Shown piece after piece: positions 1-64,000 of a stretch of 64,000 nt of DNA. The notes beneath the pieces were generated by a model, which did no database searches, was not told the DNA's origin, and saw only the letters and a list, made by a program, of their open reading frames with translations. Position numbers and translations under genes: made by a program. The first letter of the stretch is position 1, and each line of letters opens with the position of its first letter. Origin of the DNA: Glaciihabitans sp. dw_435 (GTDB lineage: Bacteria > Actinomycetota > Actinomycetes > Actinomycetales > Microbacteriaceae); NCBI RefSeq assembly GCF_018449675.1, contig NZ_JAAVUZ010000003.1:186001-250000 (forward strand), in the 5' to 3' direction.

Positions 1-501
1 GGCCAGCCGACGGACCTCCCGTGGGGCCTCGAGATCGAGTCGACGAACTCCGCCTTCCCGATCGGGCTTCCGGACGGAACACTCTTCCACCCGACGTTTG
101 CCTACGAGATCATCTGGAACCTCTTCGGCGTGGTCATCCTGCTGCTGATCGAGCGAAACCTGCGCCTGCGCTGGGGCAAGATGCTCGGGCTGTACCTGAT
201 CTGGTACGGCGTTGGTCGCTCGTGGTTCGAGACGATTCGCATCGACCCGAGCGAAGTCTTCCTCGGAATCCGCACCAACGTCTGGGCGGCTTTCGCGGCG
301 ATCATTATCGGCCTCGTCATCCTCATCGTGCAGACGCGCCGTCATCCCGGTATCGAACCGGGACCGTGGGTGCCGGGTCGCGAGTGGCCTGCGACCTCTT
401 CTGGGGTAGAATCTGAAGAGACCTATTCGGATAGTGACGACTCTGGCACCGGCGCCACGCACGCTCCCGAAACGGCCGCCACAAGCGGATCAGGCTCCTA
501 A
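1..501 (+). CDS. lgt: Prolipoprotein diacylglyceryl transferase, C-terminal part (5' end outside window)
   Basis: The reading frame is open from the first base and ends at a TAA at 499-501, so only the C-terminal ~166 residues are present. Visible Lgt features are an HPTFAYE segment followed by a hydrophobic helix, then WYGVGRSWFE with the conserved Arg/Glu and a last membrane helix (FAAIIIGLVILIV). Lgt is an integral membrane enzyme that moves diacylglycerol from phosphatidylglycerol to the lipobox cysteine of prelipoproteins; at least two lipoproteins in this window would be substrates. The tail is hydrophilic and Ser/Thr/Glu-rich with no expected function. Identity is firm from the motifs; the start cannot be judged. 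Confidence 0.93.
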   Translation, partial: GQPTDLPWGLEIESTNSAFPIGLPDGTLFHPTFAYEIIWNLFGVVILLLIERNLRLRWGKMLGLYLIWYGVGRSWFETIRIDPSEVFLGIRTNVWAAFAAIIIGLVILIVQTRRHPGIEPGPWVPGREWPATSSGVESEETYSDSDDSGTGATHAPETAATSGSGS

Positions 502-588
502 GTCCTATACACATAACGGGGCACTTCCACTATTCGATGGGCCGCTGGCGTCCCAGAATGTATCGCGTCATCGTGAGGACGGTACTTG

Positions 589-3500
589 ATGGCTCTCACG
601 CCACCTTTCTCGAGCTTCAACTCATTTCCCGCTGCCCAGGGTCTCTATGACCCGGGCCGCGAGCGGGACGCCTGTGGCCTTGCCATGGTCGCCACGCTGC
701 GCGGCACTGCCGGGCACGACATCATCGATCTGGCGCTGAACGCGCTGCGAAACCTGGAACACCGCGGGGCCATCGGCTCCGACGCGGGAACCGGTGACGG
801 AGCGGGCATCATCACGCAGATCCCTGACGCGTTCCTGCGTGCGGTCAGCGGCTTTGAGCTTCCCCCCGTCGGACGTTATGCCGTTGGTATGGGGTTCCTC
901 CCGACCGACAAGGCCGAGCGCGAGACCCTGCAGCGCGGGATCGAGGCGATTGCCGACCAGGAGAACCTGAATGTTCTTGGATGGCGCGTTGTGCCGGTCA
1001 ACCCGGAGCAACTGGGTAACCTCGCCCGCGACGCCATGCCGGCGTTCGAGCAGCTCTTCGTCGAGTCGACCCTGACGGGGGAGAACGGTGCCCCTAACGC
1101 GGGTATCGCCCTCGACCGCCAGACGTTCCGCCTGCGCAAGCGTGCCGAACGTGAACTTGGCGCCTACTTCCCGTCGCTGTCCAGCCGCACCCTTGTCTAC
1201 AAGGGCATGGTGACGACGCTCCAGCTGGAGCCGTTCTACCCGGACCTCTCCGACGAGCGTTTCGCGTCGAAGCTCGCCCTCGTGCACTCGCGGTACTCCA
1301 CCAACACCTTCCCGTCGTGGCCGCTTGCGCAGCCGTTCCGGATGATCGCGCACAACGGCGAGATCAACACGGTGCAGGGAAACCGCAACTGGATGCGGGC
1401 GCGGCAGTCACAGCTCGAGTCTGAGCTGATCGGAGACATCCGCCCCGTCCTTCCCATCGTCTCGCCCGGCGCAAGCGATTCGGCCTCCTTCGATGAGGTC
1501 GTTGAGCTGCTGTCGCTCACCGGACGCTCGCTTCCGCACTCGATCATGATGATGGTTCCGGAGGCGTGGGAGAACCAGGTCGACATCGACCCGGTTCGCA
1601 AGAACTTCTATGAGTACCACTCGATGCTCATGGAGCCGTGGGACGGCCCCGCCGCCCTCGTCTTCACCGACGGATCTCTCGTGGGTGCAACGCTCGACCG
1701 CAACGGACTGCGTCCGGGTCGCTACCTGGTCACCGATGACGGCCTCGTGGTGCTCGCCAGTGAGATCGGTGTTCTCGACATCGAGCCGAGCCGCGTCGTG
1801 CGCAAGGGACGTCTGCGTCCCGGCAAGATGTTCCTCGTCGACACCGTCGCCGGACGCCTGATCGAGGACGACGAGATCAAGAGTGAGCTCGCCGGTTCGC
1901 AGCCGTGGGGCGAGTGGCTGGAAGCGGAGCGGATCAACCTCTCCGACCTTCCCGACCGCGAACACATCGTGCACACGCCGGCCTCGGTCACCCGTCGCCA
2001 GCGCACCTTCGGCTACACCGAAGAAGAGGTGCGAATCCTCATCATGCCGATGGCGAAGGCCGGTGCCGAGCCGCTCGGCGCCATGGGGTCGGACACCCCG
2101 ATCGCGGTGCTGTCGCAGCGCCCCCGGTTGCTGTTCGACTACTTCGCCCAGCAGTTCGCCCAGGTAACGAACCCGCCGCTTGACTCCATCCGCGAAGAGG
2201 TCGTCACCTCGATGCGCCTCGGCCTTGGCCCGGAGCGCAACCTGCTGGCGGCCACCCCCGAGCACGCGCGCCAGGTCGTTCTGGACTTCCCGGTGATCGA
2301 CAACGACGAGCTGGCGAAGATCCAGCACATCGATCCGACACCCGGCAGCCAGCTGACGACGACCATCAAGGGTCTGTACCGCGTCGACAAGGGTAAGAAG
2401 GCCATGGAAAAGCGGATCGCGGCGATGTGCCGTGAAGCCGACGAGGCCATCGAAAACGGCGCTGCCTTCCTCGTGCTGTCCGATCGCGACTCGAACAGGG
2501 ACATGGCACCCGTGCCGTCCCTGCTGATGCTCGCCGCCGTGCACCACCACCTCATCCGCAAGGAAACGCGGATGAAGGTCGGAATCATCGTCGAGGCCGG
2601 AGACGTTCGCGAGGTCCACCACGTGGCCCTCCTGATCGGCTACGGCGCCTCGGCGATCAACCCGTACCTGGCGATGGAAAGCGCGGAAGAGCTCGTCCGC
2701 AGCGGAATGATCGACGGTCTGACCAGCGAAAAGGCTGTCAAGAACCTCATCAAGGCGCTCGGCAAGGGCGTGCTGAAGATCATGTCGAAGATGGGCATTT
2801 CGGTCGTGGGTTCCTACGCGGGAGCCCAGGCGTTTGAGGCAGTGGGTCTCGGCCAGGAGTTCGTGGACGAGTACTTCACCGGAACGTCGAGCTTGCTCGG
2901 CGGCGTCGGTATGGAGGTCATTGCCGCGGAGAGCGCTGCCCGTCACGCGGACGCGTACCCCGAAGACGGTGCCGTCATCGCACACGAGCGTCTCGGCACC
3001 GGCGGCGAGTACCAGTGGCGCCGCGAGGGACCGCCTCACCTGTTCAACCCGGACACGGTGTTCCGTCTGCAGCACTCCACCCGCGAGCGTCGCTACGACA
3101 TCTTCCGCGAGTACACCAAGCTCGTCGACGATCAGGCGGAAGACCTGATGACGATCCGCGGTCTCTTCAAGTTCAAGCACGGCACGAGAACACCCGTGCC
3201 GATCGATGAGGTTGAGCCCGTGTCATCCATCGTCAAGCGTTTCTCGACGGGAGCGATGAGCTACGGCTCCATCTCGAAGGAAGCGCACGAGACGCTGGCG
3301 ATCGCCATGAACAGCATCGGCGCCAAGTCGAACACCGGCGAGGGCGGCGAGGACGTGGAGCGACTGCTCGACCCGACCCGTCGCAGCGCCATCAAGCAGG
3401 TCGCGTCCGGACGTTTCGGCGTGACGAGCCTGTACCTGACGAACGCGACGGACATCCAGCTCAAGATGGCCCAGGGCGCAAAGCCCGGTGAGGGCGGCCA

Positions 3501-5166
3501 GCTGCCCGCCGGCAAGGTGTACCCGTGGATCGCGCGTACCCGCAATGGCACGCCTGGCGTCGGACTCATCTCGCCGCCTCCTCACCACGACATTTACTCG
3601 ATCGAGGACCTCAAGCAGCTCATCTTCGACGTCAAGCGTGCCAACCCCAAGGCCCGCGTCCACGTCAAGCTGGTCAGCCAGGCCGGAATCGGCGCCGTCG
3701 CGGCGGGGGTGACAAAGGCTCTCGCCGACGTTGTGCTCGTTTCCGGACACGACGGGGGAACGGGTGCAAGCCCGCTCAACTCGCTCAAGCACGCCGGAAC
3801 TCCGTGGGAGATCGGTCTCGCTGAGACGCAGCAGACCCTCATGCTCAACGGCATGCGGGACCGCGTCGTCGTGCAGGTCGACGGACAGATGAAGACGGGG
3901 CGTGACGTCATCGTCGGCGCGCTGCTGGGTGCGGAGGAGTTCGGTTTCGCGACCGCACCCCTCGTGGTCTCCGGCTGCATCCTCATGCGCGTCTGCCACC
4001 TCGACACCTGCCCCGTGGGAGTTGCAACCCAGAACCCGGTTCTGCGTGAGCGCTTCAGCGGCAAGCCCGAGTTCGTCGTCAACTTCTTCGAGTTCCTGGC
4101 GCAGGAGGTACGCGAGTACCTCGCCACCCTGGGCTTCCGCAGCATCGAGGAGGCCGTCGGCCACCACGAGGTCCTCGACCTCGACGGTGCCATCGACCAC
4201 TGGAAGGCGTCTGGTCTTGACCTGTCGCCTATCCTCATCGGCCCGAAGTTCTCCGACGACGAGCCGCGCAGCAACAAGCGCGGCCAGGAGCACGAGCTGG
4301 AGAAGCACTTCGACGTGGGGCTCATCCGCGAGAGCCGCGATGTTCTCGACAACGGAGGCACCATCTCCATCGAGCGCACGATCCGCAACACGGAGCGCGC
4401 GGTGGGCACGATGCTCGGTCACGAAGTGACGCTTCGGCACGGCGAACACGGACTCCCGTCCGGCTCGATCGATGTCACGCTGCGTGGCTCGGCCGGCCAG
4501 TCCTTCGGTGCCTTCATGCCGAGCGGCATCACGCTGCGCCTCGAGGGTGACTCGAACGACTACGTCGGGAAGGGACTGTGCGGTGGCGAGATCATCGTGC
4601 GCCCCGACCGCCACAGCGTCTTCCCCGCGGAGCAGAACGTCATCGCCGGCAACGTCATCGGCTACGGCGCAACCCGCGGTTCCATGTTCATCCGCGGCAT
4701 CGTGGGCGAGCGGTTCCTCGTGCGCAACTCCGGCGCGACGGCCGTTGCCGAGGGCGTGGGCGACCACGCGCTCGAGTACATGACCGGTGGCCTCGCGGTA
4801 ATCCTCGGCGTGACCGGCCGCAACCTTGGCGCCGGCATGTCCGGTGGAACCGCGTATGTCTACGACCTGCGTGCCGAACGCGTGAACCGTGACGCCCTCG
4901 CCACCGGCGAACTGCTGCTGCAGCCCCTGGGAAGTGCGGATGTCGAAATCCTCACCGACCTGCTCACTCGTCATCTTGCGGAGACGGATTCTGCCGTCGC
5001 CGCCAAGATGCTTGCCAACATGGATGACACGATCGCTCGTTTCGTCAAGGTGCTGCCGCGTGACTACGCCGCCGTACTTGAAACCCGCCAGACCGCGCTC
5101 GATGAGGGTCTCGACCCCGACAGCGACGAAGTTTGGACCCGAATCTTGGAGGTGACCGGTGGCTGA
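589..5166 (+). CDS. gltB: Glutamate synthase (NADPH), large subunit
   Basis: Makes glutamate from glutamine and 2-oxoglutarate together with GltD. About 1525 residues, the normal size for bacterial GltB. The N-terminal class II glutaminase domain follows a short propeptide: Cys at about residue 29 (RDACGLA) would become the catalytic N-terminal cysteine after processing. A central domain, an FMN/3Fe-4S synthase domain ([23 protein letters not shown], and [13 protein letters not shown] for the cluster) and a C-terminal GXGXG beta-helix domain follow in order. ATG at 589 has GAGGA nine bases upstream; a TTG directly before it at 586 is the alternative. The end overlaps gltD by 8 bases, so the pair is translationally coupled. 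Confidence 0.97.
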
Positions 5167-6616
5167 TCCCAAGGGATTCCTGAAGGTACCGGAACGTGAA
5201 ACACCCGCCCGCCGCCCCGTGGCGCTGCGGCTCATGGACTGGAAAGAGGTCTACGAGCAGGGCGATGCCGCGACCGTGCGTAAGCAGGCGGGTCGCTGCA
5301 TGGACTGCGGTATTCCGTTCTGTCACCAGGGCTGCCCGCTGGGCAACCTGATTCCCGAGTGGAATGACCTCACCTGGCGCGACGAGGGCCGTCAGGCCTC
5401 CGAACGCCTGCACGCGACCAACAACTTCCCGGAATTCACGGGTCGTCTGTGCCCCGCTCCGTGCGAGTCATCCTGTGTCCTCGGTATCAACCAGCCGCCC
5501 GTGACCATCAAGCAGGTCGAGGTGTCGATCGTCGACCAGGCATTCGCGAACGGCTGGGTGCAGCCGCATCCGCCGGAGCGTCTGACCGGCAAGACCGTTG
5601 CCGTTGTCGGATCGGGCCCCGCGGGCCTCGCCGCGGCGCAGCAGCTCACGCGCGCCGGCCACACCGTCGCCGTGTACGAGCGCGATGACCGCATCGGCGG
5701 TCTGCTGCGCTACGGCATCCCGGACTTCAAGATGGAGAAGAAGCACATCGAGACGCGCATTGCGCAGATGCAGGCGGAGGGAACCCGTTTCCGCGCCGGT
5801 GTCGAGATCGGTGTCGACATCCAGTGGAGTGACCTCAAAGCGCGCTACGACGCAGTGATCGTCGCGACCGGTGCAACAGTTCCGCGTGATCTGCCGATCC
5901 CCGGACGTGACCTCCTCGGAGTGCACTTCGCCATGGACTACCTCGTTCAGCAGAACAAGGTCGGCGCCGGCGACAAGGTCGCTGAGCAGATCGTCGCGGA
6001 AGGCAAGCACGTCGTTGTTCTCGGCGGAGGCGACACCGGAGCTGACTGCATCGGCACGGCGCACCGCCAGCACGCCCTCAGCGTGACGAACCTCGCGATC
6101 GGCAAGCAGCCGCCGACGGAGCGCCAGGCGAACCAGCCCTGGCCGACGACGCCGACGCTCTTCGAAGTGTCCAGCGCACACGAAGAGGGCGGCGAGCGGA
6201 TGTTCCTTGCTTCCACCATCGAGTTCCTGTCGAATGATGCCGGCGAGGTGCGCGCGATTCGCGTTGCCGAGACCGAATATCTCGACGGACGACGCGTGCC
6301 GAAGGCGGGCACGGAGCGCGAGATCCCCGCGGATCTGGTGCTGCTCGCCCTCGGATTCACGGGCCCGGAATCACGCCAGCTCGACGACCAGCTTCGCGTT
6401 CCCTTCGACAACAGGGGTAACGTCGAACGTGACGGCGACTACCAGACCTCCGAGTCCGGTGTCTTCGTGGCCGGAGATGCCGGTCGCGGACAGTCGCTGA
6501 TCGTGTGGGCAATCGCAGAGGGTCGCGCAGCGGCATCGGCGGTCGACCGCTTCCTTGAGGGAACAACGCAGCTGCCGTTCCCCGTGAAGCCGACCGACCA
6601 CGCGATCGCCATCTAG
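5159..6616 (+). CDS. gltD: Glutamate synthase, small subunit
   Basis: 485 residues, starting at GTG inside the last codons of gltB, with GGAGGTG just upstream acting as ribosome site. It carries electrons from NADPH through FAD and two 4Fe-4S clusters to GltB. Cluster-binding cysteines are visible near the N-terminus (Cys47, 50, 55 and 59, then Cys98, 102 and 106). An FAD-binding [10 protein letters not shown] loop lies near residue 151 and an NADPH-binding GGGDTGADC loop near residue 287. A C-terminal [14 protein letters not shown] segment is typical of this family. Cytoplasmic partner of GltB. Confidence 0.97.
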
Positions 6617-6663
6617 ATCTCAGCTCACTACCACCACGCTCCACCACACCACAGAAGGAATTC

Positions 6664-8106
6664 ATGAGACGCGCCAAGATCGTCGCGACGCTAGGCCCAG
6701 CTACGTCGAGCTACGAAAACATCAGGGCAATCATCGATGCAGGTGTCGATGTTGCTCGTATGAACCTCAGCCACGGCTCGTACGCCGTGCACGAGGGGGT
6801 CTACGCGAACGTCCGCAAGGCAGCAGAGGACTCGGGCCGCGCGGTAGCGGTGATGGTTGACCTGCAGGGCCCCAAGATCCGCCTCGGCAAGTTCGAGGGT
6901 GGTCCGTACATGCTCAACGTCGGTGACGTCTTCAAGATCACCACCGAGGACGTCGTCGGCACCCGCGAGCTGTCGGGCACCACCTTCAAGGGCTTGCCGC
7001 AGGACGTCAGTCCCGGAGATTTCCTTCTCATCGACGATGGCAAGGTCAAGGTTCAGGTAACGTCCGTGGACGGACCCGTCGTGTCCACGACGGTCATCGT
7101 CGCCGGCAACGTCTCCAACAACAAGGGCATCAACCTGCCGGGTGTCGCGGTCAACGTTCCGGCGCTGTCGGAAAAGGACGAGGACGACCTCCGCTGGGGC
7201 CTCCGCCTCGGCTGCGACCTCATCGCGCTCTCCTTCGTGCGGGATGCCTCCGACATCACCCGCGTGCACGAGATCATGGCGGAGGAGGGCCGCAAGGTCC
7301 CCGTCATCGCCAAGATCGAGAAGCCGCAGGCCGTCGACAACCTCGAAGCGATCATCGATGCGTTTGACTCGATCATGGTCGCCCGCGGCGACCTCGGCGT
7401 CGAGCTTCCCCTCGAGGCCGTGCCGATCGTGCAGAAGCGCGCCATCGAGCTTTCGCGCCGCATGGCCAAGCCCGTGATCGTCGCCACGCAGATGCTCGAG
7501 TCGATGATCTCGAGCCCGGTACCGACACGTGCCGAGACATCCGACGTCGCCAACGCCGTGTTGGATGGCGCGGACGCTGTCATGCTCTCCGGCGAGACCA
7601 GCGTGGGCGAGTACCCCGTCATCACCGTGCAGACCATGGCCCGCATCGTGACATCCACCGAAGAGCACGGGCTCGAGCGCATTCCCGAACTCGGCACCAA
7701 GCCGCGCACTCTCGGAGGTGCCATCACCCTGGCTGCCGCCGAGGTGGCAACGTTCGTCGACGCCAAGTACGTCTGCGTCTTCACCGAGTCGGGCGACTCC
7801 GCCCGTCGTATGTCGCGCCTGCGTTTCAAGATCCCGATGAAGGCGTTCACGCCCGATGCAGCGATCCGCGACCGCATGGCATTGATCTGGGGCATCGAGT
7901 CGTACATCGTTCCCCGCGTGACCCACACGGACGCCATGTACGTCCAGGTCGATGAGGTGCTGCTGCGCGAGGGTCTGGCCGAGGTCGGCGACCGCGTCGT
8001 CGTTATCTCCGGTTCCCCTCCCGGAATCTCCGGCGGAACGAACGACCTTCGCGTACACCGCGTCGGAGATTCGAAGAACGCTGCAGCTCCCGTCTGGGAG
8101 AGCTAG
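6664..8106 (+). CDS. pyk: Pyruvate kinase
   Basis: 480 residues, family-normal length. Converts phosphoenolpyruvate and ADP to pyruvate and ATP. Visible motifs: RRAKIVATLGPA at the N-terminus, the active-site IAKIEKPQA with catalytic Lys, MVARGDLGVELP, and ATQMLESMI followed by PTRAE. The C-terminal allosteric domain contains AVFTESGDSARRMSRLR-like sequence. Start ATG has AAGGA a few bases upstream. It sits 47 bases after gltD with no clear terminator between, so read-through is possible, and it is followed by a strong hairpin. Its position here, away from the gap-pgk-tpi run, is usual for actinobacteria. Confidence 0.97.
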   Translation: MRRAKIVATLGPATSSYENIRAIIDAGVDVARMNLSHGSYAVHEGVYANVRKAAEDSGRAVAVMVDLQGPKIRLGKFEGGPYMLNVGDVFKITTEDVVGTRELSGTTFKGLPQDVSPGDFLLIDDGKVKVQVTSVDGPVVSTTVIVAGNVSNNKGINLPGVAVNVPALSEKDEDDLRWGLRLGCDLIALSFVRDASDITRVHEIMAEEGRKVPVIAKIEKPQAVDNLEAIIDAFDSIMVARGDLGVELPLEAVPIVQKRAIELSRRMAKPVIVATQMLESMISSPVPTRAETSDVANAVLDGADAVMLSGETSVGEYPVITVQTMARIVTSTEEHGLERIPELGTKPRTLGGAITLAAAEVATFVDAKYVCVFTESGDSARRMSRLRFKIPMKAFTPDAAIRDRMALIWGIESYIVPRVTHTDAMYVQVDEVLLREGLAEVGDRVVVISGSPPGISGGTNDLRVHRVGDSKNAAAPVWES

Positions 8107-8127
8107 CACTCCGCATCACGCCAGCCA

Positions 8128-8161
8128 ACGGGCGCCCCATCCACACGGATGAGGCGCCCGT
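8128..8161 (+). terminator. Intrinsic terminator after pyk
   Basis: Near-perfect hairpin: a 9-bp outer stem ACGGGCGCC/GGCGCCCGT and a 5-bp inner stem CATCC/GGATG with loop ACAC, separated by one unpaired base on each side. There is no long T run afterwards, as is common in high-GC actinobacteria. It lies 21 bases after the pyk stop. Confidence 0.85.
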
Positions 8162-8522
8162 CGGCGGTTAACGACTGGGATCAACCGTCAGGTGCGATTC
8201 CGGGCGCAATTGGGGCGCCGAAGGCTTCCGGCACACCGCTGGGGCCGGTGGGGTACACCTCGCACGGCGGGTGGCGCGTGCCCCGGGGCATCCGTCGTCC
8301 GCGTACCCCATACGGGGGGTACATTTCGCCTGGGAACGCATATTGCAACGGTTCTCACAAGCCCGCTCTTCGACACTTGTTGAACCGGAGTGCTGCTGCC
8401 TACGGTGTGAGCACACGGTTCGCGAGGCGCTTACCCCCTCACGGATCCGTCGCGACACCGTCATCGCCGCCGGGTCGCATACCCATTCAGGACCCCGATA
8501 CCTGTGAGGACGAGCATCGACC
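8162..8522. other. Non-coding stretch upstream of the GT2 gene, with inverted repeat
   Basis: No supported gene here. The only structured element I see is GTACCCC (8303-8309) facing GGGGTAC (8316-8322) with a 6-base spacer, which could be an operator. A GAGGA at 8506-8510 serves the next gene, 12 bases before its ATG. Confidence 0.5.
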
Positions 8523-9575
8523 ATGCGACGAATTTTTCTCGACGATCCGTACGTTCCGGGCAGCGCCGCGAAGTTGCGACCTGCCTTCCCGACTCCGACT
8601 TCGACAGTACTCACTGTGACCGTCGTCATCTGCGCCCACGCGGGCAGCGGGTGGATCGATCTGAACGCCGCAATTGCGTCGGCCGCCCGCCAGCCGGAAG
8701 CACGGGAAGTCATCGTGGTCGTCGACCACGACGATGCCCTCCTGCGGCGCACCAGCGAACGGTGGGGGAGTCTCACCACGGTGGTGTCCAATGTGGGCCC
8801 TCGTGGCCTTGCAGGGGCACGTAACACCGCTCTGGGCATCGCGAGCGGCGACGTGATCGCCTTCCTGGACGATGACGCAGCTGCGGAGCCCGGATGGCTC
8901 GCCCAGATGCTGACGCACTACTCCGACGACAAGGTCGTGGCTGTTGGGGGCAGCGCCCGTCCGGTGTGGCCGACGCCGGTGGCGCCGGTGCGGCTGCCGC
9001 CCGAGCTTCTCTGTGCGGTCGGATGCACCTGGGTGTACTCCCCGGCGGAACAGGCGGCTCTCAGCAGCGTCGTCGATTGCTCGGTGAGCTTCCGCCGGAG
9101 CGCGCTGATCGCGGTGGGCGGCTTCGCCGATGGGCGTTCCACCAGCACCCTCGTCTCCCGCCGTGCCGATGAACTCGCGGTCTGGTCGCGGTTGCGGGCA
9201 AGCGATCCCCGGAGCCAGGTGGTCTTCGAGCCGTCGAGCCGTGTCACCCACCGCGTCGACGGGGACGGAATGCGGTGGTCACGCCTGGCGTCCAGTTTCT
9301 TCGCCGTGGGGATGACACGCTCCGCCCTCCTCGATCGCGCGGTCTACGGCGGTGCCCTCCGGTTTGAGGGGAGATTCGTCGCGGTCATGCTGCCACGGGC
9401 CATGGGGCGCGAGCTGCTCGCCGGACACCCGACCGCCGCGCTGTCGATCGTGGTCGCGGTTGTGTGCGGCGCTGTCGGTTTCGGCTGGGGAGCCGTACGG
9501 CGAATGCGAGCGGATGTCTCGTCCCGGGCCGCCACCGCGGACACCGAACTGCACTCGTCCCGCTCCGCTGGCTGA
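8523..9575 (+). CDS. Family 2 glycosyltransferase
   Basis: 350 residues. The N-terminal part is a GT-A fold: VVICAH, then a conserved GLAGARNTALGIASGD segment and the DxD-type FLDDDAA metal/nucleotide-sugar site near residue 118. A CSVSFRRSAL motif and a GGFADG turn resemble acceptor-side elements of dTDP- or UDP-sugar transferases. One hydrophobic C-terminal segment (AALSIVVAVVCGAVGFGW, near 302-319) suggests membrane association. Donor and acceptor cannot be told. The gene stands alone between long non-coding stretches, next to a tRNA gene; no other sugar genes adjoin it. Confidence 0.8.
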   Translation: MRRIFLDDPYVPGSAAKLRPAFPTPTSTVLTVTVVICAHAGSGWIDLNAAIASAARQPEAREVIVVVDHDDALLRRTSERWGSLTTVVSNVGPRGLAGARNTALGIASGDVIAFLDDDAAAEPGWLAQMLTHYSDDKVVAVGGSARPVWPTPVAPVRLPPELLCAVGCTWVYSPAEQAALSSVVDCSVSFRRSALIAVGGFADGRSTSTLVSRRADELAVWSRLRASDPRSQVVFEPSSRVTHRVDGDGMRWSRLASSFFAVGMTRSALLDRAVYGGALRFEGRFVAVMLPRAMGRELLAGHPTAALSIVVAVVCGAVGFGWGAVRRMRADVSSRAATADTELHSSRSAG

Positions 9576-9937
9576 CGGCGTTCCCGACCGCATCCGCCGC
9601 GGCGGGAACGCCGCCGCCGGTGGCCAGAAGCCACACGGCACCGCCGAGCGGAATGGACCGCTGGCTTACTTCCAGTGAACGGCCCCGGCAGACCCGGGAC
9701 AAGGGCTTGCGGGGCTCGCGACATCCGCTCGTCCTACGCCGTGACCGCCGATTACCTGTCGTTACAGATAGATATTTTTGGAGACGCGGCTGGCCGGGCG
9801 GTTCGGACATGTCGCGCGTGTGGGCCCAGCAGGGTGGGAGATCCCGCCCGGCGACACCGGCGGGGTCGCCGCCGAAAAGCCATCATGCGATGGCAAAAAC
9901 GTCGCAATCTCGAGGCATAACGGCCGTTTGCGGGGCG
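9576..9937. other. Non-coding stretch between GT2 gene and tRNA-Leu
   Basis: About 360 bases without a convincing gene; the short open frames on both strands lack recognisable protein features. No repeats, integrase or attachment-site duplicate of the neighbouring tRNA is visible inside it. Confidence 0.5.
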
Positions 9938-9971
9938 GGCGGGCAAATGTTCCCGTGCAAATTTGCCCGCC
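9938..9971 (-). terminator. Probable terminator of tRNA-Leu
   Basis: Perfect 11-bp inverted repeat GGCGGGCAAAT/ATTTGCCCGCC with a 12-base spacer, starting 6 bases beyond the CCA end of the tRNA on the minus strand. No T tract follows, so strength is uncertain. Confidence 0.65.
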
Positions 9972-9977
9972 GAATGT

Positions 9978-10063
9978 TGGTGCCGGATGTGGGACTCGAA
10001 CCCACACGTCCTTTCGAACAAAGCATTTTGAGTGCTCCGCGTCTACCATTCCGCCAATCCGGC
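9978..10063 (-). tRNA. tRNA-Leu (CAA anticodon)
   Basis: Minus-strand sequence folds as a class II tRNA: acceptor GCCGGAT pairs with ATCCGGC, a D arm with GGTAG, anticodon stem GAGCA/TGCTT around loop CTCAAAA giving anticodon CAA (reads UUG), a long variable arm TGTTC-GAAA-GGACG, and a T arm GTGGG/CCCAC with TTCGAGT. CCA is encoded (9978-9980). The long variable arm and anticodon both say leucine. Confidence 0.95.
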
Positions 10064-10088
10064 TGGCAACAACGTTGAAACAATACCG

Positions 10089-10094
10089 TAGGGT
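10089..10094 (+). promoter_or_regulatory. -10 box of pdtaR-like gene, leaderless
   Basis: TAGGGT ends six bases before the GTG start at 10101, so transcription would begin at or next to the start codon. No ribosome site is visible upstream. Confidence 0.6.
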
Positions 10095-10100
10095 TGACCC

Positions 10101-10706
10101 GTGAGTGAGCAAGAGATCCCCCCGTCCGCACCCCGTCGTGTTGTTGTCGCCGAAGACGAGTCACTGATCCGTCTCGACATCGTCGAGACCCTTCGTGACA
10201 ACGGCTTTGAAGTCGTTGGCGAAGCCGGTGACGGCGAGACCGCGGTGGCACTGGCGACCGAGTTGCGTCCCGACCTGGTCATCATGGATGTCAAGATGCC
10301 GCAGCTCGACGGAATTTCCGCGGCCGAGCGTCTGACCAAGAACCACATCGCTCCCGTCGTTCTGCTGACCGCGTTCAGCCAGAAGGAACTGGTCGAGCGC
10401 GCGAGCGAGGCGGGCGCCCTCGCGTACGTCGTCAAGCCGTTCACGCCGAACGACCTGCTGCCTGCCATCGAGATCGCCCTCAGCCGCTACGCCCAGATCA
10501 TCACCCTCGAGGCCGAGGTTGCCGACCTGGTCGAGCGCTTCGAAACCCGCAAGCTCGTCGACCGGGCCAAGGGCCTGCTCAATGAGAAGATGGGACTCAC
10601 CGAGCCCGAGGCGTTCCGCTGGATCCAGAAGGCGTCCATGGACCGCCGTCTGACAATGCACGACGTCGCGCAGGCGATCATCGAGCAGCTGTCCGCCAAG
10701 AAGTAA
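10101..10706 (+). CDS. pdtaR: ANTAR-domain response regulator (PdtaR-like)
   Basis: 201 residues. N-terminal receiver domain with acidic pocket (VVVAEDES), phosphoacceptor Asp63 in IMDVKMP, a Thr in LLTAF and Lys in VVKPF. The C-terminal ANTAR domain (about 137-198) has the RAKGLL and AFRWIQKASMDRR signature, which in this family binds twin-hexaloop RNA and prevents transcription termination. In mycobacteria the partner kinase is PdtaS; no such kinase gene is adjacent here. Probably cytoplasmic RNA-binding antiterminator. Target RNAs are unknown; no obvious twin hairpins of the ANTAR type were recognised nearby. Confidence 0.9.
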   Translation: MSEQEIPPSAPRRVVVAEDESLIRLDIVETLRDNGFEVVGEAGDGETAVALATELRPDLVIMDVKMPQLDGISAAERLTKNHIAPVVLLTAFSQKELVERASEAGALAYVVKPFTPNDLLPAIEIALSRYAQIITLEAEVADLVERFETRKLVDRAKGLLNEKMGLTEPEAFRWIQKASMDRRLTMHDVAQAIIEQLSAKK

Positions 10707-10711
10707 CGCCA

Positions 10712-11149
10712 GTGGTGTCGGGTCCCGGAGCACTGCAACTCCAGCTCCAGCTGACCTACGAGCTCATTCCCCGGAATGCACCCCTGTTCGCCGAGGAGAT
10801 CGCCGTGCAGGGGCGCGAGCGGGGCATCAACCTCGACTATTCGGCCGACAGCATCGGCTACTTCGATTCGGTGATCACGTCGCTGCGTGCGCAGTCCGTC
10901 ACCGTCGAGCAGGTCGCGGAAGTCCTGCTGGGCTTCGGGTGCTACCTGGGCGAAGCGGTCGTGCGCGCCACCGGCGGATCCTGGGTGAGCTCGCTAGGCA
11001 CACCACTGGAGAAGCTGGCCCCGCTCCCCATGGTCGTGACGTTGCCGTCCGGTGAGGTCTGCGATCCCGCGGGCCGGCCATTCGCCGCCCTCACCAAGGG
11101 GTCAAGATCCACGCTCGTCAGCTTCTACGAGGAATACGCGGCGCGCTGA
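10712..11149 (+). CDS. Conserved-looking hypothetical protein
   Basis: 145 residues, starting at one of two consecutive GTG codons (10712 or 10715) only 5 bases after the pdtaR-like gene, so probably co-transcribed. I do not recognise the family. It is soluble, with no signal or membrane segment; the middle (SITSLRAQSVTVEQVAEVLL-type helices) and the LGFGCYLGEAVVRATGG-W segment look like a compact alpha/beta fold of the small DUF type. Codon use matches its neighbours, which supports a real gene. Co-occurrence with the regulator is the only functional hint. Confidence 0.7.
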   Translation: MVSGPGALQLQLQLTYELIPRNAPLFAEEIAVQGRERGINLDYSADSIGYFDSVITSLRAQSVTVEQVAEVLLGFGCYLGEAVVRATGGSWVSSLGTPLEKLAPLPMVVTLPSGEVCDPAGRPFAALTKGSRSTLVSFYEEYAAR

Positions 11150-11184
11150 GCCGACACCGCCGGCGTGCCCGGGGATGTGCAGGC

Positions 11185-11610
11185 TTACTGGTCCTTGAGG
11201 AAGTTGGTCATCCGGATCGTCGAGAGCCGACGCCCCGCGTCATCCCGCACCACAATCTCGTGGGTAGCGAGGGTGCGGCCCAGATTGACTGCTGTGCAGG
11301 TGGCGGTCACGATGCCGGACGACACCGACCTGCTGTGCGACGCGTTGATCTCGATGCCCACGGCGATGCGTCCGGGACCGGCATGGATAGCGGATGACAC
11401 GGAGCCGAGTGACTCGCCCAGCACCACGTGAGCCCCGCCGTGCAAAATGCCCACCACCTGCGTGTTGCCCTCGACCGGCATCGTCGCAACGGAGTGGTCA
11501 GCAGACAACTCGACGAAGGTGATGCCCATTTTGCGGGCGAGCGCGCCGCCCTCCGTGGAGATGAGACGCTCCACGAGCGACGGGTCAAGATCCTGCGGAA
11601 AGGTGGTCAT
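11185..11610 (-). CDS. PaaI-type hotdog thioesterase
   Basis: 141 residues. Single hotdog domain with the signature GILHGGAHVVLGES, in which Asn/His-Gly-Gly and the Glu/Ser further on match the PaaI/YdiI-like acyl-CoA thioesterases. The second ATG (11610) was chosen because AGAGG lies six bases before it, whereas the first ATG (11616) directly abuts that site. Likely hydrolyses an aromatic or medium-chain acyl-CoA; many actinobacterial relatives are implicated in menaquinone or phenylacetate metabolism, but nothing nearby indicates the substrate. Divergent from polA. Confidence 0.82.
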   Translation of the reverse strand: MTTFPQDLDPSLVERLISTEGGALARKMGITFVELSADHSVATMPVEGNTQVVGILHGGAHVVLGESLGSVSSAIHAGPGRIAVGIEINASHSRSVSSGIVTATCTAVNLGRTLATHEIVVRDDAGRRLSTIRMTNFLKDQ

Positions 11611-11674
11611 GGGCATCCTCTGTGTGGAGCGTCGCGGCCCACGACCGGGCCACCGGAGTGTCGGCCGCCGCAGC

Positions 11675-11680
11675 TAGGCT
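11675..11680 (+). promoter_or_regulatory. -10 box of polA, leaderless
   Basis: TAGGCT, seven bases before the GTG start of polA; no ribosome site present. Confidence 0.6.
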
Positions 11681-11687
11681 TGGCACT

Positions 11688-14390
11688 GTGACGGACAACG
11701 AAAAGCCTACTCTCATGGTCATTGACGGCCATTCCCTGGCCTTCCGGGCCTTTTACGCACTCCCCGTCGACAGCTTCGTCAACCGCGAGGGACAGCACAC
11801 GAACGCGATCCACGGGTTCATCGCGATGCTGATCAACCTGCTCTCCAACGAGAAGCCCACGCACCTCGCCGTGGCGTTCGACATCTCGCGCTACTCGTTC
11901 CGCACCCGCGAATACCCCGAGTACAAGGGCACCCGCGGTGAGACGCCACCCGAGTTCGTCGGCCAGATTCCGCTGCTCGAAGAGGCCCTCAAAGCCATGA
12001 ACATCCCGACGATCAGCAAGGAGGACTACGAGGCCGACGACATCCTCGCGACGCTCGCCTCCCAGGGCTCCGCCGACGGCTACAACGTCTACGTGGTCTC
12101 CGGCGATCGCGATGCCATCCAGATGATCGACGACAACGTCACCCTGCTCTACCCGAACGCCCGGGGCGTCTCCGAGCTCAAGCGGTACGACCGCGACACC
12201 GTGCACGAGCGGTACGGCATCGAGCCGCACCAGTATCCCGATATCGCCGCCCTGGTTGGCGAGACCAGCGACAACCTGATCGGCATCGACAAGGTCGGCG
12301 AGAAGACCGCGGTCAAGTGGATCGTGCAGTACGGCAGCCTCGACGAGGTGCTCGCGCACTCCCACGAGATCAAGGGCGTCGTCGGCGAGAAGCTGCGCGA
12401 GCAGAGCGACCGCGCGATCCGCAACCGCAAGCTCAACCACCTGCTCACGGACGTAGAACTGCCCTACGGCCCCGGCGACCTCGCCCGTAAGCCCATCAAC
12501 ATTCCCGCCGTGCGCGAGGTGTTCGACAAGCTGCAGTTCCGCACGCTCCTCGAGCGCGTCATCAAGATCGCCGCCGCCGACGGTGCCAGCGGCGCCGAGT
12601 GGGCGTCCACCGGCGATGTCATTGAAGCGGATGACACGGAGTCGAGCCTCCAGCTCGACGACGAGGTACCCGTGGTGCGCACCCTCGTCGACGAGGAACT
12701 CGCCAAGTGGCTGGCCACCGTCTCCGCCGACGGCACCCTACCCCTCGGGCTTCGCGTCGAGCTCAGTGACGGCGACGTTGTCGGACTCGGCATCGCCAGC
12801 GCGACCGAATCGGCCTACGTGCCCTGGACGTCCGGCCGCCCCGATTACACCGCGCTCGAAACGTGGCTCGCGGGCGACTCGCCCAAGTACCTCCATCACT
12901 CCAAGCGCGAACTCAAGGCGCTCCGCCAGGCCGGACTACCGATGAACGGCATCGCCTTCGACACCACGCTCGCGGCGTGGCTGCTCAAGCCCGGGGGCAA
13001 GGGCGAGGATCTCGCCGCACAGGTCTACTCCTACCTCGGCGAAACGCTCAGCCAAGCCGACCCGAACCAGCTCGTGCCCGACGTGGAGCCACTCAGTCCC
13101 GCGACAGAAGCCTGGTATGTGCTGCGCCTCGCTGACTACCTCGCAGAGCGCCTCGATGACGGCTCGCGCCAGGTTCTCGACACCATCGAGCTTCCCCTCG
13201 TGCCGGTTCTCGAGGCGATGGAGGCCACAGGCATCTCGGTCAACGCGCAGGTGCTCTCGTCCATCAACACCGAGCTGACCGAGTCCGCCAGCGAACTGGC
13301 GAGTCGCGCCTATGCCGAAATCGGGCATGAGGTCAACCTCGGGTCACCCAAGCAGCTGCAGCAGGTGCTGTTCGAAGAACTCGGCATGCCCAAGACGCGT
13401 GCCAACAAGACGGGCTTCTCCACCGACGCGGCGTCGCTCGCGGACCTGCAGGATTCGGCGCCCCACCCGTTCCTCGGGCTGCTTCTCCAGCATCGGGATG
13501 CCTCGAAGCTCAAGCAGATTATCGAAACCCTTGAACGTGGCATCGCCGCTGACAACCGCATCCACACGACGTACGACCAGACCGGCACAAGCACGGGCCG
13601 CATTTCCTCGAACGACCCGAACCTGCAGAACATCCCCGTCAAGACGGAGATCGGGCGGCGCATCCGCTCGTCCTTCGAAAAGGGTCCCCAGTTCAGCACA
13701 CTGCTGACGGCGGACTACTCGCAGATCGAGATGCGGATCATGGCCCACCTCTCCGGTGACGAGGGGCTCATCGAGGCGTTCAACGGCGGCGAAGACCTGC
13801 ACCGGTTCGTTGGCGCCCGCATCTTCCACGTGGAGCCCGCCGAGGTCAGCCCGATCATGCGCACAAAGGTCAAGGCAATGTCGTATGGGCTTGCCTACGG
13901 CCTCAGCGCGTTCGGGCTGAGCAAGCAACTGCGGATTGACACGGCCGAGGCCAAGCAGCTGATGACCGACTACTTCGCCCGCTTCGGCGCGGTACGCGAG
14001 TACCTGCGCAACGTCGTGGAGCAGGCGCGGGTCGACGGCTACACCGAGACAATCTTCGGGCGTCGTCGCCCCTTCGGCGACCTCGCGTCCAAAAACAGGG
14101 TGCTGCGGGAAAACGCGGAACGCGCGGCGCTGAACGCTCCCATCCAGGGGTCTGCCGCCGACATCCTCAAGATCGCCATGCTGGGTGTCGACGATGACCT
14201 GCGACGCGAGAAGCTTGAGTCGAGGATGCTCATGCAGGTTCACGACGAATTGGTTTTCGAGGTTGCCGACGGGGAGCTCGATCGCCTCACCGAGATCGTG
14301 CGCACGCGGATGGGCGGCGCCGCAGACCTGCGGGTGCCGCTGAGCGTGCAGGTCGGCATCGGATCCAACTGGGACCAGGCGGCCCACTGA
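11688..14390 (+). CDS. polA: DNA polymerase I
   Basis: 900 residues from GTG at 11688; the frame is open further upstream but the protein match begins at TDNEKPTLMVIDGHS and a leaderless promoter precedes it. The N-terminal 5'-3' exonuclease/flap domain shows IDGHSLAFRAF, YEADDILATLA and GETSDNLIGIDKVG. The middle 3'-5' exonuclease domain seems degenerate: the DxE motif is not present where expected, as in mycobacterial PolA. The C-terminal polymerase domain has DYSQIEMR, the O-helix KVKAMSYGLAYG and the VHDELVFEV palm motif. Works in Okazaki fragment processing and gap filling after excision repair; uvrB, uvrA and uvrC follow on the same strand. Confidence 0.96.
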   Translation: MTDNEKPTLMVIDGHSLAFRAFYALPVDSFVNREGQHTNAIHGFIAMLINLLSNEKPTHLAVAFDISRYSFRTREYPEYKGTRGETPPEFVGQIPLLEEALKAMNIPTISKEDYEADDILATLASQGSADGYNVYVVSGDRDAIQMIDDNVTLLYPNARGVSELKRYDRDTVHERYGIEPHQYPDIAALVGETSDNLIGIDKVGEKTAVKWIVQYGSLDEVLAHSHEIKGVVGEKLREQSDRAIRNRKLNHLLTDVELPYGPGDLARKPINIPAVREVFDKLQFRTLLERVIKIAAADGASGAEWASTGDVIEADDTESSLQLDDEVPVVRTLVDEELAKWLATVSADGTLPLGLRVELSDGDVVGLGIASATESAYVPWTSGRPDYTALETWLAGDSPKYLHHSKRELKALRQAGLPMNGIAFDTTLAAWLLKPGGKGEDLAAQVYSYLGETLSQADPNQLVPDVEPLSPATEAWYVLRLADYLAERLDDGSRQVLDTIELPLVPVLEAMEATGISVNAQVLSSINTELTESASELASRAYAEIGHEVNLGSPKQLQQVLFEELGMPKTRANKTGFSTDAASLADLQDSAPHPFLGLLLQHRDASKLKQIIETLERGIAADNRIHTTYDQTGTSTGRISSNDPNLQNIPVKTEIGRRIRSSFEKGPQFSTLLTADYSQIEMRIMAHLSGDEGLIEAFNGGEDLHRFVGARIFHVEPAEVSPIMRTKVKAMSYGLAYGLSAFGLSKQLRIDTAEAKQLMTDYFARFGAVREYLRNVVEQARVDGYTETIFGRRRPFGDLASKNRVLRENAERAALNAPIQGSAADILKIAMLGVDDDLRREKLESRMLMQVHDELVFEVADGELDRLTEIVRTRMGGAADLRVPLSVQVGIGSNWDQAAH

Positions 14391-14842
14391 TGGCCGCGCT
14401 CAGCTCCGACCGCCTCCGTGACCTGCTGCCGCCGAGTTCGATCGTGTTCGCAGCCACGGCCGTCGACGCGGACGACGCGATCCGCCAGACGGGAGCCGTC
14501 CTGGTGTCCGCGAATGCCGTCGCTCCGCACTACGTCGACGCGATGCTCGAGCGTGAGGCATCGGTCTCGACCTTCGTCGGGGATGGCATCGCCATGCCGC
14601 ACGGCACCCTCACCGCCAAGGACGACGTGGAGGCAGAAGGCCTCGCGCTGATGCTCCTCGCCGATCCGATCGATTGGAACGGCGATGAGGTCTCGATCGT
14701 CATTGCGATAGCCGCACGCGGACGGCGGTACATCGCCCTGATCAGCCAGCTCGCCGCGGTGCTCCTCGATGCCGACCGGGCTGCTGCGCTGCGCGCTGCC
14801 ATCACCGCCGACGACGTGTACGCGGTGTTCGACGCCGCCTGA
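14390..14842 (+). CDS. PTS EIIA domain protein, mannitol/fructose type
   Basis: 150 residues, a single EIIA-Mtl/Fru domain. The phosphorylatable His is His71 in GDGIAMPHGT, the family signature. The start ATG overlaps the polA TGA by one base, so it is coupled to polA translation. No EIIB, EIIC, EI or HPr gene lies in the window. It may serve a permease encoded elsewhere or act as a regulatory IIA; the coupling with a replication/repair gene makes the context uninformative. Confidence 0.85.
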   Translation: MAALSSDRLRDLLPPSSIVFAATAVDADDAIRQTGAVLVSANAVAPHYVDAMLEREASVSTFVGDGIAMPHGTLTAKDDVEAEGLALMLLADPIDWNGDEVSIVIAIAARGRRYIALISQLAAVLLDADRAAALRAAITADDVYAVFDAA

Positions 14843-14907
14843 CCGCACGCGGCACGATCGCTCGCGCCACGGTCCCGGCACTCCTGTGCGCGGCGTCCCC
14901 GTGGCTC

Positions 14908-14913
14908 TAGGCT
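14908..14913 (+). promoter_or_regulatory. -10 box of DUF885 gene, leaderless
   Basis: TAGGCT, six bases before the ATG at 14920. Confidence 0.6.
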
Positions 14914-14919
14914 CGGAGC

Positions 14920-16611
14920 ATGACTGCTCCAACCGACGGCACCGCCGCCCGCCAGCCCACCGCCATTGACGCGATCGCCGAGGAGTGGGTCACCACTCTG
15001 GCCGATCTCGACCCCGACGTCGCCATCTGGATCGGGCTTCCCGGACGGCTCAGCGAGTACGGCGACCTGTCTCCCGCGGGACACGAGCGCTACCTTTCGG
15101 AAGTCACGACGGTCATCGCGAAGCTCGATGCCACCGAGCCCCAGGACGACGTCGACTGGGTGACTAAGACGGACCTGCGCAGCGAACTGTCCCTCACCGT
15201 CGAGTCATCCGACGCAGGCCTCTGGAAGCGCGATCTCAACGTCATCGCCTCGCCCGCCCAGGGCATACGTGAGACCTTCGACCTCATGCCGCACGCGACG
15301 ACCGACGACTGGGAGACGATCGCCGGAAAGCTGGGGAATCTTCCCGGCGCAATCGACGGCTACATCGAGACGCTTCGCCTCGGCGCCAGCGAGGGAGTCA
15401 CCGCGGCACGCCGCCAGGTCCGCGAGGTCAGCGAGCAGGTGGCAAAGCACGCTGCCGCACAGGGCTTCTTCTTCGAGTTCACCGGCGATGCCGCCCTCGA
15501 AGACGGGGGAGACCTGCCGGAAACGCTCAAGGCCGACCTGCGCAGGGGCGCCGAGCAGTCTGCCGCCGCCTACGGAAAACTGGCGGAATTCCTCGCCACC
15601 GAACTGGAGCCGCAAGCGACAGAGCAGGACGGTGTCGGACGCGAGCTCTACGAACTGCAGTCGCGCCACTTCCTCGGCGCCAAGATCGACCTGGATGAGA
15701 CCTACGAGTGGGGCATCGAGGAACTCGCCCGCATGGTCGAGGAACAGGAGGCCGTCGCTCGCGAGATCAAGCCGGGGGCGAGCGTGCTCGAGGCGATTGC
15801 ATTCCTCGATGGTGACGAGAGTCGCAAGCTTCGTGGGACCGAGGCGCTGCAACAGTGGATGCAGGCCACCAGCGACCAGGCTGTGGAGGAGTTGTCCCGC
15901 ACGCAGTTCGACATCCCCGACCCGGTGAAACGACTCGAGTGCATGATCGCTCCCACCAAGGAGGGTGGCATCTACTACACGAGTCCAAGTGACGACTTCT
16001 CCCGCCCCGGCCGCATGTGGTGGTCGGTGCCCGAAGGAGTCACCGAATTCGACAGCTGGCGCGAGAAGACCACGGTCTACCACGAGGGAGTTCCGGGCCA
16101 TCACCTCCAGCTCGGCCAGGCCGTCTACAACCGCGCAAAACTGAACACGTGGCGCCGGCAACTCGCCGGTACGTCGGGTCACGCCGAGGGATGGGCCCTG
16201 TATGCCGAGCGCCTGATGCAGGACCTCGGATATCTGGATGACCCGGCCGACCGGCTCGGAATGCTCGACGGTCAGCGCATGCGAGCGGCCCGCGTGGTGC
16301 TCGACATCGGCGTGCACCTGGGCAAGCCGCTGCCCGACGGCACCGGCACGTGGACCGCGGACTACGCCTTCGACTTCATGGGCCGTAACGTCAACATGAA
16401 CGATGCCTTCGTGAAGTTCGAGGTCAACCGGTACCTGGGATGGCCGGGACAGGCGCCGTCCTACAAGGTCGGTCAGCGCATCTGGGAGCAGATCCGCGAC
16501 GAGTACAAGCGTCGCGAAGGGGAAAACTTCAGCATCAAGGACTTCCACAGGAAGGCGCTGGACCTCGGGGGAGTCGGTCTCGACACACTGAAGGCGGCGC
16601 TCCTGAAGTGA
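14920..16611 (+). CDS. DUF885 family protein, probable metallopeptidase
   Basis: 563 residues, typical for DUF885. The signature YHEGVPGHHLQ (His388-His395) resembles an HExxH-like zinc site, and a downstream GHAEGWALYAE segment supplies the usual second Glu/His element. The family is often annotated as M2/M32-like carboxypeptidase or dipeptidase, but activity is rarely shown. No signal peptide or membrane helix, so cytoplasmic. Stand-alone gene with its own promoter. Confidence 0.85.
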   Translation: MTAPTDGTAARQPTAIDAIAEEWVTTLADLDPDVAIWIGLPGRLSEYGDLSPAGHERYLSEVTTVIAKLDATEPQDDVDWVTKTDLRSELSLTVESSDAGLWKRDLNVIASPAQGIRETFDLMPHATTDDWETIAGKLGNLPGAIDGYIETLRLGASEGVTAARRQVREVSEQVAKHAAAQGFFFEFTGDAALEDGGDLPETLKADLRRGAEQSAAAYGKLAEFLATELEPQATEQDGVGRELYELQSRHFLGAKIDLDETYEWGIEELARMVEEQEAVAREIKPGASVLEAIAFLDGDESRKLRGTEALQQWMQATSDQAVEELSRTQFDIPDPVKRLECMIAPTKEGGIYYTSPSDDFSRPGRMWWSVPEGVTEFDSWREKTTVYHEGVPGHHLQLGQAVYNRAKLNTWRRQLAGTSGHAEGWALYAERLMQDLGYLDDPADRLGMLDGQRMRAARVVLDIGVHLGKPLPDGTGTWTADYAFDFMGRNVNMNDAFVKFEVNRYLGWPGQAPSYKVGQRIWEQIRDEYKRREGENFSIKDFHRKALDLGGVGLDTLKAALLK

Positions 16612-16635
16612 TGCGGATCCGGGCATGTCGTGCTG

Positions 16636-16664
16636 TTGATCGACACCGCCAGTCACGCTAAGCT
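16636..16664 (+). promoter_or_regulatory. Promoter of rpsA
   Basis: TTGATC (16636-16641) and TAAGCT (16659-16664) are 17 bases apart, a good vegetative spacing. Transcription would start near 16671, giving a leader of about 97 bases whose first bases can form a 6-bp hairpin GTCGCA/TGCGAC (16670-16685). Confidence 0.6.
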
Positions 16665-16767
16665 TGAGAGTCGCATTTCTGCGACGATCTACTCGTCTGC
16701 CATTGGCGAATCATCCGCACCATCTCGTCAGTGGCCCGATTTATGTCCATACTGGAGCACTAACTAC

Positions 16768-18222
16768 ATGACAATCGTAACGGCCGCCAAGGCGCCCAAG
16801 CAGGTCGCGATCAATGACATCGGATCTGCCGAAGACTTTCTCGCCGCGGTCGAAAAGACTCTGAAGTTCTTCAACGACGGAGACCTCATTGAGGGCATCG
16901 TTGTAAAGATCGACCGCGACGAGGTTCTCCTCGACGTTGGTTACAAGACCGAGGGTGTCATCCCCTCTCGCGAACTTTCCATCAAGCATGACGTTGACCC
17001 GAGCGAAGTTGTTCAGGTCGGCGACAGCGTTGAGGCCCTCGTTCTCCAGAAGGAGGACAAGGAAGGCCGTCTCATCCTGTCCAAGAAGCGCGCTCAGTAC
17101 GAGCGTGCATGGGGCGACGTTGAGAAGATCAAGGAAGCCGATGGCGTTGTCACCGGTTCCGTGATCGAGGTCGTCAAGGGTGGACTCATCGTTGACATCG
17201 GACTGCGTGGATTCCTTCCCGCGTCGCTCATCGAGCTTCGCCGCGTTCGCGACCTGACGCCGTACCTCGGCCAGGAGATCGAAGCGAAGATCCTCGAGCT
17301 CGACAAGAACCGCAACAACGTTGTGCTTTCCCGCCGCGCCCTGCTTGAGCAGACGCAGAGCGAGAGCCGCACCACGTTCCTCAACAACCTCCACAAGGGC
17401 CAGGTCCGTAAGGGCGTCGTGTCCTCGATCGTTAACTTCGGTGCGTTCGTTGACCTCGGTGGCGTTGACGGACTCGTCCACGTTTCCGAGCTGTCGTGGA
17501 AGCACATCGAGCACGCTTCTGAGGTTGTCGAGGTTGGCCAGGAGGTCACCGTCGAGATCCTCGAGGTCGACCTCGAGCGCGAGCGCGTTTCCCTGTCGCT
17601 CAAGGCGACGCAGGAAGACCCGTGGCAGGTATTTGCCCGCACGCACGCAATCGGCCAGGTTGCACCCGGAAAGGTCACGAAGCTCGTCCCCTTCGGCGCG
17701 TTTGTTCGCGTTGCAGAGGGCATCGAGGGCCTCGTGCACATCTCCGAGCTGTCGGGCAAGCACGTTGAGCTCGCCGAGCAGGTTGTTTCGGTCGGCGACG
17801 AGGTGTTCGTCAAGGTCATCGACATCGACCTCGAGCGTCGTCGTATCTCCCTCTCGCTGAAGCAGGCGAACGAGGGCGTTGACCCCGAGGGCACCGAGTT
17901 CGACCCGGCACTCTACGGAATGCTCACCGAGTACGACGCCGAGGGCAACTACAAGTACCCCGAGGGCTTCGACCCGGAAACCAACGAGTGGCGCGAAGGC
18001 TTCGAGACCCAGCGCGAGAAGTGGGAGCAGGACTACGCTGCAGCCCAGGCTCGTTGGGAATCGCACAAGAAGCAGGTTGCCGCCGCAGCGCTCGAGGAAG
18101 ACAGCCCGTCGTCCTCCGCGCCGTCCGGTTCCTCCTTCTCGAGCGAGTCGACCGGAGCCGGCACGCTTGCCGACGACGAGTCGCTTGCTGCTCTTCGCGA
18201 GAAGCTGAGCTCCAACAACTAA
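16768..18222 (+). CDS. rpsA: 30S ribosomal protein S1
   Basis: 484 residues, the actinobacterial size with four S1 RNA-binding repeats: they begin near the segments GDLIEGIVVK, GVVTGSVIEV, RKGVVSSIVNFGAF and GQVAPGKVTKLVPFGAF. The ATG at 16768 was chosen over an upstream in-frame codon because the protein family begins with such a TIVTAAKAPKQVA-like leader and GGAG lies 11 bases before it. The C-terminus is a Ser/Glu-rich low-complexity tail ending LREKLSSNN. S1 helps the 30S subunit bind structured or leadered mRNA; many genes here look leaderless, where S1 is less needed. Confidence 0.96.
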   Translation: MTIVTAAKAPKQVAINDIGSAEDFLAAVEKTLKFFNDGDLIEGIVVKIDRDEVLLDVGYKTEGVIPSRELSIKHDVDPSEVVQVGDSVEALVLQKEDKEGRLILSKKRAQYERAWGDVEKIKEADGVVTGSVIEVVKGGLIVDIGLRGFLPASLIELRRVRDLTPYLGQEIEAKILELDKNRNNVVLSRRALLEQTQSESRTTFLNNLHKGQVRKGVVSSIVNFGAFVDLGGVDGLVHVSELSWKHIEHASEVVEVGQEVTVEILEVDLERERVSLSLKATQEDPWQVFARTHAIGQVAPGKVTKLVPFGAFVRVAEGIEGLVHISELSGKHVELAEQVVSVGDEVFVKVIDIDLERRRISLSLKQANEGVDPEGTEFDPALYGMLTEYDAEGNYKYPEGFDPETNEWREGFETQREKWEQDYAAAQARWESHKKQVAAAALEEDSPSSSAPSGSSFSSESTGAGTLADDESLAALREKLSSNN

Positions 18223-18252
18223 TTGCTGGGTAACTAGCAGTCAGTACCGCTT

Positions 18253-18282
18253 ACGGCCGGTCACCTTCGGGTGGCCGGCCGT
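18253..18282 (+). terminator. Intrinsic terminator of rpsA
   Basis: 13-bp stem ACGGCCGGTCACC/GGTGGCCGGCCGT (one G-T wobble) closed by a stable TTCG tetraloop and followed by TTT. The strongest hairpin in this part of the window. Confidence 0.92.
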
Positions 18283-18296
18283 TTGCATGCCATCAC

Positions 18297-18302
18297 TAGG
18301 CT
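18297..18302 (+). promoter_or_regulatory. -10 box of coaE, leaderless
   Basis: TAGGCT, six bases before ATG at 18309. Confidence 0.6.
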
Positions 18303-18308
18303 GAGGTT

Positions 18309-18917
18309 ATGTATCTGATTGGCCTCACCGGCGGCATCGCGTCCGGAAAATCCGTGGTGTCCCGGCGTCTGGGCGAGCGTGGCGCAGTCGTTGTCGATGC
18401 CGATCTGCTCGCGCGCGAGGTTGTCGAACCCGGCACTCCCGCTCTGACCCAGATTGCCGACACCTTCGGACCCGCGGTCATCTCCGATGACGGCTCCCTC
18501 AATCGTCCCGAGCTCGGCTCCATCATCTTCTCCGACGCCGACAAGCGAGGCGAGTTGAATGCCATCACCCACCCCGCGATCTGGCGTCGCGCCAGGGAAT
18601 TGTTCGACTCCGCGACATCCACCGATCCCGACGCCGTCGTTGTCTACGACGTTCCGCTGCTGGCCGAAGCCGCCGCCGACCGTCCGATGAGGTTTGATCT
18701 CATCGTTGTGGTCGATGCGGATGCCGATACGCGCGTCGAGCGGTTGGTGACACTGCGCGGGATGACCCGGGAAGACGCCACCCGCCGCATCATGTCGCAG
18801 GCGCCCGACGCCGAACGCCGTGCTATGGCCGACGTGCTGATCGACAGCAACGGCACACTCGAACGCACGCTCGAGCAGGCGGACGCCCTGTGGGAGCGGG
18901 TGAGCGCACGAGCGTAG
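18309..18917 (+). CDS. coaE: Dephospho-CoA kinase
   Basis: 202 residues. Last step of coenzyme A synthesis, phosphorylating the ribose 3' hydroxyl of dephospho-CoA. The P-loop GGIASGKSVV is at residues 8-17, followed by VVDADLLAREVVEPG, the conserved substrate-binding DADxLAR segment, and YDVPLLAE and RMTREDA-like lid residues. Sits between rpsA and uvrB as in many actinobacteria. Unlike mycobacterial CoaE it lacks a C-terminal UPF0157 extension. Confidence 0.95.
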   Translation: MYLIGLTGGIASGKSVVSRRLGERGAVVVDADLLAREVVEPGTPALTQIADTFGPAVISDDGSLNRPELGSIIFSDADKRGELNAITHPAIWRRARELFDSATSTDPDAVVVYDVPLLAEAAADRPMRFDLIVVVDADADTRVERLVTLRGMTREDATRRIMSQAPDAERRAMADVLIDSNGTLERTLEQADALWERVSARA

Positions 18918-18920
18918 GCT
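18915..18920 (+). promoter_or_regulatory. -10 box of SDR gene, leaderless
   Basis: TAGGCT spans the coaE stop codon and lies six bases before ATG at 18927. Confidence 0.6.
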
Positions 18921-18926
18921 CGGTGC

Positions 18927-19931
18927 ATGAGTTCTGAGACAAACTACGTTAAGACGGAACAGCATCCCCTCGGTTCGGGTTTCGGTGCACAGAGCACCGC
19001 GGACGACGTCATCGCGGGAATCGATCTGACCGGCAAGCTCGCCATCGTCACCGGTGGCTACTCCGGCCTCGGTCTCGAGACTGTGCGCAGTCTCGCGCAT
19101 GCGGGAGCGACCGTCATCGTTCCCGCCCGGCGTCCCGCCCATGCCGCCGAGGTGCTGCATGCTATCGATTTCTCTCCGGGTACCGCGGAGGTCGCCTGGC
19201 TCGACCTCGCGAGCCTCGACAGCGTGCGCGCGTTCGCGTTCGACTTTCTCGACACCGACCGCAGCATCGACATTTTGATTGACAACGCGGCCATCATGGC
19301 GGCACCCGAAACCCGCGTAGGAGATGGGTGGGAGGCGCAGTTCGCCACCAACCACCTGGGGCACTACGTGCTGGCCAACCTGTTGTGGCCTGCCCTGGTG
19401 CGGGACGGCGGAGCTCGCGTGATCGCCGTCTCGTCGTCGGGCCACAAGCTCAGCGACATTCGGTGGGACGACCCACAGTTCACCGAGGGCTACGAGAAAT
19501 GGAAGGCGTACGGGCAGGCCAAGACCGCCGATGCGCTGTTTGCCGTTCGTCTCGACGAGCTGGGCGCGCCCTTCGGCGTCCGTGCGTTTGCGGTGCACCC
19601 CGGCGGCATCATGACTCCGCTGCAACGCCACCTGTCACGGGAAGAGATGGTTGCGTCCGGATGGATGACCGAGGACGGCGTTGTCAACGAACGGTTCAAG
19701 TCGACCACCCAGGGTGCGGCAACCGCGGTGTGGGCGGCGACGTCGCCCCAGCTCGAGGGTAAGGGTGGCGTGTACTGCGAGGACTGCGACATCGCCGAGT
19801 TCTCGGTCCCCGACGGTCCGGACGCCCGTGTTCGTGGGGTGGAGACGTATGCCGTGGACAGCGATTCGGCGGAGCGGCTCTGGCAGCTGTCTGCGCGGCT
19901 GACAGGTGTCGACGCGTTCTCGCCGCTGTAA
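18927..19931 (+). CDS. Short-chain dehydrogenase/reductase
   Basis: 334 residues, longer than a classical SDR and like the retinol-dehydrogenase/WW-oxidoreductase type. Visible are the NAD(P) loop TGGYSGLG, an NNAA-like DNAAIMA strand, a catalytic Ser in AVSSSGH and the YGQAKTA motif with catalytic Tyr and Lys. No signal or membrane segment. Substrate unknown. It is placed between coaE and uvrB with its own promoter, so function is not implied by neighbours. Confidence 0.88.
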   Translation: MSSETNYVKTEQHPLGSGFGAQSTADDVIAGIDLTGKLAIVTGGYSGLGLETVRSLAHAGATVIVPARRPAHAAEVLHAIDFSPGTAEVAWLDLASLDSVRAFAFDFLDTDRSIDILIDNAAIMAAPETRVGDGWEAQFATNHLGHYVLANLLWPALVRDGGARVIAVSSSGHKLSDIRWDDPQFTEGYEKWKAYGQAKTADALFAVRLDELGAPFGVRAFAVHPGGIMTPLQRHLSREEMVASGWMTEDGVVNERFKSTTQGAATAVWAATSPQLEGKGGVYCEDCDIAEFSVPDGPDARVRGVETYAVDSDSAERLWQLSARLTGVDAFSPL

Positions 19932-20008
19932 CACCGCTGTCGAATCCCGCCGGCGTCGCTCGGTTCTCTCTCACAGCGAACAGCCGGGGGGATGTCGGTG
20001 GCCGTCCG

Positions 20009-20014
20009 TAAACT
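20009..20014 (+). promoter_or_regulatory. -10 box of uvrB, leaderless
   Basis: TAAACT, six bases before ATG at 20021. No SOS (LexA-like) box was recognised next to it by eye. Confidence 0.55.
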
Positions 20015-20020
20015 TGCGGT

Positions 20021-22090
<2,070 letters not shown>

Positions 22091-22111
22091 TTCGGCGCGA
22101 GTGGCGGGTTT

Positions 22112-23233
22112 TCAGCCCGCGGGGACGGTGGCCGGGGCAACCGGTACCGTCTCCGGCGGCACCGTTCCGCCGTGAACGGCGAGCATCGCCGTGACGGTGC
22201 GACTCCACGGGAACAGGCTCGCGCGCAGCCGCGCGGATGTGCGGCGATTCTCGACAGGGATGTCAAGAAGGCGCTCCACGGCGTCCGCGAACCCGGCGGG
22301 CGTCGGATCCGCGAGCTCTCCTGCGCCGTCGGTGAGAAGCTCGGCAAGAGACGACCCCGCGGCGGCCACCACCGGCGTTCCACTGGCGAGGGTTTCGAGT
22401 GCGCCGACGCTGAAGGTCTCGGTCGTGCCGAGAGCCAGGGCTACGTCGGCACTCGCCAGCAGGGTCGCCAGTTCCCGGCGATCCTCGACGAACCCGGCGA
22501 AACCCACCGGCAACCCGTCGCTCGCGCGTTCGAGCCTCTCGCGGAGGGGTCCGTCACCGACGAAGACCAGGCTCGCCGGGATTCCGCGCCCGATCAGTTC
22601 ACGCAGGGTGTCGAGCGCCCGTTCGGGTGCCTTCTCGGGCGACAACCGTCCGACGGCGACGAGGAGGACTCCGTCGACGTTCGTGTACGTGTGTCGTTGT
22701 TCCGCCGACCATCGCAGGGGAGTGAACACCTCGAGGTCGACTCCGAGGGGAACCTCGGTGACCCTGCCCGGAAGAAGGGTGTCGAACGTGACGGCCGCTG
22801 CGGCGGTGGTGCAGACAATCCGGTCGTAGTTGGCGAGTGATGGGCGTGGCCGGTCGGCGTGCGGCGTCGCCATCCGCAGCACCCAGCCGCTCGGCGCCCC
22901 GTCGGAGAACATGACCGCGGGAATCCCGTGCCGCCGTGCCCACACGCCGAGCCTTCGCAGGGTGAGCCGGTCTGACACTTCCAGGCGGTCGGGCTGCAGT
23001 TCGATCAGTGTCCGGCGCACCGCGTGCTCGACGAGCGCGGCGCCGATGACGGGCAGTGACGGCACGGTGATGCGCGTTCCATACGCGGTTTCCACGCGAG
23101 AGTGACGCGATCCAGGCACGATGACCACGAACTCGTGACCTGCCCGTCGATACCCGGCTCCCAGCTGGCGCAGCGTCGTTCGAAGTCCTTCGGAGGGTGG
23201 GCCGTAAAAGCCGGCGACGTGCACAATGCGCAT
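22112..23233 (-). CDS. Family 4 glycosyltransferase
   Basis: 373 residues from ATG at 23233; an upstream in-frame region exists but the protein starts naturally at MRIVHVAGFYGPPSEGLRT and a -10 box lies six bases before it. GT-B fold: the C-terminal half has VGRLSPEKAPERAL, FVGDGPLRERL and the EX7E-like ETFSVGALETLASG motif typical of retaining GT4 mannosyl/glucosyl transferases. The short Gly/Pro-containing tail is hydrophilic. Substrate unknown; possibilities include phosphatidylinositol mannoside or other cell-envelope glycans. Confidence 0.87.
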   Translation of the reverse strand: MRIVHVAGFYGPPSEGLRTTLRQLGAGYRRAGHEFVVIVPGSRHSRVETAYGTRITVPSLPVIGAALVEHAVRRTLIELQPDRLEVSDRLTLRRLGVWARRHGIPAVMFSDGAPSGWVLRMATPHADRPRPSLANYDRIVCTTAAAAVTFDTLLPGRVTEVPLGVDLEVFTPLRWSAEQRHTYTNVDGVLLVAVGRLSPEKAPERALDTLRELIGRGIPASLVFVGDGPLRERLERASDGLPVGFAGFVEDRRELATLLASADVALALGTTETFSVGALETLASGTPVVAAAGSSLAELLTDGAGELADPTPAGFADAVERLLDIPVENRRTSARLRASLFPWSRTVTAMLAVHGGTVPPETVPVAPATVPAG

Positions 23234-23239
23234 TGGTCC

Positions 23240-23245
23240 ATTATC
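23240..23245 (-). promoter_or_regulatory. -10 box of GT4 gene, leaderless
   Basis: GATAAT on the minus strand, six bases before the ATG at 23233. It lies 17 bases from the plus-strand -10 box, so the two divergent promoters interlock. Confidence 0.6.
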
Positions 23246-23262
23246 CGTCCGCGCGCGTTCCG

Positions 23263-23268
23263 TAGAAT
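23263..23268 (+). promoter_or_regulatory. -10 box of lipoprotein gene, leaderless
   Basis: TAGAAT, eight bases before ATG at 23277. Confidence 0.55.
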
Positions 23269-23276
23269 GCGGTGCC

Positions 23277-24143
23277 ATGTGGATGACCCGAGCCTCCGCC
23301 GCACTGTGCGTCGCCGTCATCGCGACCCTCGCGGGCTGCACGGCGTCGCCCCTGCCGTCGCCGGACCCGACGCCCTCCGCGACGGCGCTGCCCGACGGGA
23401 TCTCCATCTCCCTGTTGCAACAGCGATCCGACTACGGGCCACGGCGGGTGCAGCTGGCCGTGAAGAACGCGTCCGCCGTCGCCGTGGAGGTCACGGACCT
23501 CACACTCCGCACCGACTACCTCACCGAGCCGGTCGTCGCACCGGACATGCCGTACACCGTCATGGCCAGCACCACCATCAATTTCCCCGCCGTGCTCACC
23601 CCGGCGAACTGTGATGCGACGGCAGCGAATCCGGAGGTCGAGGCGTCGTTCGTCGATGCCGGCGAGAAACACACCGCCCGGGTCATCCCGACCCAGCCCT
23701 TCGATTCGCTCGAGGTCGTGCATTCCAGCGACTGCAGCAGGTCCTCGTTCGAACGGGTCGTGCGCATCGTGCCCGGCAGCACCCTACGCACGGAGCGGGC
23801 AGCGGATGGCTCAGTGTCCGCGGTCCTGGACGTGCGCCTGGTTCCCACCGGCGCCGCGGGCAGCGTCACCCTCCGCTCGATTGACGGCACGATCCTGCTT
23901 GACGTGGCGGCGTCCCCGGACCTACCGCTCACCATGACGGCGGCCTCGAGCGCGCGCACTGTCTCGATCCGGGCAATCCCCACCCGGTGTGACCCGCACG
24001 TCGTGGCCGAGGACAAGGTGGGAACCATCCTGCCGTTTCGCGTGAGCACACCGGAGTACCCGGCGGGGGAGTTTGGCCTGCCCGTGTCGACGGCGCTGCG
24101 CAACCAGTACCTGTCCTTCGTCGCCGCCGCGTGCGGTTGGTGA
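23277..24143 (+). CDS. Putative lipoprotein of unknown function
   Basis: 288 residues. Signal peptide with a lipobox LAGC; Cys21 would be lipidated, followed by a Pro/Ser/Thr-rich spacer ([13 protein letters not shown]). The rest is beta-rich with repeated VEV/VTL-type strands, suggesting an extracellular immunoglobulin-like or beta-sandwich domain, but I do not recognise a family. Four cysteines outside the lipobox could form two disulfides. Divergent from the GT4 gene, sharing an intergenic region of 43 bases. Confidence 0.78.
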
Positions 24144-24239
24144 GGCAGCGCGACCGCCCGGCCCGCGCAGATTGCGCAGATTGCGCTGACGGCGCAGCCC
24201 GGACGGTGCCCGACGCACGTCCAATGTCGGTGGCTTCCG

Positions 24240-24245
24240 TAGACT
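24240..24245 (+). promoter_or_regulatory. -10 box of uvrA, leaderless
   Basis: TAGACT, seven bases before the GTG at 24253. Confidence 0.55.
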
Positions 24246-24252
24246 GTTAAGA

Positions 24253-27120
24253 GTGTCGATTTCTCCCGTAACTGGCTCCTCGAAGCTCAGCGTCCAGGGC
24301 GCCCGCGTCCATAACCTCAAGAACATCGACCTCGAAATTCCACGCGACTCGCTTGTGGTGTTTACGGGGTTGTCAGGATCGGGCAAGTCGTCGCTCGCAT
24401 TCGACACGATCTTCGCCGAAGGCCAGCGTCGCTATGTCGAGTCACTCTCCGCCTACGCGCGCCAGTTTCTCGGTCAGGTCGACCGCCCCGACGTCGACTT
24501 CATCGAGGGACTGAGCCCCGCCGTCTCGATCGACCAGAAGTCCACGAACCGCAACCCGCGGTCCACTGTCGGCACGATCACCGAGATTTACGACTACATG
24601 CGCCTGCTCTGGGCACGCATCGGCATCCCGCACTGCGCGATCTGCGGCGAGAAGATCGAGCGTCAGACAGTCCAGCAGATCGCCGACCAGCTGATGACGC
24701 TGGAGACGGGCGTTCGCTACCAGATCGTCAGCCCCGTGATCTCGCAGAAGAAGGGCGAGTTCGTCGACCTCTTCCGGGAGCTTGCCGCCGGCGGCTACTC
24801 CCGTGCCATCGTCGATGGCGAGCAGATCCAGCTGAGCGATCCACCCACGCTCAAGAAGCAGGTCAAACACGACATCTCCGTCGTCGTCGACCGCCTGGTC
24901 GCCGCCGATGACATCCTTACCCGCCTGACCGACTCGCTCGAGACTGCTCTCCGCCTCACCGACGGTCTGGTGTCGGTCAACTATGTCGACGAGACCGGAC
25001 CCGCCGCCTGGCGCACCTTCTCCGAGAAGCTGTCGTGCCCGAATGGGCACCCGGTGCAGCTCACGGAGATCGAGCCGCGCACGTTCTCGTTCAACGCGCC
25101 CTTTGGCGCGTGCCCCGAGTGCTCCGGCCTCGGAACGCGGATGTCTGTCGATGCCGACCTCCTCATCGCCGATCCCTCCGTCAGCCTCGCGGATGGCGTG
25201 ATCCTGCCGTGGACGAACTCGGGCAAGGGCCTCTTCAACTACTTCGAGAAGCTGCTGCTTGGCCTCTCACAAGACATGAACTTCTCCCTCGACACCCCGT
25301 GGGGCGAGCTGTCCGACGAGGTACAGAACGCGGTGCTGCAGGGAAATAACTTCGAGGTCACGGTCAAGTGGAAGAACCGCTACGGCCGCGAGATGAAGTA
25401 CTCGACCGGATTCGAGGGCGTGATGCCCTACATCGAGCGCAAGTTCCTCGAGGCCGAGACCGACGTCCAGCGCCAGCGTTTCTCCAGCTACCTGCGCGAG
25501 GTGAACTGTCCGGTCTGCGACGGCAAGCGCCTGAAGCCCGAGGTACTCGCCGTGACCGTCAACGGCAACAGCATCTCCGACATCTGCGAGCTCAGCCTCG
25601 TGAACTCGCACGTCTTCATGGACTCGCTCGAGCTAACCCCGCGCGAGGCGAAGATCGCCGCCCAGGTGCTGCGCGAGATCCGCCTGCGCCTCGAGTTCCT
25701 CATCGAGGTGGGCCTCAGCTATCTCGACCTGTCCCGCGCCGCCGCCACCCTCAGCGGCGGAGAGGCGCAGCGCATCCGCCTGGCAACGCAGATCGGCTCC
25801 GGACTCACCGGCGTGCTGTACGTTCTCGACGAACCCAGCATCGGCCTGCACCAGCGGGACAACCGTCGTCTCATTGAGACGCTGGTGAAGCTCAAGAACC
25901 TCGGCAACACGCTCATCGTCGTCGAGCACGACGAAGACACCATCCGTACGGCGGACTGGGTCGTCGACATCGGACCGGGCGCAGGAGAGCACGGCGGAGA
26001 GGTCGTGCATTCCGGGTCGTACGAAGATCTCCTTGCCAATGAGGAGTCGCTCACGGGCGACTACCTGTCGGGTCGCAAGGCCATCGCCGTTCCGAAGACC
26101 CGCCGTCCCGTCGACGACAACCGCAAGGTGACGGTGGTCGGCGCCAAGGCGAACAACCTCCAGAACGTCACCGTCGACTTCCCGCTGGGCGTCTTCACCG
26201 CGGTTACCGGAGTCAGCGGGTCCGGTAAGTCATCGCTCGTCAACGACATCCTGTACCGGGTACTCGCGAACGAGCTCAATGGTGCTCGCCAGATTCCCGG
26301 CAAGCACACCCGCGTCACCGGTCTCGACAACCTCGACAAGGTCGTGCACGTCGACCAGAACCCCATCGGACGCACGCCTCGCTCCAACCCGGCGACCTAC
26401 ACCGGTGTATTCGACCGTATCCGCACGCTGTTCTCCGACACCGCCGAGGCGAAGGCCCGGGGCTACCTTCCCGGACGATTCAGCTTCAACGTCAAGGGCG
26501 GCCGCTGCGAGAACTGCTCCGGTGACGGCACGATCAAGATCGAGATGAACTTCCTTCCCGACGTGTACGTGGCGTGCGAGGTGTGTGGGGGAGCTCGCTA
26601 CAACCGCGAGACGCTCTCCGTGCACTACAAGGGCAAGAACATCGCCGAAGTGCTCGACATGCCGATCAGCGAAGCCGCCGACTTCTTCGAGGCCATCACC
26701 GCCATCCACCGCTTCCTCAAGACCCTCGTCGAGGTGGGCCTCGGCTACGTGCGTCTCGGACAGAGCGCGACGACCCTCTCCGGCGGCGAGGCGCAGCGCG
26801 TCAAGCTCGCCACCGAGTTGCAGAAGCGTTCCATGGGTCGCAGCATCTATGTTCTCGACGAGCCGACCACGGGTCTGCACTTCGAGGACGTCCGCAAGCT
26901 CCTGCTGGTGCTCAACGGCCTGGTCGACAAGGGCAACACCGTGGTCGTCATCGAACACAATCTCGACGTGATCAAGAGCGCCGACTGGCTCATCGACATC
27001 GGGCCCGAGGGCGGTGCCGGGGGCGGCCAGGTGCTGGTTACCGGCACACCCGAGAAGGTCGCGCGCTCCAAGAAGAGCCACACGGCGGGATTCCTCAAGG
27101 AAATCCTCGCGGCGGGCTAG
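24253..27120 (+). CDS. uvrA: Excinuclease ABC subunit A
   Basis: 955 residues. ATPase dimer that detects distorted DNA and loads UvrB. Two ABC cassettes: Walker [10 protein letters not shown] (near residue 40) and GVSGSGKSS (near 655), signatures LSGGEAQR twice, and [13 protein letters not shown] and [13 protein letters not shown] Walker B/D-loop regions. Zinc sites show as [23 protein letters not shown] and [18 protein letters not shown] pairs. uvrC follows after 2 bases, so the pair is an operon. Confidence 0.97.
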
Positions 27121-27122
27121 AG

Positions 27123-29240
27123 ATGGGTATGTCCGAAACGGTCAGCTACCGACCCAAAGCGGGGGAGATCCCTACCTCGGCAGGCGTCTATCGATTTCGG
27201 GATGCCACGGGCCGGGTGCTGTACGTGGGCAAGGCCAAAAACCTCCGCTCACGGCTGAGTAACTACTTCCAGCCCCTGCGGAGCCTGCACGAGCGCACCC
27301 GCCGCATGGTCACCTCGGCGTCCTCCGTCGAGTGGACAGTCGTTGGCACGGAGTTCGAAGCCCTTCAGCTGGAATTTACCTGGATCAAAGAGTTCAATCC
27401 GCCCTTCAACGTGCAGTTCCGGGACGACAAGTCGTACCCGTACCTGGCCATCACGCTGCAGGAGGATGTGCCCCGCGTTCTGGTGACCCGCAACAGGTCG
27501 ATGAAGGGCGCGCGATACTTCGGTCCGTACACAAAGGTCTGGGCGATCCGCGACACCGTCGACGTGATGCTCAAGGCCTTCCCCATGCGCAGCTGCTCCG
27601 ACTCCACCTACAAGCGTGCGGCCCAGACAGGGCGACCGTGCCTGCTCGGGGACATCGGCAAGTGCGCGGCACCGTGTGTGGGGCGGGTGACGAAGGAGGA
27701 ACACAAGTCGATCGCGCTCGACTTCGCCTCGTTCATGGCCGGCAACGACACCAGTTACACCGCGGCCATCACGAAGAAAATGCAGGCCGCGGCGGCCGAC
27801 TTCGACTACGAGTCCGCCGCGCGGTACAGGGACCAGCTCGGTGCCATGCAGACGGCCCTCTCCAAGAGCGCGATCGTGCTGGCAGATGACATCGACGCCG
27901 ACATCTTCGGCATCGCCCACGACGAGCTCGCCGCCGCCGTCCAGCAGTTCATCGTCCGCGGCGGACGTATCCGCGGTGTGCGCAGCTGGGTGGTAGACAA
28001 AGAACTGGATGTCCCGCTGGGCGAGCTCGTCGAAATCGTCCTGCAAAACGCCTACGAGGACGACATGCAGCCCCCGCGCGAAATCATCGTGCCGGAGCTG
28101 CCGGAGGACTCCGCGGAGCTCGAGGAACTGCTGACGTCCATACGCAGTGGTCGCGGCCGCACCTCCGGCATCACCAATGGCGCCGCGGTCCTCACCGCCG
28201 CGGACGCGGACGACGATACCGCCGTGACCGACGACGACACCGGCCGCGTCGCGGAGCAGACCAATAACGCGCAGGGCAACGTCGACCGGCGTGGAAACTT
28301 CGTGCGCGGCACCGACATCCGCGGTGTCGACATCGACGGAACTGGTACGCGGGCGGGTGGACGGGTGACGCTGCGCGTCGCTCAGCGGGGCGATAAAGCC
28401 GCGCTGGCCCAGACTGTCGCCACCAACGCAAAGAACGCCCTGATGCTCTACAAGACCCGCCGCAGTGGTGACTTCGTCGCCCGGTCGCAGGCGCTTGCCG
28501 ACATCCAGGAGGCGTTGGGCATGTCGGACGCGCCCCTGCGCATGGAGTGTTACGACGCGTCCCATCTCGGTGGCACCAACGTCGTCTCGTCGATGGTGGT
28601 GTTCGAGGACGGGCTGCCCCGCAAAGACCAGTACCGGCGGTTCAGCATTCCCGAGACCACCGACGACACCGACTCCATTTACCAGACTCTCAGCAGGCGT
28701 CTGGCGCATCTGGAGAGCGACTCGGCGCGAGCGAACGTTCGGGATGCCGCGGAGCTGGCGTTACAGGAAGGCGAGGTTGGCGGCACAGAAGCACCCAAGA
28801 ACCGCTTCGCGTACCGACCCAACCTGCTCATCATCGACGGTGGGCAGCCCCAGGTTGCCGCGGCGCAGCGAGCCCTCGACGACGCCGGAGTCACCGGGAT
28901 CGCCCTGTGCGGCATCGCCAAGCGTCTCGAAGAAATCTGGCTGCCGAACTCCGATTACCCCGTGATCCTCCCACGCAACAGCGATGCGCTGTTCCTGTTC
29001 CAGCGGATCCGAGACGAGGCCCACCGCTTCGCGATCACGTATCAGCGGCAGCGGCGCTCCAGCGAGATCACCTCGTCACTCTCGGAGATTCCCGGGCTGG
29101 GGGATTCCCGGGTCAAGGCACTGCTCAAGCATTTTGGATCGGTCACGAAGCTGCGTGCGGCAGATGCCGCGGCCATCGCCGAGGTGAAGGGCATCGGGTC
29201 GACGCTGGCGACGCAGATTTACCAGAGCCTGCGCGGGTGA
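27123..29240 (+). CDS. uvrC: Excinuclease ABC subunit C with acidic insert
   Basis: 705 residues against about 600-650 for most UvrC. The first ATG (27123) follows the uvrA stop by 2 bases; a second in frame at 27129 is possible. N-terminal GIY-YIG nuclease ([23 protein letters not shown]), a UVR motif (residues ~225-250) for UvrB binding, the RNase H-like 5' endonuclease domain ([19 protein letters not shown]) and a tandem HhH tip ([26 protein letters not shown]). Between residues ~346 and ~413 is a low-complexity Asp/Thr/Gly-rich stretch without a counterpart in the usual protein. It is in frame and codon use is normal. Confidence 0.95.
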
Positions 29241-29273
29241 TCTCGGCCGCCGAAGCCGTCGGGAGCGACTGGC

Positions 29274-29279
29274 TAAACT
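29274..29279 (+). promoter_or_regulatory. Possible -10 box of rapZ-whiA
   Basis: TAAACT, giving a start near 29286 and a leader of about 34 bases; GAGG is 6 bases before the rapZ ATG (29320). Confidence 0.5.
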
Positions 29280-29319
29280 GGGGTCATCTCCATCGCGACG
29301 ATCGAAGGCCTGAGGCGTT

Positions 29320-30195
29320 ATGACCGCGGAAACCGAACGGCAGGAACTGCTGATCGTCACGGGCATGTCCGGCGCAGGCCGATCGACCGTCGGCAACGCG
29401 CTGGAAGACCTGGGCTGGTACGTGGTGCACAACCTGCCACCGCAGATGCTTCGTCCCCTCGTGGACCTGGCCAAGCACGCCGGCACGTCCCTGCCGAAGG
29501 TCGCCGCCATCGTGGACGTCCGCGGGGGCAAGCTCTTCGCCGCGGTGCAGCAGGAGGTGCAGTGGCTGCGGGAAAACGCCAACGTACGGGTGCTGTTCCT
29601 CGAAGCCACCGACGCGGCCCTCGTTCGCCGATTTGAGCAGGTTCGTCGTCCCCACCCGCTGCAGGGTAACGGCACCCTCCTCGATGGCATTGCGACGGAG
29701 CGAACCCGCATGCAGGAGTTGCGCGCCGGCAGCGACATCGTGATGGACACGTCCGAGCTCAACATCCATCAATTGGCAACCAGCGTTGCGGAAAAATTCT
29801 CTGAGGAAGACACTCCCGGCGTTCGCGTCATGCTGCTGAGCTTCGGATTCAAGTACGGACTGCCCGCGGACGCCGACTCCGTCGCCGATATGCGGTTCCT
29901 GCCGAATCCGTTCTGGCGTCCGGATCTGAAGGCCCACACCGGGCTCGACCCGGACGTTTCCCAGTACGTTTTGGGAGCCCCGGGTGCCACGGAATTCCTC
30001 GAAAACTATGCCCGGGCGCTGGCCCCCGTGCTCGCCGGCTATCAGCGTGAGAACAAGAGACACGCTACGATCGCCATTGGATGTACGGGCGGCAAGCACC
30101 GCTCCGTGGCGGTGGCCGAACAACTGGCAACGCTCATTCGAGGGCTTCCCGGTGTCGCTGTGAGCGTCAAACACCGTGACTTAGGCCGCGAATAG
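29320..30195 (+). CDS. rapZ: RNase adapter RapZ family protein
   Basis: 291 residues. P-loop GMSGAGRST near residue 14, the conserved VHNLPPQML and VVDVRGG-type segments, and the C-terminal IGCTGGKHRSVAVAEQLA motif that defines the family. In E. coli it delivers GlmZ RNA to RNase E and binds GlcN6P; in actinobacteria the role is not settled. In most actinobacteria the order is uvrC-rapZ-yvcK-whiA; here whiA follows directly after 47 bases and yvcK is missing. Confidence 0.93.
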   Translation: MTAETERQELLIVTGMSGAGRSTVGNALEDLGWYVVHNLPPQMLRPLVDLAKHAGTSLPKVAAIVDVRGGKLFAAVQQEVQWLRENANVRVLFLEATDAALVRRFEQVRRPHPLQGNGTLLDGIATERTRMQELRAGSDIVMDTSELNIHQLATSVAEKFSEEDTPGVRVMLLSFGFKYGLPADADSVADMRFLPNPFWRPDLKAHTGLDPDVSQYVLGAPGATEFLENYARALAPVLAGYQRENKRHATIAIGCTGGKHRSVAVAEQLATLIRGLPGVAVSVKHRDLGRE

Positions 30196-30242
30196 CCCTT
30201 TCCCGCAGCGTCCCATCACATTTTTAGACAAGGAACCAACCT

Positions 30243-31223
30243 GTGGCACTTACCGCTGACGTCAAGGACGAACTCACCAAGGTTGAGGTGAGCAAGACCA
30301 CCGTTCGGGCAGCCGAAGTGGCAACCATCCTTCGCTTCGCCGGCGGGCTTCACCTGATCTCCAACCGCATCGCCATTGAGGCGGAACTCGACACGGCCCT
30401 TCTGGGTCGCCGGGTGCGGAAGGACCTCGCGGAGTTGTACGGCGTGCGTAGTGAGATCTCCGTGGTTGCGGCATCGGGCACCCGCCGCACGAACCACTAC
30501 ATGGTTCGTGTCCTGGAAGGCGGCGAGACCCTCGCGCGCCAGACCGGACTGCTCGACGCTCGTCGTCGCCCTATCCGTGGTCTCCCGAACAAGCTCACCA
30601 CCGGCTCCCGCGACGAGCTCGCCGCGGTGTGGCGGGGCGCGTTTCTCGCCTCTGGCACCCTGACGGATCCAGGCCGCTCCGCCGCGCTGGAGATTATCTG
30701 CCCCGGCAACGAGGCAGCCATGGCCCTCGTTGGAGCCGCGGGTCGGCTCAAGGTCTCTGCCAAGGCCCGTGAGGTTCGCGGTGTCCACCGCGTCGTTATC
30801 CGTGACGGCGAAGCCATCGGCGCGATGCTCGTCACGATGGGCGCCGTCAACAGCGTCGTCGCCTGGGAAGAGATGCGCCAGCGCCGGGAGGTTCGGGCCA
30901 CCGCCAACCGCCTCGTGAACTTCGACGATGCCAACCTCCGTCGTTCCGCCCAGGCGGCAGTGGCCGCCTGCTCCCGCGTTGAACGTGCCCTCGAGATTCT
31001 CGATGGCCAGATTCCCGAGCACCTGCGATACGCCGGTGAACTGCGCCTCCGGTTCCGTGACTCAAGCCTCGACGAACTCGGCCACCACGCGGACCCTCCC
31101 ATGACCAAGGACGCCGTTGCCGGGCGCATCCGCCGGCTGCTGGCCATGGCCGACAAGCGGGCCACCGATCTGGGCATCCCCGGCACCGACGCCAACCTCC
31201 CGCCAGATATGGACGACCTGTAA
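30243..31223 (+). CDS. whiA: Sporulation/cell division regulator WhiA
   Basis: 326 residues from a GTG start with AAGGA upstream. N-terminal LAGLIDADG-homing-endonuclease-like domain (residues ~1-225, starting [15 protein letters not shown]) and C-terminal helix-turn-helix ([31 protein letters not shown], summarised near 268-300). In Streptomyces it works with WhiB to activate ftsZ and other division genes; in non-sporulating actinobacteria it probably controls cell division timing. No whiB gene is in the window. Confidence 0.93.
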
Positions 31224-31271
31224 ATCGGCGCTGGCTGGGAAGCTTCTGGAAGCCGACCGTGTTCTCATGAT

Positions 31272-31277
31272 TAGACT
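31272..31277 (+). promoter_or_regulatory. -10 box of sodA
   Basis: TAGACT, giving a start near 31284 and a leader of about 57 bases before the sodA ATG. AGGAGA at 31328-31333 is the ribosome site. Confidence 0.5.
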
Positions 31278-31340
31278 GGAAAAGTTCGCCCGAGGCACCA
31301 CTGTGAGTGCCCCGGGACCTATTCGCTAGGAGAAATATTG

Positions 31341-31967
31341 ATGGCTGAGTACACCCTTCCCGACCTCCCGTACGACTACGCCGCGCTCGAGCCGCACATC
31401 AGTGCGCGCATCATGGAGCTGCACCACGACAAGCACCACGCCGTCTATGTCGCGGGAGCCAACACCGCCCTCGCCAAGCTCGCCGAGGTACGCGAGTCCG
31501 GTGATTTCACCAGCGTCCCGAAGCTCGAGAAGGACCTCGCGTTCCACCTCGGCGGACACATCAACCACTCCATCTTCTGGACCAACCTGTCTCCGGACGG
31601 TGGCGACAAGCCGACCGGCGAGCTCGCCTCGGCCATCGATGACTTCTTCGGCTCCTACGACAAGTTCGTTGGACACTTCTCCGCCGCGGCCACGAGCCTT
31701 CAGGGCTCCGGATGGGCGGTCCTCTCCTGGGACGCCATCGGCAAGCAGCTCATTGTTCAGCAGATGTTCGATCAGCAGGGCAACACCGCCCTCGGCACCA
31801 TCCCGATCCTGCAGCTGGACATGTGGGAGCACGCTTTCTACCTCGACTACGTCAACCTGAAGGCCGACTACGTCAAGGCATTCTGGAACATCGTTAACTG
31901 GGAGAACGTTGCGGCTCGCTTCGCAGCAGCCCGCGATAACTCCAGCAGCCTGCTGCTACTGTCATAG
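31341..31967 (+). CDS. sodA: Superoxide dismutase, Mn-type
   Basis: 208 residues from ATG 31341 (AGGAGA, spacing 7; a TTG just before it is less likely). Metal ligands are visible: His in MELHHDKHH, His in [10 protein letters not shown] and Asp/His in [12 protein letters not shown]. The Gly at GGHINH and a C-terminal Gln (FDQQGN) favour manganese rather than iron specificity, which is inference from known determinants. Cytoplasmic, no signal peptide. Its place between whiA and gap is unusual since those two are normally adjacent in actinobacteria. Confidence 0.95.
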
Positions 31968-31973
31968 CGAATT

Positions 31974-32001
31974 TGTGGCCGGGATCTCGATCCCGGCCAC
32001 A
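31974..32001 (+). terminator. Intrinsic terminator of sodA
   Basis: 12-bp perfect stem TGTGGCCGGGAT/ATCCCGGCCACA with loop CTCG. Confidence 0.88.
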
Positions 32002-32065
32002 CACGCATCACCCGCACGTTTGCTTCACAAAATCCACCACTAGTTGTGCGTCGTGTGACGCCTGA

Positions 32066-33088
<1,023 letters not shown>

Positions 33089-33117
33089 CATCACCGCATA
33101 ACCCAAAGGAACTGACC

Positions 33118-34335
33118 GTGTCGCTTCGCACCATTGACAGCCTCGGCGAACTGAGCGGCAAGAAGGTACTCGTTCGCTGTGATCTGAACGTCCCGTTGAA
33201 AGACGGCGAGATCACGGACGACGGGCGCATTCGTGCCTCGCTACCCACGCTGAACGCACTCATCAATGCCGGCGCCCGCGTCGTCGTGATCTCCCACCTC
33301 GGGCGACCCGACGGCGCACCGGAAGCCAAGTACAGCCTCGCGCCCGTGGCCCAGCGCCTCAGCGAGCTTCTTGGCAAGCCGGTGGCATTCGCCAGCGACA
33401 CGGTCGGTTCCGCCGCGGAAGACGCCGTCTCCTCCCTCGAGGATGGCGACGTCGCTCTGCTGGAAAACCTCCGCTTCAACCCGGGGGAGACGAGCAAGGA
33501 CTCCAAGGAGCGCGCAGACTTCGCGTTCCAGCTCTCCAAGCTCGTTGACTCATTCGTTTCGGACGGCTTCGGAGTCGTCCACCGCAAGCAGGCGAGCGTC
33601 TACGAGATCGCCGGAATCATCCCCAGCGCCGCCGGATTGCTCATCCAGGCCGAGCTGGAAGTTCTGGAACGGCTCACGAACACGCCGGAGCAGCCGTACA
33701 CGGTGGTTCTGGGCGGTTCCAAGGTCTCCGACAAGCTCGCGGTCATCGGCGCTTTGCTTCCCAAGGTAAACACCCTCCTCATCGGCGGTGGAATGCTCTT
33801 CACCTTCCTCGCGGCCCAGGGCTACAAGGTCGGCGCGAGCCTGCTTGAGGTTGACCAGATCGACAACGTGAAGGGCTACCTCGCCGAGGCGGAGAAGCTG
33901 GGCGTCGAGATCGTCCTGCCCACCGACATCGTTGTGGCATCCAAGTTCGGTGCCGATGCCGAGTACGTCACCACGCCGGCCGACGCAATCGAGGACACCG
34001 CCTTCGGCGCCTCGGGTCTCGGCCTCGACATCGGGCCGGACACATCCGCCCGATTCGCCGAGGTCATCTCTGCGTCGAAGACCGTCTTCTGGAACGGCCC
34101 GATGGGCGTGTTCGAGTTGGCTCCCTTCGCCGCAGGCACCAAGGCCGTGGCATCCGCTCTCACCACCATCGATGGTCTCGGTGTCGTCGGCGGCGGAGAT
34201 TCGGCCGCCGCGGTGCGTGCTCTTGGCTTCACCGACGACCAGTTCGGTCACATCTCAACGGGTGGAGGTGCCAGCCTCGAGTTCCTGGAGGGCAAGCACC
34301 TTCCCGGCCTGGAGGTTCTCGGATGGCAAGCGTAG
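33118..34335 (+). CDS. pgk: Phosphoglycerate kinase
   Basis: 405 residues, GTG start with AAAGGA just before. Conserved KKVLVRCDLNVPLKDG at the N-terminus, LLENLRFNPGE, IGGGMLFTFL and the C-terminal TGGGASLEFLEG nucleotide-binding motif. Makes ATP from 1,3-bisphosphoglycerate. Its last 13 bases overlap the start of tpiA. Confidence 0.97.
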   Translation: MSLRTIDSLGELSGKKVLVRCDLNVPLKDGEITDDGRIRASLPTLNALINAGARVVVISHLGRPDGAPEAKYSLAPVAQRLSELLGKPVAFASDTVGSAAEDAVSSLEDGDVALLENLRFNPGETSKDSKERADFAFQLSKLVDSFVSDGFGVVHRKQASVYEIAGIIPSAAGLLIQAELEVLERLTNTPEQPYTVVLGGSKVSDKLAVIGALLPKVNTLLIGGGMLFTFLAAQGYKVGASLLEVDQIDNVKGYLAEAEKLGVEIVLPTDIVVASKFGADAEYVTTPADAIEDTAFGASGLGLDIGPDTSARFAEVISASKTVFWNGPMGVFELAPFAAGTKAVASALTTIDGLGVVGGGDSAAAVRALGFTDDQFGHISTGGGASLEFLEGKHLPGLEVLGWQA

Positions 34336-35135
34336 GCAGCTCCCGCGTCCCGCTGATCGCGGGCAACTGGAAGATGAACCTGGATCACCTCCAGGCCATC
34401 GCCTTCGTCCAGAAGCTCGCCTGGAGCCTTAAAGACGCACGCCACGACTTCGCGAAGACCGAGGTCGCCGTATTCCCGCCGTTTACCGACCTTCGCTCGG
34501 TGCAGACCCTGATCTCCGCCGACAAGCTTCACCTGCGGTTCGGAGCTCAGGATGTCTCTGCACACGAGTCAGGTGCGTACACCGGTGAGATTTCTGCGGC
34601 CTTCCTCAAGACGCTCGACACTCCCTACGTGATCATCGGACACTCGGAGCGCCGCACCCTGCACTCCGAGTCCGACGAGGAAGTCGCCGCAAAGGTCGCT
34701 TCCGCCGTCAAGCACGGCATCGTCCCGGTGATTTGTGTGGGCGAGACGGCCGAGGATCTCGAGCTGCACGGCCCGAGCGCCATCCCGGTCGCGCAACTGC
34801 GCGCCGCATTGTCGCAGGCAAAATTCGAACGCGAACCCGGACTGACCGACATCGTCGTGGCGTACGAGCCCGTGTGGGCGATTGGATCCGGCCAGGCGGC
34901 GACTCCCGAGCAGGCAGAACAGGTAGCCGCGCAGTTGCGGGCCACGCTGACCGAGATTCTCGGTTCCGACGTTGCCGACGCGACGCGTATTCTGTATGGA
35001 GGATCCGTCAAGTCATCGAACATCGCGGGATTCATGCGCATGCCGAACGTCGACGGCGCACTTGTCGGAGGCGCGAGTCTCGACATCCCCGAGTTCGCGA
35101 GCATCGCGCAGTTCCTGAAGCACGTCGGCACGTAG
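34323..35135 (+). CDS. tpiA: Triosephosphate isomerase
   Basis: 270 residues. Active site: Lys in AGNWKMN, His in IIGHSERR, Glu in VVAYEPVWAIGSG and phosphate-binding YGGSVKSSN. ATG at 34323 lies inside pgk with GGAGG seven bases upstream, also inside pgk. Interconverts dihydroxyacetone phosphate and glyceraldehyde-3-phosphate. The N-terminus is a little longer than average. Confidence 0.97.
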   Translation: MASVGSSRVPLIAGNWKMNLDHLQAIAFVQKLAWSLKDARHDFAKTEVAVFPPFTDLRSVQTLISADKLHLRFGAQDVSAHESGAYTGEISAAFLKTLDTPYVIIGHSERRTLHSESDEEVAAKVASAVKHGIVPVICVGETAEDLELHGPSAIPVAQLRAALSQAKFEREPGLTDIVVAYEPVWAIGSGQAATPEQAEQVAAQLRATLTEILGSDVADATRILYGGSVKSSNIAGFMRMPNVDGALVGGASLDIPEFASIAQFLKHVGT

Positions 35136-35147
35136 TCGGCGCGCAGC

Positions 35148-35153
35148 TATACT
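35148..35153 (+). promoter_or_regulatory. Possible internal -10 box for secG-rbpA
   Basis: TATACT, a better -10 than others here, 34 bases before the secG GTG. No clear -35 hexamer at 17 bases. Confidence 0.5.
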
Positions 35154-35187
35154 ACTTAGCGGTTCACAACCGTTCGAAAGGTAACCC

Positions 35188-35439
35188 GTGGAATTTCTCC
35201 AGGTTGTATTGCAGGTCATTCTTGGCCTCACATCGCTCCTGCTGACGCTGCTCATCCTGTTGCACCGCGGTCGCGGCGGAGGCCTCTCCGACATGTTCGG
35301 TGGCGGTGTCACGTCCAACCTGGGTGCCTCTGGAGTTGCAGAGCGAAACCTCAACCGCATCACCGTCATTCTCGGCGTTGTGTGGATCAGCAGCATTGTC
35401 GTTCTTGGTCTGATTACCAAGTTCGACACCGGCATCTAG
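35188..35439 (+). CDS. secG: Preprotein translocase subunit SecG
   Basis: 83 residues from GTG with GAAAGG upstream. Two membrane helices (LQVVLQVILGLTSLLLTLLIL and ITVILGVVWISSIVVLGLI, described by position 4-24 and 56-74) flank a Gly-rich loop GRGGGLSDMFGGG typical of SecG. Part of the SecYEG channel. Linked to tpiA in many actinobacteria. Confidence 0.95.
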   Translation: MEFLQVVLQVILGLTSLLLTLLILLHRGRGGGLSDMFGGGVTSNLGASGVAERNLNRITVILGVVWISSIVVLGLITKFDTGI

Positions 35440-35458
35440 TCTCTCGAAAAGAGGAATC

Positions 35459-35821
35459 ATGGCTTCTGGCGGAAGTGCAATTCGGGGTTCGCGCGTTGGC
35501 GCAGGCCCCATGGGCGAGCAGGATCGTGGATACCACGCCGATCGCATTCAGGTCTCCTACTGGGACGAGCTCGGCAACGAGACCGTCCGATACTTCGCGG
35601 CGAGCCTGCCCGAAGAAGAGATCCCCGACATCATCGATTCGCCCCCCACGGGTCTCCCGGCCGGGCGCGATAAGAACAACCCACCGTCGGTGGCCAAGCT
35701 TGAGCCGTACAAGACTCACCTTGCCTACGTGAAGGAACGCCGCACCGAGGCCGAAGCGGCGGAGCTGCTCGACGAGGCGTTGCAGCAGCTGCGTGCCCGT
35801 CGCGGACGCGTCACCACCTAA
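35459..35821 (+). CDS. rbpA: RNA polymerase-binding protein RbpA
   Basis: 120 residues, acidic. Actinobacterial factor that binds the principal sigma factor and RNA polymerase and helps promoter opening. The core region (SYWDELGNE, VRYFAASLPEEEIPDIID) and the KTHLAYVKERRTEAEAAELL sigma-interaction helix at 85-110 match the family. It has no cysteines, so it lacks the zinc site seen in Streptomyces RbpA. ATG 35459 follows an AGAGGA. Possibly relevant to the leaderless TAGGCT-type promoters of this genome, which is speculation. Confidence 0.9.
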   Translation: MASGGSAIRGSRVGAGPMGEQDRGYHADRIQVSYWDELGNETVRYFAASLPEEEIPDIIDSPPTGLPAGRDKNNPPSVAKLEPYKTHLAYVKERRTEAEAAELLDEALQQLRARRGRVTT

Positions 35822-35846
35822 CCAACCGGTTACTGCCGGACGCACG

Positions 35847-35884
35847 AAGGCCGGACTGCCCACGCACGTGGGCAGTCCGGCCTT
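35847..35884 (+). terminator. Strong terminator of rbpA
   Basis: 17-18 bp perfect stem AAGGCCGGACTGCCCAC/GTGGGCAGTCCGGCCTT with loop GCAC, ending in TTT. Confidence 0.95.
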
Positions 35885-35961
35885 TGCCGTTGCGCCGAGC
35901 CGAGCCGTCACGACCGTCCCGCGGTGCGCCCGGTCTGCATCGCACGAGGCACAAACGAACA

Positions 35962-35992
35962 AGGCCCGCTCTCCGTGACGGAGAGCGGGCCT
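35962..35992 (-). terminator. Terminator of the pentose-phosphate operon
   Basis: 14-bp perfect stem AGGCCCGCTCTCCG/CGGAGAGCGGGCCT with a 3-base loop; on the minus strand it is followed by TGTT. Placed 37 bases past the pgl stop. Confidence 0.92.
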
Positions 35993-36028
35993 GTGTAATC
36001 GGCAGGTCGAGTGCCGCGGTGCGATTGG

Positions 36029-36823
36029 TTAGGCGTCCTCGCCGGTCCAGAACAGGCCCGGCGTCGTCAGGTTCTCGGGAACCTCCGCGGCCGCCTCGTT
36101 GTCAACGAAGAACAGCGTCCGTCGACGTCCCTCGACGCCCGCTGCGGGCACCTCGATGCTGCTCGCGCCCGCAAGGGTCAATCCCAGCGCGCCGGCCTTG
36201 TCGGGGCCAGCAAGCACGAGCCAGACCCGCTGCGACGAGTTGATCACCGGAAGGGTGAGGCTCAGTCGCTCCGGGGGAGGCTTCGGGGCGTTGCGAACGG
36301 AGATGACGTTGAGGTCCTTCTCACGGATTCCCCCGCGCTCCGGGAACAGCGACGCGATGTGACCATCGGGACCTACTCCGAGAAACGTGATGTCGAAGTG
36401 GGGCAACCCGTCGTGGCCTTCGGGAGCGTTGTCGCTGAGTTCTGCGGCATACAGCGACGCCGCGTCATCCAGCTCAACGCCCTTGTCTGACGACAGGAAC
36501 GGGTGAACGCGCGACTCATCGATGTCGATGTGGTCGAGCAGGGCCTCGCGTGCCTGGTGGTCGTTGCGCTCGGCGTCTCCCTCAGGAAGCCACCGCTCGT
36601 CGCCCCACCAGAAGTTGACCCGCTTCCAGTCGACACTGTCACGCGCCGCCGAATCGTTGATCGCCGCGAGGATGGCAATGCCCATGGTTCCACCCGTGAG
36701 CACTACCGTCGCCTCGCCGCGGTCCTCGATAACGTCGATTACCTTCGTGATGAAGCGCGCGGCCACGGACCCGGCAAGGGATGCCTTGTCGGGGTGTACG
36801 AGCACTCGTCTTTCGTTCGTCAC
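36029..36823 (-). CDS. pgl: 6-phosphogluconolactonase
   Basis: 264 residues. Hydrolyses 6-phosphogluconolactone, the second oxidative pentose-phosphate step. Conserved VLTGGTMG, WWGDERWLPEGDAERND and FLGVGPDGHIASLFP motifs of the DevB-type family. Last gene of the tkt-tal-pgi-zwf-opcA-pgl transcript, 34 bases after opcA. The C-terminal ~40 residues are Ala/Glu-rich. Confidence 0.95.
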   Translation of the reverse strand: MTNERRVLVHPDKASLAGSVAARFITKVIDVIEDRGEATVVLTGGTMGIAILAAINDSAARDSVDWKRVNFWWGDERWLPEGDAERNDHQAREALLDHIDIDESRVHPFLSSDKGVELDDAASLYAAELSDNAPEGHDGLPHFDITFLGVGPDGHIASLFPERGGIREKDLNVISVRNAPKPPPERLSLTLPVINSSQRVWLVLAGPDKAGALGLTLAGASSIEVPAAGVEGRRRTLFFVDNEAAAEVPENLTTPGLFWTGEDA

Positions 36824-36857
36824 TGGTTCAGACCTTCTCGTCTTCGACTCTCGCGCC

Positions 36858-37823
36858 TTAGCGCGACCCGTTCGGCTGCAGTCGTGCAGGCTTGTTCAGC
36901 TGTGCAAGACCATTCTGGATCACTTCTCCGAAGAGGGAATCCGGGTCGAGACGACGCAGCTCCTCGGCGAGGCAGTCACGGAGGTTGCGTCGTGGCAGCG
37001 AAATGTCGTGCGTGGGCTGGCCGGGCTGGCTGAGCGTCGCGATGTTCGGGATGCTTCGCTCAAGCTCAACAACCCCGGAAGCGCGGTACAGGCGAACACC
37101 TTGGATTCCGCTCGAACCGGTGGAGGGGCTCGTGACCTGGAGACGCACCTCAACTTGAAGCTGAAGCTGAAGCCACGCGGCGAGCAGGGCCGTCGAGGGG
37201 GAGTCGGCAGCGCCGAGGACCTCGATGTCGGTGATCTGCTCGTACGGCGGCTGGTCCAGAACGGCGGCGAGCTGGGCGCGCCACAGGGTCAGACGAGTCC
37301 ATGCGAAGTCAGTGTCGCCGGGGGCGTACGTCTCGGACAGGTGGTCGAGGGCTGCGAGCGGGTTCGACGCCGCCGCGGCATCCGTGATCCTGCGCTGCGC
37401 AATGCGGCCCAGGGCCGACTGCGACGCACTGTTCGGGGCATCGCCTGGCCACCAGACAACCACGGGAGCATCGGGGAGGAGCAGGCCGGTGACCAGTCCC
37501 TCCTTGTCGCTCGCGGTGTCGCCGTAGGCACGGACGATGATGACCTCGCTGGCGCCTGCGTCGCCGCCGACGCGGATCTGCGCGTCGAGACGTGCGTCAC
37601 TGTGGTCGTCGGGGTTGCCACTCGTGGAGACCACGATGACGCGCATCGGGTGCTCGCGCGAAGCGTCGTTTGCCGCTTCGATGGCCTCTTCTTCTTCACC
37701 CAGGCGGGTGGAGATGATGAGCGTCAGGACGCGACCGAGGGCAACAGCGCCGCCCTCTTCGCGAATTCTGACCAGGGCCTTGGTGACCTTGCTTGTGGTG
37801 GTATCGGGCAGATCGACGATCAT
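36858..37823 (-). CDS. opcA: Glucose-6-phosphate dehydrogenase assembly protein OpcA
   Basis: 321 residues. Actinobacterial and cyanobacterial protein that assembles or activates Zwf. Family features are the REHPMRVIVVS segment and VVVWWPGDAP, followed by an RITDAA region. Overlaps the zwf stop by 4 bases (ATGA), so coupled translation, consistent with complex formation. No catalytic function of its own is known. Confidence 0.93.
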   Translation of the reverse strand: MIVDLPDTTTSKVTKALVRIREEGGAVALGRVLTLIISTRLGEEEEAIEAANDASREHPMRVIVVSTSGNPDDHSDARLDAQIRVGGDAGASEVIIVRAYGDTASDKEGLVTGLLLPDAPVVVWWPGDAPNSASQSALGRIAQRRITDAAAASNPLAALDHLSETYAPGDTDFAWTRLTLWRAQLAAVLDQPPYEQITDIEVLGAADSPSTALLAAWLQLQLQVEVRLQVTSPSTGSSGIQGVRLYRASGVVELERSIPNIATLSQPGQPTHDISLPRRNLRDCLAEELRRLDPDSLFGEVIQNGLAQLNKPARLQPNGSR

Positions 37824-39361
37824 GGTCGCCTCCAGGTTCGGCCGTCGCGGGCCAGTAGTTCATCGGCGGAATCCGGACCCCAGGTACCGGGACGGTACTG
37901 GTCCGGCTGGCCCTGGGTAGCCCAGAATTCCTCGATCGGGTCGAGAATCTTCCAGCTCAGTTCTACTTCCTCGTGACGCGGGAAGAGGGGCGGGTCGCCG
38001 AGCAGCACGTCCAGGATCAGACGCTCGTATGCTTCGGGACTCGCTTCGGTGAAGGCGTGGCCGTAGCCGAAGTCCATGGTCACGTCGCGAACCTGCATGC
38101 CGGCGCCGGGAACCTTGGAGCCGAAGCGCAGGGTCACTCCCTCGTCCGGCTGCACGCGGATGACCAGTGCGTTCTGTCCGAGGACACCCGTCTGGCTTTC
38201 GGCGAAGAGGTTCTGGGGCGCGCGCTTGAAGACCACGGCGATTTCGGTTACGCGGCGACCGAGGCGCTTGCCTGCACGCAGGTAGAACGGAACGCCCGCC
38301 CACCGGCGGGTACCGATCTCGAGCTTGATCGCGGCGAACGTCTCGGTCAGCGACTGCGGGTTCATTCCGTCCTCGTCGAGGAAGCCGATGACCTTCTCGC
38401 CACCCTGCCAACCACCGGAGTACTGACCGCGGGCGGTCGACTTCGAGAGGTCCTTGGGGGAGCGGACGGCGGAAAGAACCTTCTCCTTCTCGGCGCGCAG
38501 GTCAGCGGCGTCGAAGGAGACGGGCTCCTCCATGGCCGTCAGAGCAAGCAACTGCAGGAGGTGGTTCTGGATGACGTCGCGCGCGGCGCCGATTCCGTCG
38601 TAGTAGCCGGCGCGACCGCCGACACCGATGTCCTCGGCCATGGTGATCTGCACGTGGTCGACGTAGTTGGCGTTCCAGATCGGCTCGTACATCTCGTTGG
38701 CGAAGCGCAGCGCCAGGATGTTCTGCACCGTCTCCTTACCGAGGTAGTGGTCGATGCGGAACACGCTGTCGGGCGGGAATACCGACTCGACAACGGCGTT
38801 GAGCTCGCGGGCGGTCTTGAGGTCGCTACCGAAGGGCTTCTCGATGACGACCCGTCGCCACTCGCCCTCCTTCTGCTCGGCTAGACCGGAGCGGCGCAGC
38901 TGCTCGGTGACGAGCGGGAACGCCTTCGGCGGGATCGACAGGTAGAACGCGTGGTTGCCCATGGTCCCGCGGTGCTCGTCGAGCTCGTCGATGGTCTCCT
39001 TCAGACGAGCGAAGGCAGCATCGTCGTCGAACTCGCCCTGGACGAAGCGAATTCCCTGGCTCAGCTGCTTCCAGACATCCTCATCGAAGGGGGTACGGGC
39101 GTACTGCTTGACGGCTTCGTACACCACCTTCTCGAAGTCCTGGTCTTCCCAGTCGCGACGGGCGAACCCGACGAGGGAGAAGCCGGGCGGCAGAAGGCCA
39201 CGGTTGGCCAGGTCGTACACAGCCGGCATCAGCTTCTTGCGTGACAGGTCTCCAGTCACACCGAAGATGATGAGGCTGCTGGGGCCTGCGATTCGGTTCA
39301 AACGACGGTCCGAGGGCAACCGCAGTGGGTTGAACTCGGGCGTGATATCCACGGGGGACAT
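37820..39361 (-). CDS. zwf: Glucose-6-phosphate 1-dehydrogenase
   Basis: 513 residues. First oxidative step of the pentose phosphate pathway, giving NADPH. GVTGDLSRKKL is the coenzyme loop, and RIDHYLGKETVQN holds the substrate-binding and catalytic residues. Coupled to OpcA downstream. Preceded by pgi with a 25-base gap. Confidence 0.97.
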   Translation of the reverse strand: MSPVDITPEFNPLRLPSDRRLNRIAGPSSLIIFGVTGDLSRKKLMPAVYDLANRGLLPPGFSLVGFARRDWEDQDFEKVVYEAVKQYARTPFDEDVWKQLSQGIRFVQGEFDDDAAFARLKETIDELDEHRGTMGNHAFYLSIPPKAFPLVTEQLRRSGLAEQKEGEWRRVVIEKPFGSDLKTARELNAVVESVFPPDSVFRIDHYLGKETVQNILALRFANEMYEPIWNANYVDHVQITMAEDIGVGGRAGYYDGIGAARDVIQNHLLQLLALTAMEEPVSFDAADLRAEKEKVLSAVRSPKDLSKSTARGQYSGGWQGGEKVIGFLDEDGMNPQSLTETFAAIKLEIGTRRWAGVPFYLRAGKRLGRRVTEIAVVFKRAPQNLFAESQTGVLGQNALVIRVQPDEGVTLRFGSKVPGAGMQVRDVTMDFGYGHAFTEASPEAYERLILDVLLGDPPLFPRHEEVELSWKILDPIEEFWATQGQPDQYRPGTWGPDSADELLARDGRTWRRP

Positions 39362-39386
39362 ACGACTCCTAAGTTAGTTATGCGTG

Positions 39387-40985
39387 CTAGCGCAGCGCGC
39401 CAGCGAGCACGGTGGCGCTCGAGGCGGTTTCAGTCAGGGTGAGGGTAAGAACAGGACGACCGTGCTCAGCAAGTACGCTGGCATCGCCCGCGGCCTGTGA
39501 CTGAATGAGCTGCCCAAAGGTGAACGGGCTGTCAGGGATCTCCAGGTCGATGGGGGCGGTCGCGGTGATCTGCAGGAACACTCCCACCGCGGGTCCGCCC
39601 TTGTGGAATTGACCGGTCGAGTGGAGGAAACGAGGTCCCCATCCAAACGTGACCGGACGACCCGCACGAGCAGCCAGCGTGTTGCGGAGCTCTTCGAGCT
39701 CCGGGTACGCGAGTCGGTCGACGTACGCCTGAACCGACAGGTATCCGTCTTCCGGCAGCAACGCCAGCAAAGCGTCGACTGCGCCACGAACGTCCGTGAC
39801 GCCGGCGACGACGTTTTCGGTACCGCGCACCTCGATGCCACCCTGCACAAAGGCCGGGGCGACGGGCGCGGGACGTGAATCGAGCAACGCGCGCGTTGCG
39901 ACCTTCGCCGACTCGACGTCTGGCTGGTCGAACGGGTTGATGCCGAGCAGGCGACCGGCGATGGCCGTGGCGTACTCCCACACGAGAAGCTGCGCGCCCA
40001 GGGTTCCGGTGATCTCAATCTCGCCCTCGGCAACCACCTTGGTGTCGTGGAAGTCACCAACGAGGCGGACGATCTGCAGGTCGGGAAGGTTCTCGACGAG
40101 CTCCGGCGCGTCGGTGCCGAGAACGACGGGCAGCAATCCCTTGCCGATCTTTCCCGTCGACTCCGCGATGAGCTGTTCTGCCCAGTCAGCGAATCCGACG
40201 ATGTGCGTTCCGTCAGCGACGATTCCGAGCTTGTCCTTCAACGGTCGCGTTCCCGCGATCGCCGCGGCAAGCACGAGTCCGGGGTTTTCGACCGTGTCGA
40301 GGGCGAGCTCAAGCGAGACCGACTCGGCCTCGCTCAGCAGTCCGGCGATGTCGACACCGGCGAGGCCGGACGGCACGAGGCCGAACGCGGTTAGCGCCGA
40401 ATAACGACCGCCCACGTTGGGATCGGCGTTGAACACGCGGTAGCCGTCAGCACGAGCCGAGACGTCCAGCGGCGAACCGGGATCGGTCACGACAACGATG
40501 CGCTCGAGCGGGTCGATTCCAATGTCGCGGAAAGCCTTCTCGTACGTGCGCTTCTGGCTCGCCGTCTCGACCGTTCCGCCCGACTTCGACGAGATAACTA
40601 CAGCAGTAGTAGCAAGCCGGTCGTTGAGCGCGGACAGAACCTGCCCGGGATCGGTCGAGTCCAGGACCGTCAGCTCAACGCCGTAGGTACGGGTGATCAC
40701 CTCCGGTGCCAGCGAGGAACCGCCCATGCCGCCGAGGACGATGTGGTTGACACCCTCGCTCCGCAGCTTGTCGCGCAGGGCAAGGATGTCCGGAACCAAC
40801 GGCTCGGAGATGACAACGGATTCGGTCCAGCCCAGACGCTTGTCGGACTCTTCCTCTGCGTCGGGGCCCCACAGACTCGCGTCGAGTCCCGTCAGACGGC
40901 TGGCGACAAGGTCGGCAACCAACTGGGGAACAACGCGCTCTACGGCCTCGGCGGCTGCGCCGGATACGGCGATCCTTATTGTCAC
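39387..40985 (-). CDS. pgi: Glucose-6-phosphate isomerase
   Basis: 532 residues from a GTG that overlaps the tal stop by 4 bases (GTGA). The PGI signature [13 protein letters not shown] is present, with [10 protein letters not shown] and SKSGGTVET phosphate-binding loops. Interconverts glucose-6- and fructose-6-phosphate, linking this operon to glycolysis. Slightly shorter than E. coli Pgi, as in related actinobacteria. Confidence 0.94.
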
Positions 40986-42097
40986 TTAGCTGCCTCGAGC
41001 GCCGCCGTCACTGTGTCAAGGAGTTCGTTCCAGGACACGATGAACTTCTCGACGCCCTCCTTCTCAAGCAACGCGGTGACGTCGTCGTAGGAGATGCCGA
41101 GCGCAGCGACGGCATCCAGCACGGCGTTTGCCGCGGCGTAGCTGCCGGTGACCTGGTCACCCTCGATGATTCCGTGGTCGAAGGTCGCCTCGAGGGTCTT
41201 CTCCGGCATGGTGTTCACGACGTCGGCAACCGCAAGCTGCGTGACGTAGAGCGTGTCGGGAAGCGTCGGGTCCTTGACGCCGGTCGAAGCCCACAGCGGA
41301 CGCTGCTTGTTGGCACCAGCGGCGAGAAGTCCGGCCGCACGCTCGGTGGTGTACGCCTGCTCGAAGACCTCGTACGCAAGCTGCGCGTTCGCAACGCCGG
41401 CCTTGCTCTTGAGAGCAACGGCCTCGTCGGTGCCGATGGCATCGAGCTGGTTGTTGATCTCGGTGTCGACGCGGGAGACGAAGAACGACGCGACGGAGTG
41501 AATCGTCGACAGGTCGTGTCCGGCGGCCTTGGCCTGCTCGAGTCCCGTGAGGTAGGCGTTGATCACTGCACGGTAGCGCTCAAGGCTGAAGATCAGCGTG
41601 ACGTTGACGCTGATGCCGGCGCCGATCGTCGCGGTGATGGCTTCGAGACCCTCGATCGTGGCCGGGATCTTAATCATGGCGTTCGGTCGGTTGACCTTTG
41701 CCCACAGCTCGAGTGCCTGCTGCGACGTGGCGGCAGCGTCGTGGGCAAAGCCGGGCTCGACCTCGATCGAGACGCGGCCGTCGAATCCGCCGGTGGAGTC
41801 GTAGATCGGACGGAAGATGTCGCTGGCTGCAGCAACGTCGTCGGTCGTGATCTCGAAGACAGCCTCGGTCACGGTCTTGCCGGCCTTGGCCAGCTCGGCG
41901 ACCTGTGCGTCATACGCCTCGCCCTTGGCGAGAGCTGCCGCGAAGATCGTCGGGTTGGTGGTGATACCGACGACGTTGCGCTCGGCGATCAGCTTCTGGA
42001 TTCCGCCAGAGTTGATGCGCTCACGGGAAAGGTCATCGAGCCAGATGCTGACGCCGACCGCGGAAAGTTCGGCGGTGGGGGTGGTTTCGGTGCTCAT
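40982..42097 (-). CDS. tal: Transaldolase
   Basis: 371 residues, the long actinobacterial transaldolase type. Schiff-base Lys is in [13 protein letters not shown]-terminal [14 protein letters not shown] and the [10 protein letters not shown] motif are conserved. Transfers dihydroxyacetone units between sugar phosphates. Confidence 0.96.
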
Positions 42098-42124
42098 TGT
42101 GTTTCTTCTCTCCTCTGCCGGCGC

Positions 42125-44218
42125 CTAGTTGGCGGCCAGCGAATCCTTGGCAGCGGCCACGGCGGCCTCGGTGGTGATTCCAAACTCACGGAACAGGGTC
42201 TTGTAGTCGGCCGACGCACCGAAGTGCTCGATCGAAACGCTGCGGCCCTTGGTGCCGACGTAACGGTCCCAGGTCAGCGCAATGCCGGCCTCGATCGACA
42301 CGCGGGCAGTAATGGCCGCGGGCAGTACCGATTCCTTGTACTCGGCGCTCTGCTCTTCGAACCACTCGAGGCTCGGAGCCGAGACGACGCGGGCGTTGAT
42401 GCCCTCGCCCTTGAGAACCTCGCGAGCCTCTACGGCCAGCTGCAGTTCGGAGCCGGTCGCGATGAAGATCACGTCAGGCGTGCCGTTCGGCGCTTCCGCG
42501 AGAACGTATGCACCCTTGGCGACGTACTTCGCTGCAGCGAAGGTCTCGCCGGAGGCAACGTCTTCTCCACGCTCGAACACCGGAATGTTCTGGCGGGTGA
42601 GGGCGAGACCGGCCGGTCCGTTGCGACGCTCGAGGATCGTCTTCCAGGCCCATGCGGTCTCGTTGGCGTCGCCGGGGCGCACCATGTCGAGTCCCGGGAT
42701 GGCACGGAGAGTAGCGATCTGCTCGATCGGCTGATGCGTGGGGCCGTCTTCACCGAGCGCCACGGAGTCGTGGGTCCAGACGTAGATGGCGGGCGCCTTC
42801 ATGAGTGCGGCGAGGCGCACTGCGGGGCGCATGTAGTCGCTGAAGATCAGGAACGTGCCGCCGAAGGGGCGGGTGTTTCCGTGGAGAACGATGCCGTTGA
42901 GGATCGATCCCATCGCGTGCTCACGAATACCGAAGTGAAGAACGCGGCCCGTGGGGCTGGACTTCCACTCGTGGGTCGACCACTTCTCGGGGACGAATGA
43001 TCCAGCGCCCTCGATCGTGGTGAGGTTGGACTCTGCCAGGTCGGCAGATCCGCCCCAGAACTCGGGGACGACGGCGGCGAGGGCGTTGATGACCTTGCCC
43101 GATGCGGCGCGAGTCGAGACCTCTTTGCCGGCGGGGAAGACGGGAAGCGCCTCCTCGATGCCGGCGGGGAGCTCGCCCGTAAGGACGCGGTCGAGAAGTT
43201 CCTTCTTGTCCGGGTTGGCGTCAGCCCAGGCGTTGAAGCCGACGAGCCACTCTTCGTGAGCGACCTTTCCGCGGTCAAGTGCCTTGCGGGTGTGCTCGAT
43301 GACCTCGGGGTCGACCTGGAAGGTCTGCTCCGGGTCGAAGCCGAGAACTTCCTTGACTCCGGCGAGCTCTTCGGCACCGAGGGCGGAACCGTGGATCTTT
43401 CCACTGTTCTGCTTCTTGGGCGACGGCCATCCGATGATGGTCTTGAGGATGATGATCGAGGGCTTCGAGGTCTCGCCCTTGGCGGCCTCGATGGCGGCGT
43501 TCAGCTCGGCGACGTCCTCGATGTACTCGCCGGTCTTCTTCCAGTCAACGGTCTGGACCTGCCAGCCGTATGCCTCGTAACGGGCTGCGACATCCTCGGT
43601 GAAAGCAATGTTCGTGTCATCCTCGATGGAAATCTGGTTGGAGTCGTAAATGACGACAAGGTTGCCGAGTTCCTGGTGGCCGGCGAGCGACGATGCCTCA
43701 CTGGTGACACCCTCCTGCAGGTCGCCATCGCCAGCGATGACGTACACGAAGTGGTCGAAGGGGCTCTTGCCGGCTTCGGTGTCGGGGTCGAACAGTCCAC
43801 GCTCGAAGCGGGCCGCGTAGGCGAAGCCGACGGCGGAGGCGAGGCCCTGGCCGAGGGGACCCGTGGTGATCTCGACACCATCGGTGTGTCCGTACTCGGG
43901 GTGACCGGGCGTGAGGGAGCCCCACGTACGAAGCTTCTTCAGGTCGTCGAGCTCGAGGCCGTATCCGCCCATGTAGAGCTGGATGTACTGGGTAAGCGAG
44001 CTGTGTCCAACGGACAGGATGAAACGGTCGCGACCGATCCACTCGTTGTCGCTGGGGTCACGACGCATGACCTTCTGGAAGAGCAGGTATGCGGCGGGGG
44101 CAAGGCTCATTGCCGTTCCGGGGTGACCGTTGCCGACCTTCTCCACGGCATCCGCCGCCAAGATACGAACGGTATCGACGGCTTTTTCGTCAATGGGATC
44201 CCACTGGAGGTTTGACAC
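42125..44218 (-). CDS. tkt: Transketolase
   Basis: 697 residues, GTG start at 44218. Thiamin diphosphate motif GDGDLQEGVTSEASSLA with the NQISIED cofactor loop, a conserved GHPGTAMSLAPAAY near the N-terminus and REHAMGSILNG in the second domain. First gene of the operon. The promoter is about 155 bases upstream. Confidence 0.97.
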   Translation of the reverse strand: MSNLQWDPIDEKAVDTVRILAADAVEKVGNGHPGTAMSLAPAAYLLFQKVMRRDPSDNEWIGRDRFILSVGHSSLTQYIQLYMGGYGLELDDLKKLRTWGSLTPGHPEYGHTDGVEITTGPLGQGLASAVGFAYAARFERGLFDPDTEAGKSPFDHFVYVIAGDGDLQEGVTSEASSLAGHQELGNLVVIYDSNQISIEDDTNIAFTEDVAARYEAYGWQVQTVDWKKTGEYIEDVAELNAAIEAAKGETSKPSIIILKTIIGWPSPKKQNSGKIHGSALGAEELAGVKEVLGFDPEQTFQVDPEVIEHTRKALDRGKVAHEEWLVGFNAWADANPDKKELLDRVLTGELPAGIEEALPVFPAGKEVSTRAASGKVINALAAVVPEFWGGSADLAESNLTTIEGAGSFVPEKWSTHEWKSSPTGRVLHFGIREHAMGSILNGIVLHGNTRPFGGTFLIFSDYMRPAVRLAALMKAPAIYVWTHDSVALGEDGPTHQPIEQIATLRAIPGLDMVRPGDANETAWAWKTILERRNGPAGLALTRQNIPVFERGEDVASGETFAAAKYVAKGAYVLAEAPNGTPDVIFIATGSELQLAVEAREVLKGEGINARVVSAPSLEWFEEQSAEYKESVLPAAITARVSIEAGIALTWDRYVGTKGRSVSIEHFGASADYKTLFREFGITTEAAVAAAKDSLAAN

Positions 44219-44379
44219 GAGGTGGATGACCTTTCTTCAAGCGACGTAACGTGGCGTGATCGCCATCGGTACTGAGCGGTGATACCTGCCGTGGTCGTCA
44301 TCGGCGCGGACGCGGGCAGCCCAATCCCACCAAGAAGATGAGGATTGTGCGTGAGGCCAGCGACTGGCAAGCACTTCTA

Positions 44380-44385
44380 AGTATA
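44380..44385 (-). promoter_or_regulatory. -10 box of tkt operon
   Basis: TATACT on the minus strand, starting transcription near 44373 and leaving a leader of about 155 bases. No obvious -35 match was found. Confidence 0.5.
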
Positions 44386-44468
44386 GAGAAACCTGAACAG
44401 CTGTGACGCGCTTCTGCTGGTTACCGAAACACGGGTTGACGAACGTGCTCTCGCATGGGATCGCCTAG

Positions 44469-44474
44469 TATCTA
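44469..44474 (+). promoter_or_regulatory. Possible -10 box of ctaB
   Basis: TATCTA seven bases before ATG 44482; TAGTAT at 44466-44471 is an overlapping alternative. Confidence 0.4.
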
Positions 44475-44481
44475 ACGCGGG

Positions 44482-45426
44482 ATGAGTATTGATAGAGGAG
44501 CCATGGACGTAGCGGTAGAGACCCCCGTCCGGTGGGACGGCAACCGAATCGCGCGCAAGGCCAAGGCGTACGTCGCCCTGACGAAGCCTCGCGTGCTTGA
44601 GTTGCTTCTGGTCACCACCGCTCCGGTGATGATCCTCGCGCAGAACGGTCTGCCCAGTTTGTGGCTCGTGCTGGCCACCCTGATCGGCGGCTCGCTGAGC
44701 GCCGGTTCCGCCAGCGCATTCAACTGCTACATCGACCGCGATATCGACCGCCTGATGAAGCGCACCCAGAACCGTCCGCTCGTCACCGGCGCGCTGTCGG
44801 ACAGGGAAGCCCTGGTTTTCGCCTGGGTTATCGGCGTGGCATCCATTCTCTGGCTCGGATTCACCACCAACTGGCTCGCCGCCGGTCTCTCGCTTCTCGC
44901 AATCCTCGTCTATGTCTTCGTCTACACGATCTGGCTCAAGCGCCGCACCGAACAGAACATCATCTGGGGTGGACTGGCCGGCTGCTTCCCGGTCGTCATC
45001 GGCTGGGCCGCCGTCACCGGCTCCCTCACCTGGGCACCGATCATTCTCTTCGCCGTGATCTTCCTCTGGACCCCGCCGCACTACTGGCCGCTCTCGATGA
45101 AGTACCGCGATGAGTACCAGAACGCGTCTGTGCCGATGCTCGCGGTCGTCCGCGGTCGCACCGTCGTCGGCCTCCAGGTCATCCTGTACGCGTGGGCGAC
45201 CGTTGCCTGCTCGCTCCTGCTCATTCCCGTCGCCAACATGGGGATCCTGTACGTCTCGGTCGCCGCGGGTGCTGGCGCCTGGTTCATCTACGAATCCCAC
45301 CGCCTGTACGGCCGGGCGATTCGTCATGACGACGACGCAAAGCCGATGCGCGTGTTCCACAGCTCCATCACCTACCTGACGCTGGTATTCCTCGCGGTGG
45401 GCATCGACCCGCTGCTGCCCTTCTAA
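44482..45426 (+). CDS. ctaB: Protoheme IX farnesyltransferase (heme o synthase)
   Basis: 314 residues. Adds a farnesyl group to heme B to make heme O for cytochrome oxidase. Polyprenyl transferase motifs: [20 protein letters not shown] and [13 protein letters not shown], within about nine membrane helices. ATG 44482 fits a leaderless start; an ATG at 44503 follows AGAGGAGCC and is an alternative that would shorten the protein by 7 residues. Divergent from tkt and convergent-ward of ctaA. Confidence 0.95.
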
Positions 45427-45768
45427 CGCGGTCGCCTTTGGGAGCTGCAGCTCTCCAGCCAGACGCTGGCGGTCTCCACAGCGGGGCACTCCTTCTCGTG
45501 CCGTCCTGCAGCGAGTCGGTGCGGGTGGTCATGTCTCGCCCACGCAACGGACCCGGGTCCGCTGGACGACGGGTAGCCCGCCGTCAGCCATAACCGGCCC
45601 GGGCACCCGCGATTTCTCCAACCGTAACTCCGCCGGCCACCGAGTGTCAGTCCGCCGGATTCACCGGCGGCGCGCCCGAAGTCGTACTGTCTGATCTGCG
45701 CAGGGGACACCGAGCCCTGGGGCTCCACCGCGCCGCAGTGCGTTCGTTGGCGCGCCGCTCTGAGCGGA
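45427..45768. other. Convergent spacer between ctaB and ctaA
   Basis: No supported gene. The open frame on the minus strand has no recognised protein features. The only palindrome is GAGCTGCAGCTC at 45442-45453, 15 bases past ctaB; it is too short to be a certain terminator. Confidence 0.5.
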
Positions 45769-46773
45769 TCAGAGAATGCGGGCCGCAGCGACGGGACGTC
45801 CGCGCGACGGCGGAGCGACGGATAGCTCGACGGGAGAGCGAAGAGTGAGCACAAAAGCCGTCATTGCGGCGACCAGCATCGCGGCAAGCACCATATGAAT
45901 GCCCACCAGAATCTCGGGAAGCCCGAGGCGCGCCTGCGAGATACCCACGATGATCTGAACGATCTCGATGGCCAGCAGCAGCACACTGTGCCGCCGCACC
46001 TTCCCCAGTGCCTCGGGGGAAGAGAATCCGCGACCGACCACGGCGGCAATCACGAGCAGGATGGTCGCGCCAAACAGGGTGTAGGCGGGCCAGCTGTGCA
46101 GGTGCTGCAGGAACTCGCTGTCCAGACCGTTGCGCGGCGTCTTCGCGTCTCCGGCGTGGGGGCCGGAACCGGTGGTGAGAATGCCGACCACGACGGTGAT
46201 GGCCACGAGCAACGAGGTCACGTGCGTGACGATCAGGAACCAGGATGACGCGGAGCGAACCGTACCGCGGGGGCCGTTGTATACCCGGTACACCAGCATC
46301 GCGGTGATGACGACCAACAGAATCGACACGATGAAGTGAGCGCCCACGATGTAGGGGTTCAGGCCCGTGAGGACGGTGATGCCCCCGAGGACGGCCTGGA
46401 ACGGAATGCTCAGTCCCTGCAGGAGGGTGAGCACGAACAGCTCCGGTCGGCTGCGGCGCAGCCGGAGGATGGCAACGAACACGGCGATGGCGATGATGAC
46501 CAGGACGAAGGTCAGCATGCGGTTTGTGAACTCGATGACGCCGTGGATGCCCATTTCCTGGGTATTGACGAAGGAGTCGGCAGTGCAGCGGGGCCAGGTG
46601 GGGCACCCGAGCCCGGATCCGGTCAGGCGCACGGCGCCACCGGTGCCGACGAGAACGACCTGAATGACGAGAGACAACCACGCGAGCACGCGCACCCGGC
46701 GATCGATTCGATCGGGGAGCCAGAGGTAGAACCTCGACCAAAGAACGGAAATCGCCGAGATCGCGCGTTTCAC
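45769..46773 (-). CDS. ctaA: Heme A synthase (COX15/CtaA family)
   Basis: 334 residues, GTG start with a perfect AGGAGG seven bases before it. Oxidises heme O to heme A. Eight membrane helices, with heme-ligand His in EMGIHGVIEF, AHFIVS, LQHLHSWPAY and GIHMVL. A Cys pair (GCPTWPRC) in an extracytoplasmic loop is typical of Gram-positive CtaA. Works with CtaB across the spacer. Confidence 0.94.
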   Translation of the reverse strand: MKRAISAISVLWSRFYLWLPDRIDRRVRVLAWLSLVIQVVLVGTGGAVRLTGSGLGCPTWPRCTADSFVNTQEMGIHGVIEFTNRMLTFVLVIIAIAVFVAILRLRRSRPELFVLTLLQGLSIPFQAVLGGITVLTGLNPYIVGAHFIVSILLVVITAMLVYRVYNGPRGTVRSASSWFLIVTHVTSLLVAITVVVGILTTGSGPHAGDAKTPRNGLDSEFLQHLHSWPAYTLFGATILLVIAAVVGRGFSSPEALGKVRRHSVLLLAIEIVQIIVGISQARLGLPEILVGIHMVLAAMLVAAMTAFVLTLRSPVELSVAPPSRGRPVAAARIL

Positions 46774-47001
46774 AGCACATCCTCCTGTTATTAGGGCCTA
46801 GTCCCTGTACTGTTAACAGGTTCATCGAACACAACCCCATGCCAGGGAGTCAGCGTTGACGGCGGGTAAATCGCCGGTGTTCTGCTTCAGTTTAGGCAGA
46901 CCAGCTGGGCATCCCGGCACATCCAAAACTTCCCCGGCTTGTTGTGTGAGGGAATGCCGCCGTAGCCACTCCGGTTGTACGCGGTAGGAAAGAGGTAATA
47001 C

Positions 47002-48420
47002 ATGTCTGACGTTCTCATCGATCGCCCCGAGCTCAACACCCTCGGACAGTACGAGTTTGGCTGGTCCGACTCGGACGCTGCCGGAGCCTCCGCGAAACGC
47101 GGGATCAACGAGCAGGTTGTCACCGACATCTCGGCCCTGAAGAGCGAACCCGCCTCGATGCTGAAGAACCGGCTCAAGGGTTTGTCGCTCTTCCGCAAGA
47201 AGCCCATGCCCACTTGGGGAGCAGACCTCTCCGGCATCGACTTCGACAACATCAAGTACTTTGTGCGCTCTACCGAAAAGCAGGCGCAGACCTGGGAAGA
47301 CCTCCCGGAAGACATCCGTAACACGTACGAAAAGCTGGGCATCCCGGAGGCCGAGCGCAAGCGCCTCGTCTCCGGCGTGGCCGCGCAGTATGAGTCCGAG
47401 GTCGTGTTCCACTCGATCAACGCCGAGCTTGAGGCTCAGGGCGTGATCTTCATGGACACCGACACGGCGCTCAAGGAGCACCCCGAATTCTTCGACGAGT
47501 ACTTCGGTACCGTCATCCCGGCCGGCGACAATAAGTTCGCAGCCCTGAACACTGCCGTGTGGTCGGGCGGATCGTTCGTGTACGTTCCTCCGGGAGTGCA
47601 CGTCGAGATTCCGCTGCAGGCCTACTTCCGCATCAACACGGAAAACATGGGTCAGTTCGAGCGCACACTGATCATCGCGGACGAGGGTTCCTACGTTCAC
47701 TACATCGAGGGCTGCACGGCTCCGATCTACAAGAGCGACTCGCTCCACTCCGCCGTCGTTGAGATCATCGTCAAGAAGAACGCCCGCGTTCGCTACACGA
47801 CGATTCAGAACTGGTCCAACAACGTCTACAACCTCGTCACCAAGCGTGCGATCGCCCACGAGGGCGCCACGATGGAGTGGATCGATGGCAACATCGGCTC
47901 CAAGGTGACGATGAAGTACCCGTCCATCTACCTCGTCGGCGAGCACGCCAAGGGTGAGACGCTGTCCGTTGCCTTCGCGGGTCCCGGCCAGCACCAGGAC
48001 GCGGGCGCCAAGATGATCCACATGGCGCCGTATACGACGTCGTCAATCGTCTCGAAATCCATCGCCCGCGGTGGTGGTCGTGCCGGTTACCGCGGTGAGG
48101 TGCGCGTCGACGAAAAGGCACACCACTCCGCCAATACGGTGAGGTGTGACGCGCTTCTGGTTGACACCATTTCCCGGTCGGACACGTACCCCGCAATCGA
48201 CATCCGGGTTGATGACGTACAGCTCGGTCACGAGGCGACGGTGTCCCGCGTCAGTGAAGAGCAGCTCTTCTACCTGATGTCGCGTGGCATGCCCGAAGAC
48301 GAAGCAATGGCAATGATCGTGCGTGGATTCATCGAGCCCATCGCCCGTGAACTGCCCATGGAATACGCACTCGAATTGAACAAGCTCATCGAGATGAGCA
48401 TGGAAGGGTCAGTCGGCTAA
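47002..48420 (+). CDS. sufB: Fe-S cluster assembly protein SufB
   Basis: 472 residues. Scaffold subunit of the SufBCD complex. Conserved [30 protein letters not shown], an essential-type [14 protein letters not shown] segment and [13 protein letters not shown]. Good AGAGG before the ATG. First gene of the cluster; there is no sufR regulator upstream, where it is usually found in actinobacteria. No intein is present, unlike mycobacterial SufB. Confidence 0.96.
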
Positions 48421-49629
48421 ATGACTACCGCTACACCGGCAGTTTCTGCAGCCGCTCCTACCGATCAGCACGGCGCCAAGGCCCACAGCGATGGGGGATG
48501 GGACTCGAACGAAAAGGGTTACGTCCCCGTTCAGACCCGGTCCGCGCGCTTCACGTCGACGAACCCCGCCGACTTTGCCGCGGTCACCGGACTCGAGGCA
48601 GAGTGGAAGCTCAGCCCCGTCGCCCTGATCCGCCCACTGATCGATGGAGAGCTGGATGGCTCGCCCTACGCCTACCTCTCGACTGAGAGCGAAGGCGTGG
48701 CCGTCGAATGGATCGACCGCACTGATTCCCGTATCGGCAGCGTCGGATCTCCCGAGGAGAAGGCGTCCGCCAATGCGTGGGCATCATTTGACAAGGCACT
48801 GTCGGTCACGCTGACCGGCGAGTCATCCGCTGAGGTCACGATCTCCCGTTCGGGTCTTGGTTCAACGGCGCGCGCGGGTCACACCGTGATCGTCGCGAAG
48901 GCCAACAGTGTCGGCACGATCGTGCTGCAGAACTCCGGCGGCGCCCTGCTCAGCGAAAACGTCGAGGTCATCGTCGAAGACGGCGCTCGCCTGACCCTGA
49001 TCAGTGTGCAGGAATGGGACGACGAGGGAATTCACCTCTCGAGCCAGTTCGCACGCGTTGGCCGTGACGCCTACCTCAAGCACATCGTCGTCTCTCTCGG
49101 CGGCAAGGTCGTCCGGGTCAACCCGTCGGTGGCGCTCGCGGGCGAAGGCGCGGATGGCGAACTGTTTGGCGTGTACTTCGCCGACGCCGGCCAGCACCTC
49201 GAGCAGCGCGTCTACATGTTCCACGAGGGCGCTCACACCAAGGGCCGCGTCAACTACAAGGGCGCGCTCAACGGTGTCGGCGCTCACACCGTCTGGGTCG
49301 GCGATGTCCTCATCGGACCCGCCGCCTCGGGCACCGACAGCTACGAGCAGAACCGCAACCTCGTGCTCAGCGAGGGCACGCGCGCAGATTCCATCCCGAA
49401 CCTGGAAATCCAGACCGGAGATATCGCCGGGGCCGGGCACGCCAGCGCGACGGGCCGGTTTGACGACGAGCACCTGTTCTACCTCCAGGCACGAGGCATC
49501 CCCGAAAAGGAAGCCCGTCGTCTTGTTGTTCTTGGATTCCTCACCGAGGTCATTCAGAAGATCGGCAAGGGAGACCTGGAGACCCGTCTGCTCCAGGCAG
49601 TCGAGGCCGAACTCGGACGAATCGCGTGA
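48421..49629 (+). CDS. sufD: Fe-S cluster assembly protein SufD
   Basis: 402 residues, ATG immediately after the sufB stop. SufD homolog of SufB (DGARLTLISVQEW, YKGALNGVGAHTVWVGDVLIG). Forms a heterodimer with SufB. The N-terminal ~60 residues are hydrophilic and poorly conserved-looking. The stop overlaps the next gene's GTG by 4 bases. Confidence 0.95.
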   Translation: MTTATPAVSAAAPTDQHGAKAHSDGGWDSNEKGYVPVQTRSARFTSTNPADFAAVTGLEAEWKLSPVALIRPLIDGELDGSPYAYLSTESEGVAVEWIDRTDSRIGSVGSPEEKASANAWASFDKALSVTLTGESSAEVTISRSGLGSTARAGHTVIVAKANSVGTIVLQNSGGALLSENVEVIVEDGARLTLISVQEWDDEGIHLSSQFARVGRDAYLKHIVVSLGGKVVRVNPSVALAGEGADGELFGVYFADAGQHLEQRVYMFHEGAHTKGRVNYKGALNGVGAHTVWVGDVLIGPAASGTDSYEQNRNLVLSEGTRADSIPNLEIQTGDIAGAGHASATGRFDDEHLFYLQARGIPEKEARRLVVLGFLTEVIQKIGKGDLETRLLQAVEAELGRIA

Positions 49630-49955
49630 GCGAGGCCACCCGGGTGTGTTCGGCCGCCGAACTGGAGGCTGACTCGGCACTCAAGGTCGTCGTCGACGGC
49701 GTTGCGATCGCCGTGGTCAAGGACTCCGCCGGAGACATCTACGCGCTCGGCGACACCTGCACCCACGGTGACATCTCTCTGTCGGAGGGTTTCGTCGAGG
49801 ACGACACGCTCGAGTGCTGGGCGCACGGGTCCAAGTTTTCCCTGACCACGGGAAAGCCGCTCACCCTTCCCGCGTACGAACCGGTTCCGGTCTACGTCGT
49901 CACCATCATCGATGGCGATGTCTACATCGACCCGAGCAGCACCGTCGCCGTCTGA
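49626..49955 (+). CDS. Rieske-type [2Fe-2S] ferredoxin
   Basis: 109 residues, GTG start in the GTGA overlap with sufD. Rieske motifs CTHGDISLSEG and CWAHGSKF supply the Cys-His pairs for a 2Fe-2S cluster. Commonly annotated as non-heme iron oxygenase ferredoxin subunit. It sits between sufD and sufC in many actinobacteria, suggesting it supplies electrons or is a cluster donor/acceptor in Suf function. No oxygenase is encoded nearby. Confidence 0.92.
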   Translation: MSEATRVCSAAELEADSALKVVVDGVAIAVVKDSAGDIYALGDTCTHGDISLSEGFVEDDTLECWAHGSKFSLTTGKPLTLPAYEPVPVYVVTIIDGDVYIDPSSTVAV

Positions 49956-50000
49956 TCCACGCGGCCCCCTACTTTTAGCAACGACCGAAGGAAACACGCA

Positions 50001-50765
50001 ATGTCTACTCTCGAAATCAGTGATCTGCACGTCAGTGTGGAGACCGACCAGGGCACCAAGCACATCCTCAAGGGTGTCGACCTGACGCTGGAGCAGGGCT
50101 CGATCCACGCGATCATGGGCCCCAATGGCTCCGGCAAGTCGACCCTTGCGTACACCATTGCCGGTCACCCCAAGTATCACGTCGAGAGCGGCTCCGTGAA
50201 GCTCGACGGCGAAGAGGTCCTGACCATGACGGTGGATGCCCGCGCCCGCGCCGGCCTCTTCCTCGCCATGCAGTACCCGGTCGAAATCCCCGGCGTCACC
50301 GTCTCCAACTTCCTTCGCACGGCCAAGACCGCCATCGACGGCGAGGCCCCCGCTCTGCGTGGCTGGGTCAAGGAAATTCGCGAGTCCATGGACGCCCTGC
50401 GCATGGACAAGGCGTTCGCCGAGCGCAACGTCAACGAGGGATTCTCCGGTGGCGAGAAGAAGCGCCACGAAATCCTTCAGCTCGAGCTGCTCAAGCCGAA
50501 GTTCGCCGTGCTCGACGAGACCGACTCCGGCCTCGACGTGGATGCACTGAAGATCGTGTCCGAGGGCGTCAACCGCGCTCACTCCAAGACTGGTCTCGGT
50601 GTGCTCCTCATCACCCACTACACGCGCATTCTGCGGTACATCCACCCCGACTTCGTGCACGTGTTCGTGGACGGCCGCGTCGCGGAGGAGGGCGGCCCCG
50701 AGCTGGCCGATCGTCTCGAAAACGAGGGCTACGACCGCTACCTCACGGGCACGAGCGTAGGCTAA
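50001..50765 (+). CDS. sufC: Fe-S cluster assembly ATPase SufC
   Basis: 254 residues. ABC ATPase of SufBCD. Walker A MGPNGSGKST, signature FSGGEKKRHE and Walker B AVLDETDSGLD. Spaced 45 bases from the ferredoxin, with AAGGAA before the ATG. Soluble, no membrane partner. Confidence 0.96.
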   Translation: MSTLEISDLHVSVETDQGTKHILKGVDLTLEQGSIHAIMGPNGSGKSTLAYTIAGHPKYHVESGSVKLDGEEVLTMTVDARARAGLFLAMQYPVEIPGVTVSNFLRTAKTAIDGEAPALRGWVKEIRESMDALRMDKAFAERNVNEGFSGGEKKRHEILQLELLKPKFAVLDETDSGLDVDALKIVSEGVNRAHSKTGLGVLLITHYTRILRYIHPDFVHVFVDGRVAEEGGPELADRLENEGYDRYLTGTSVG

Positions 50766-50769
50766 CCCC

Positions 50770-51099
50770 ATGGCTACAGCGCTTGCACCGGCGCTCTTCG
50801 ATCAGGTCGAAGAGGCGCTGAAGGATGTTATGGACCCGGAGCTCGGCGTCAACATCGTCGATCTCGGCCTCATCTACGACCTCTCCTGGGACGAAGAGCA
50901 CAATGCCCTCGTCATCAGCATGACGCTGACATCGGCCGGCTGCCCGCTGACCGACGTGCTCGAGGAACAGACCGCGCAGTCCCTGGACGGAATCGTTGAG
51001 GCGTTCCGCATCAACTGGGTCTGGATGCCGCCGTGGGGTCCCGAGAAGATCACCGATGATGGTCGCGACATGATGCGAGCTCTCGGCTTCTCCATGTAA
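50770..51099 (+). CDS. sufT: Metal-sulfur cluster biosynthesis protein, SufT/DUF59
   Basis: 109 residues. MIP18/DUF59 domain: VMDPELGVNIVDLGLIYDL and the conserved Cys in TSAGCPLTD. Acts late in Fe-S cluster maturation. Starts 4 bases after sufC stop, so same transcript. In this operon the desulfurase sufS and the sufU/iscU scaffold do not follow. Confidence 0.93.
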   Translation: MATALAPALFDQVEEALKDVMDPELGVNIVDLGLIYDLSWDEEHNALVISMTLTSAGCPLTDVLEEQTAQSLDGIVEAFRINWVWMPPWGPEKITDDGRDMMRALGFSM

Positions 51100-51103
51100 T
51101 ACT

Positions 51104-51129
51104 CGCACCGCACCAAAGAATTCGGTGCG
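51104..51129 (+). terminator. Weak hairpin after sufT
   Basis: CGCACCG (51104-51110) and CGGTGCG (51123-51129) can pair; an alternative shifted pairing gives a shorter loop. No T tract. Confidence 0.45.
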
Positions 51130-51154
51130 TTCGGGCGAAGGTGCCCGAGGCTGT

Positions 51155-51160
51155 TAGCCT
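51155..51160 (+). promoter_or_regulatory. -10 box of histidine kinase gene, leaderless
   Basis: TAGCCT, six bases before ATG at 51167. Confidence 0.55.
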
Positions 51161-51166
51161 CGTGTC

Positions 51167-52819
51167 ATGGATCCAGACACGGGGGGATCAGTGGCTCCGG
51201 TCACGCGGCAACGCGATCGGCTAGTTCGTTCGATCGCGCAAAATCAGTTACTCACTTCGGCGGCATTGCTGCTGTTGGCGGCGTTTTCACTTGTCGTCAC
51301 GCCGGAGTCCCTGTCGCGCCCCGCATTCTTCGGCGGTATTGCCCTCGCCTTCGTTGTCACCGGTCTTGCCGTGCTCGTGCCATGGACGGAAGCGAATAAG
51401 CGCTGGGCGATTATTCTGCCCATCCTCGACATTTTCGCCATCATTGGCGTGCGCGAGGGCGAGACCCAGCTGGGTGCTGGTCTCTTCCTGGTGTTTCCGA
51501 TCATTTGGATGTCCCGCAACTTCCGTCTCAGCGGCGCCGTTGGCGGAGTTCTCCTCGCGACCGCGCTGCTCTGGACAACCTGGGCCTTCAGCGACTCAAC
51601 GCTCGCCATCACGGATTTCTCCAGCCTCGTTCTCCTGCCGCTCACCCTGAGCTTCATCGCGACAACCATCTACGCAACGTCCCGGCGCACCACGGGACAA
51701 CGCGTTCTTCTCCGCCAACAGGCGTCGCTGACCGAAGCCGCCTTCGCCCGCGCGCGACGCCAGGAACGTTCGCTCGACGAAATCCTCAATGCCGTGGAGT
51801 TCGGAGTCATCGCCTTCAACCGACAGGGCTCTGTCACCCTCATCAACGATGCCCACCGGGCTTCCCTGGTCGAATTTGGAGCACCCCGCGCGGCGATCGT
51901 CCACCCCACCGCGTACCAGTCCGACCGGATCACCCCGTTTCCCGAGTCCAGTCGGCCGTTCTCCCGGGCGCTGAACGGTCAGTCGTTCGAGAATCTCACC
52001 ATCTGGGTGGGGGAGCCCGGAACCCGCCAGGTGGCGTTCTCCGTGACATCCCGAAGCCTGACAACCCAGTCGGGGGAGCCAGACGGCGGCGTCATCGTGC
52101 TGCGGGATGTCACCGCGGAGCTCGAGGCAATTCAGGCCCGCGATGATCTGGTGGCATCGGTGTCGCACGAGTTGCGTACCCCACTGACATCCATCCTTGG
52201 CTATCTGGAACTGGCACTCGACGATGACGAGCTGCAGCCGGACACGCACCGCATGGTGGACATCGCGCACCGCAACTCCGAGCGTCTGCTGTCGCTGGTC
52301 ACGGACCTGCTGACGGCAGCCAGCGACGCGGACAAGCGGATGCCTCTGAAATTTGAAACCTGTGACATTGCCACCATCGTCCGGCAGGCAGTGGACGACC
52401 AGCGTCCGGTCGCGGCAAACCGCGGCATCACGCTGACCGCCGTTGCGGAGGAGACAACGATCACCAGTGCGGATCCGCTGCGGATTCGGCAGGTCGTCGA
52501 CAATCTGCTGAGCAACGCGATCAAGTACAACCGCGACGGGGGACGTGTCGTGGTGTCGGCGTCCTCCGGCGTCGATGATGTGATCGTCAACGTCGCCGAC
52601 ACGGGCGTGGGCCTGACGCCCGAAGAACAGTCGCATCTGTTCGACCGGTTCTATCGCACGGAGTCGGCACGCGCTTCATCGACGCAGGGCACCGGCCTCG
52701 GAATGGGCATCACCCGGGACATCGTTCGCCAGCACGGCGGGGAGCTCACCGTTCAGAGCGAGCGTGGCGTGGGGAGCACCTTCGTTATGACGTTGCCCGG
52801 CCTGCCCGAATCTCCCTAA
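51167..52819 (+). CDS. Membrane sensor histidine kinase with PAS-like domain
   Basis: 550 residues. Five to six membrane helices between about residues 29 and 170 form an integral-membrane input domain rather than a periplasmic sensor. A coiled segment (~178-205), then a PAS-like domain (~205-318), DHp with His334 in SVSHELRTPLTS, and a HATPase domain with NLLSNAIKY, VADTGVGL and GTGLGMGIT boxes. Likely first gene of a two-gene unit with the GGDEF-like gene 24 bases downstream. The probable partner response regulator, if it is the OmpR-type one at 56430-57458, lies 3.6 kb away on the other strand. Confidence 0.9.
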   Translation: MDPDTGGSVAPVTRQRDRLVRSIAQNQLLTSAALLLLAAFSLVVTPESLSRPAFFGGIALAFVVTGLAVLVPWTEANKRWAIILPILDIFAIIGVREGETQLGAGLFLVFPIIWMSRNFRLSGAVGGVLLATALLWTTWAFSDSTLAITDFSSLVLLPLTLSFIATTIYATSRRTTGQRVLLRQQASLTEAAFARARRQERSLDEILNAVEFGVIAFNRQGSVTLINDAHRASLVEFGAPRAAIVHPTAYQSDRITPFPESSRPFSRALNGQSFENLTIWVGEPGTRQVAFSVTSRSLTTQSGEPDGGVIVLRDVTAELEAIQARDDLVASVSHELRTPLTSILGYLELALDDDELQPDTHRMVDIAHRNSERLLSLVTDLLTAASDADKRMPLKFETCDIATIVRQAVDDQRPVAANRGITLTAVAEETTITSADPLRIRQVVDNLLSNAIKYNRDGGRVVVSASSGVDDVIVNVADTGVGLTPEEQSHLFDRFYRTESARASSTQGTGLGMGITRDIVRQHGGELTVQSERGVGSTFVMTLPGLPESP

Positions 52820-52843
52820 TACGACGCGCACTCGAGGTACGCC

Positions 52844-54007
52844 ATGATCATTGACTCCCAGACCCTCCTTCTGGCCAGCGGCGCCGTCGTCACCATCGCG
52901 GGGTTCTCCTTCATCCTGAACACGATCCTCCGCCGCAACGACGACGTGGGACGGTCGTGGAGCATCGCGTTCGTGTGCGGAATCCTGGCGACGTTCTCGT
53001 ACGCAGTGTGGGGCTTCGTTCCCGGGGCATGGTGGGCAATCGCCTTCGGCAATGCGGCTCTCGTGCTCTCGCTGGGCGCCATGTGGGCGGGGTGCAGGCA
53101 ATACAACCTCCGACGATCGCTCATTCAGGTTCCGATGGTGGCCGCCGTCATCGTGGGGTTGGCCGTCATCGTCCGTGGGCCCGACGGGGGCGACTGGGCG
53201 GGCGGCGTGGAGATGTTCCTGGGGATAGCCGCTTTCTCCGTCCTGGCGGGCGCTGAGACCCTGCGGGCACGGATGCAGCGCAGCGTGAACGCACGGATTC
53301 TCACCGTGGTCTTCTTGGGCGTCGGTGGGTACTATGTCGCCCGCATTGTCGTGTTCCTCGTCGACGGGGAGGACGGCACGCTGTTCACCACGTGGTTTGG
53401 AACCAACACGACAACGTTCGTGACCATCATGCTGGTGATTCTGGCGTCGATCTCGATGTCGATACTCACCTCGGGGCGTACGGTCCGCGCCGGCCAGACG
53501 TCACTCGGCACGGGCCTGTCGAACATTCCGGGCATCGTCAATCACGCGCTATTCGATCAGCTCGCGAAGGACTGGCTGTCCCGGGCCAAGCGGGACCGTG
53601 ACGCTCTCGCACTCATACTTCTCGACGTCGACAACCTCACCGATATGAATACCGCGTTCGGCCGCGACTTCGGCGACCGCGCGATTTATAGGGTGGGCCG
53701 CATCGCCTGCGAGCAGTCACCATCCGCGGCCCTCATCGGGCATGACGGCGCGCGTCAGTTCGCCGTGCTGACCACGGTGCCGTCCGTGGGATCGCCCATC
53801 ACGGTGGCGGAACACATTCACACGGCCCTGGTGGAAACGCCGATCGACCCGGTCGAGGGAGTTCGGGCGATTTCGACCTGCGGGCTCGCCACCACCGACG
53901 ACTACGGCTACGACTTCGGCGCATTGATCAGGGCGGCCAATGCCGCGATTATCACGGCTCGCGCGCACGGATCAGGATCGATTGCCGTCGCTCTCCCGGA
54001 ACGCTAG
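52844..54007 (+). CDS. Membrane protein with degenerate GGDEF domain
   Basis: 387 residues. Seven or so membrane helices cover residues ~8-208. Then a GGDEF-like fold from ~232: the metal-binding DVDNLTDMN-type segment (LLDVDNLTDMNTAFG at 259-273) is recognisable, but the GGDEF site reads GARQF (302-306). The substrate-binding and catalytic residues are therefore lost and diguanylate cyclase activity is improbable. It may bind a nucleotide or act as a protein partner. Co-transcribed with the histidine kinase; followed by a convergent hairpin. Confidence 0.87.
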   Translation: MIIDSQTLLLASGAVVTIAGFSFILNTILRRNDDVGRSWSIAFVCGILATFSYAVWGFVPGAWWAIAFGNAALVLSLGAMWAGCRQYNLRRSLIQVPMVAAVIVGLAVIVRGPDGGDWAGGVEMFLGIAAFSVLAGAETLRARMQRSVNARILTVVFLGVGGYYVARIVVFLVDGEDGTLFTTWFGTNTTTFVTIMLVILASISMSILTSGRTVRAGQTSLGTGLSNIPGIVNHALFDQLAKDWLSRAKRDRDALALILLDVDNLTDMNTAFGRDFGDRAIYRVGRIACEQSPSAALIGHDGARQFAVLTTVPSVGSPITVAEHIHTALVETPIDPVEGVRAISTCGLATTDDYGYDFGALIRAANAAIITARAHGSGSIAVALPER

Positions 54008-54025
54008 GCGCGTCGGCTGACGCGC
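54008..54025. terminator. Bidirectional hairpin between GGDEF-like gene and lipoprotein
   Basis: 7-bp perfect stem GCGCGTC/GACGCGC with loop GGCT, starting at the base after the upstream stop and ending 7 bases before the convergent stop. Confidence 0.7.
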
Positions 54026-54032
54026 TTGCCGG

Positions 54033-54692
54033 CTACGGCGTTGTTGATGCCAGCGCGATGGTGAGGGAATCGGTTCCCGTCTGCTTCGCGTACTCCTTGG
54101 AGGTCGGCGTCGTCTGCAGGAGGATCTCGTACGCGAACGACAGCGTGACCGACGTGGCGGTGGAGTCAAGCGCCGGCAGCACAAAGGTCTGGCTGTAGGT
54201 GTACGGCGCCTTGATGAGGTAGCCGGGGGTGACCGTCGCCGAATCGCTGGACGCCGCCGGAGCAGGAAGCGCGCCGAGTGGACCGGTGACTGCGGTGGAG
54301 AGCGTCACCTTCGAGAGGTAGAACTTCTGCTTGGATGACCCGCCCGCGAGCTTGCCCGACAGCGAGAAGCTGATCGGCTTGTTCGCCGCGGCCGTCCACT
54401 TATCCATGGTCAGCGTTGACCAGTAGTTGATCGTCATGGTGATGTTGCCGGCCTTGACCGTCCGCATCGTCGATCCGCTCGCGAGCTCGTTCTTGATCGA
54501 GACGATCGGAGCCGGCTGAGTGGGGGTCGTCGTCGGAACGGAAGTCGCCGTCGACGACGATGTCGGCGCCGATGTGTTGTCGCCCTCGGCCGCAAGCCAG
54601 GGAGCGGTTCCGCACCCTGAGAGAGTGCCGATAGTGAAAGTTGCCAGCAATGCCGCGCCTGCGACCGCTCGTGACCGCTTCGAAATGGCCAT
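54033..54692 (-). CDS. Putative lipoprotein
   Basis: 219 residues. Signal peptide with lipobox LSGC; Cys27 would be lipidated. A Ser/Thr/Pro-rich spacer (38-60) is followed by a beta-rich domain rich in Thr and Ser with no cysteine. I do not recognise the family. Its divergent position next to the GT2 gene and inside the cluster suggests a role at the cell surface together with the polysaccharide, but this is inference. Confidence 0.75.
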   Translation of the reverse strand: MAISKRSRAVAGAALLATFTIGTLSGCGTAPWLAAEGDNTSAPTSSSTATSVPTTTPTQPAPIVSIKNELASGSTMRTVKAGNITMTINYWSTLTMDKWTAAANKPISFSLSGKLAGGSSKQKFYLSKVTLSTAVTGPLGALPAPAASSDSATVTPGYLIKAPYTYSQTFVLPALDSTATSVTLSFAYEILLQTTPTSKEYAKQTGTDSLTIALASTTP

Positions 54693-54884
54693 GAGTCCCC
54701 CTAATTTGTTCTGTTCGCGACTGCCCCGAGAAAACCGCGCGTAAGTCTTGAGCTAATCCTGAGCCAATCTTGCACCCAAGCGAGTACAAAACTGCGCTGC
54801 GTGTTGCAGACTGACACTAACAAGCTCGCAGGGCTTCCACGAACCGCGAAAGCGTAATCTCAGAAACAAATCAGGGGGAATCAC

Positions 54885-56330
54885 ATGACCAATACGGACG
54901 ACAGGTACGTCAACTCGGCTCCGGTTGGAAGTGAGCTCGACCAGCTCACCAGCGACTTCATCGCATCCGTCGAGTCGCTCCCGGAATACCGCCCGACCAT
55001 TGGTTGCGTCATCCCGGCCTACAACGAAGCGGAATCCATCGCGCAGGTGCTCGAATCCCTGCTGGCGCAGACCCGCCTCCCCGACATCATCCACGTTGTC
55101 GTGAACAACACGACCGATGACACCGTCAAGATCGCCAGCGAATTTGCCGGCCCCCACATCCGCGAGATCAATGGCGAGGAACAGTTCACCGAGATCTACG
55201 TTCACGACATCGGCAAGAACCGCGACAAGAAGGTCGGTGCACTCAACTACGGCTACACGCTCGTCGAGGGCTGCGACTACCTTCTGGGCGTCGACGGGGA
55301 CACGACGGCGGATGCCACGGCAGTCGAGTACCTCGAGGCCGAGATCAACTCGGACACCCGCATCGGCGGCATCTCCGCCATCTTCAGCATCGATGACACC
55401 GTCATCAGCGGCCTCATTCCGCAGTTCCTGATCACCGGCCAGCGCACCCAGTTCGCCGCATTCAACATGCAGAACATGCTTCGCGGGCGCAACATGGCGG
55501 TCCTCGGGGGCCAGTTCTCCATCTTCGCTGTCAAGGCACTGCGCAAGGCCATGGAAGACAACCACCAGTCCACTCCGTGGGTGAAGGACAGCGAGGTCGA
55601 AGACTCCCTGCTCTCCCTGCAGATCAAGAGCGCGGGCTTCCTGACCAAGATCAGCGCACAGGCCCGCGCCGACGTGGGAGGTATGACCACCCTGCGCGGT
55701 CTCGACGCCCAGCAGGTGAAGTGGAACTTCGGCGCCATCGAACTGATGTGGCCGGGCCAGCGTGGTGACACGAAGGGCCAGCCCTTCCACCCCAACCTTC
55801 GTCTGCGGTGGCTGGAAAACTTCTCCATGCTCGTCAACGGCTTCACCCGCCTGATGTTCCTCGTGCTGCTCGTGTCCTCGCTGTCCATTGGCGCGTTCGT
55901 CTTCAGTCCGATCTGGCTGATTCCGCCGCTGGCCGCCATCGGGCTGAACCTGCGCATCGCGATGTCGATGAAGAAGCGCAACAGCAAGGACATCCTCTTC
56001 GCGCTCCTGCTGTTCCCCGCCGAGATCTACATGATCGTTCGCCTCGGTCACTTCTTCCGTGCGTGGACGAAGTTCCTCAGCCGCAAGCAGGTCGACAACT
56101 GGGCTGCTCAGGCAAAGGCCGAGCGTGGCTCGGGTAACGGCTACCTCGCTCCGATGCTCATCGCAGTTCTGGTGCTGGCGCTCATCGTCTTCGCCTGGTT
56201 CCAGCTTGACGTCATCACGCAGTCGACCATCCTGTGGATCGGATGGCCCATCCTCGGCGTCATCACAGGTATCCAGACGCTCACCATGATGAGCAAGCTC
56301 TTCCAGCGTCACCGCGGCTACAAGGTCTAG
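54885..56330 (+). CDS. Processive family 2 glycosyltransferase (polysaccharide synthase)
   Basis: 481 residues. A cytosolic GT-A domain has the VIPAYNEAESIAQVLESLL start, nucleotide-sugar Asp137/Asp139 in VDGDT, the catalytic-type EVED (Glu239-Asp240) and a QQVKW motif (276-280), the variant of QxxRW found in chain-forming cellulose/chitin/hyaluronan-type synthases. Five membrane helices follow (about 322-343, 344-360, 369-388, 423-440, 447-467), which could form a translocation path. No PilZ domain, so no direct c-di-GMP control is visible. GGGGGAATC precedes the ATG. Product not predictable; the neighbouring GH6 enzyme argues for beta-1,4-glucan. Confidence 0.88.
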   Translation: MTNTDDRYVNSAPVGSELDQLTSDFIASVESLPEYRPTIGCVIPAYNEAESIAQVLESLLAQTRLPDIIHVVVNNTTDDTVKIASEFAGPHIREINGEEQFTEIYVHDIGKNRDKKVGALNYGYTLVEGCDYLLGVDGDTTADATAVEYLEAEINSDTRIGGISAIFSIDDTVISGLIPQFLITGQRTQFAAFNMQNMLRGRNMAVLGGQFSIFAVKALRKAMEDNHQSTPWVKDSEVEDSLLSLQIKSAGFLTKISAQARADVGGMTTLRGLDAQQVKWNFGAIELMWPGQRGDTKGQPFHPNLRLRWLENFSMLVNGFTRLMFLVLLVSSLSIGAFVFSPIWLIPPLAAIGLNLRIAMSMKKRNSKDILFALLLFPAEIYMIVRLGHFFRAWTKFLSRKQVDNWAAQAKAERGSGNGYLAPMLIAVLVLALIVFAWFQLDVITQSTILWIGWPILGVITGIQTLTMMSKLFQRHRGYKV

Positions 56331-56359
56331 CGCCAGGACGGCCCTGCGGCCACAACGAA

Positions 56360-56400
56360 GGGCCCGGCCCTCATCGAGATCATCGATGGGAGCCGGGCCC
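56360..56400. terminator. Bidirectional terminator between GT2 and response regulator
   Basis: 9-bp GGGCCCGGC/GCCGGGCCC outer stem and 6-bp CATCGA/TCGATG inner stem. Serves the plus-strand GT2 gene and the convergent response regulator. Confidence 0.85.
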
Positions 56401-56429
56401 TGTGTTGTTCGCGGGGAAACCGCGAGAGG

Positions 56430-57458
56430 TTAAGAACCCTCCGTTGCTGTGAGGCGGTAGCCGACGCCCCGGACGGTTTCGATCCATCGGGGCGAGGCAG
56501 TGTTGTCGGAGAGCTTCTTGCGCAGGTTAGCCATGTGTACCTCGATCGCGCGCTTGTCGGACTCGCTGATGAAGTGGCTGGTCACGTAGCTCTCGCCACG
56601 CAGCAACAGCACAAGGTCAGCCTTGGTACGAACGCGGCGGGTCGACTCCATCAGGGCGGCAAGCAGGTCGAACTCGCTGCGCGTCAGGTCGATCTCGGTG
56701 GTGTCGATCTGCACAACACGGGTTTCAATGTTCAACCAGAGGCTGTTGTGTTCCAGCCATCCTCCGCCGGACGCCTGGGGCGCGGGGGCGGCGACCGGAA
56801 CCAGCGCTGCTGGCTCGGTCACCAGCTCCGCCACGACCGGCGCGGCGTACACCGGGGCGGGAGGCGCGGCGTACACCGGGGCGGGCTCGGCAACGGGAGC
56901 GACCGGAGCAGCAGGCGCGACGGGTGCGGCGACGGGAGCCACGTATGCCACGGGCTCGGGCTGAGCCACCGGCAGGGGAGCGGCGGCAACGGCGACCGCA
57001 GGCGCCGCAACCGGTGCAGCAGCCGCCGGGGCGGGTTCGCCCACGGGAGAGAGCGTCGACCCATCCGCAGCGATGACCGCGCGTGGTCGACGGAGCATTG
57101 CTTCGATGCGGGCGCGAAGTTCGCGCGGTCGGAACGGCTTGTTGATGTAGTCATCAGCACCGGCGTCGAGTCCCTGGAGGGTGTCGATTTCTTCGCTGAG
57201 AGCCGTGAGCATCACGATGTACGTCGTGCTGAATGCCCGGAGACGCCGGGCGGTCTCAAACCCGTCCATACCCGGCATGTTCACGTCGAGGGTGGTGACG
57301 ATGGGATCGTGCGTGCGTACGGCTTCGATTCCGTCGGGGCCGTTGGCGGTTGCGACAACGTCGAATCCGGCCTGCGTCAGCACCGCTTCGAGCAGATTAC
57401 GAATGTCGTCGTCGTCCTCAATAATGACTGCGACGCGCTTATCGATCGAGCTTTCCAT
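56430..57458 (-). CDS. OmpR-type response regulator with long Ala/Pro linker
   Basis: 342 residues from ATG 57458, chosen because the receiver normally begins about eight residues before VIIEDDDD and TACCAT lies seven bases upstream; the open frame continues to 57512, overlapping the GH6 stop, so an 18-residue extension is possible. Receiver with phosphoacceptor Asp58 in LDVNMPGMD, Thr85 region TAL and Lys107 in NKPF. From ~137 to ~229 is a linker of almost pure Ala, Pro, Val and Gly with repeated PVYAAP units. Winged-helix DNA-binding domain 235-335 (TRSEFDLLAALM, RVRTKADLVLLLRG, VHMANLRKKLSD, TVRGVGYRL). Likely partner of the kinase 3.6 kb away. Confidence 0.9.
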   Translation of the reverse strand: MESSIDKRVAVIIEDDDDIRNLLEAVLTQAGFDVVATANGPDGIEAVRTHDPIVTTLDVNMPGMDGFETARRLRAFSTTYIVMLTALSEEIDTLQGLDAGADDYINKPFRPRELRARIEAMLRRPRAVIAADGSTLSPVGEPAPAAAAPVAAPAVAVAAAPLPVAQPEPVAYVAPVAAPVAPAAPVAPVAEPAPVYAAPPAPVYAAPVVAELVTEPAALVPVAAPAPQASGGGWLEHNSLWLNIETRVVQIDTTEIDLTRSEFDLLAALMESTRRVRTKADLVLLLRGESYVTSHFISESDKRAIEVHMANLRKKLSDNTASPRWIETVRGVGYRLTATEGS

Positions 57459-57465
57459 GGGGTCG

Positions 57466-57471
57466 ATGGTA
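57466..57471 (-). promoter_or_regulatory. -10 box of response regulator gene, leaderless
   Basis: TACCAT on the minus strand, seven bases before ATG 57458, inside the 53-base gap after the GH6 gene. Confidence 0.45.
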
Positions 57472-57511
57472 CCAACAACCTTTCCTTGGGCGGCGTGCGC
57501 CGGATCCGTCA

Positions 57512-58510
57512 TTATTTGGAAGCGTTCGCTAGTGCGAGTGCGCCGTCATTCCACCAGGCACCGGCCGCGGGAGCACCGTTGCAGGCACCGTCGCTTTCGC
57601 CGGGATTCTTGATCCAGAGGTTGGCATCCTGTGCACCATCGCTGACGATGCCGGGAGCCTCACCGAGCGCACGACCCGCCGGGTTGCACCACTCGCCATT
57701 CGACCCGTTGCCATTGCGGCCCGTATCGATCACGTAGTGTGCGCCCCCGGTGAGCTTGCTGACGGCCTCGCCGTAGGCGTGCTCGTCGGCCGTGGTGTTG
57801 AAGTTGGAGACGTTGGTGGCAAATCCCCGCACCTTGGAGATGCCTGCCTTGTTGAGCAGATCGGCCATGGCGGCGGGGGTGATCCAGTTGGAGTGCCCGC
57901 CATCGAGGTAGATCGTCGTCTCCGGAGCGGACAGCAGCACGCTGGGGGCGGACAGCTTGTCGACGTCATCCTTGATTTGCGCGGTGCGCTTGTCGACGTC
58001 TCCGCAGCTCTGCGTCAGGGTGAGCGCATCGGGCTCCACGATCACGACGCTCTCGTGGTTCGCGAGTCCCGCGGCGATGGCGGAAATCCACGCGGGATAG
58101 TCGGCTTCGCTCAGCCCACCAGCGGACAGGTTGTTGCAGTCGCGGTTTGGAATCCCATAGATGACGAAGGTGGCGATCTTGTTGTCCGCGGCCGCGGCAC
58201 TGGCGACACCGTCGACAAACCCGGCGATCTCATTGGTGGGGTACTTCTCGGGCACGAGCCAGATCGCGGTGGGGGTATCCGCAATCTTCTGAATCGCGGT
58301 GGTGTCCGTACCGGCCGCCTGCTGCGTGCGCACGGCAACGGCAGCGGATGACTCGGGGTAGACGTACAACGACTTACCCACCAACGGATTCGCCTGACCG
58401 ATCAAGGGAATCACCACACCAAACGCTAGCCAGGCCAACAGCCCGAGTACGAGTACGGAACCTAAAACAATCGCCAAAATGGGTTTCGGCCGGGATTTCG
58501 CCTGTGCCAT
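57512..58510 (-). CDS. Membrane-anchored GH6 family glycoside hydrolase
   Basis: 332 residues from ATG 58510 (GGAGA four bases upstream); the open frame continues upstream but no protein features precede it. One N-terminal helix (11-33) anchors it, catalytic domain outside. GH6 motifs: YGIPNRDC with Asp124, VIVEPDAL with catalytic-acid Asp161, YLDGGHSNW, FATNVSNF, IDTGRNGNG, WCNP-GRALG and NPGESDG with Asp307. The three Asp match catalytic positions of GH6 cellulases. The family cleaves beta-1,4-glucan; CslZ of Streptomyces is a GH6 enzyme next to a cellulose-synthase-like GT2. Probably trims or releases the polymer made by the GT2. Confidence 0.9.
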   Translation of the reverse strand: MAQAKSRPKPILAIVLGSVLVLGLLAWLAFGVVIPLIGQANPLVGKSLYVYPESSAAVAVRTQQAAGTDTTAIQKIADTPTAIWLVPEKYPTNEIAGFVDGVASAAAADNKIATFVIYGIPNRDCNNLSAGGLSEADYPAWISAIAAGLANHESVVIVEPDALTLTQSCGDVDKRTAQIKDDVDKLSAPSVLLSAPETTIYLDGGHSNWITPAAMADLLNKAGISKVRGFATNVSNFNTTADEHAYGEAVSKLTGGAHYVIDTGRNGNGSNGEWCNPAGRALGEAPGIVSDGAQDANLWIKNPGESDGACNGAPAAGAWWNDGALALANASK

Positions 58511-58790
58511 GTGGTCTCCGCCGAATCTCAAGGTGTGAACTGGGAGGACGCGCCAGCGGGTCCGGGTAACGCCGCGGAGTTCTTCCCGACGCCGCCGATT
58601 GAAGCGCCCCAACAAGCTTCACCACGGCAAGCGGCCAAAGGACCGCTCCGCTAATTATGGCGCAAGGGGGATCACAAATCCGACAGCCCCATGGGAATGC
58701 GCAGAACTCCCGCAGTGCGGAAATACTGCTGCACAGCCGCACACGGTATCGCTGCAAGCGGACGACGCGGGCCGGCGCCCCCATCAGAAG
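58511..58790. other. Divergent promoter region, GH6 and ABC-F genes
   Basis: No supported gene. Minus-strand CATAAT (58654-58659) could be a -10 box for the GH6-regulator unit, giving a leader of about 137 bases. On the plus strand TAGACT (58791-58796) is the likely ABC-F -10 box. Confidence 0.4.
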
Positions 58791-58834
58791 TAGACTGACT
58801 GGCTGACCCCCTTACTCCTGTGTTGCATCAACAC
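58791..58834 (+). promoter_or_regulatory. -10 box and leader hairpin of ABC-F gene
   Basis: TAGACT (58791-58796) starts a leader of about 54 bases. Within it GTGTTG (58820-58825) pairs with CAACAC (58829-58834). ABC-F genes are often attenuated by ribosome-targeting drugs, but no leader peptide is clear. Confidence 0.4.
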
Positions 58835-58857
58835 GCCTAAAGAACTGGACTACGCCT

Positions 58858-60456
<1,599 letters not shown>

Positions 60457-60478
60457 CCCCAAGACGCCTTGGTTGACC

Positions 60479-60506
60479 GGCCGTCCGTGCTTAGCGCCGG
60501 GCGGCC
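60479..60506. terminator. Hairpin between ABC-F and SURF1 genes
   Basis: 9-bp stem GGCCGTCCG/CGGGCGGCC with one G-T wobble; the right arm overlaps the SURF1 stop region. Could serve both convergent genes. Confidence 0.55.
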
Positions 60507-61351
60507 GATTCGATCATGGCGTCTTCGACCTCGCTGTCACTCGGAGCGCGCTCGGACTTCTCGCGCGCCTTGCGGTCGCGTTCCCGGGCGCGTTCGCGTT
60601 CCTCCGGGTCATCCGCGTTCCTAATCCTGTACTCGGTGCGCAGTGCGTAGCCCAGGCCAAAGAACCCGAAGACCGCGAACACCACCCACTGGATCGCATA
60701 CGACAGGTGGGGTCCTTCGTCGAGCTCCGGCTTGACGGCGGGGGAGGGCATCTGCCCCGCGGCCGCCGGTGTCTCGGTTATCAGCAGGCCATAGGCGCCC
60801 GTGTACGTCGTCGCGTCCAGCTTTCCGGCGACGGTCGGCAGGTTGATGGTGGCGACCTGTCCGGCGGGCGCGGACCTTCCGGGCAGATTTGGCTCACCGG
60901 GCTTAAGGTGAACGACCACACTCACGGTGCCCGACGGGGGAGTGGGAACGGTATCGGGAAGGTCCTGTTCCGCGCCCCCGACGACCCACCCGCGGTCGAC
61001 GATAAAGATGCTGCCATCGGCGCGCTGCAGGGGCGTGAGGATTTCGAAGCCGGCATCGCCGTTGTACGGGCGGTTCCGTACGAGCAATTGCCGATCGACG
61101 AGGTAGGTGCCGGTCACGAGGACCGGCTTCCACGTCTGGGACGGACTGAATGCGGTGGGTGTCTTCAGCACGTCGTCGATGGGCTGTGTCTGCGAGTCGT
61201 AGTTGCGGTTGATCAGGTTGATCGCGTCGACGGCTTCGTCGCGGCGACCCACCTGCCACATCGACAGAAGAATGCAGGCAATGGCGAAGATGATTGCGGC
61301 GCCCAGGTAGCCAAACCAGCGCCGTTGTAGCGCGAACCGCCAGCCATTCAT
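60491..61351 (-). CDS. SURF1 family cytochrome oxidase assembly protein
   Basis: 286 residues. Two membrane helices (about 13-33 and 220-240) flank an extracytoplasmic domain containing the family GTY, VRNRPY and VDRGWV motifs. Assists heme a insertion into cytochrome c oxidase, so functionally tied to ctaA/ctaB 15 kb away. C-terminal tail is highly charged (Arg/Glu). Start overlaps the upstream gene by 4 bases. Confidence 0.9.
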   Translation of the reverse strand: MNGWRFALQRRWFGYLGAAIIFAIACILLSMWQVGRRDEAVDAINLINRNYDSQTQPIDDVLKTPTAFSPSQTWKPVLVTGTYLVDRQLLVRNRPYNGDAGFEILTPLQRADGSIFIVDRGWVVGGAEQDLPDTVPTPPSGTVSVVVHLKPGEPNLPGRSAPAGQVATINLPTVAGKLDATTYTGAYGLLITETPAAAGQMPSPAVKPELDEGPHLSYAIQWVVFAVFGFFGLGYALRTEYRIRNADDPEERERARERDRKAREKSERAPSDSEVEDAMIESAARR

Positions 61352-61599
61352 CGAGCCTCACCTGCACCATCGGGGACGAACGACACGGGTTCGTCCATTG
61401 CGGAGACCAGCACCGGGAAGTTGCGTGCCTCGAGGAAGTCACGCAGGTAGTCGCGGTGCTCGTCGCACGCCAGCCACACTTTAACCCGGTCGCGGGTGTG
61501 GATCTTGGGGTTACGCCAGTTCACCGCAACAGTCGCGGGAGATTCGCAGCCCGCGCGCGAGCACTGCGGCTCGTCGGGGTCGGCTCCGAATCCGATCAC
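61348..61599 (-). CDS. Small conserved protein with putative zinc ribbon
   Basis: 83 residues. CSRAGC near the N-terminus and a CDEHR segment near the middle give Cys/His residues that could bind zinc. Overlaps both neighbours by 4 bases, so tightly coupled with the SURF1 gene. Relatives upstream of SURF1 are frequent in actinobacteria but uncharacterised. Function unknown. Confidence 0.75.
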   Translation of the reverse strand: MIGFGADPDEPQCSRAGCESPATVAVNWRNPKIHTRDRVKVWLACDEHRDYLRDFLEARNFPVLVSAMDEPVSFVPDGAGEAR

Positions 61600-61889
61600 G
61601 TGTCGTGTTCCGTCGGCACGGTGGGTCGGACGGGAACAATGGCGCCCGGGCGCATGACCGTCACGTCACCCGCGCGGGAGCTACCCGTGTTCGCGACGAC
61701 GACGGCGATGTAGGGAAGGATGACCGCACCAACGATGGCGACGAGCTGCCACCATCCGGGCAGCACAAAGACAAGAGCGAAACAGACCAGACGGATCGTC
61801 ATGGTGATCGAATATTTGCGAATTCGGGCGCGACGCTCGTCGTCCGGGGACGCCGGAAGAGAGGTGATCGACTGCTGTGGCTTTTTCAT
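61596..61889 (-). CDS. DUF3099 family membrane protein
   Basis: 97 residues from ATG 61889; ATG 61895 is the alternative. Two membrane helices near the centre (VCFALVFVLPGWWQLVAIVGAVILPYIAVVV, positions ~34-65, in two parts) with a basic N-terminus, the DUF3099 pattern (RKYSITM.IR, then LPYIAVVVANT). First gene of the operon DUF3099-zinc protein-SURF1. Function unknown, possibly oxidase biogenesis by context. Confidence 0.8.
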   Translation of the reverse strand: MKKPQQSITSLPASPDDERRARIRKYSITMTIRLVCFALVFVLPGWWQLVAIVGAVILPYIAVVVANTGSSRAGDVTVMRPGAIVPVRPTVPTEHDT

Positions 61890-61899
61890 CGGCATACCA

Positions 61900-61905
61900 A
61901 GCCTA
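61900..61905 (-). promoter_or_regulatory. -10 box of DUF3099 operon
   Basis: TAGGCT on the minus strand; spacing is 10 bases to ATG 61889 or 4 to ATG 61895. Confidence 0.5.
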
Positions 61906-61925
61906 CGTCGGTTACGCCGGGACAT

Positions 61926-61931
61926 TAGGCT
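61926..61931 (+). promoter_or_regulatory. -10 box of fabG, leaderless
   Basis: TAGGCT, eight bases before ATG 61940; 20 bases from the divergent TAGGCT. Confidence 0.55.
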
Positions 61932-61939
61932 TGTCGACC

Positions 61940-62650
61940 ATGACTACTCCCCGTACCGTTTTGATCACCGGCGGCAATCGCGGCATCGGCTTCGCCATCG
62001 CCCAAGAGTTCGTGGCCCGTGGCCACCGAGTTGCCGTCACCGCGCGATCGGGAGAGGGCCCCGCGGGCACGCTCACGGTACGGGCGGACGTGACGGATGC
62101 CGCGTCCATCGACACCGCGTTCACCGAGGTAGAGGCGGCCCTCGGGCCGGTCGAGGTTGTCGTCGCCAATGCCGGAGTGACCCGCGACATGCTGTTGATG
62201 CGCATGACCGAGGACGATTTCACCTCCGTCATCGATACGAACCTCAACGGATCGTTCCGTGTCGTCAAACGTGCCTCCAAGGGCATGATCAAGGCACGGT
62301 TCGGCCGGATCATCCTCATTTCGAGCGTGTCCGGCATGCTTGGGGCCGCCGGACAGGTCAACTACTCGGCGTCCAAGAGTGCACTGATCGGTATGGCACG
62401 GTCGCTGACGCGGGAGCTCGGCTCGCGGGGAATCACCGCCAACGTTGTTGCGCCGGGTCTGATCGACACGGACATGACGGCGGAGCTGCCCGAAGCCACC
62501 CTCGCCGACTACAAGAAGTCAATTCCCGCCGGACGCTTCGCGACTCCGGAAGAAGTGGCGAAGGTCATCGCCTGGGTGGCAGGCGACGACGCGGGCTACA
62601 TCTCGGGAGCCGTCATCCCGGTCGACGGTGGCCTCGGAATGGGCCACTAG
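61940..62650 (+). CDS. fabG: 3-oxoacyl-ACP reductase (FabG-type SDR)
   Basis: 236 residues from ATG 61940; an upstream open frame lacks protein features. NADP loop TGGNRGIG at ~10, NAGVTRDMLLMRM, catalytic Ser in ISSVSG, YSASKSA and a VAPGLIDTDM strand typical of FabG. Likely fatty acid synthesis, or mycolate-like/acetoacetyl-CoA reduction; no other fab gene is near. Convergent with serB. Confidence 0.88.
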   Translation: MTTPRTVLITGGNRGIGFAIAQEFVARGHRVAVTARSGEGPAGTLTVRADVTDAASIDTAFTEVEAALGPVEVVVANAGVTRDMLLMRMTEDDFTSVIDTNLNGSFRVVKRASKGMIKARFGRIILISSVSGMLGAAGQVNYSASKSALIGMARSLTRELGSRGITANVVAPGLIDTDMTAELPEATLADYKKSIPAGRFATPEEVAKVIAWVAGDDAGYISGAVIPVDGGLGMGH

Positions 62651-62658
62651 ACCTCAGA

Positions 62659-63297
62659 TCAGCCGCGCAGCCCAAGGAGGGGCAGCAGCGCCGACAAATC
62701 ACGGACGTCGAGCAGCAGGTCGGCTTCGTCACGCACGGGCGCCTTGGCGTCGAATCCGACGGACAGGCCCGTGATCGCCATCATGTGCAGATCGTTCGCC
62801 CCGTCGCCTACGGCCACCGTTCGGGCCAGCGGCACGTCGAAGTCGTCCGCCCACTCGCGCAAGGTGGATGCCTTTGCTTCGGCGTCGATGATCGGACCGA
62901 TCAGCCCGCCGGTGAGAACGCCGTCGACCACCTCGAGCCGGTTCGCGCGCCAGTAGTTGAGACCGAGCGCCTCCGCCACCGGGTCCACGACCTCGTGAAA
63001 GCCACCGGACACGACGCCAACGCGCCCGCCGGCGGCCTGAACACCGCGCACCATATCCTGCGCCCCGGCCGTGATCTCCACGTGCTGACCCACGGCGGCA
63101 AAGACACTCTCGGGAAGCCCCGCGAGTGTGGCGACACGGGAGCGGAGGCTCTGCTCGAAGTCCAACTCGCCATTCATCGCCTGGGCCGTGATCCTCGCCA
63201 CAGCGTCGAGCGACCCCGCCTCGCTCGCCAGGAGCTCGATCACCTCGTTCTCGATGAGGGTTGAATCGACATCGAGAACTACGAGAAACCGGGCCAT
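62659..63297 (-). CDS. serB: Phosphoserine phosphatase
   Basis: 212 residues. HAD family: DVDSTL with nucleophile Asp9 and Asp11, VVSGGFHEVVDPVAE and GDGANDLHMM with metal-binding Asp. Makes serine from phosphoserine. No N-terminal ACT domain, so shorter than mycobacterial SerB2. Confidence 0.93.
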   Translation of the reverse strand: MARFLVVLDVDSTLIENEVIELLASEAGSLDAVARITAQAMNGELDFEQSLRSRVATLAGLPESVFAAVGQHVEITAGAQDMVRGVQAAGGRVGVVSGGFHEVVDPVAEALGLNYWRANRLEVVDGVLTGGLIGPIIDAEAKASTLREWADDFDVPLARTVAVGDGANDLHMMAITGLSVGFDAKAPVRDEADLLLDVRDLSALLPLLGLRG

Positions 63298-63327
63298 GTC
63301 CGAGGTGAGCCTTTCGGGCGAGTTACA

Positions 63328-64000
63328 TCAAGATACGTGAACTCCCTTGCCGACAACGGTGATGCCCGTTTCCGTCACGGTGAAGCCCCTGGCGCGATCC
63401 GCGTCCGCGTCAACACCAACCGTAGCGCCTTCGTCGATGACCACATCCTTGTCGAGGATCGCTCGACGAACGACCGCATTCGCGCCGATAACCACCCGCT
63501 CGAACACGACAGAATCGACGACGGTGGCGCCCGAACCCACCACGCACCACGGCCCGAGAACGCTGCGTTCCAAGTGCGCCCCGGAGATCACCGTTCCCAG
63601 CGAAACGATCGAGTCGATCGTGGTGCCAAGGTTCCCCTTGGCGTCGCGCACGAACTTTGCCGGCGGGGAGTTGAGCTGCTGGCTGTAGATCGGCCATTCG
63701 CGGTTGTAGAGGTTGAAGATCGGCAGCGCCGAGATGAGGTCCTGGTGCGCATCGAAGAACGATTCGATCGTTCCCACGTCACGCCAGTAGTACTTGTCCC
63801 GGTCGGTGGAGCCGGGAACATCGTTGTGGTTGAGGTCGTAGACGCCCGCCTCGCCACGCGAAACGAAGTCAGGAACGATGTCACCACCCATGTCGTGATT
63901 CGACTCGGTGTTCTCCCCATCGCGGATCACCGCTTCCATCAGGATGTCCGCGTTGAACACGTAATTACCCATAGAGGCGAGCACTTCGCCGGGCGACTCC
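63328..64000 (-). CDS. glgC: Glucose-1-phosphate adenylyltransferase, C-terminal part
   Basis: The gene runs off the window end; about 224 C-terminal residues are present. The catalytic-domain end shows ASMGNYVFNADIL and YYWRDVGTIESFFDAHQDL, and a left-handed beta-helix follows (VISGAHLERSVLGPWCVVGSG, VIDEGATVGVD-type hexapeptide repeats). Makes ADP-glucose for glycogen. Open reading continues to the last base, so no start is seen. Confidence 0.92.
   Translation of the reverse strand, partial: ESPGEVLASMGNYVFNADILMEAVIRDGENTESNHDMGGDIVPDFVSRGEAGVYDLNHNDVPGSTDRDKYYWRDVGTIESFFDAHQDLISALPIFNLYNREWPIYSQQLNSPPAKFVRDAKGNLGTTIDSIVSLGTVISGAHLERSVLGPWCVVGSGATVVDSVVFERVVIGANAVVRRAILDKDVVIDEGATVGVDADADRARGFTVTETGITVVGKGVHVS

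Follow-up and report, generated by a model that had tools for sequence, protein, structure and literature searches.

A candidate two-component-controlled surface polysaccharide locus combining a GT2, an orphan lipoprotein and a GH6 enzyme in Glaciihabitans sp. dw_435

Six adjacent genes of Glaciihabitans sp. dw_435, encoding a kinase, a GGDEF-like protein, a lipoprotein, a GT2, a response regulator and a GH6 enzyme, raise the question of whether they work together and, if so, on what. They lie in a 64,000-nucleotide stretch of contig NZ_JAAVUZ010000003.1, the whole of which is here called the window. An initial annotation had joined them into a candidate signal-controlled exopolysaccharide locus from their proximity. 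We consider the block to be, probably, a two-component-controlled, synthase-dependent surface polysaccharide module: by analogy with known systems, the six-gene unit would most likely make, partner and trim a sugar polymer on the cell surface.

Layout and conservation of the block

Six intact open reading frames span positions 51167-58510 of the window, and their family assignments (kinase, GGDEF, GT2, regulator and GH6) match those originally given. The kinase, GGDEF-like and GT2 genes are on the plus strand and the other three on the minus strand, with the following features:

51167-52819, plus strand: membrane sensor histidine kinase (HisKA and HATPase_c; 5 hydrophobic segments)
52844-54007, plus strand: membrane protein with a degenerate GGDEF domain (7 hydrophobic segments; GGDEF E 9.9e-13)
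54033-54692, minus strand: orphan lipoprotein, 219 aa (lipobox Cys27; predicted secreted beta-sandwich)
54747-54774, plus strand: putative operator, direct repeat CTTGAG-N5-CCTGAG-N5-CTTGCA (11-bp period; divergent GT2/lipoprotein promoter region)
54885-56330, plus strand: processive-type GT2 (DGD, VED, QQVKW; GT2 family E 2.5e-14)
56430-57512, minus strand: OmpR/PhoB-type response regulator (Response_reg and Trans_reg_C)
57512-58510, minus strand: GH6 with one N-terminal hydrophobic anchor (GH6 E 5.7e-56; four active-site Asp conserved)

The GH6 stop codon and the regulator start codon overlap in a TAATG at 57512.

Conservation was assessed in the loci of the 80 most similar of 142 GT2 relatives found, a choice by which distant, looser arrangements are under-sampled. 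Full-context counts refer to 63 loci (17 of the 80 were omitted for short flanks), with partner profiles built from the same loci as those counted. The lipoprotein and the response regulator each accompany the GT2 in 61/63 loci, GH6 is linked to it in 57/63, the kinase is present in 39/63 and the pseudo-GGDEF gene in 36/63, never without the kinase. All six genes occur in the order and orientation of the window in 35/63 loci, and the block order is kept while flanking genes vary by lineage. Two genomes fetched separately (L120 and L121) also contain all six genes, one of them (G333, the source of L121) belonging to another family. In related genomes the six genes are not dispersed independently of one another but reappear as one unit in a number of genomic settings, so the idea of a single locus survives this test and no longer depends on proximity. 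The core consists of GT2, lipoprotein, regulator and GH6; no partner accompanies the GT2 more constantly than the lipoprotein and the regulator. To this core certain lineages, chiefly Microbacteriaceae, add the kinase and the GGDEF-like protein (the split of loci between this family and others was assigned by hand).

Some loci are reduced: L098 (Microlunatus) has the GT2 alone, L075 lacks lipoprotein and GH6, L080 lacks regulator and GH6, and GH6 is also missing from L063, L074 and L094; three Curtobacterium loci have GT2, kinase and regulator without GH6. In a genome search that scored part of the first-look candidates (e.g. 27/63), and whose absences are thus not absolute, the GT2 was found in 21/120 family genomes and the lipoprotein in 19/120; all 19 are GT2-positive, and in 18 the lipoprotein adjoins the GT2. 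By the same search, no lipoprotein was found in G097 (52% GT2), and in G029, where the rest of the block is present, the sole lipoprotein match comes from a diverged copy located on a different contig. Phylum-wide, in a search of the same kind and with the same reservation, the GT2 was detected in 3/396 genomes and the lipoprotein in the same three plus one marginal match (G315, 1.5e-6), which had no other block protein within the 19 kb fetched and was treated as chance. Two further candidates were rejected. The one match in a plasmid collection, from Lacticaseibacillus paracasei, is a distant GT2 (25.4% identity) with no partner genes among its annotated neighbours. A GT2-lipoprotein fusion in Nocardioides, suggested by a long open frame in L083, was dropped because the GT2 match does not share its reading frame with that long frame.

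The GT2, the lipoprotein and the GH6 enzyme

The GT2 has a cytosolic N-terminal domain, C-terminal membrane segments and no N-terminal hydrophobic segment. The motifs DGD, EVED and QQVKW are found in 81/81 aligned sequences, so that the QQVKW first noted in the window protein extends to all of its aligned relatives. Together with the C-terminal membrane domain, the DxD, ED and Q(Q/x)x(R/K)W motifs (the last with K for R) are hallmarks of processive GT2 enzymes and suggest processivity. The structure model is moderately reliable (pLDDT 72.7, falling below 50 at residues 203-208, 235-251 and 292-298), and its fold is predicted by structure comparison to be nearest to hyaluronan, chitin and cellulose synthases; hyaluronan-synthase-type matches spanning the membrane part rank first, and TarS and SpsA are also among the matches. 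A sequence search of solved structures gave weak matches only, and the best NCBIfam model is PgaC, at 50 bits versus a cut-off of 422.

The 219-aa lipoprotein has no Pfam or NCBIfam family. Its predicted fold aligns with visual arrestin (VIA-align Z 10.6, rmsd 3.2, 125 aligned, 8% identity) and with an ApaG domain (Z 10.2, rmsd 3.3, 125 aligned, 8% identity), scores that many sandwiches share, and Foldseek matches are weak. The arrestin/ApaG resemblance points to no function. The lipoprotein is likely the export partner of the GT2.

Assignment of the last gene product to GH6, a beta-1,4-glucanase family, is based on the family profile and four active-site Asp residues, which are found in 61-62 of 62 sequences. 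The membrane anchor attributed to this enzyme is present as a single hydrophobic N-terminal segment at residues 19-37; in a crude scan of 62 N-termini, 48 have an uncleaved-type hydrophobic anchor, 13 a lipobox and one neither. Pfam identifies no binding module in the window GH6. The solved structures nearest to it in sequence, 1uoz, 1up0 and 1tml, are those of M. tuberculosis CelA1 and T. fusca endoglucanase E2. Two further GH6 genes are located elsewhere in the genome.

Because of the GH6, we infer that the polymer is most likely a beta-glucan. The GT2 would polymerise a UDP-sugar and pass the product through the membrane; outside, the lipoprotein may hold or guide the nascent chain, as BcsB and GlxA are thought to do, and the surface-anchored GH6 may trim or release it, as proposed for BcsZ and CslZ.

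Other readings of the enzymes were weighed. The GT2 could processively build a polymer other than a glucan (GlcNAc-, hyaluronan- or mixed-type), with the GH6 remodelling the wall or another beta-1,4-glycan for passage instead of acting on the product. We regard this as possible, if the less favoured choice: the best NCBIfam model is PgaC (far under its cut-off), hyaluronan and chitin synthases are the nearest folds, and the three Curtobacterium loci dispense with GH6, but the GH6-GT2 linkage in most full-context loci and the glucanase family of the enzyme argue for a glucan. The comparable GH6 CslZ hydrolyses peptidoglycan and alpha-chitin besides cellulose according to two reports (PMC9040799, PMC11022532), which again fits a non-glucan product. 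Such a synthase would be a variant of the same module, and its odds overlap with those of the preferred reading.

It is unlikely that the GT2 attaches individual sugars to a carrier, lipid or wall (as in a surface glycolipid or wall decoration), and that the lipoprotein is an unrelated surface protein kept nearby. Non-processive GT2 enzymes share the GT-A fold, TarS and SpsA appear among the fold matches, and an N-terminal hydrophobic segment is missing, all in keeping with this view; against it stand the invariant QQVKW, a form of a processivity-associated motif, the first rank of hyaluronan-synthase-type matches over the membrane part, and the restriction of the lipoprotein to GT2-positive family genomes (19/19).

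Regulatory genes and a candidate operator

The kinase (phospho-accepting residue His334, with a PAS-like stretch below the Pfam cut-off) has conserved H and N boxes in 49/50 aligned sequences (one gap each) and the G1 Asp and G2 Gly in 50/50. The regulator retains its Asp and Lys in 65/71 sequences, the remaining six being gaps, and has a 113-residue, Ala/Pro/Val-rich linker. A HisKA/HATPase kinase, a REC and winged-helix regulator and the conserved His, Asp and Lys residues thus make up an OmpR/PhoB two-component system.

The GGDEF-like protein had been described as dead-looking, and this description is confirmed: the signature is replaced (DGARQF in the window protein), and the GG(D/E)EF catalytic motif occurs in 0/44 sequences. 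The RxxD I-site before the signature is likewise found in 0/44. The hint of c-di-GMP signalling is therefore weakened, as none of the 44 sequences has either the active-site or the I-site motif. The GGDEF fold is retained across many genera without either known motif.

Upstream of the GT2, a CTTGAG-N5-CTTGAG direct repeat scores at least 10 of 12 in 54/74 loci, compared with 8/1357 random windows; the 5-bp spacer recovers 56 loci and other spacers 1 to 18. The repeat was first spotted by eye, including in the window, and the 54/74 count and spacer test were not blind; L121 (12 of 12) and L120 (10 of 12) are the only loci outside the set in which it was spotted. Six loci shorter than 8 kb (L064, L066, L082, L085, L091 and L097) were omitted. 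Scores are below 10 in 20/74 loci, including the regulator-bearing L076, L079, L084, L086 and L105, and genome-wide the repeats are not enriched (6 sites with at most one mismatch versus 11 for a reversed control). OmpR-type regulators use direct repeats with an 11-bp period, and from this pattern we infer that the regulator may bind the repeat. At the same threshold the repeat was found upstream of the kinase in 0/44 loci and of GH6 in 0/60, so that control by the regulator via the putative operator would not extend to every gene of the block. In the proposed scheme, the membrane kinase and the GGDEF-like membrane protein (as a nucleotide-independent sensor or scaffold) would lead to phosphorylation of the regulator, which would bind the CTTGAG repeats and switch on the GT2, plus the lipoprotein where it is divergent.

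It is quite improbable that shared ancestry alone keeps the genes adjacent and that the GH6-regulator pair serves to scavenge cellulose without any tie to the GT2: related genomes do share neighbourhoods, the GH6 and regulator genes overlap, the genome has two more GH6 genes and no operator precedes GH6, but block order is kept despite differing flanks, also in the other-family genome G333, and the GH6 is surface-anchored without a Pfam binding module.

Comparison with known polysaccharide systems

Little of the range of synthase-dependent polysaccharides in Gram-positive bacteria has been charted, and the loci described so far have a mosaic make-up, in which the components other than the synthase have no sequence in common. 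The two-component-controlled module proposed here adds a recurrent gene combination carried by many actinobacteria from the environment, singles out an orphan lipoprotein as likely export partner and supplies a concrete candidate operator. No published work on a GT2-lipoprotein-GH6 locus was found among the listings and abstract starts of the open-licence literature.

The initial annotation compared the block with the Streptomyces csl locus. As described in PMC11022532 and PMC9040799, cslA-glxA-cslZ likewise clusters a GT2-type synthase, an extracellular partner and a surface-anchored GH6. The GT2-GH6 pairing holds, and the window enzyme, a surface-anchored GH6 of the CslZ kind, is 39-42% identical over about 300 aa to GH6 proteins beside cslA-glxA. 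The GT2 does not fit as a CslA-type synthase: the CslA-type motifs F.VT.K and Q..RW each occur in 0/81 sequences, and orthology was rejected on comparison with five CslA-like proteins beside PF09118 genes (best blastp E 0.068; hhalign probability 0.6%, from shallow profiles). The copper oxidase GlxA, noted as absent, is indeed missing by a search of the whole genome for PF09118, a domain of GlxA-type oxidases; matches were obtained in 5/9 genomes searched, all of one genus. The likeness to csl is thus an analogy only, given the different type of synthase, and the block differs further in its built-in lipoprotein and two-component system.

The bcsA-bcsB-bcsZ and Clostridium ccsZABHI systems follow the same logic of synthase, extracellular partner and hydrolase, and their extracellular partners are unrelated to each other (PMC7710045); the hydrolase here differs in being a GH6. 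Among the six proteins, no PilZ or BcsB domain was found (Pfam, E <= 0.1), and a PilZ motif-pair regex matched 0/81 sequences. Judged by sequence, the synthase and helper lipoprotein appear unlike those of known cellulose systems, and because they are unrelated the module belongs to neither bcsABZ nor cslA-glxA-cslZ. Tentatively, it may represent a distinct class among the polysaccharide secretion complexes of actinobacteria, with its own synthase family (invariant QQVKW, no N-terminal membrane segments), an arrestin/ApaG-like beta-sandwich lipoprotein replacing BcsB/GlxA, a surface GH6 replacing BcsZ, its own two-component switch acting via the 11-bp-period operator, and a pseudo-GGDEF protein that, having lost catalysis and c-di-GMP binding, would partner the kinase as a nucleotide-free sensor.

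PelD is presumably similar to the degenerate GGDEF receptor PssE. In Listeria, the polysaccharide locus pssA-E likewise encodes a membrane protein whose GGDEF domain is degenerate; this protein, PssE, retains an RxxD I-site, which is missing from the protein described here, and binds c-di-GMP (PMC4125290). Hyaluronan synthase and PgaC-type processive GT2 enzymes share fold and motif order with the GT2, which differs in its lack of N-terminal hydrophobic segments, in QQVKW for QxxRW and in weak sequence similarity. Finally, the GH6 shares its active-site Asp residues with M. tuberculosis CelA1 (Cel6) and T. fusca endoglucanase E2, and differs from both in being membrane-anchored and genetically tied to a synthase.

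Conservation of the six-gene block

The initial annotation described a candidate signal-controlled exopolysaccharide locus in the window, its genes partnered by proximity. The window corresponds to G000:C23:186001-250000. The six genes are intact open reading frames of the families it stated:

51167-58510: whole block, in the order kinase (+), GGDEF-like protein (+), lipoprotein (-), GT2 (+), regulator (-), GH6 (-)
54747-54774: CTTGAG-N5-CCTGAG-N5-CTTGCA, a putative operator in the divergent GT2/lipoprotein region
56430-57512, minus strand: regulator gene
57512: TAATG, where the GH6 and regulator genes overlap

A genome scan gave 142 loci with a GT2 relative. The best 80 of these, at 65-84% identity, were retrieved together with flanks of at most 10 kb each, and partner genes were located by tblastn and iterated profiles. 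In the 63 fetched loci whose flanks each reach 6.5 kb or more, all six genes are present with order and orientation kept in 35, so that conservation as a unit in relatives is borne out; all loci were picked by GT2 similarity, and the counts ignore kinship among non-independent genomes. In this set, the lipoprotein and the regulator are each found in 61 loci and GH6 in 57, with the kinase in 39 and the GGDEF-like gene in 36. The last two travel as a pair (both in 36 loci, neither in 24, kinase without GGDEF-like gene in 3). The pair is absent from Nocardioides-type loci, in which the lipoprotein gene lies directly 3' of GT2. Two separately fetched loci contain all six genes by profile: L121 (genome G333, of a different family) and L120 (G460), where the lipoprotein gene is placed beyond the kinase pair.

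Three Curtobacterium loci (L071, L074, L075) keep GT2, kinase and regulator, with GH6 not found; L075 is also without the lipoprotein. L074 and L071 (the latter without full flanks) are negative with the GGDEF profile, yet a shorter GGDEF-like remnant is visible by eye behind the kinase. Pseudolysinimonas kribbensis has near-identical block copies on one contig (L065 and L067, one with a shorter GT2 match), both near contig ends; this could be an assembly duplication.

The genome searches scored only part of the candidates, and absences are therefore not absolute. GT2 was found in 21 of 120 family genomes and the lipoprotein in 19, all within those 21; it was not found in G071 and G097, whose GT2 matches are 38% (partial) and 52%. 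It adjoins GT2 in 18 of the 19. The exception, G029, has as its sole lipoprotein match a diverged copy on a different contig; its locus retains the other five genes, of which the kinase and GH6 are truncated at the ends of the sequence examined. Among 396 phylum genomes, GT2 was found in 3, and the lipoprotein in the same 3 plus one marginal partial match. Members of the lipoprotein family also lie outside the block: second, diverged copies occur elsewhere in several genomes, including the window's own. That copy (G000:C49:167225-167878; L119:9226-9879, minus strand) lies beside ORFs that we read as galT/galK, with no GT2 among the ORFs of the 10 kb stretch analysed. Second matches also occur in G052, G026, G093 and G011, with a marginal partial one in G037.

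The flanking genes vary by lineage. A site that we take to be suf/ABC-F is shared by the window, L026, L028, L073 and others, and one that is presumably aspartokinase/asd by two Leifsonia/Okibacterium loci, Cryobacterium and Herbiconiux; Agreia, Plantibacter, Microbacterium and Nocardioides have further, different flanks. A protein of approximately 820 residues with an intact GGDEF motif and, as we read it, an EAL-like region adjoins the block in 17 loci (L029, L036, L040, L041, L047 and others), 3' of it in Herbiconiux and 5' in Cryobacterium. It may be a mere neighbour of the asd gene.

Proteins of the block

The GT2 motifs DGD, EVED and QQVKW, the last already noted in the window, are present in 81/81 sequences; QxxRW and the FxVTxK loop of cellulose synthases are found in none of the 81. 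Hyaluronan synthases are the nearest matches of the GT2 AlphaFold model (pLDDT 72.7), with a best E of 6.6e-11 and a TM-score of approximately 0.47; chitin and cellulose synthases follow. The lipoprotein has an invariant lipobox Cys (54-row alignment) and a confidently predicted all-beta domain (ten-residue mean pLDDT 91-98 across residues 71-210); its model scores close to arrestin C-domains (Z 10.6) and ApaG (Z 10.2), as many beta-sandwiches do, a likeness without functional meaning.

Among solved structures, GH6 comes nearest to CelA1 of M. tuberculosis and to an endoglucanase of T. fusca. Four active-site Asp residues, whose roles and T. fusca numbering we assume, are kept in 61-62 of 62 sequences. 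Membrane anchoring of GH6, as initially proposed, appears probable: a crude N-terminal scan predicts a hydrophobic anchor without lipobox in 48/62, a lipobox in 13/62 and neither in 1/62. Two more GH6 genes lie in tandem elsewhere in the genome (G000:C1:583817-585696).

The phosphorelay residues of kinase and regulator are kept wherever the aligned sequence reaches, with the regulator Thr replaced by Ser in 7 sequences. The window's regulator has an unusually long linker of 113 residues, 72% of them Ala, Pro or Val (median length 95.5 in 64 sequences). The GGDEF-like protein had been called dead-looking, and its sequences suggest as much: GG(D/E)EF and the I-site each occur in 0/44, and the first metal Asp is kept in only 26/44. 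These absences set it apart from PssE, a degenerate GGDEF protein described in PMC4125290 as binding c-di-GMP via its I-site.

A putative operator

The repeat was first noticed in the same data in which it was later scored, where, in 57/74 loci, CTTGAG-N5-CTTGAG has its locus-wide best match (ties allowed) no more than 350 bp 5' of GT2; in 56 of them the match is on the same strand as GT2. Against these 56, different spacers yield 1 to 18 loci. For 60 permuted hexamers the count averages 6.3; the highest is 33, for TGAGCT, a hexamer overlapping the motif, and the next is 19. Outside Microbacteriaceae, 14/25 loci match (permuted mean 1.7). Scores of at least 10 occur upstream of GT2 in 54/74 loci, with a clear match absent in the other 20, and upstream of the lipoprotein in 38/72, largely the same DNA; random windows reach this score in 8/1357 cases, and regions upstream of the kinase (0/44) and GH6 (0/60) never do. 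Outside the scored set, L121 and L120 score 12 and 10 upstream of GT2. Since OmpR/PhoB-type regulators bind direct repeats of approximately 11 bp, the block's own regulator is the natural candidate to bind this one. Genome-wide, the pattern has 6 sites with at most one mismatch, fewer than the 11 of the reversed control, a result more in keeping with a private target than with a global one.

Product and comparison with known loci

A beta-glucan is the most economical reading of the polymer, because of the GH6 in the block. The block enzyme is 39-42% identical to GH6 proteins beside cslA-glxA (five loci of one genus, taken as Streptomyces). CslZ, itself a GH6, is described in PMC11022532 and PMC9040799 as also acting on peptidoglycan and chitin, and in the latter as a membrane-associated lipoprotein. 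A GlcNAc-type or mixed polymer would also be compatible with the modelled GT2 fold.

The block resembles bcsABZ, cslA-glxA-cslZ and clostridial ccs in its logic of synthase, extracellular partner and hydrolase. The partner proteins of these three are mutually unrelated, according to PMC11022532 and PMC7710045. In contrast to cslA-glxA-cslZ, the block has a GT2 that is not significantly similar to CslA, and PF09118 gave no match in the window's own genome, in agreement with the initially stated absence of the copper oxidase GlxA. Because synthase and partner differ once again, we file the block as one that works like these loci, yet is a member of none.
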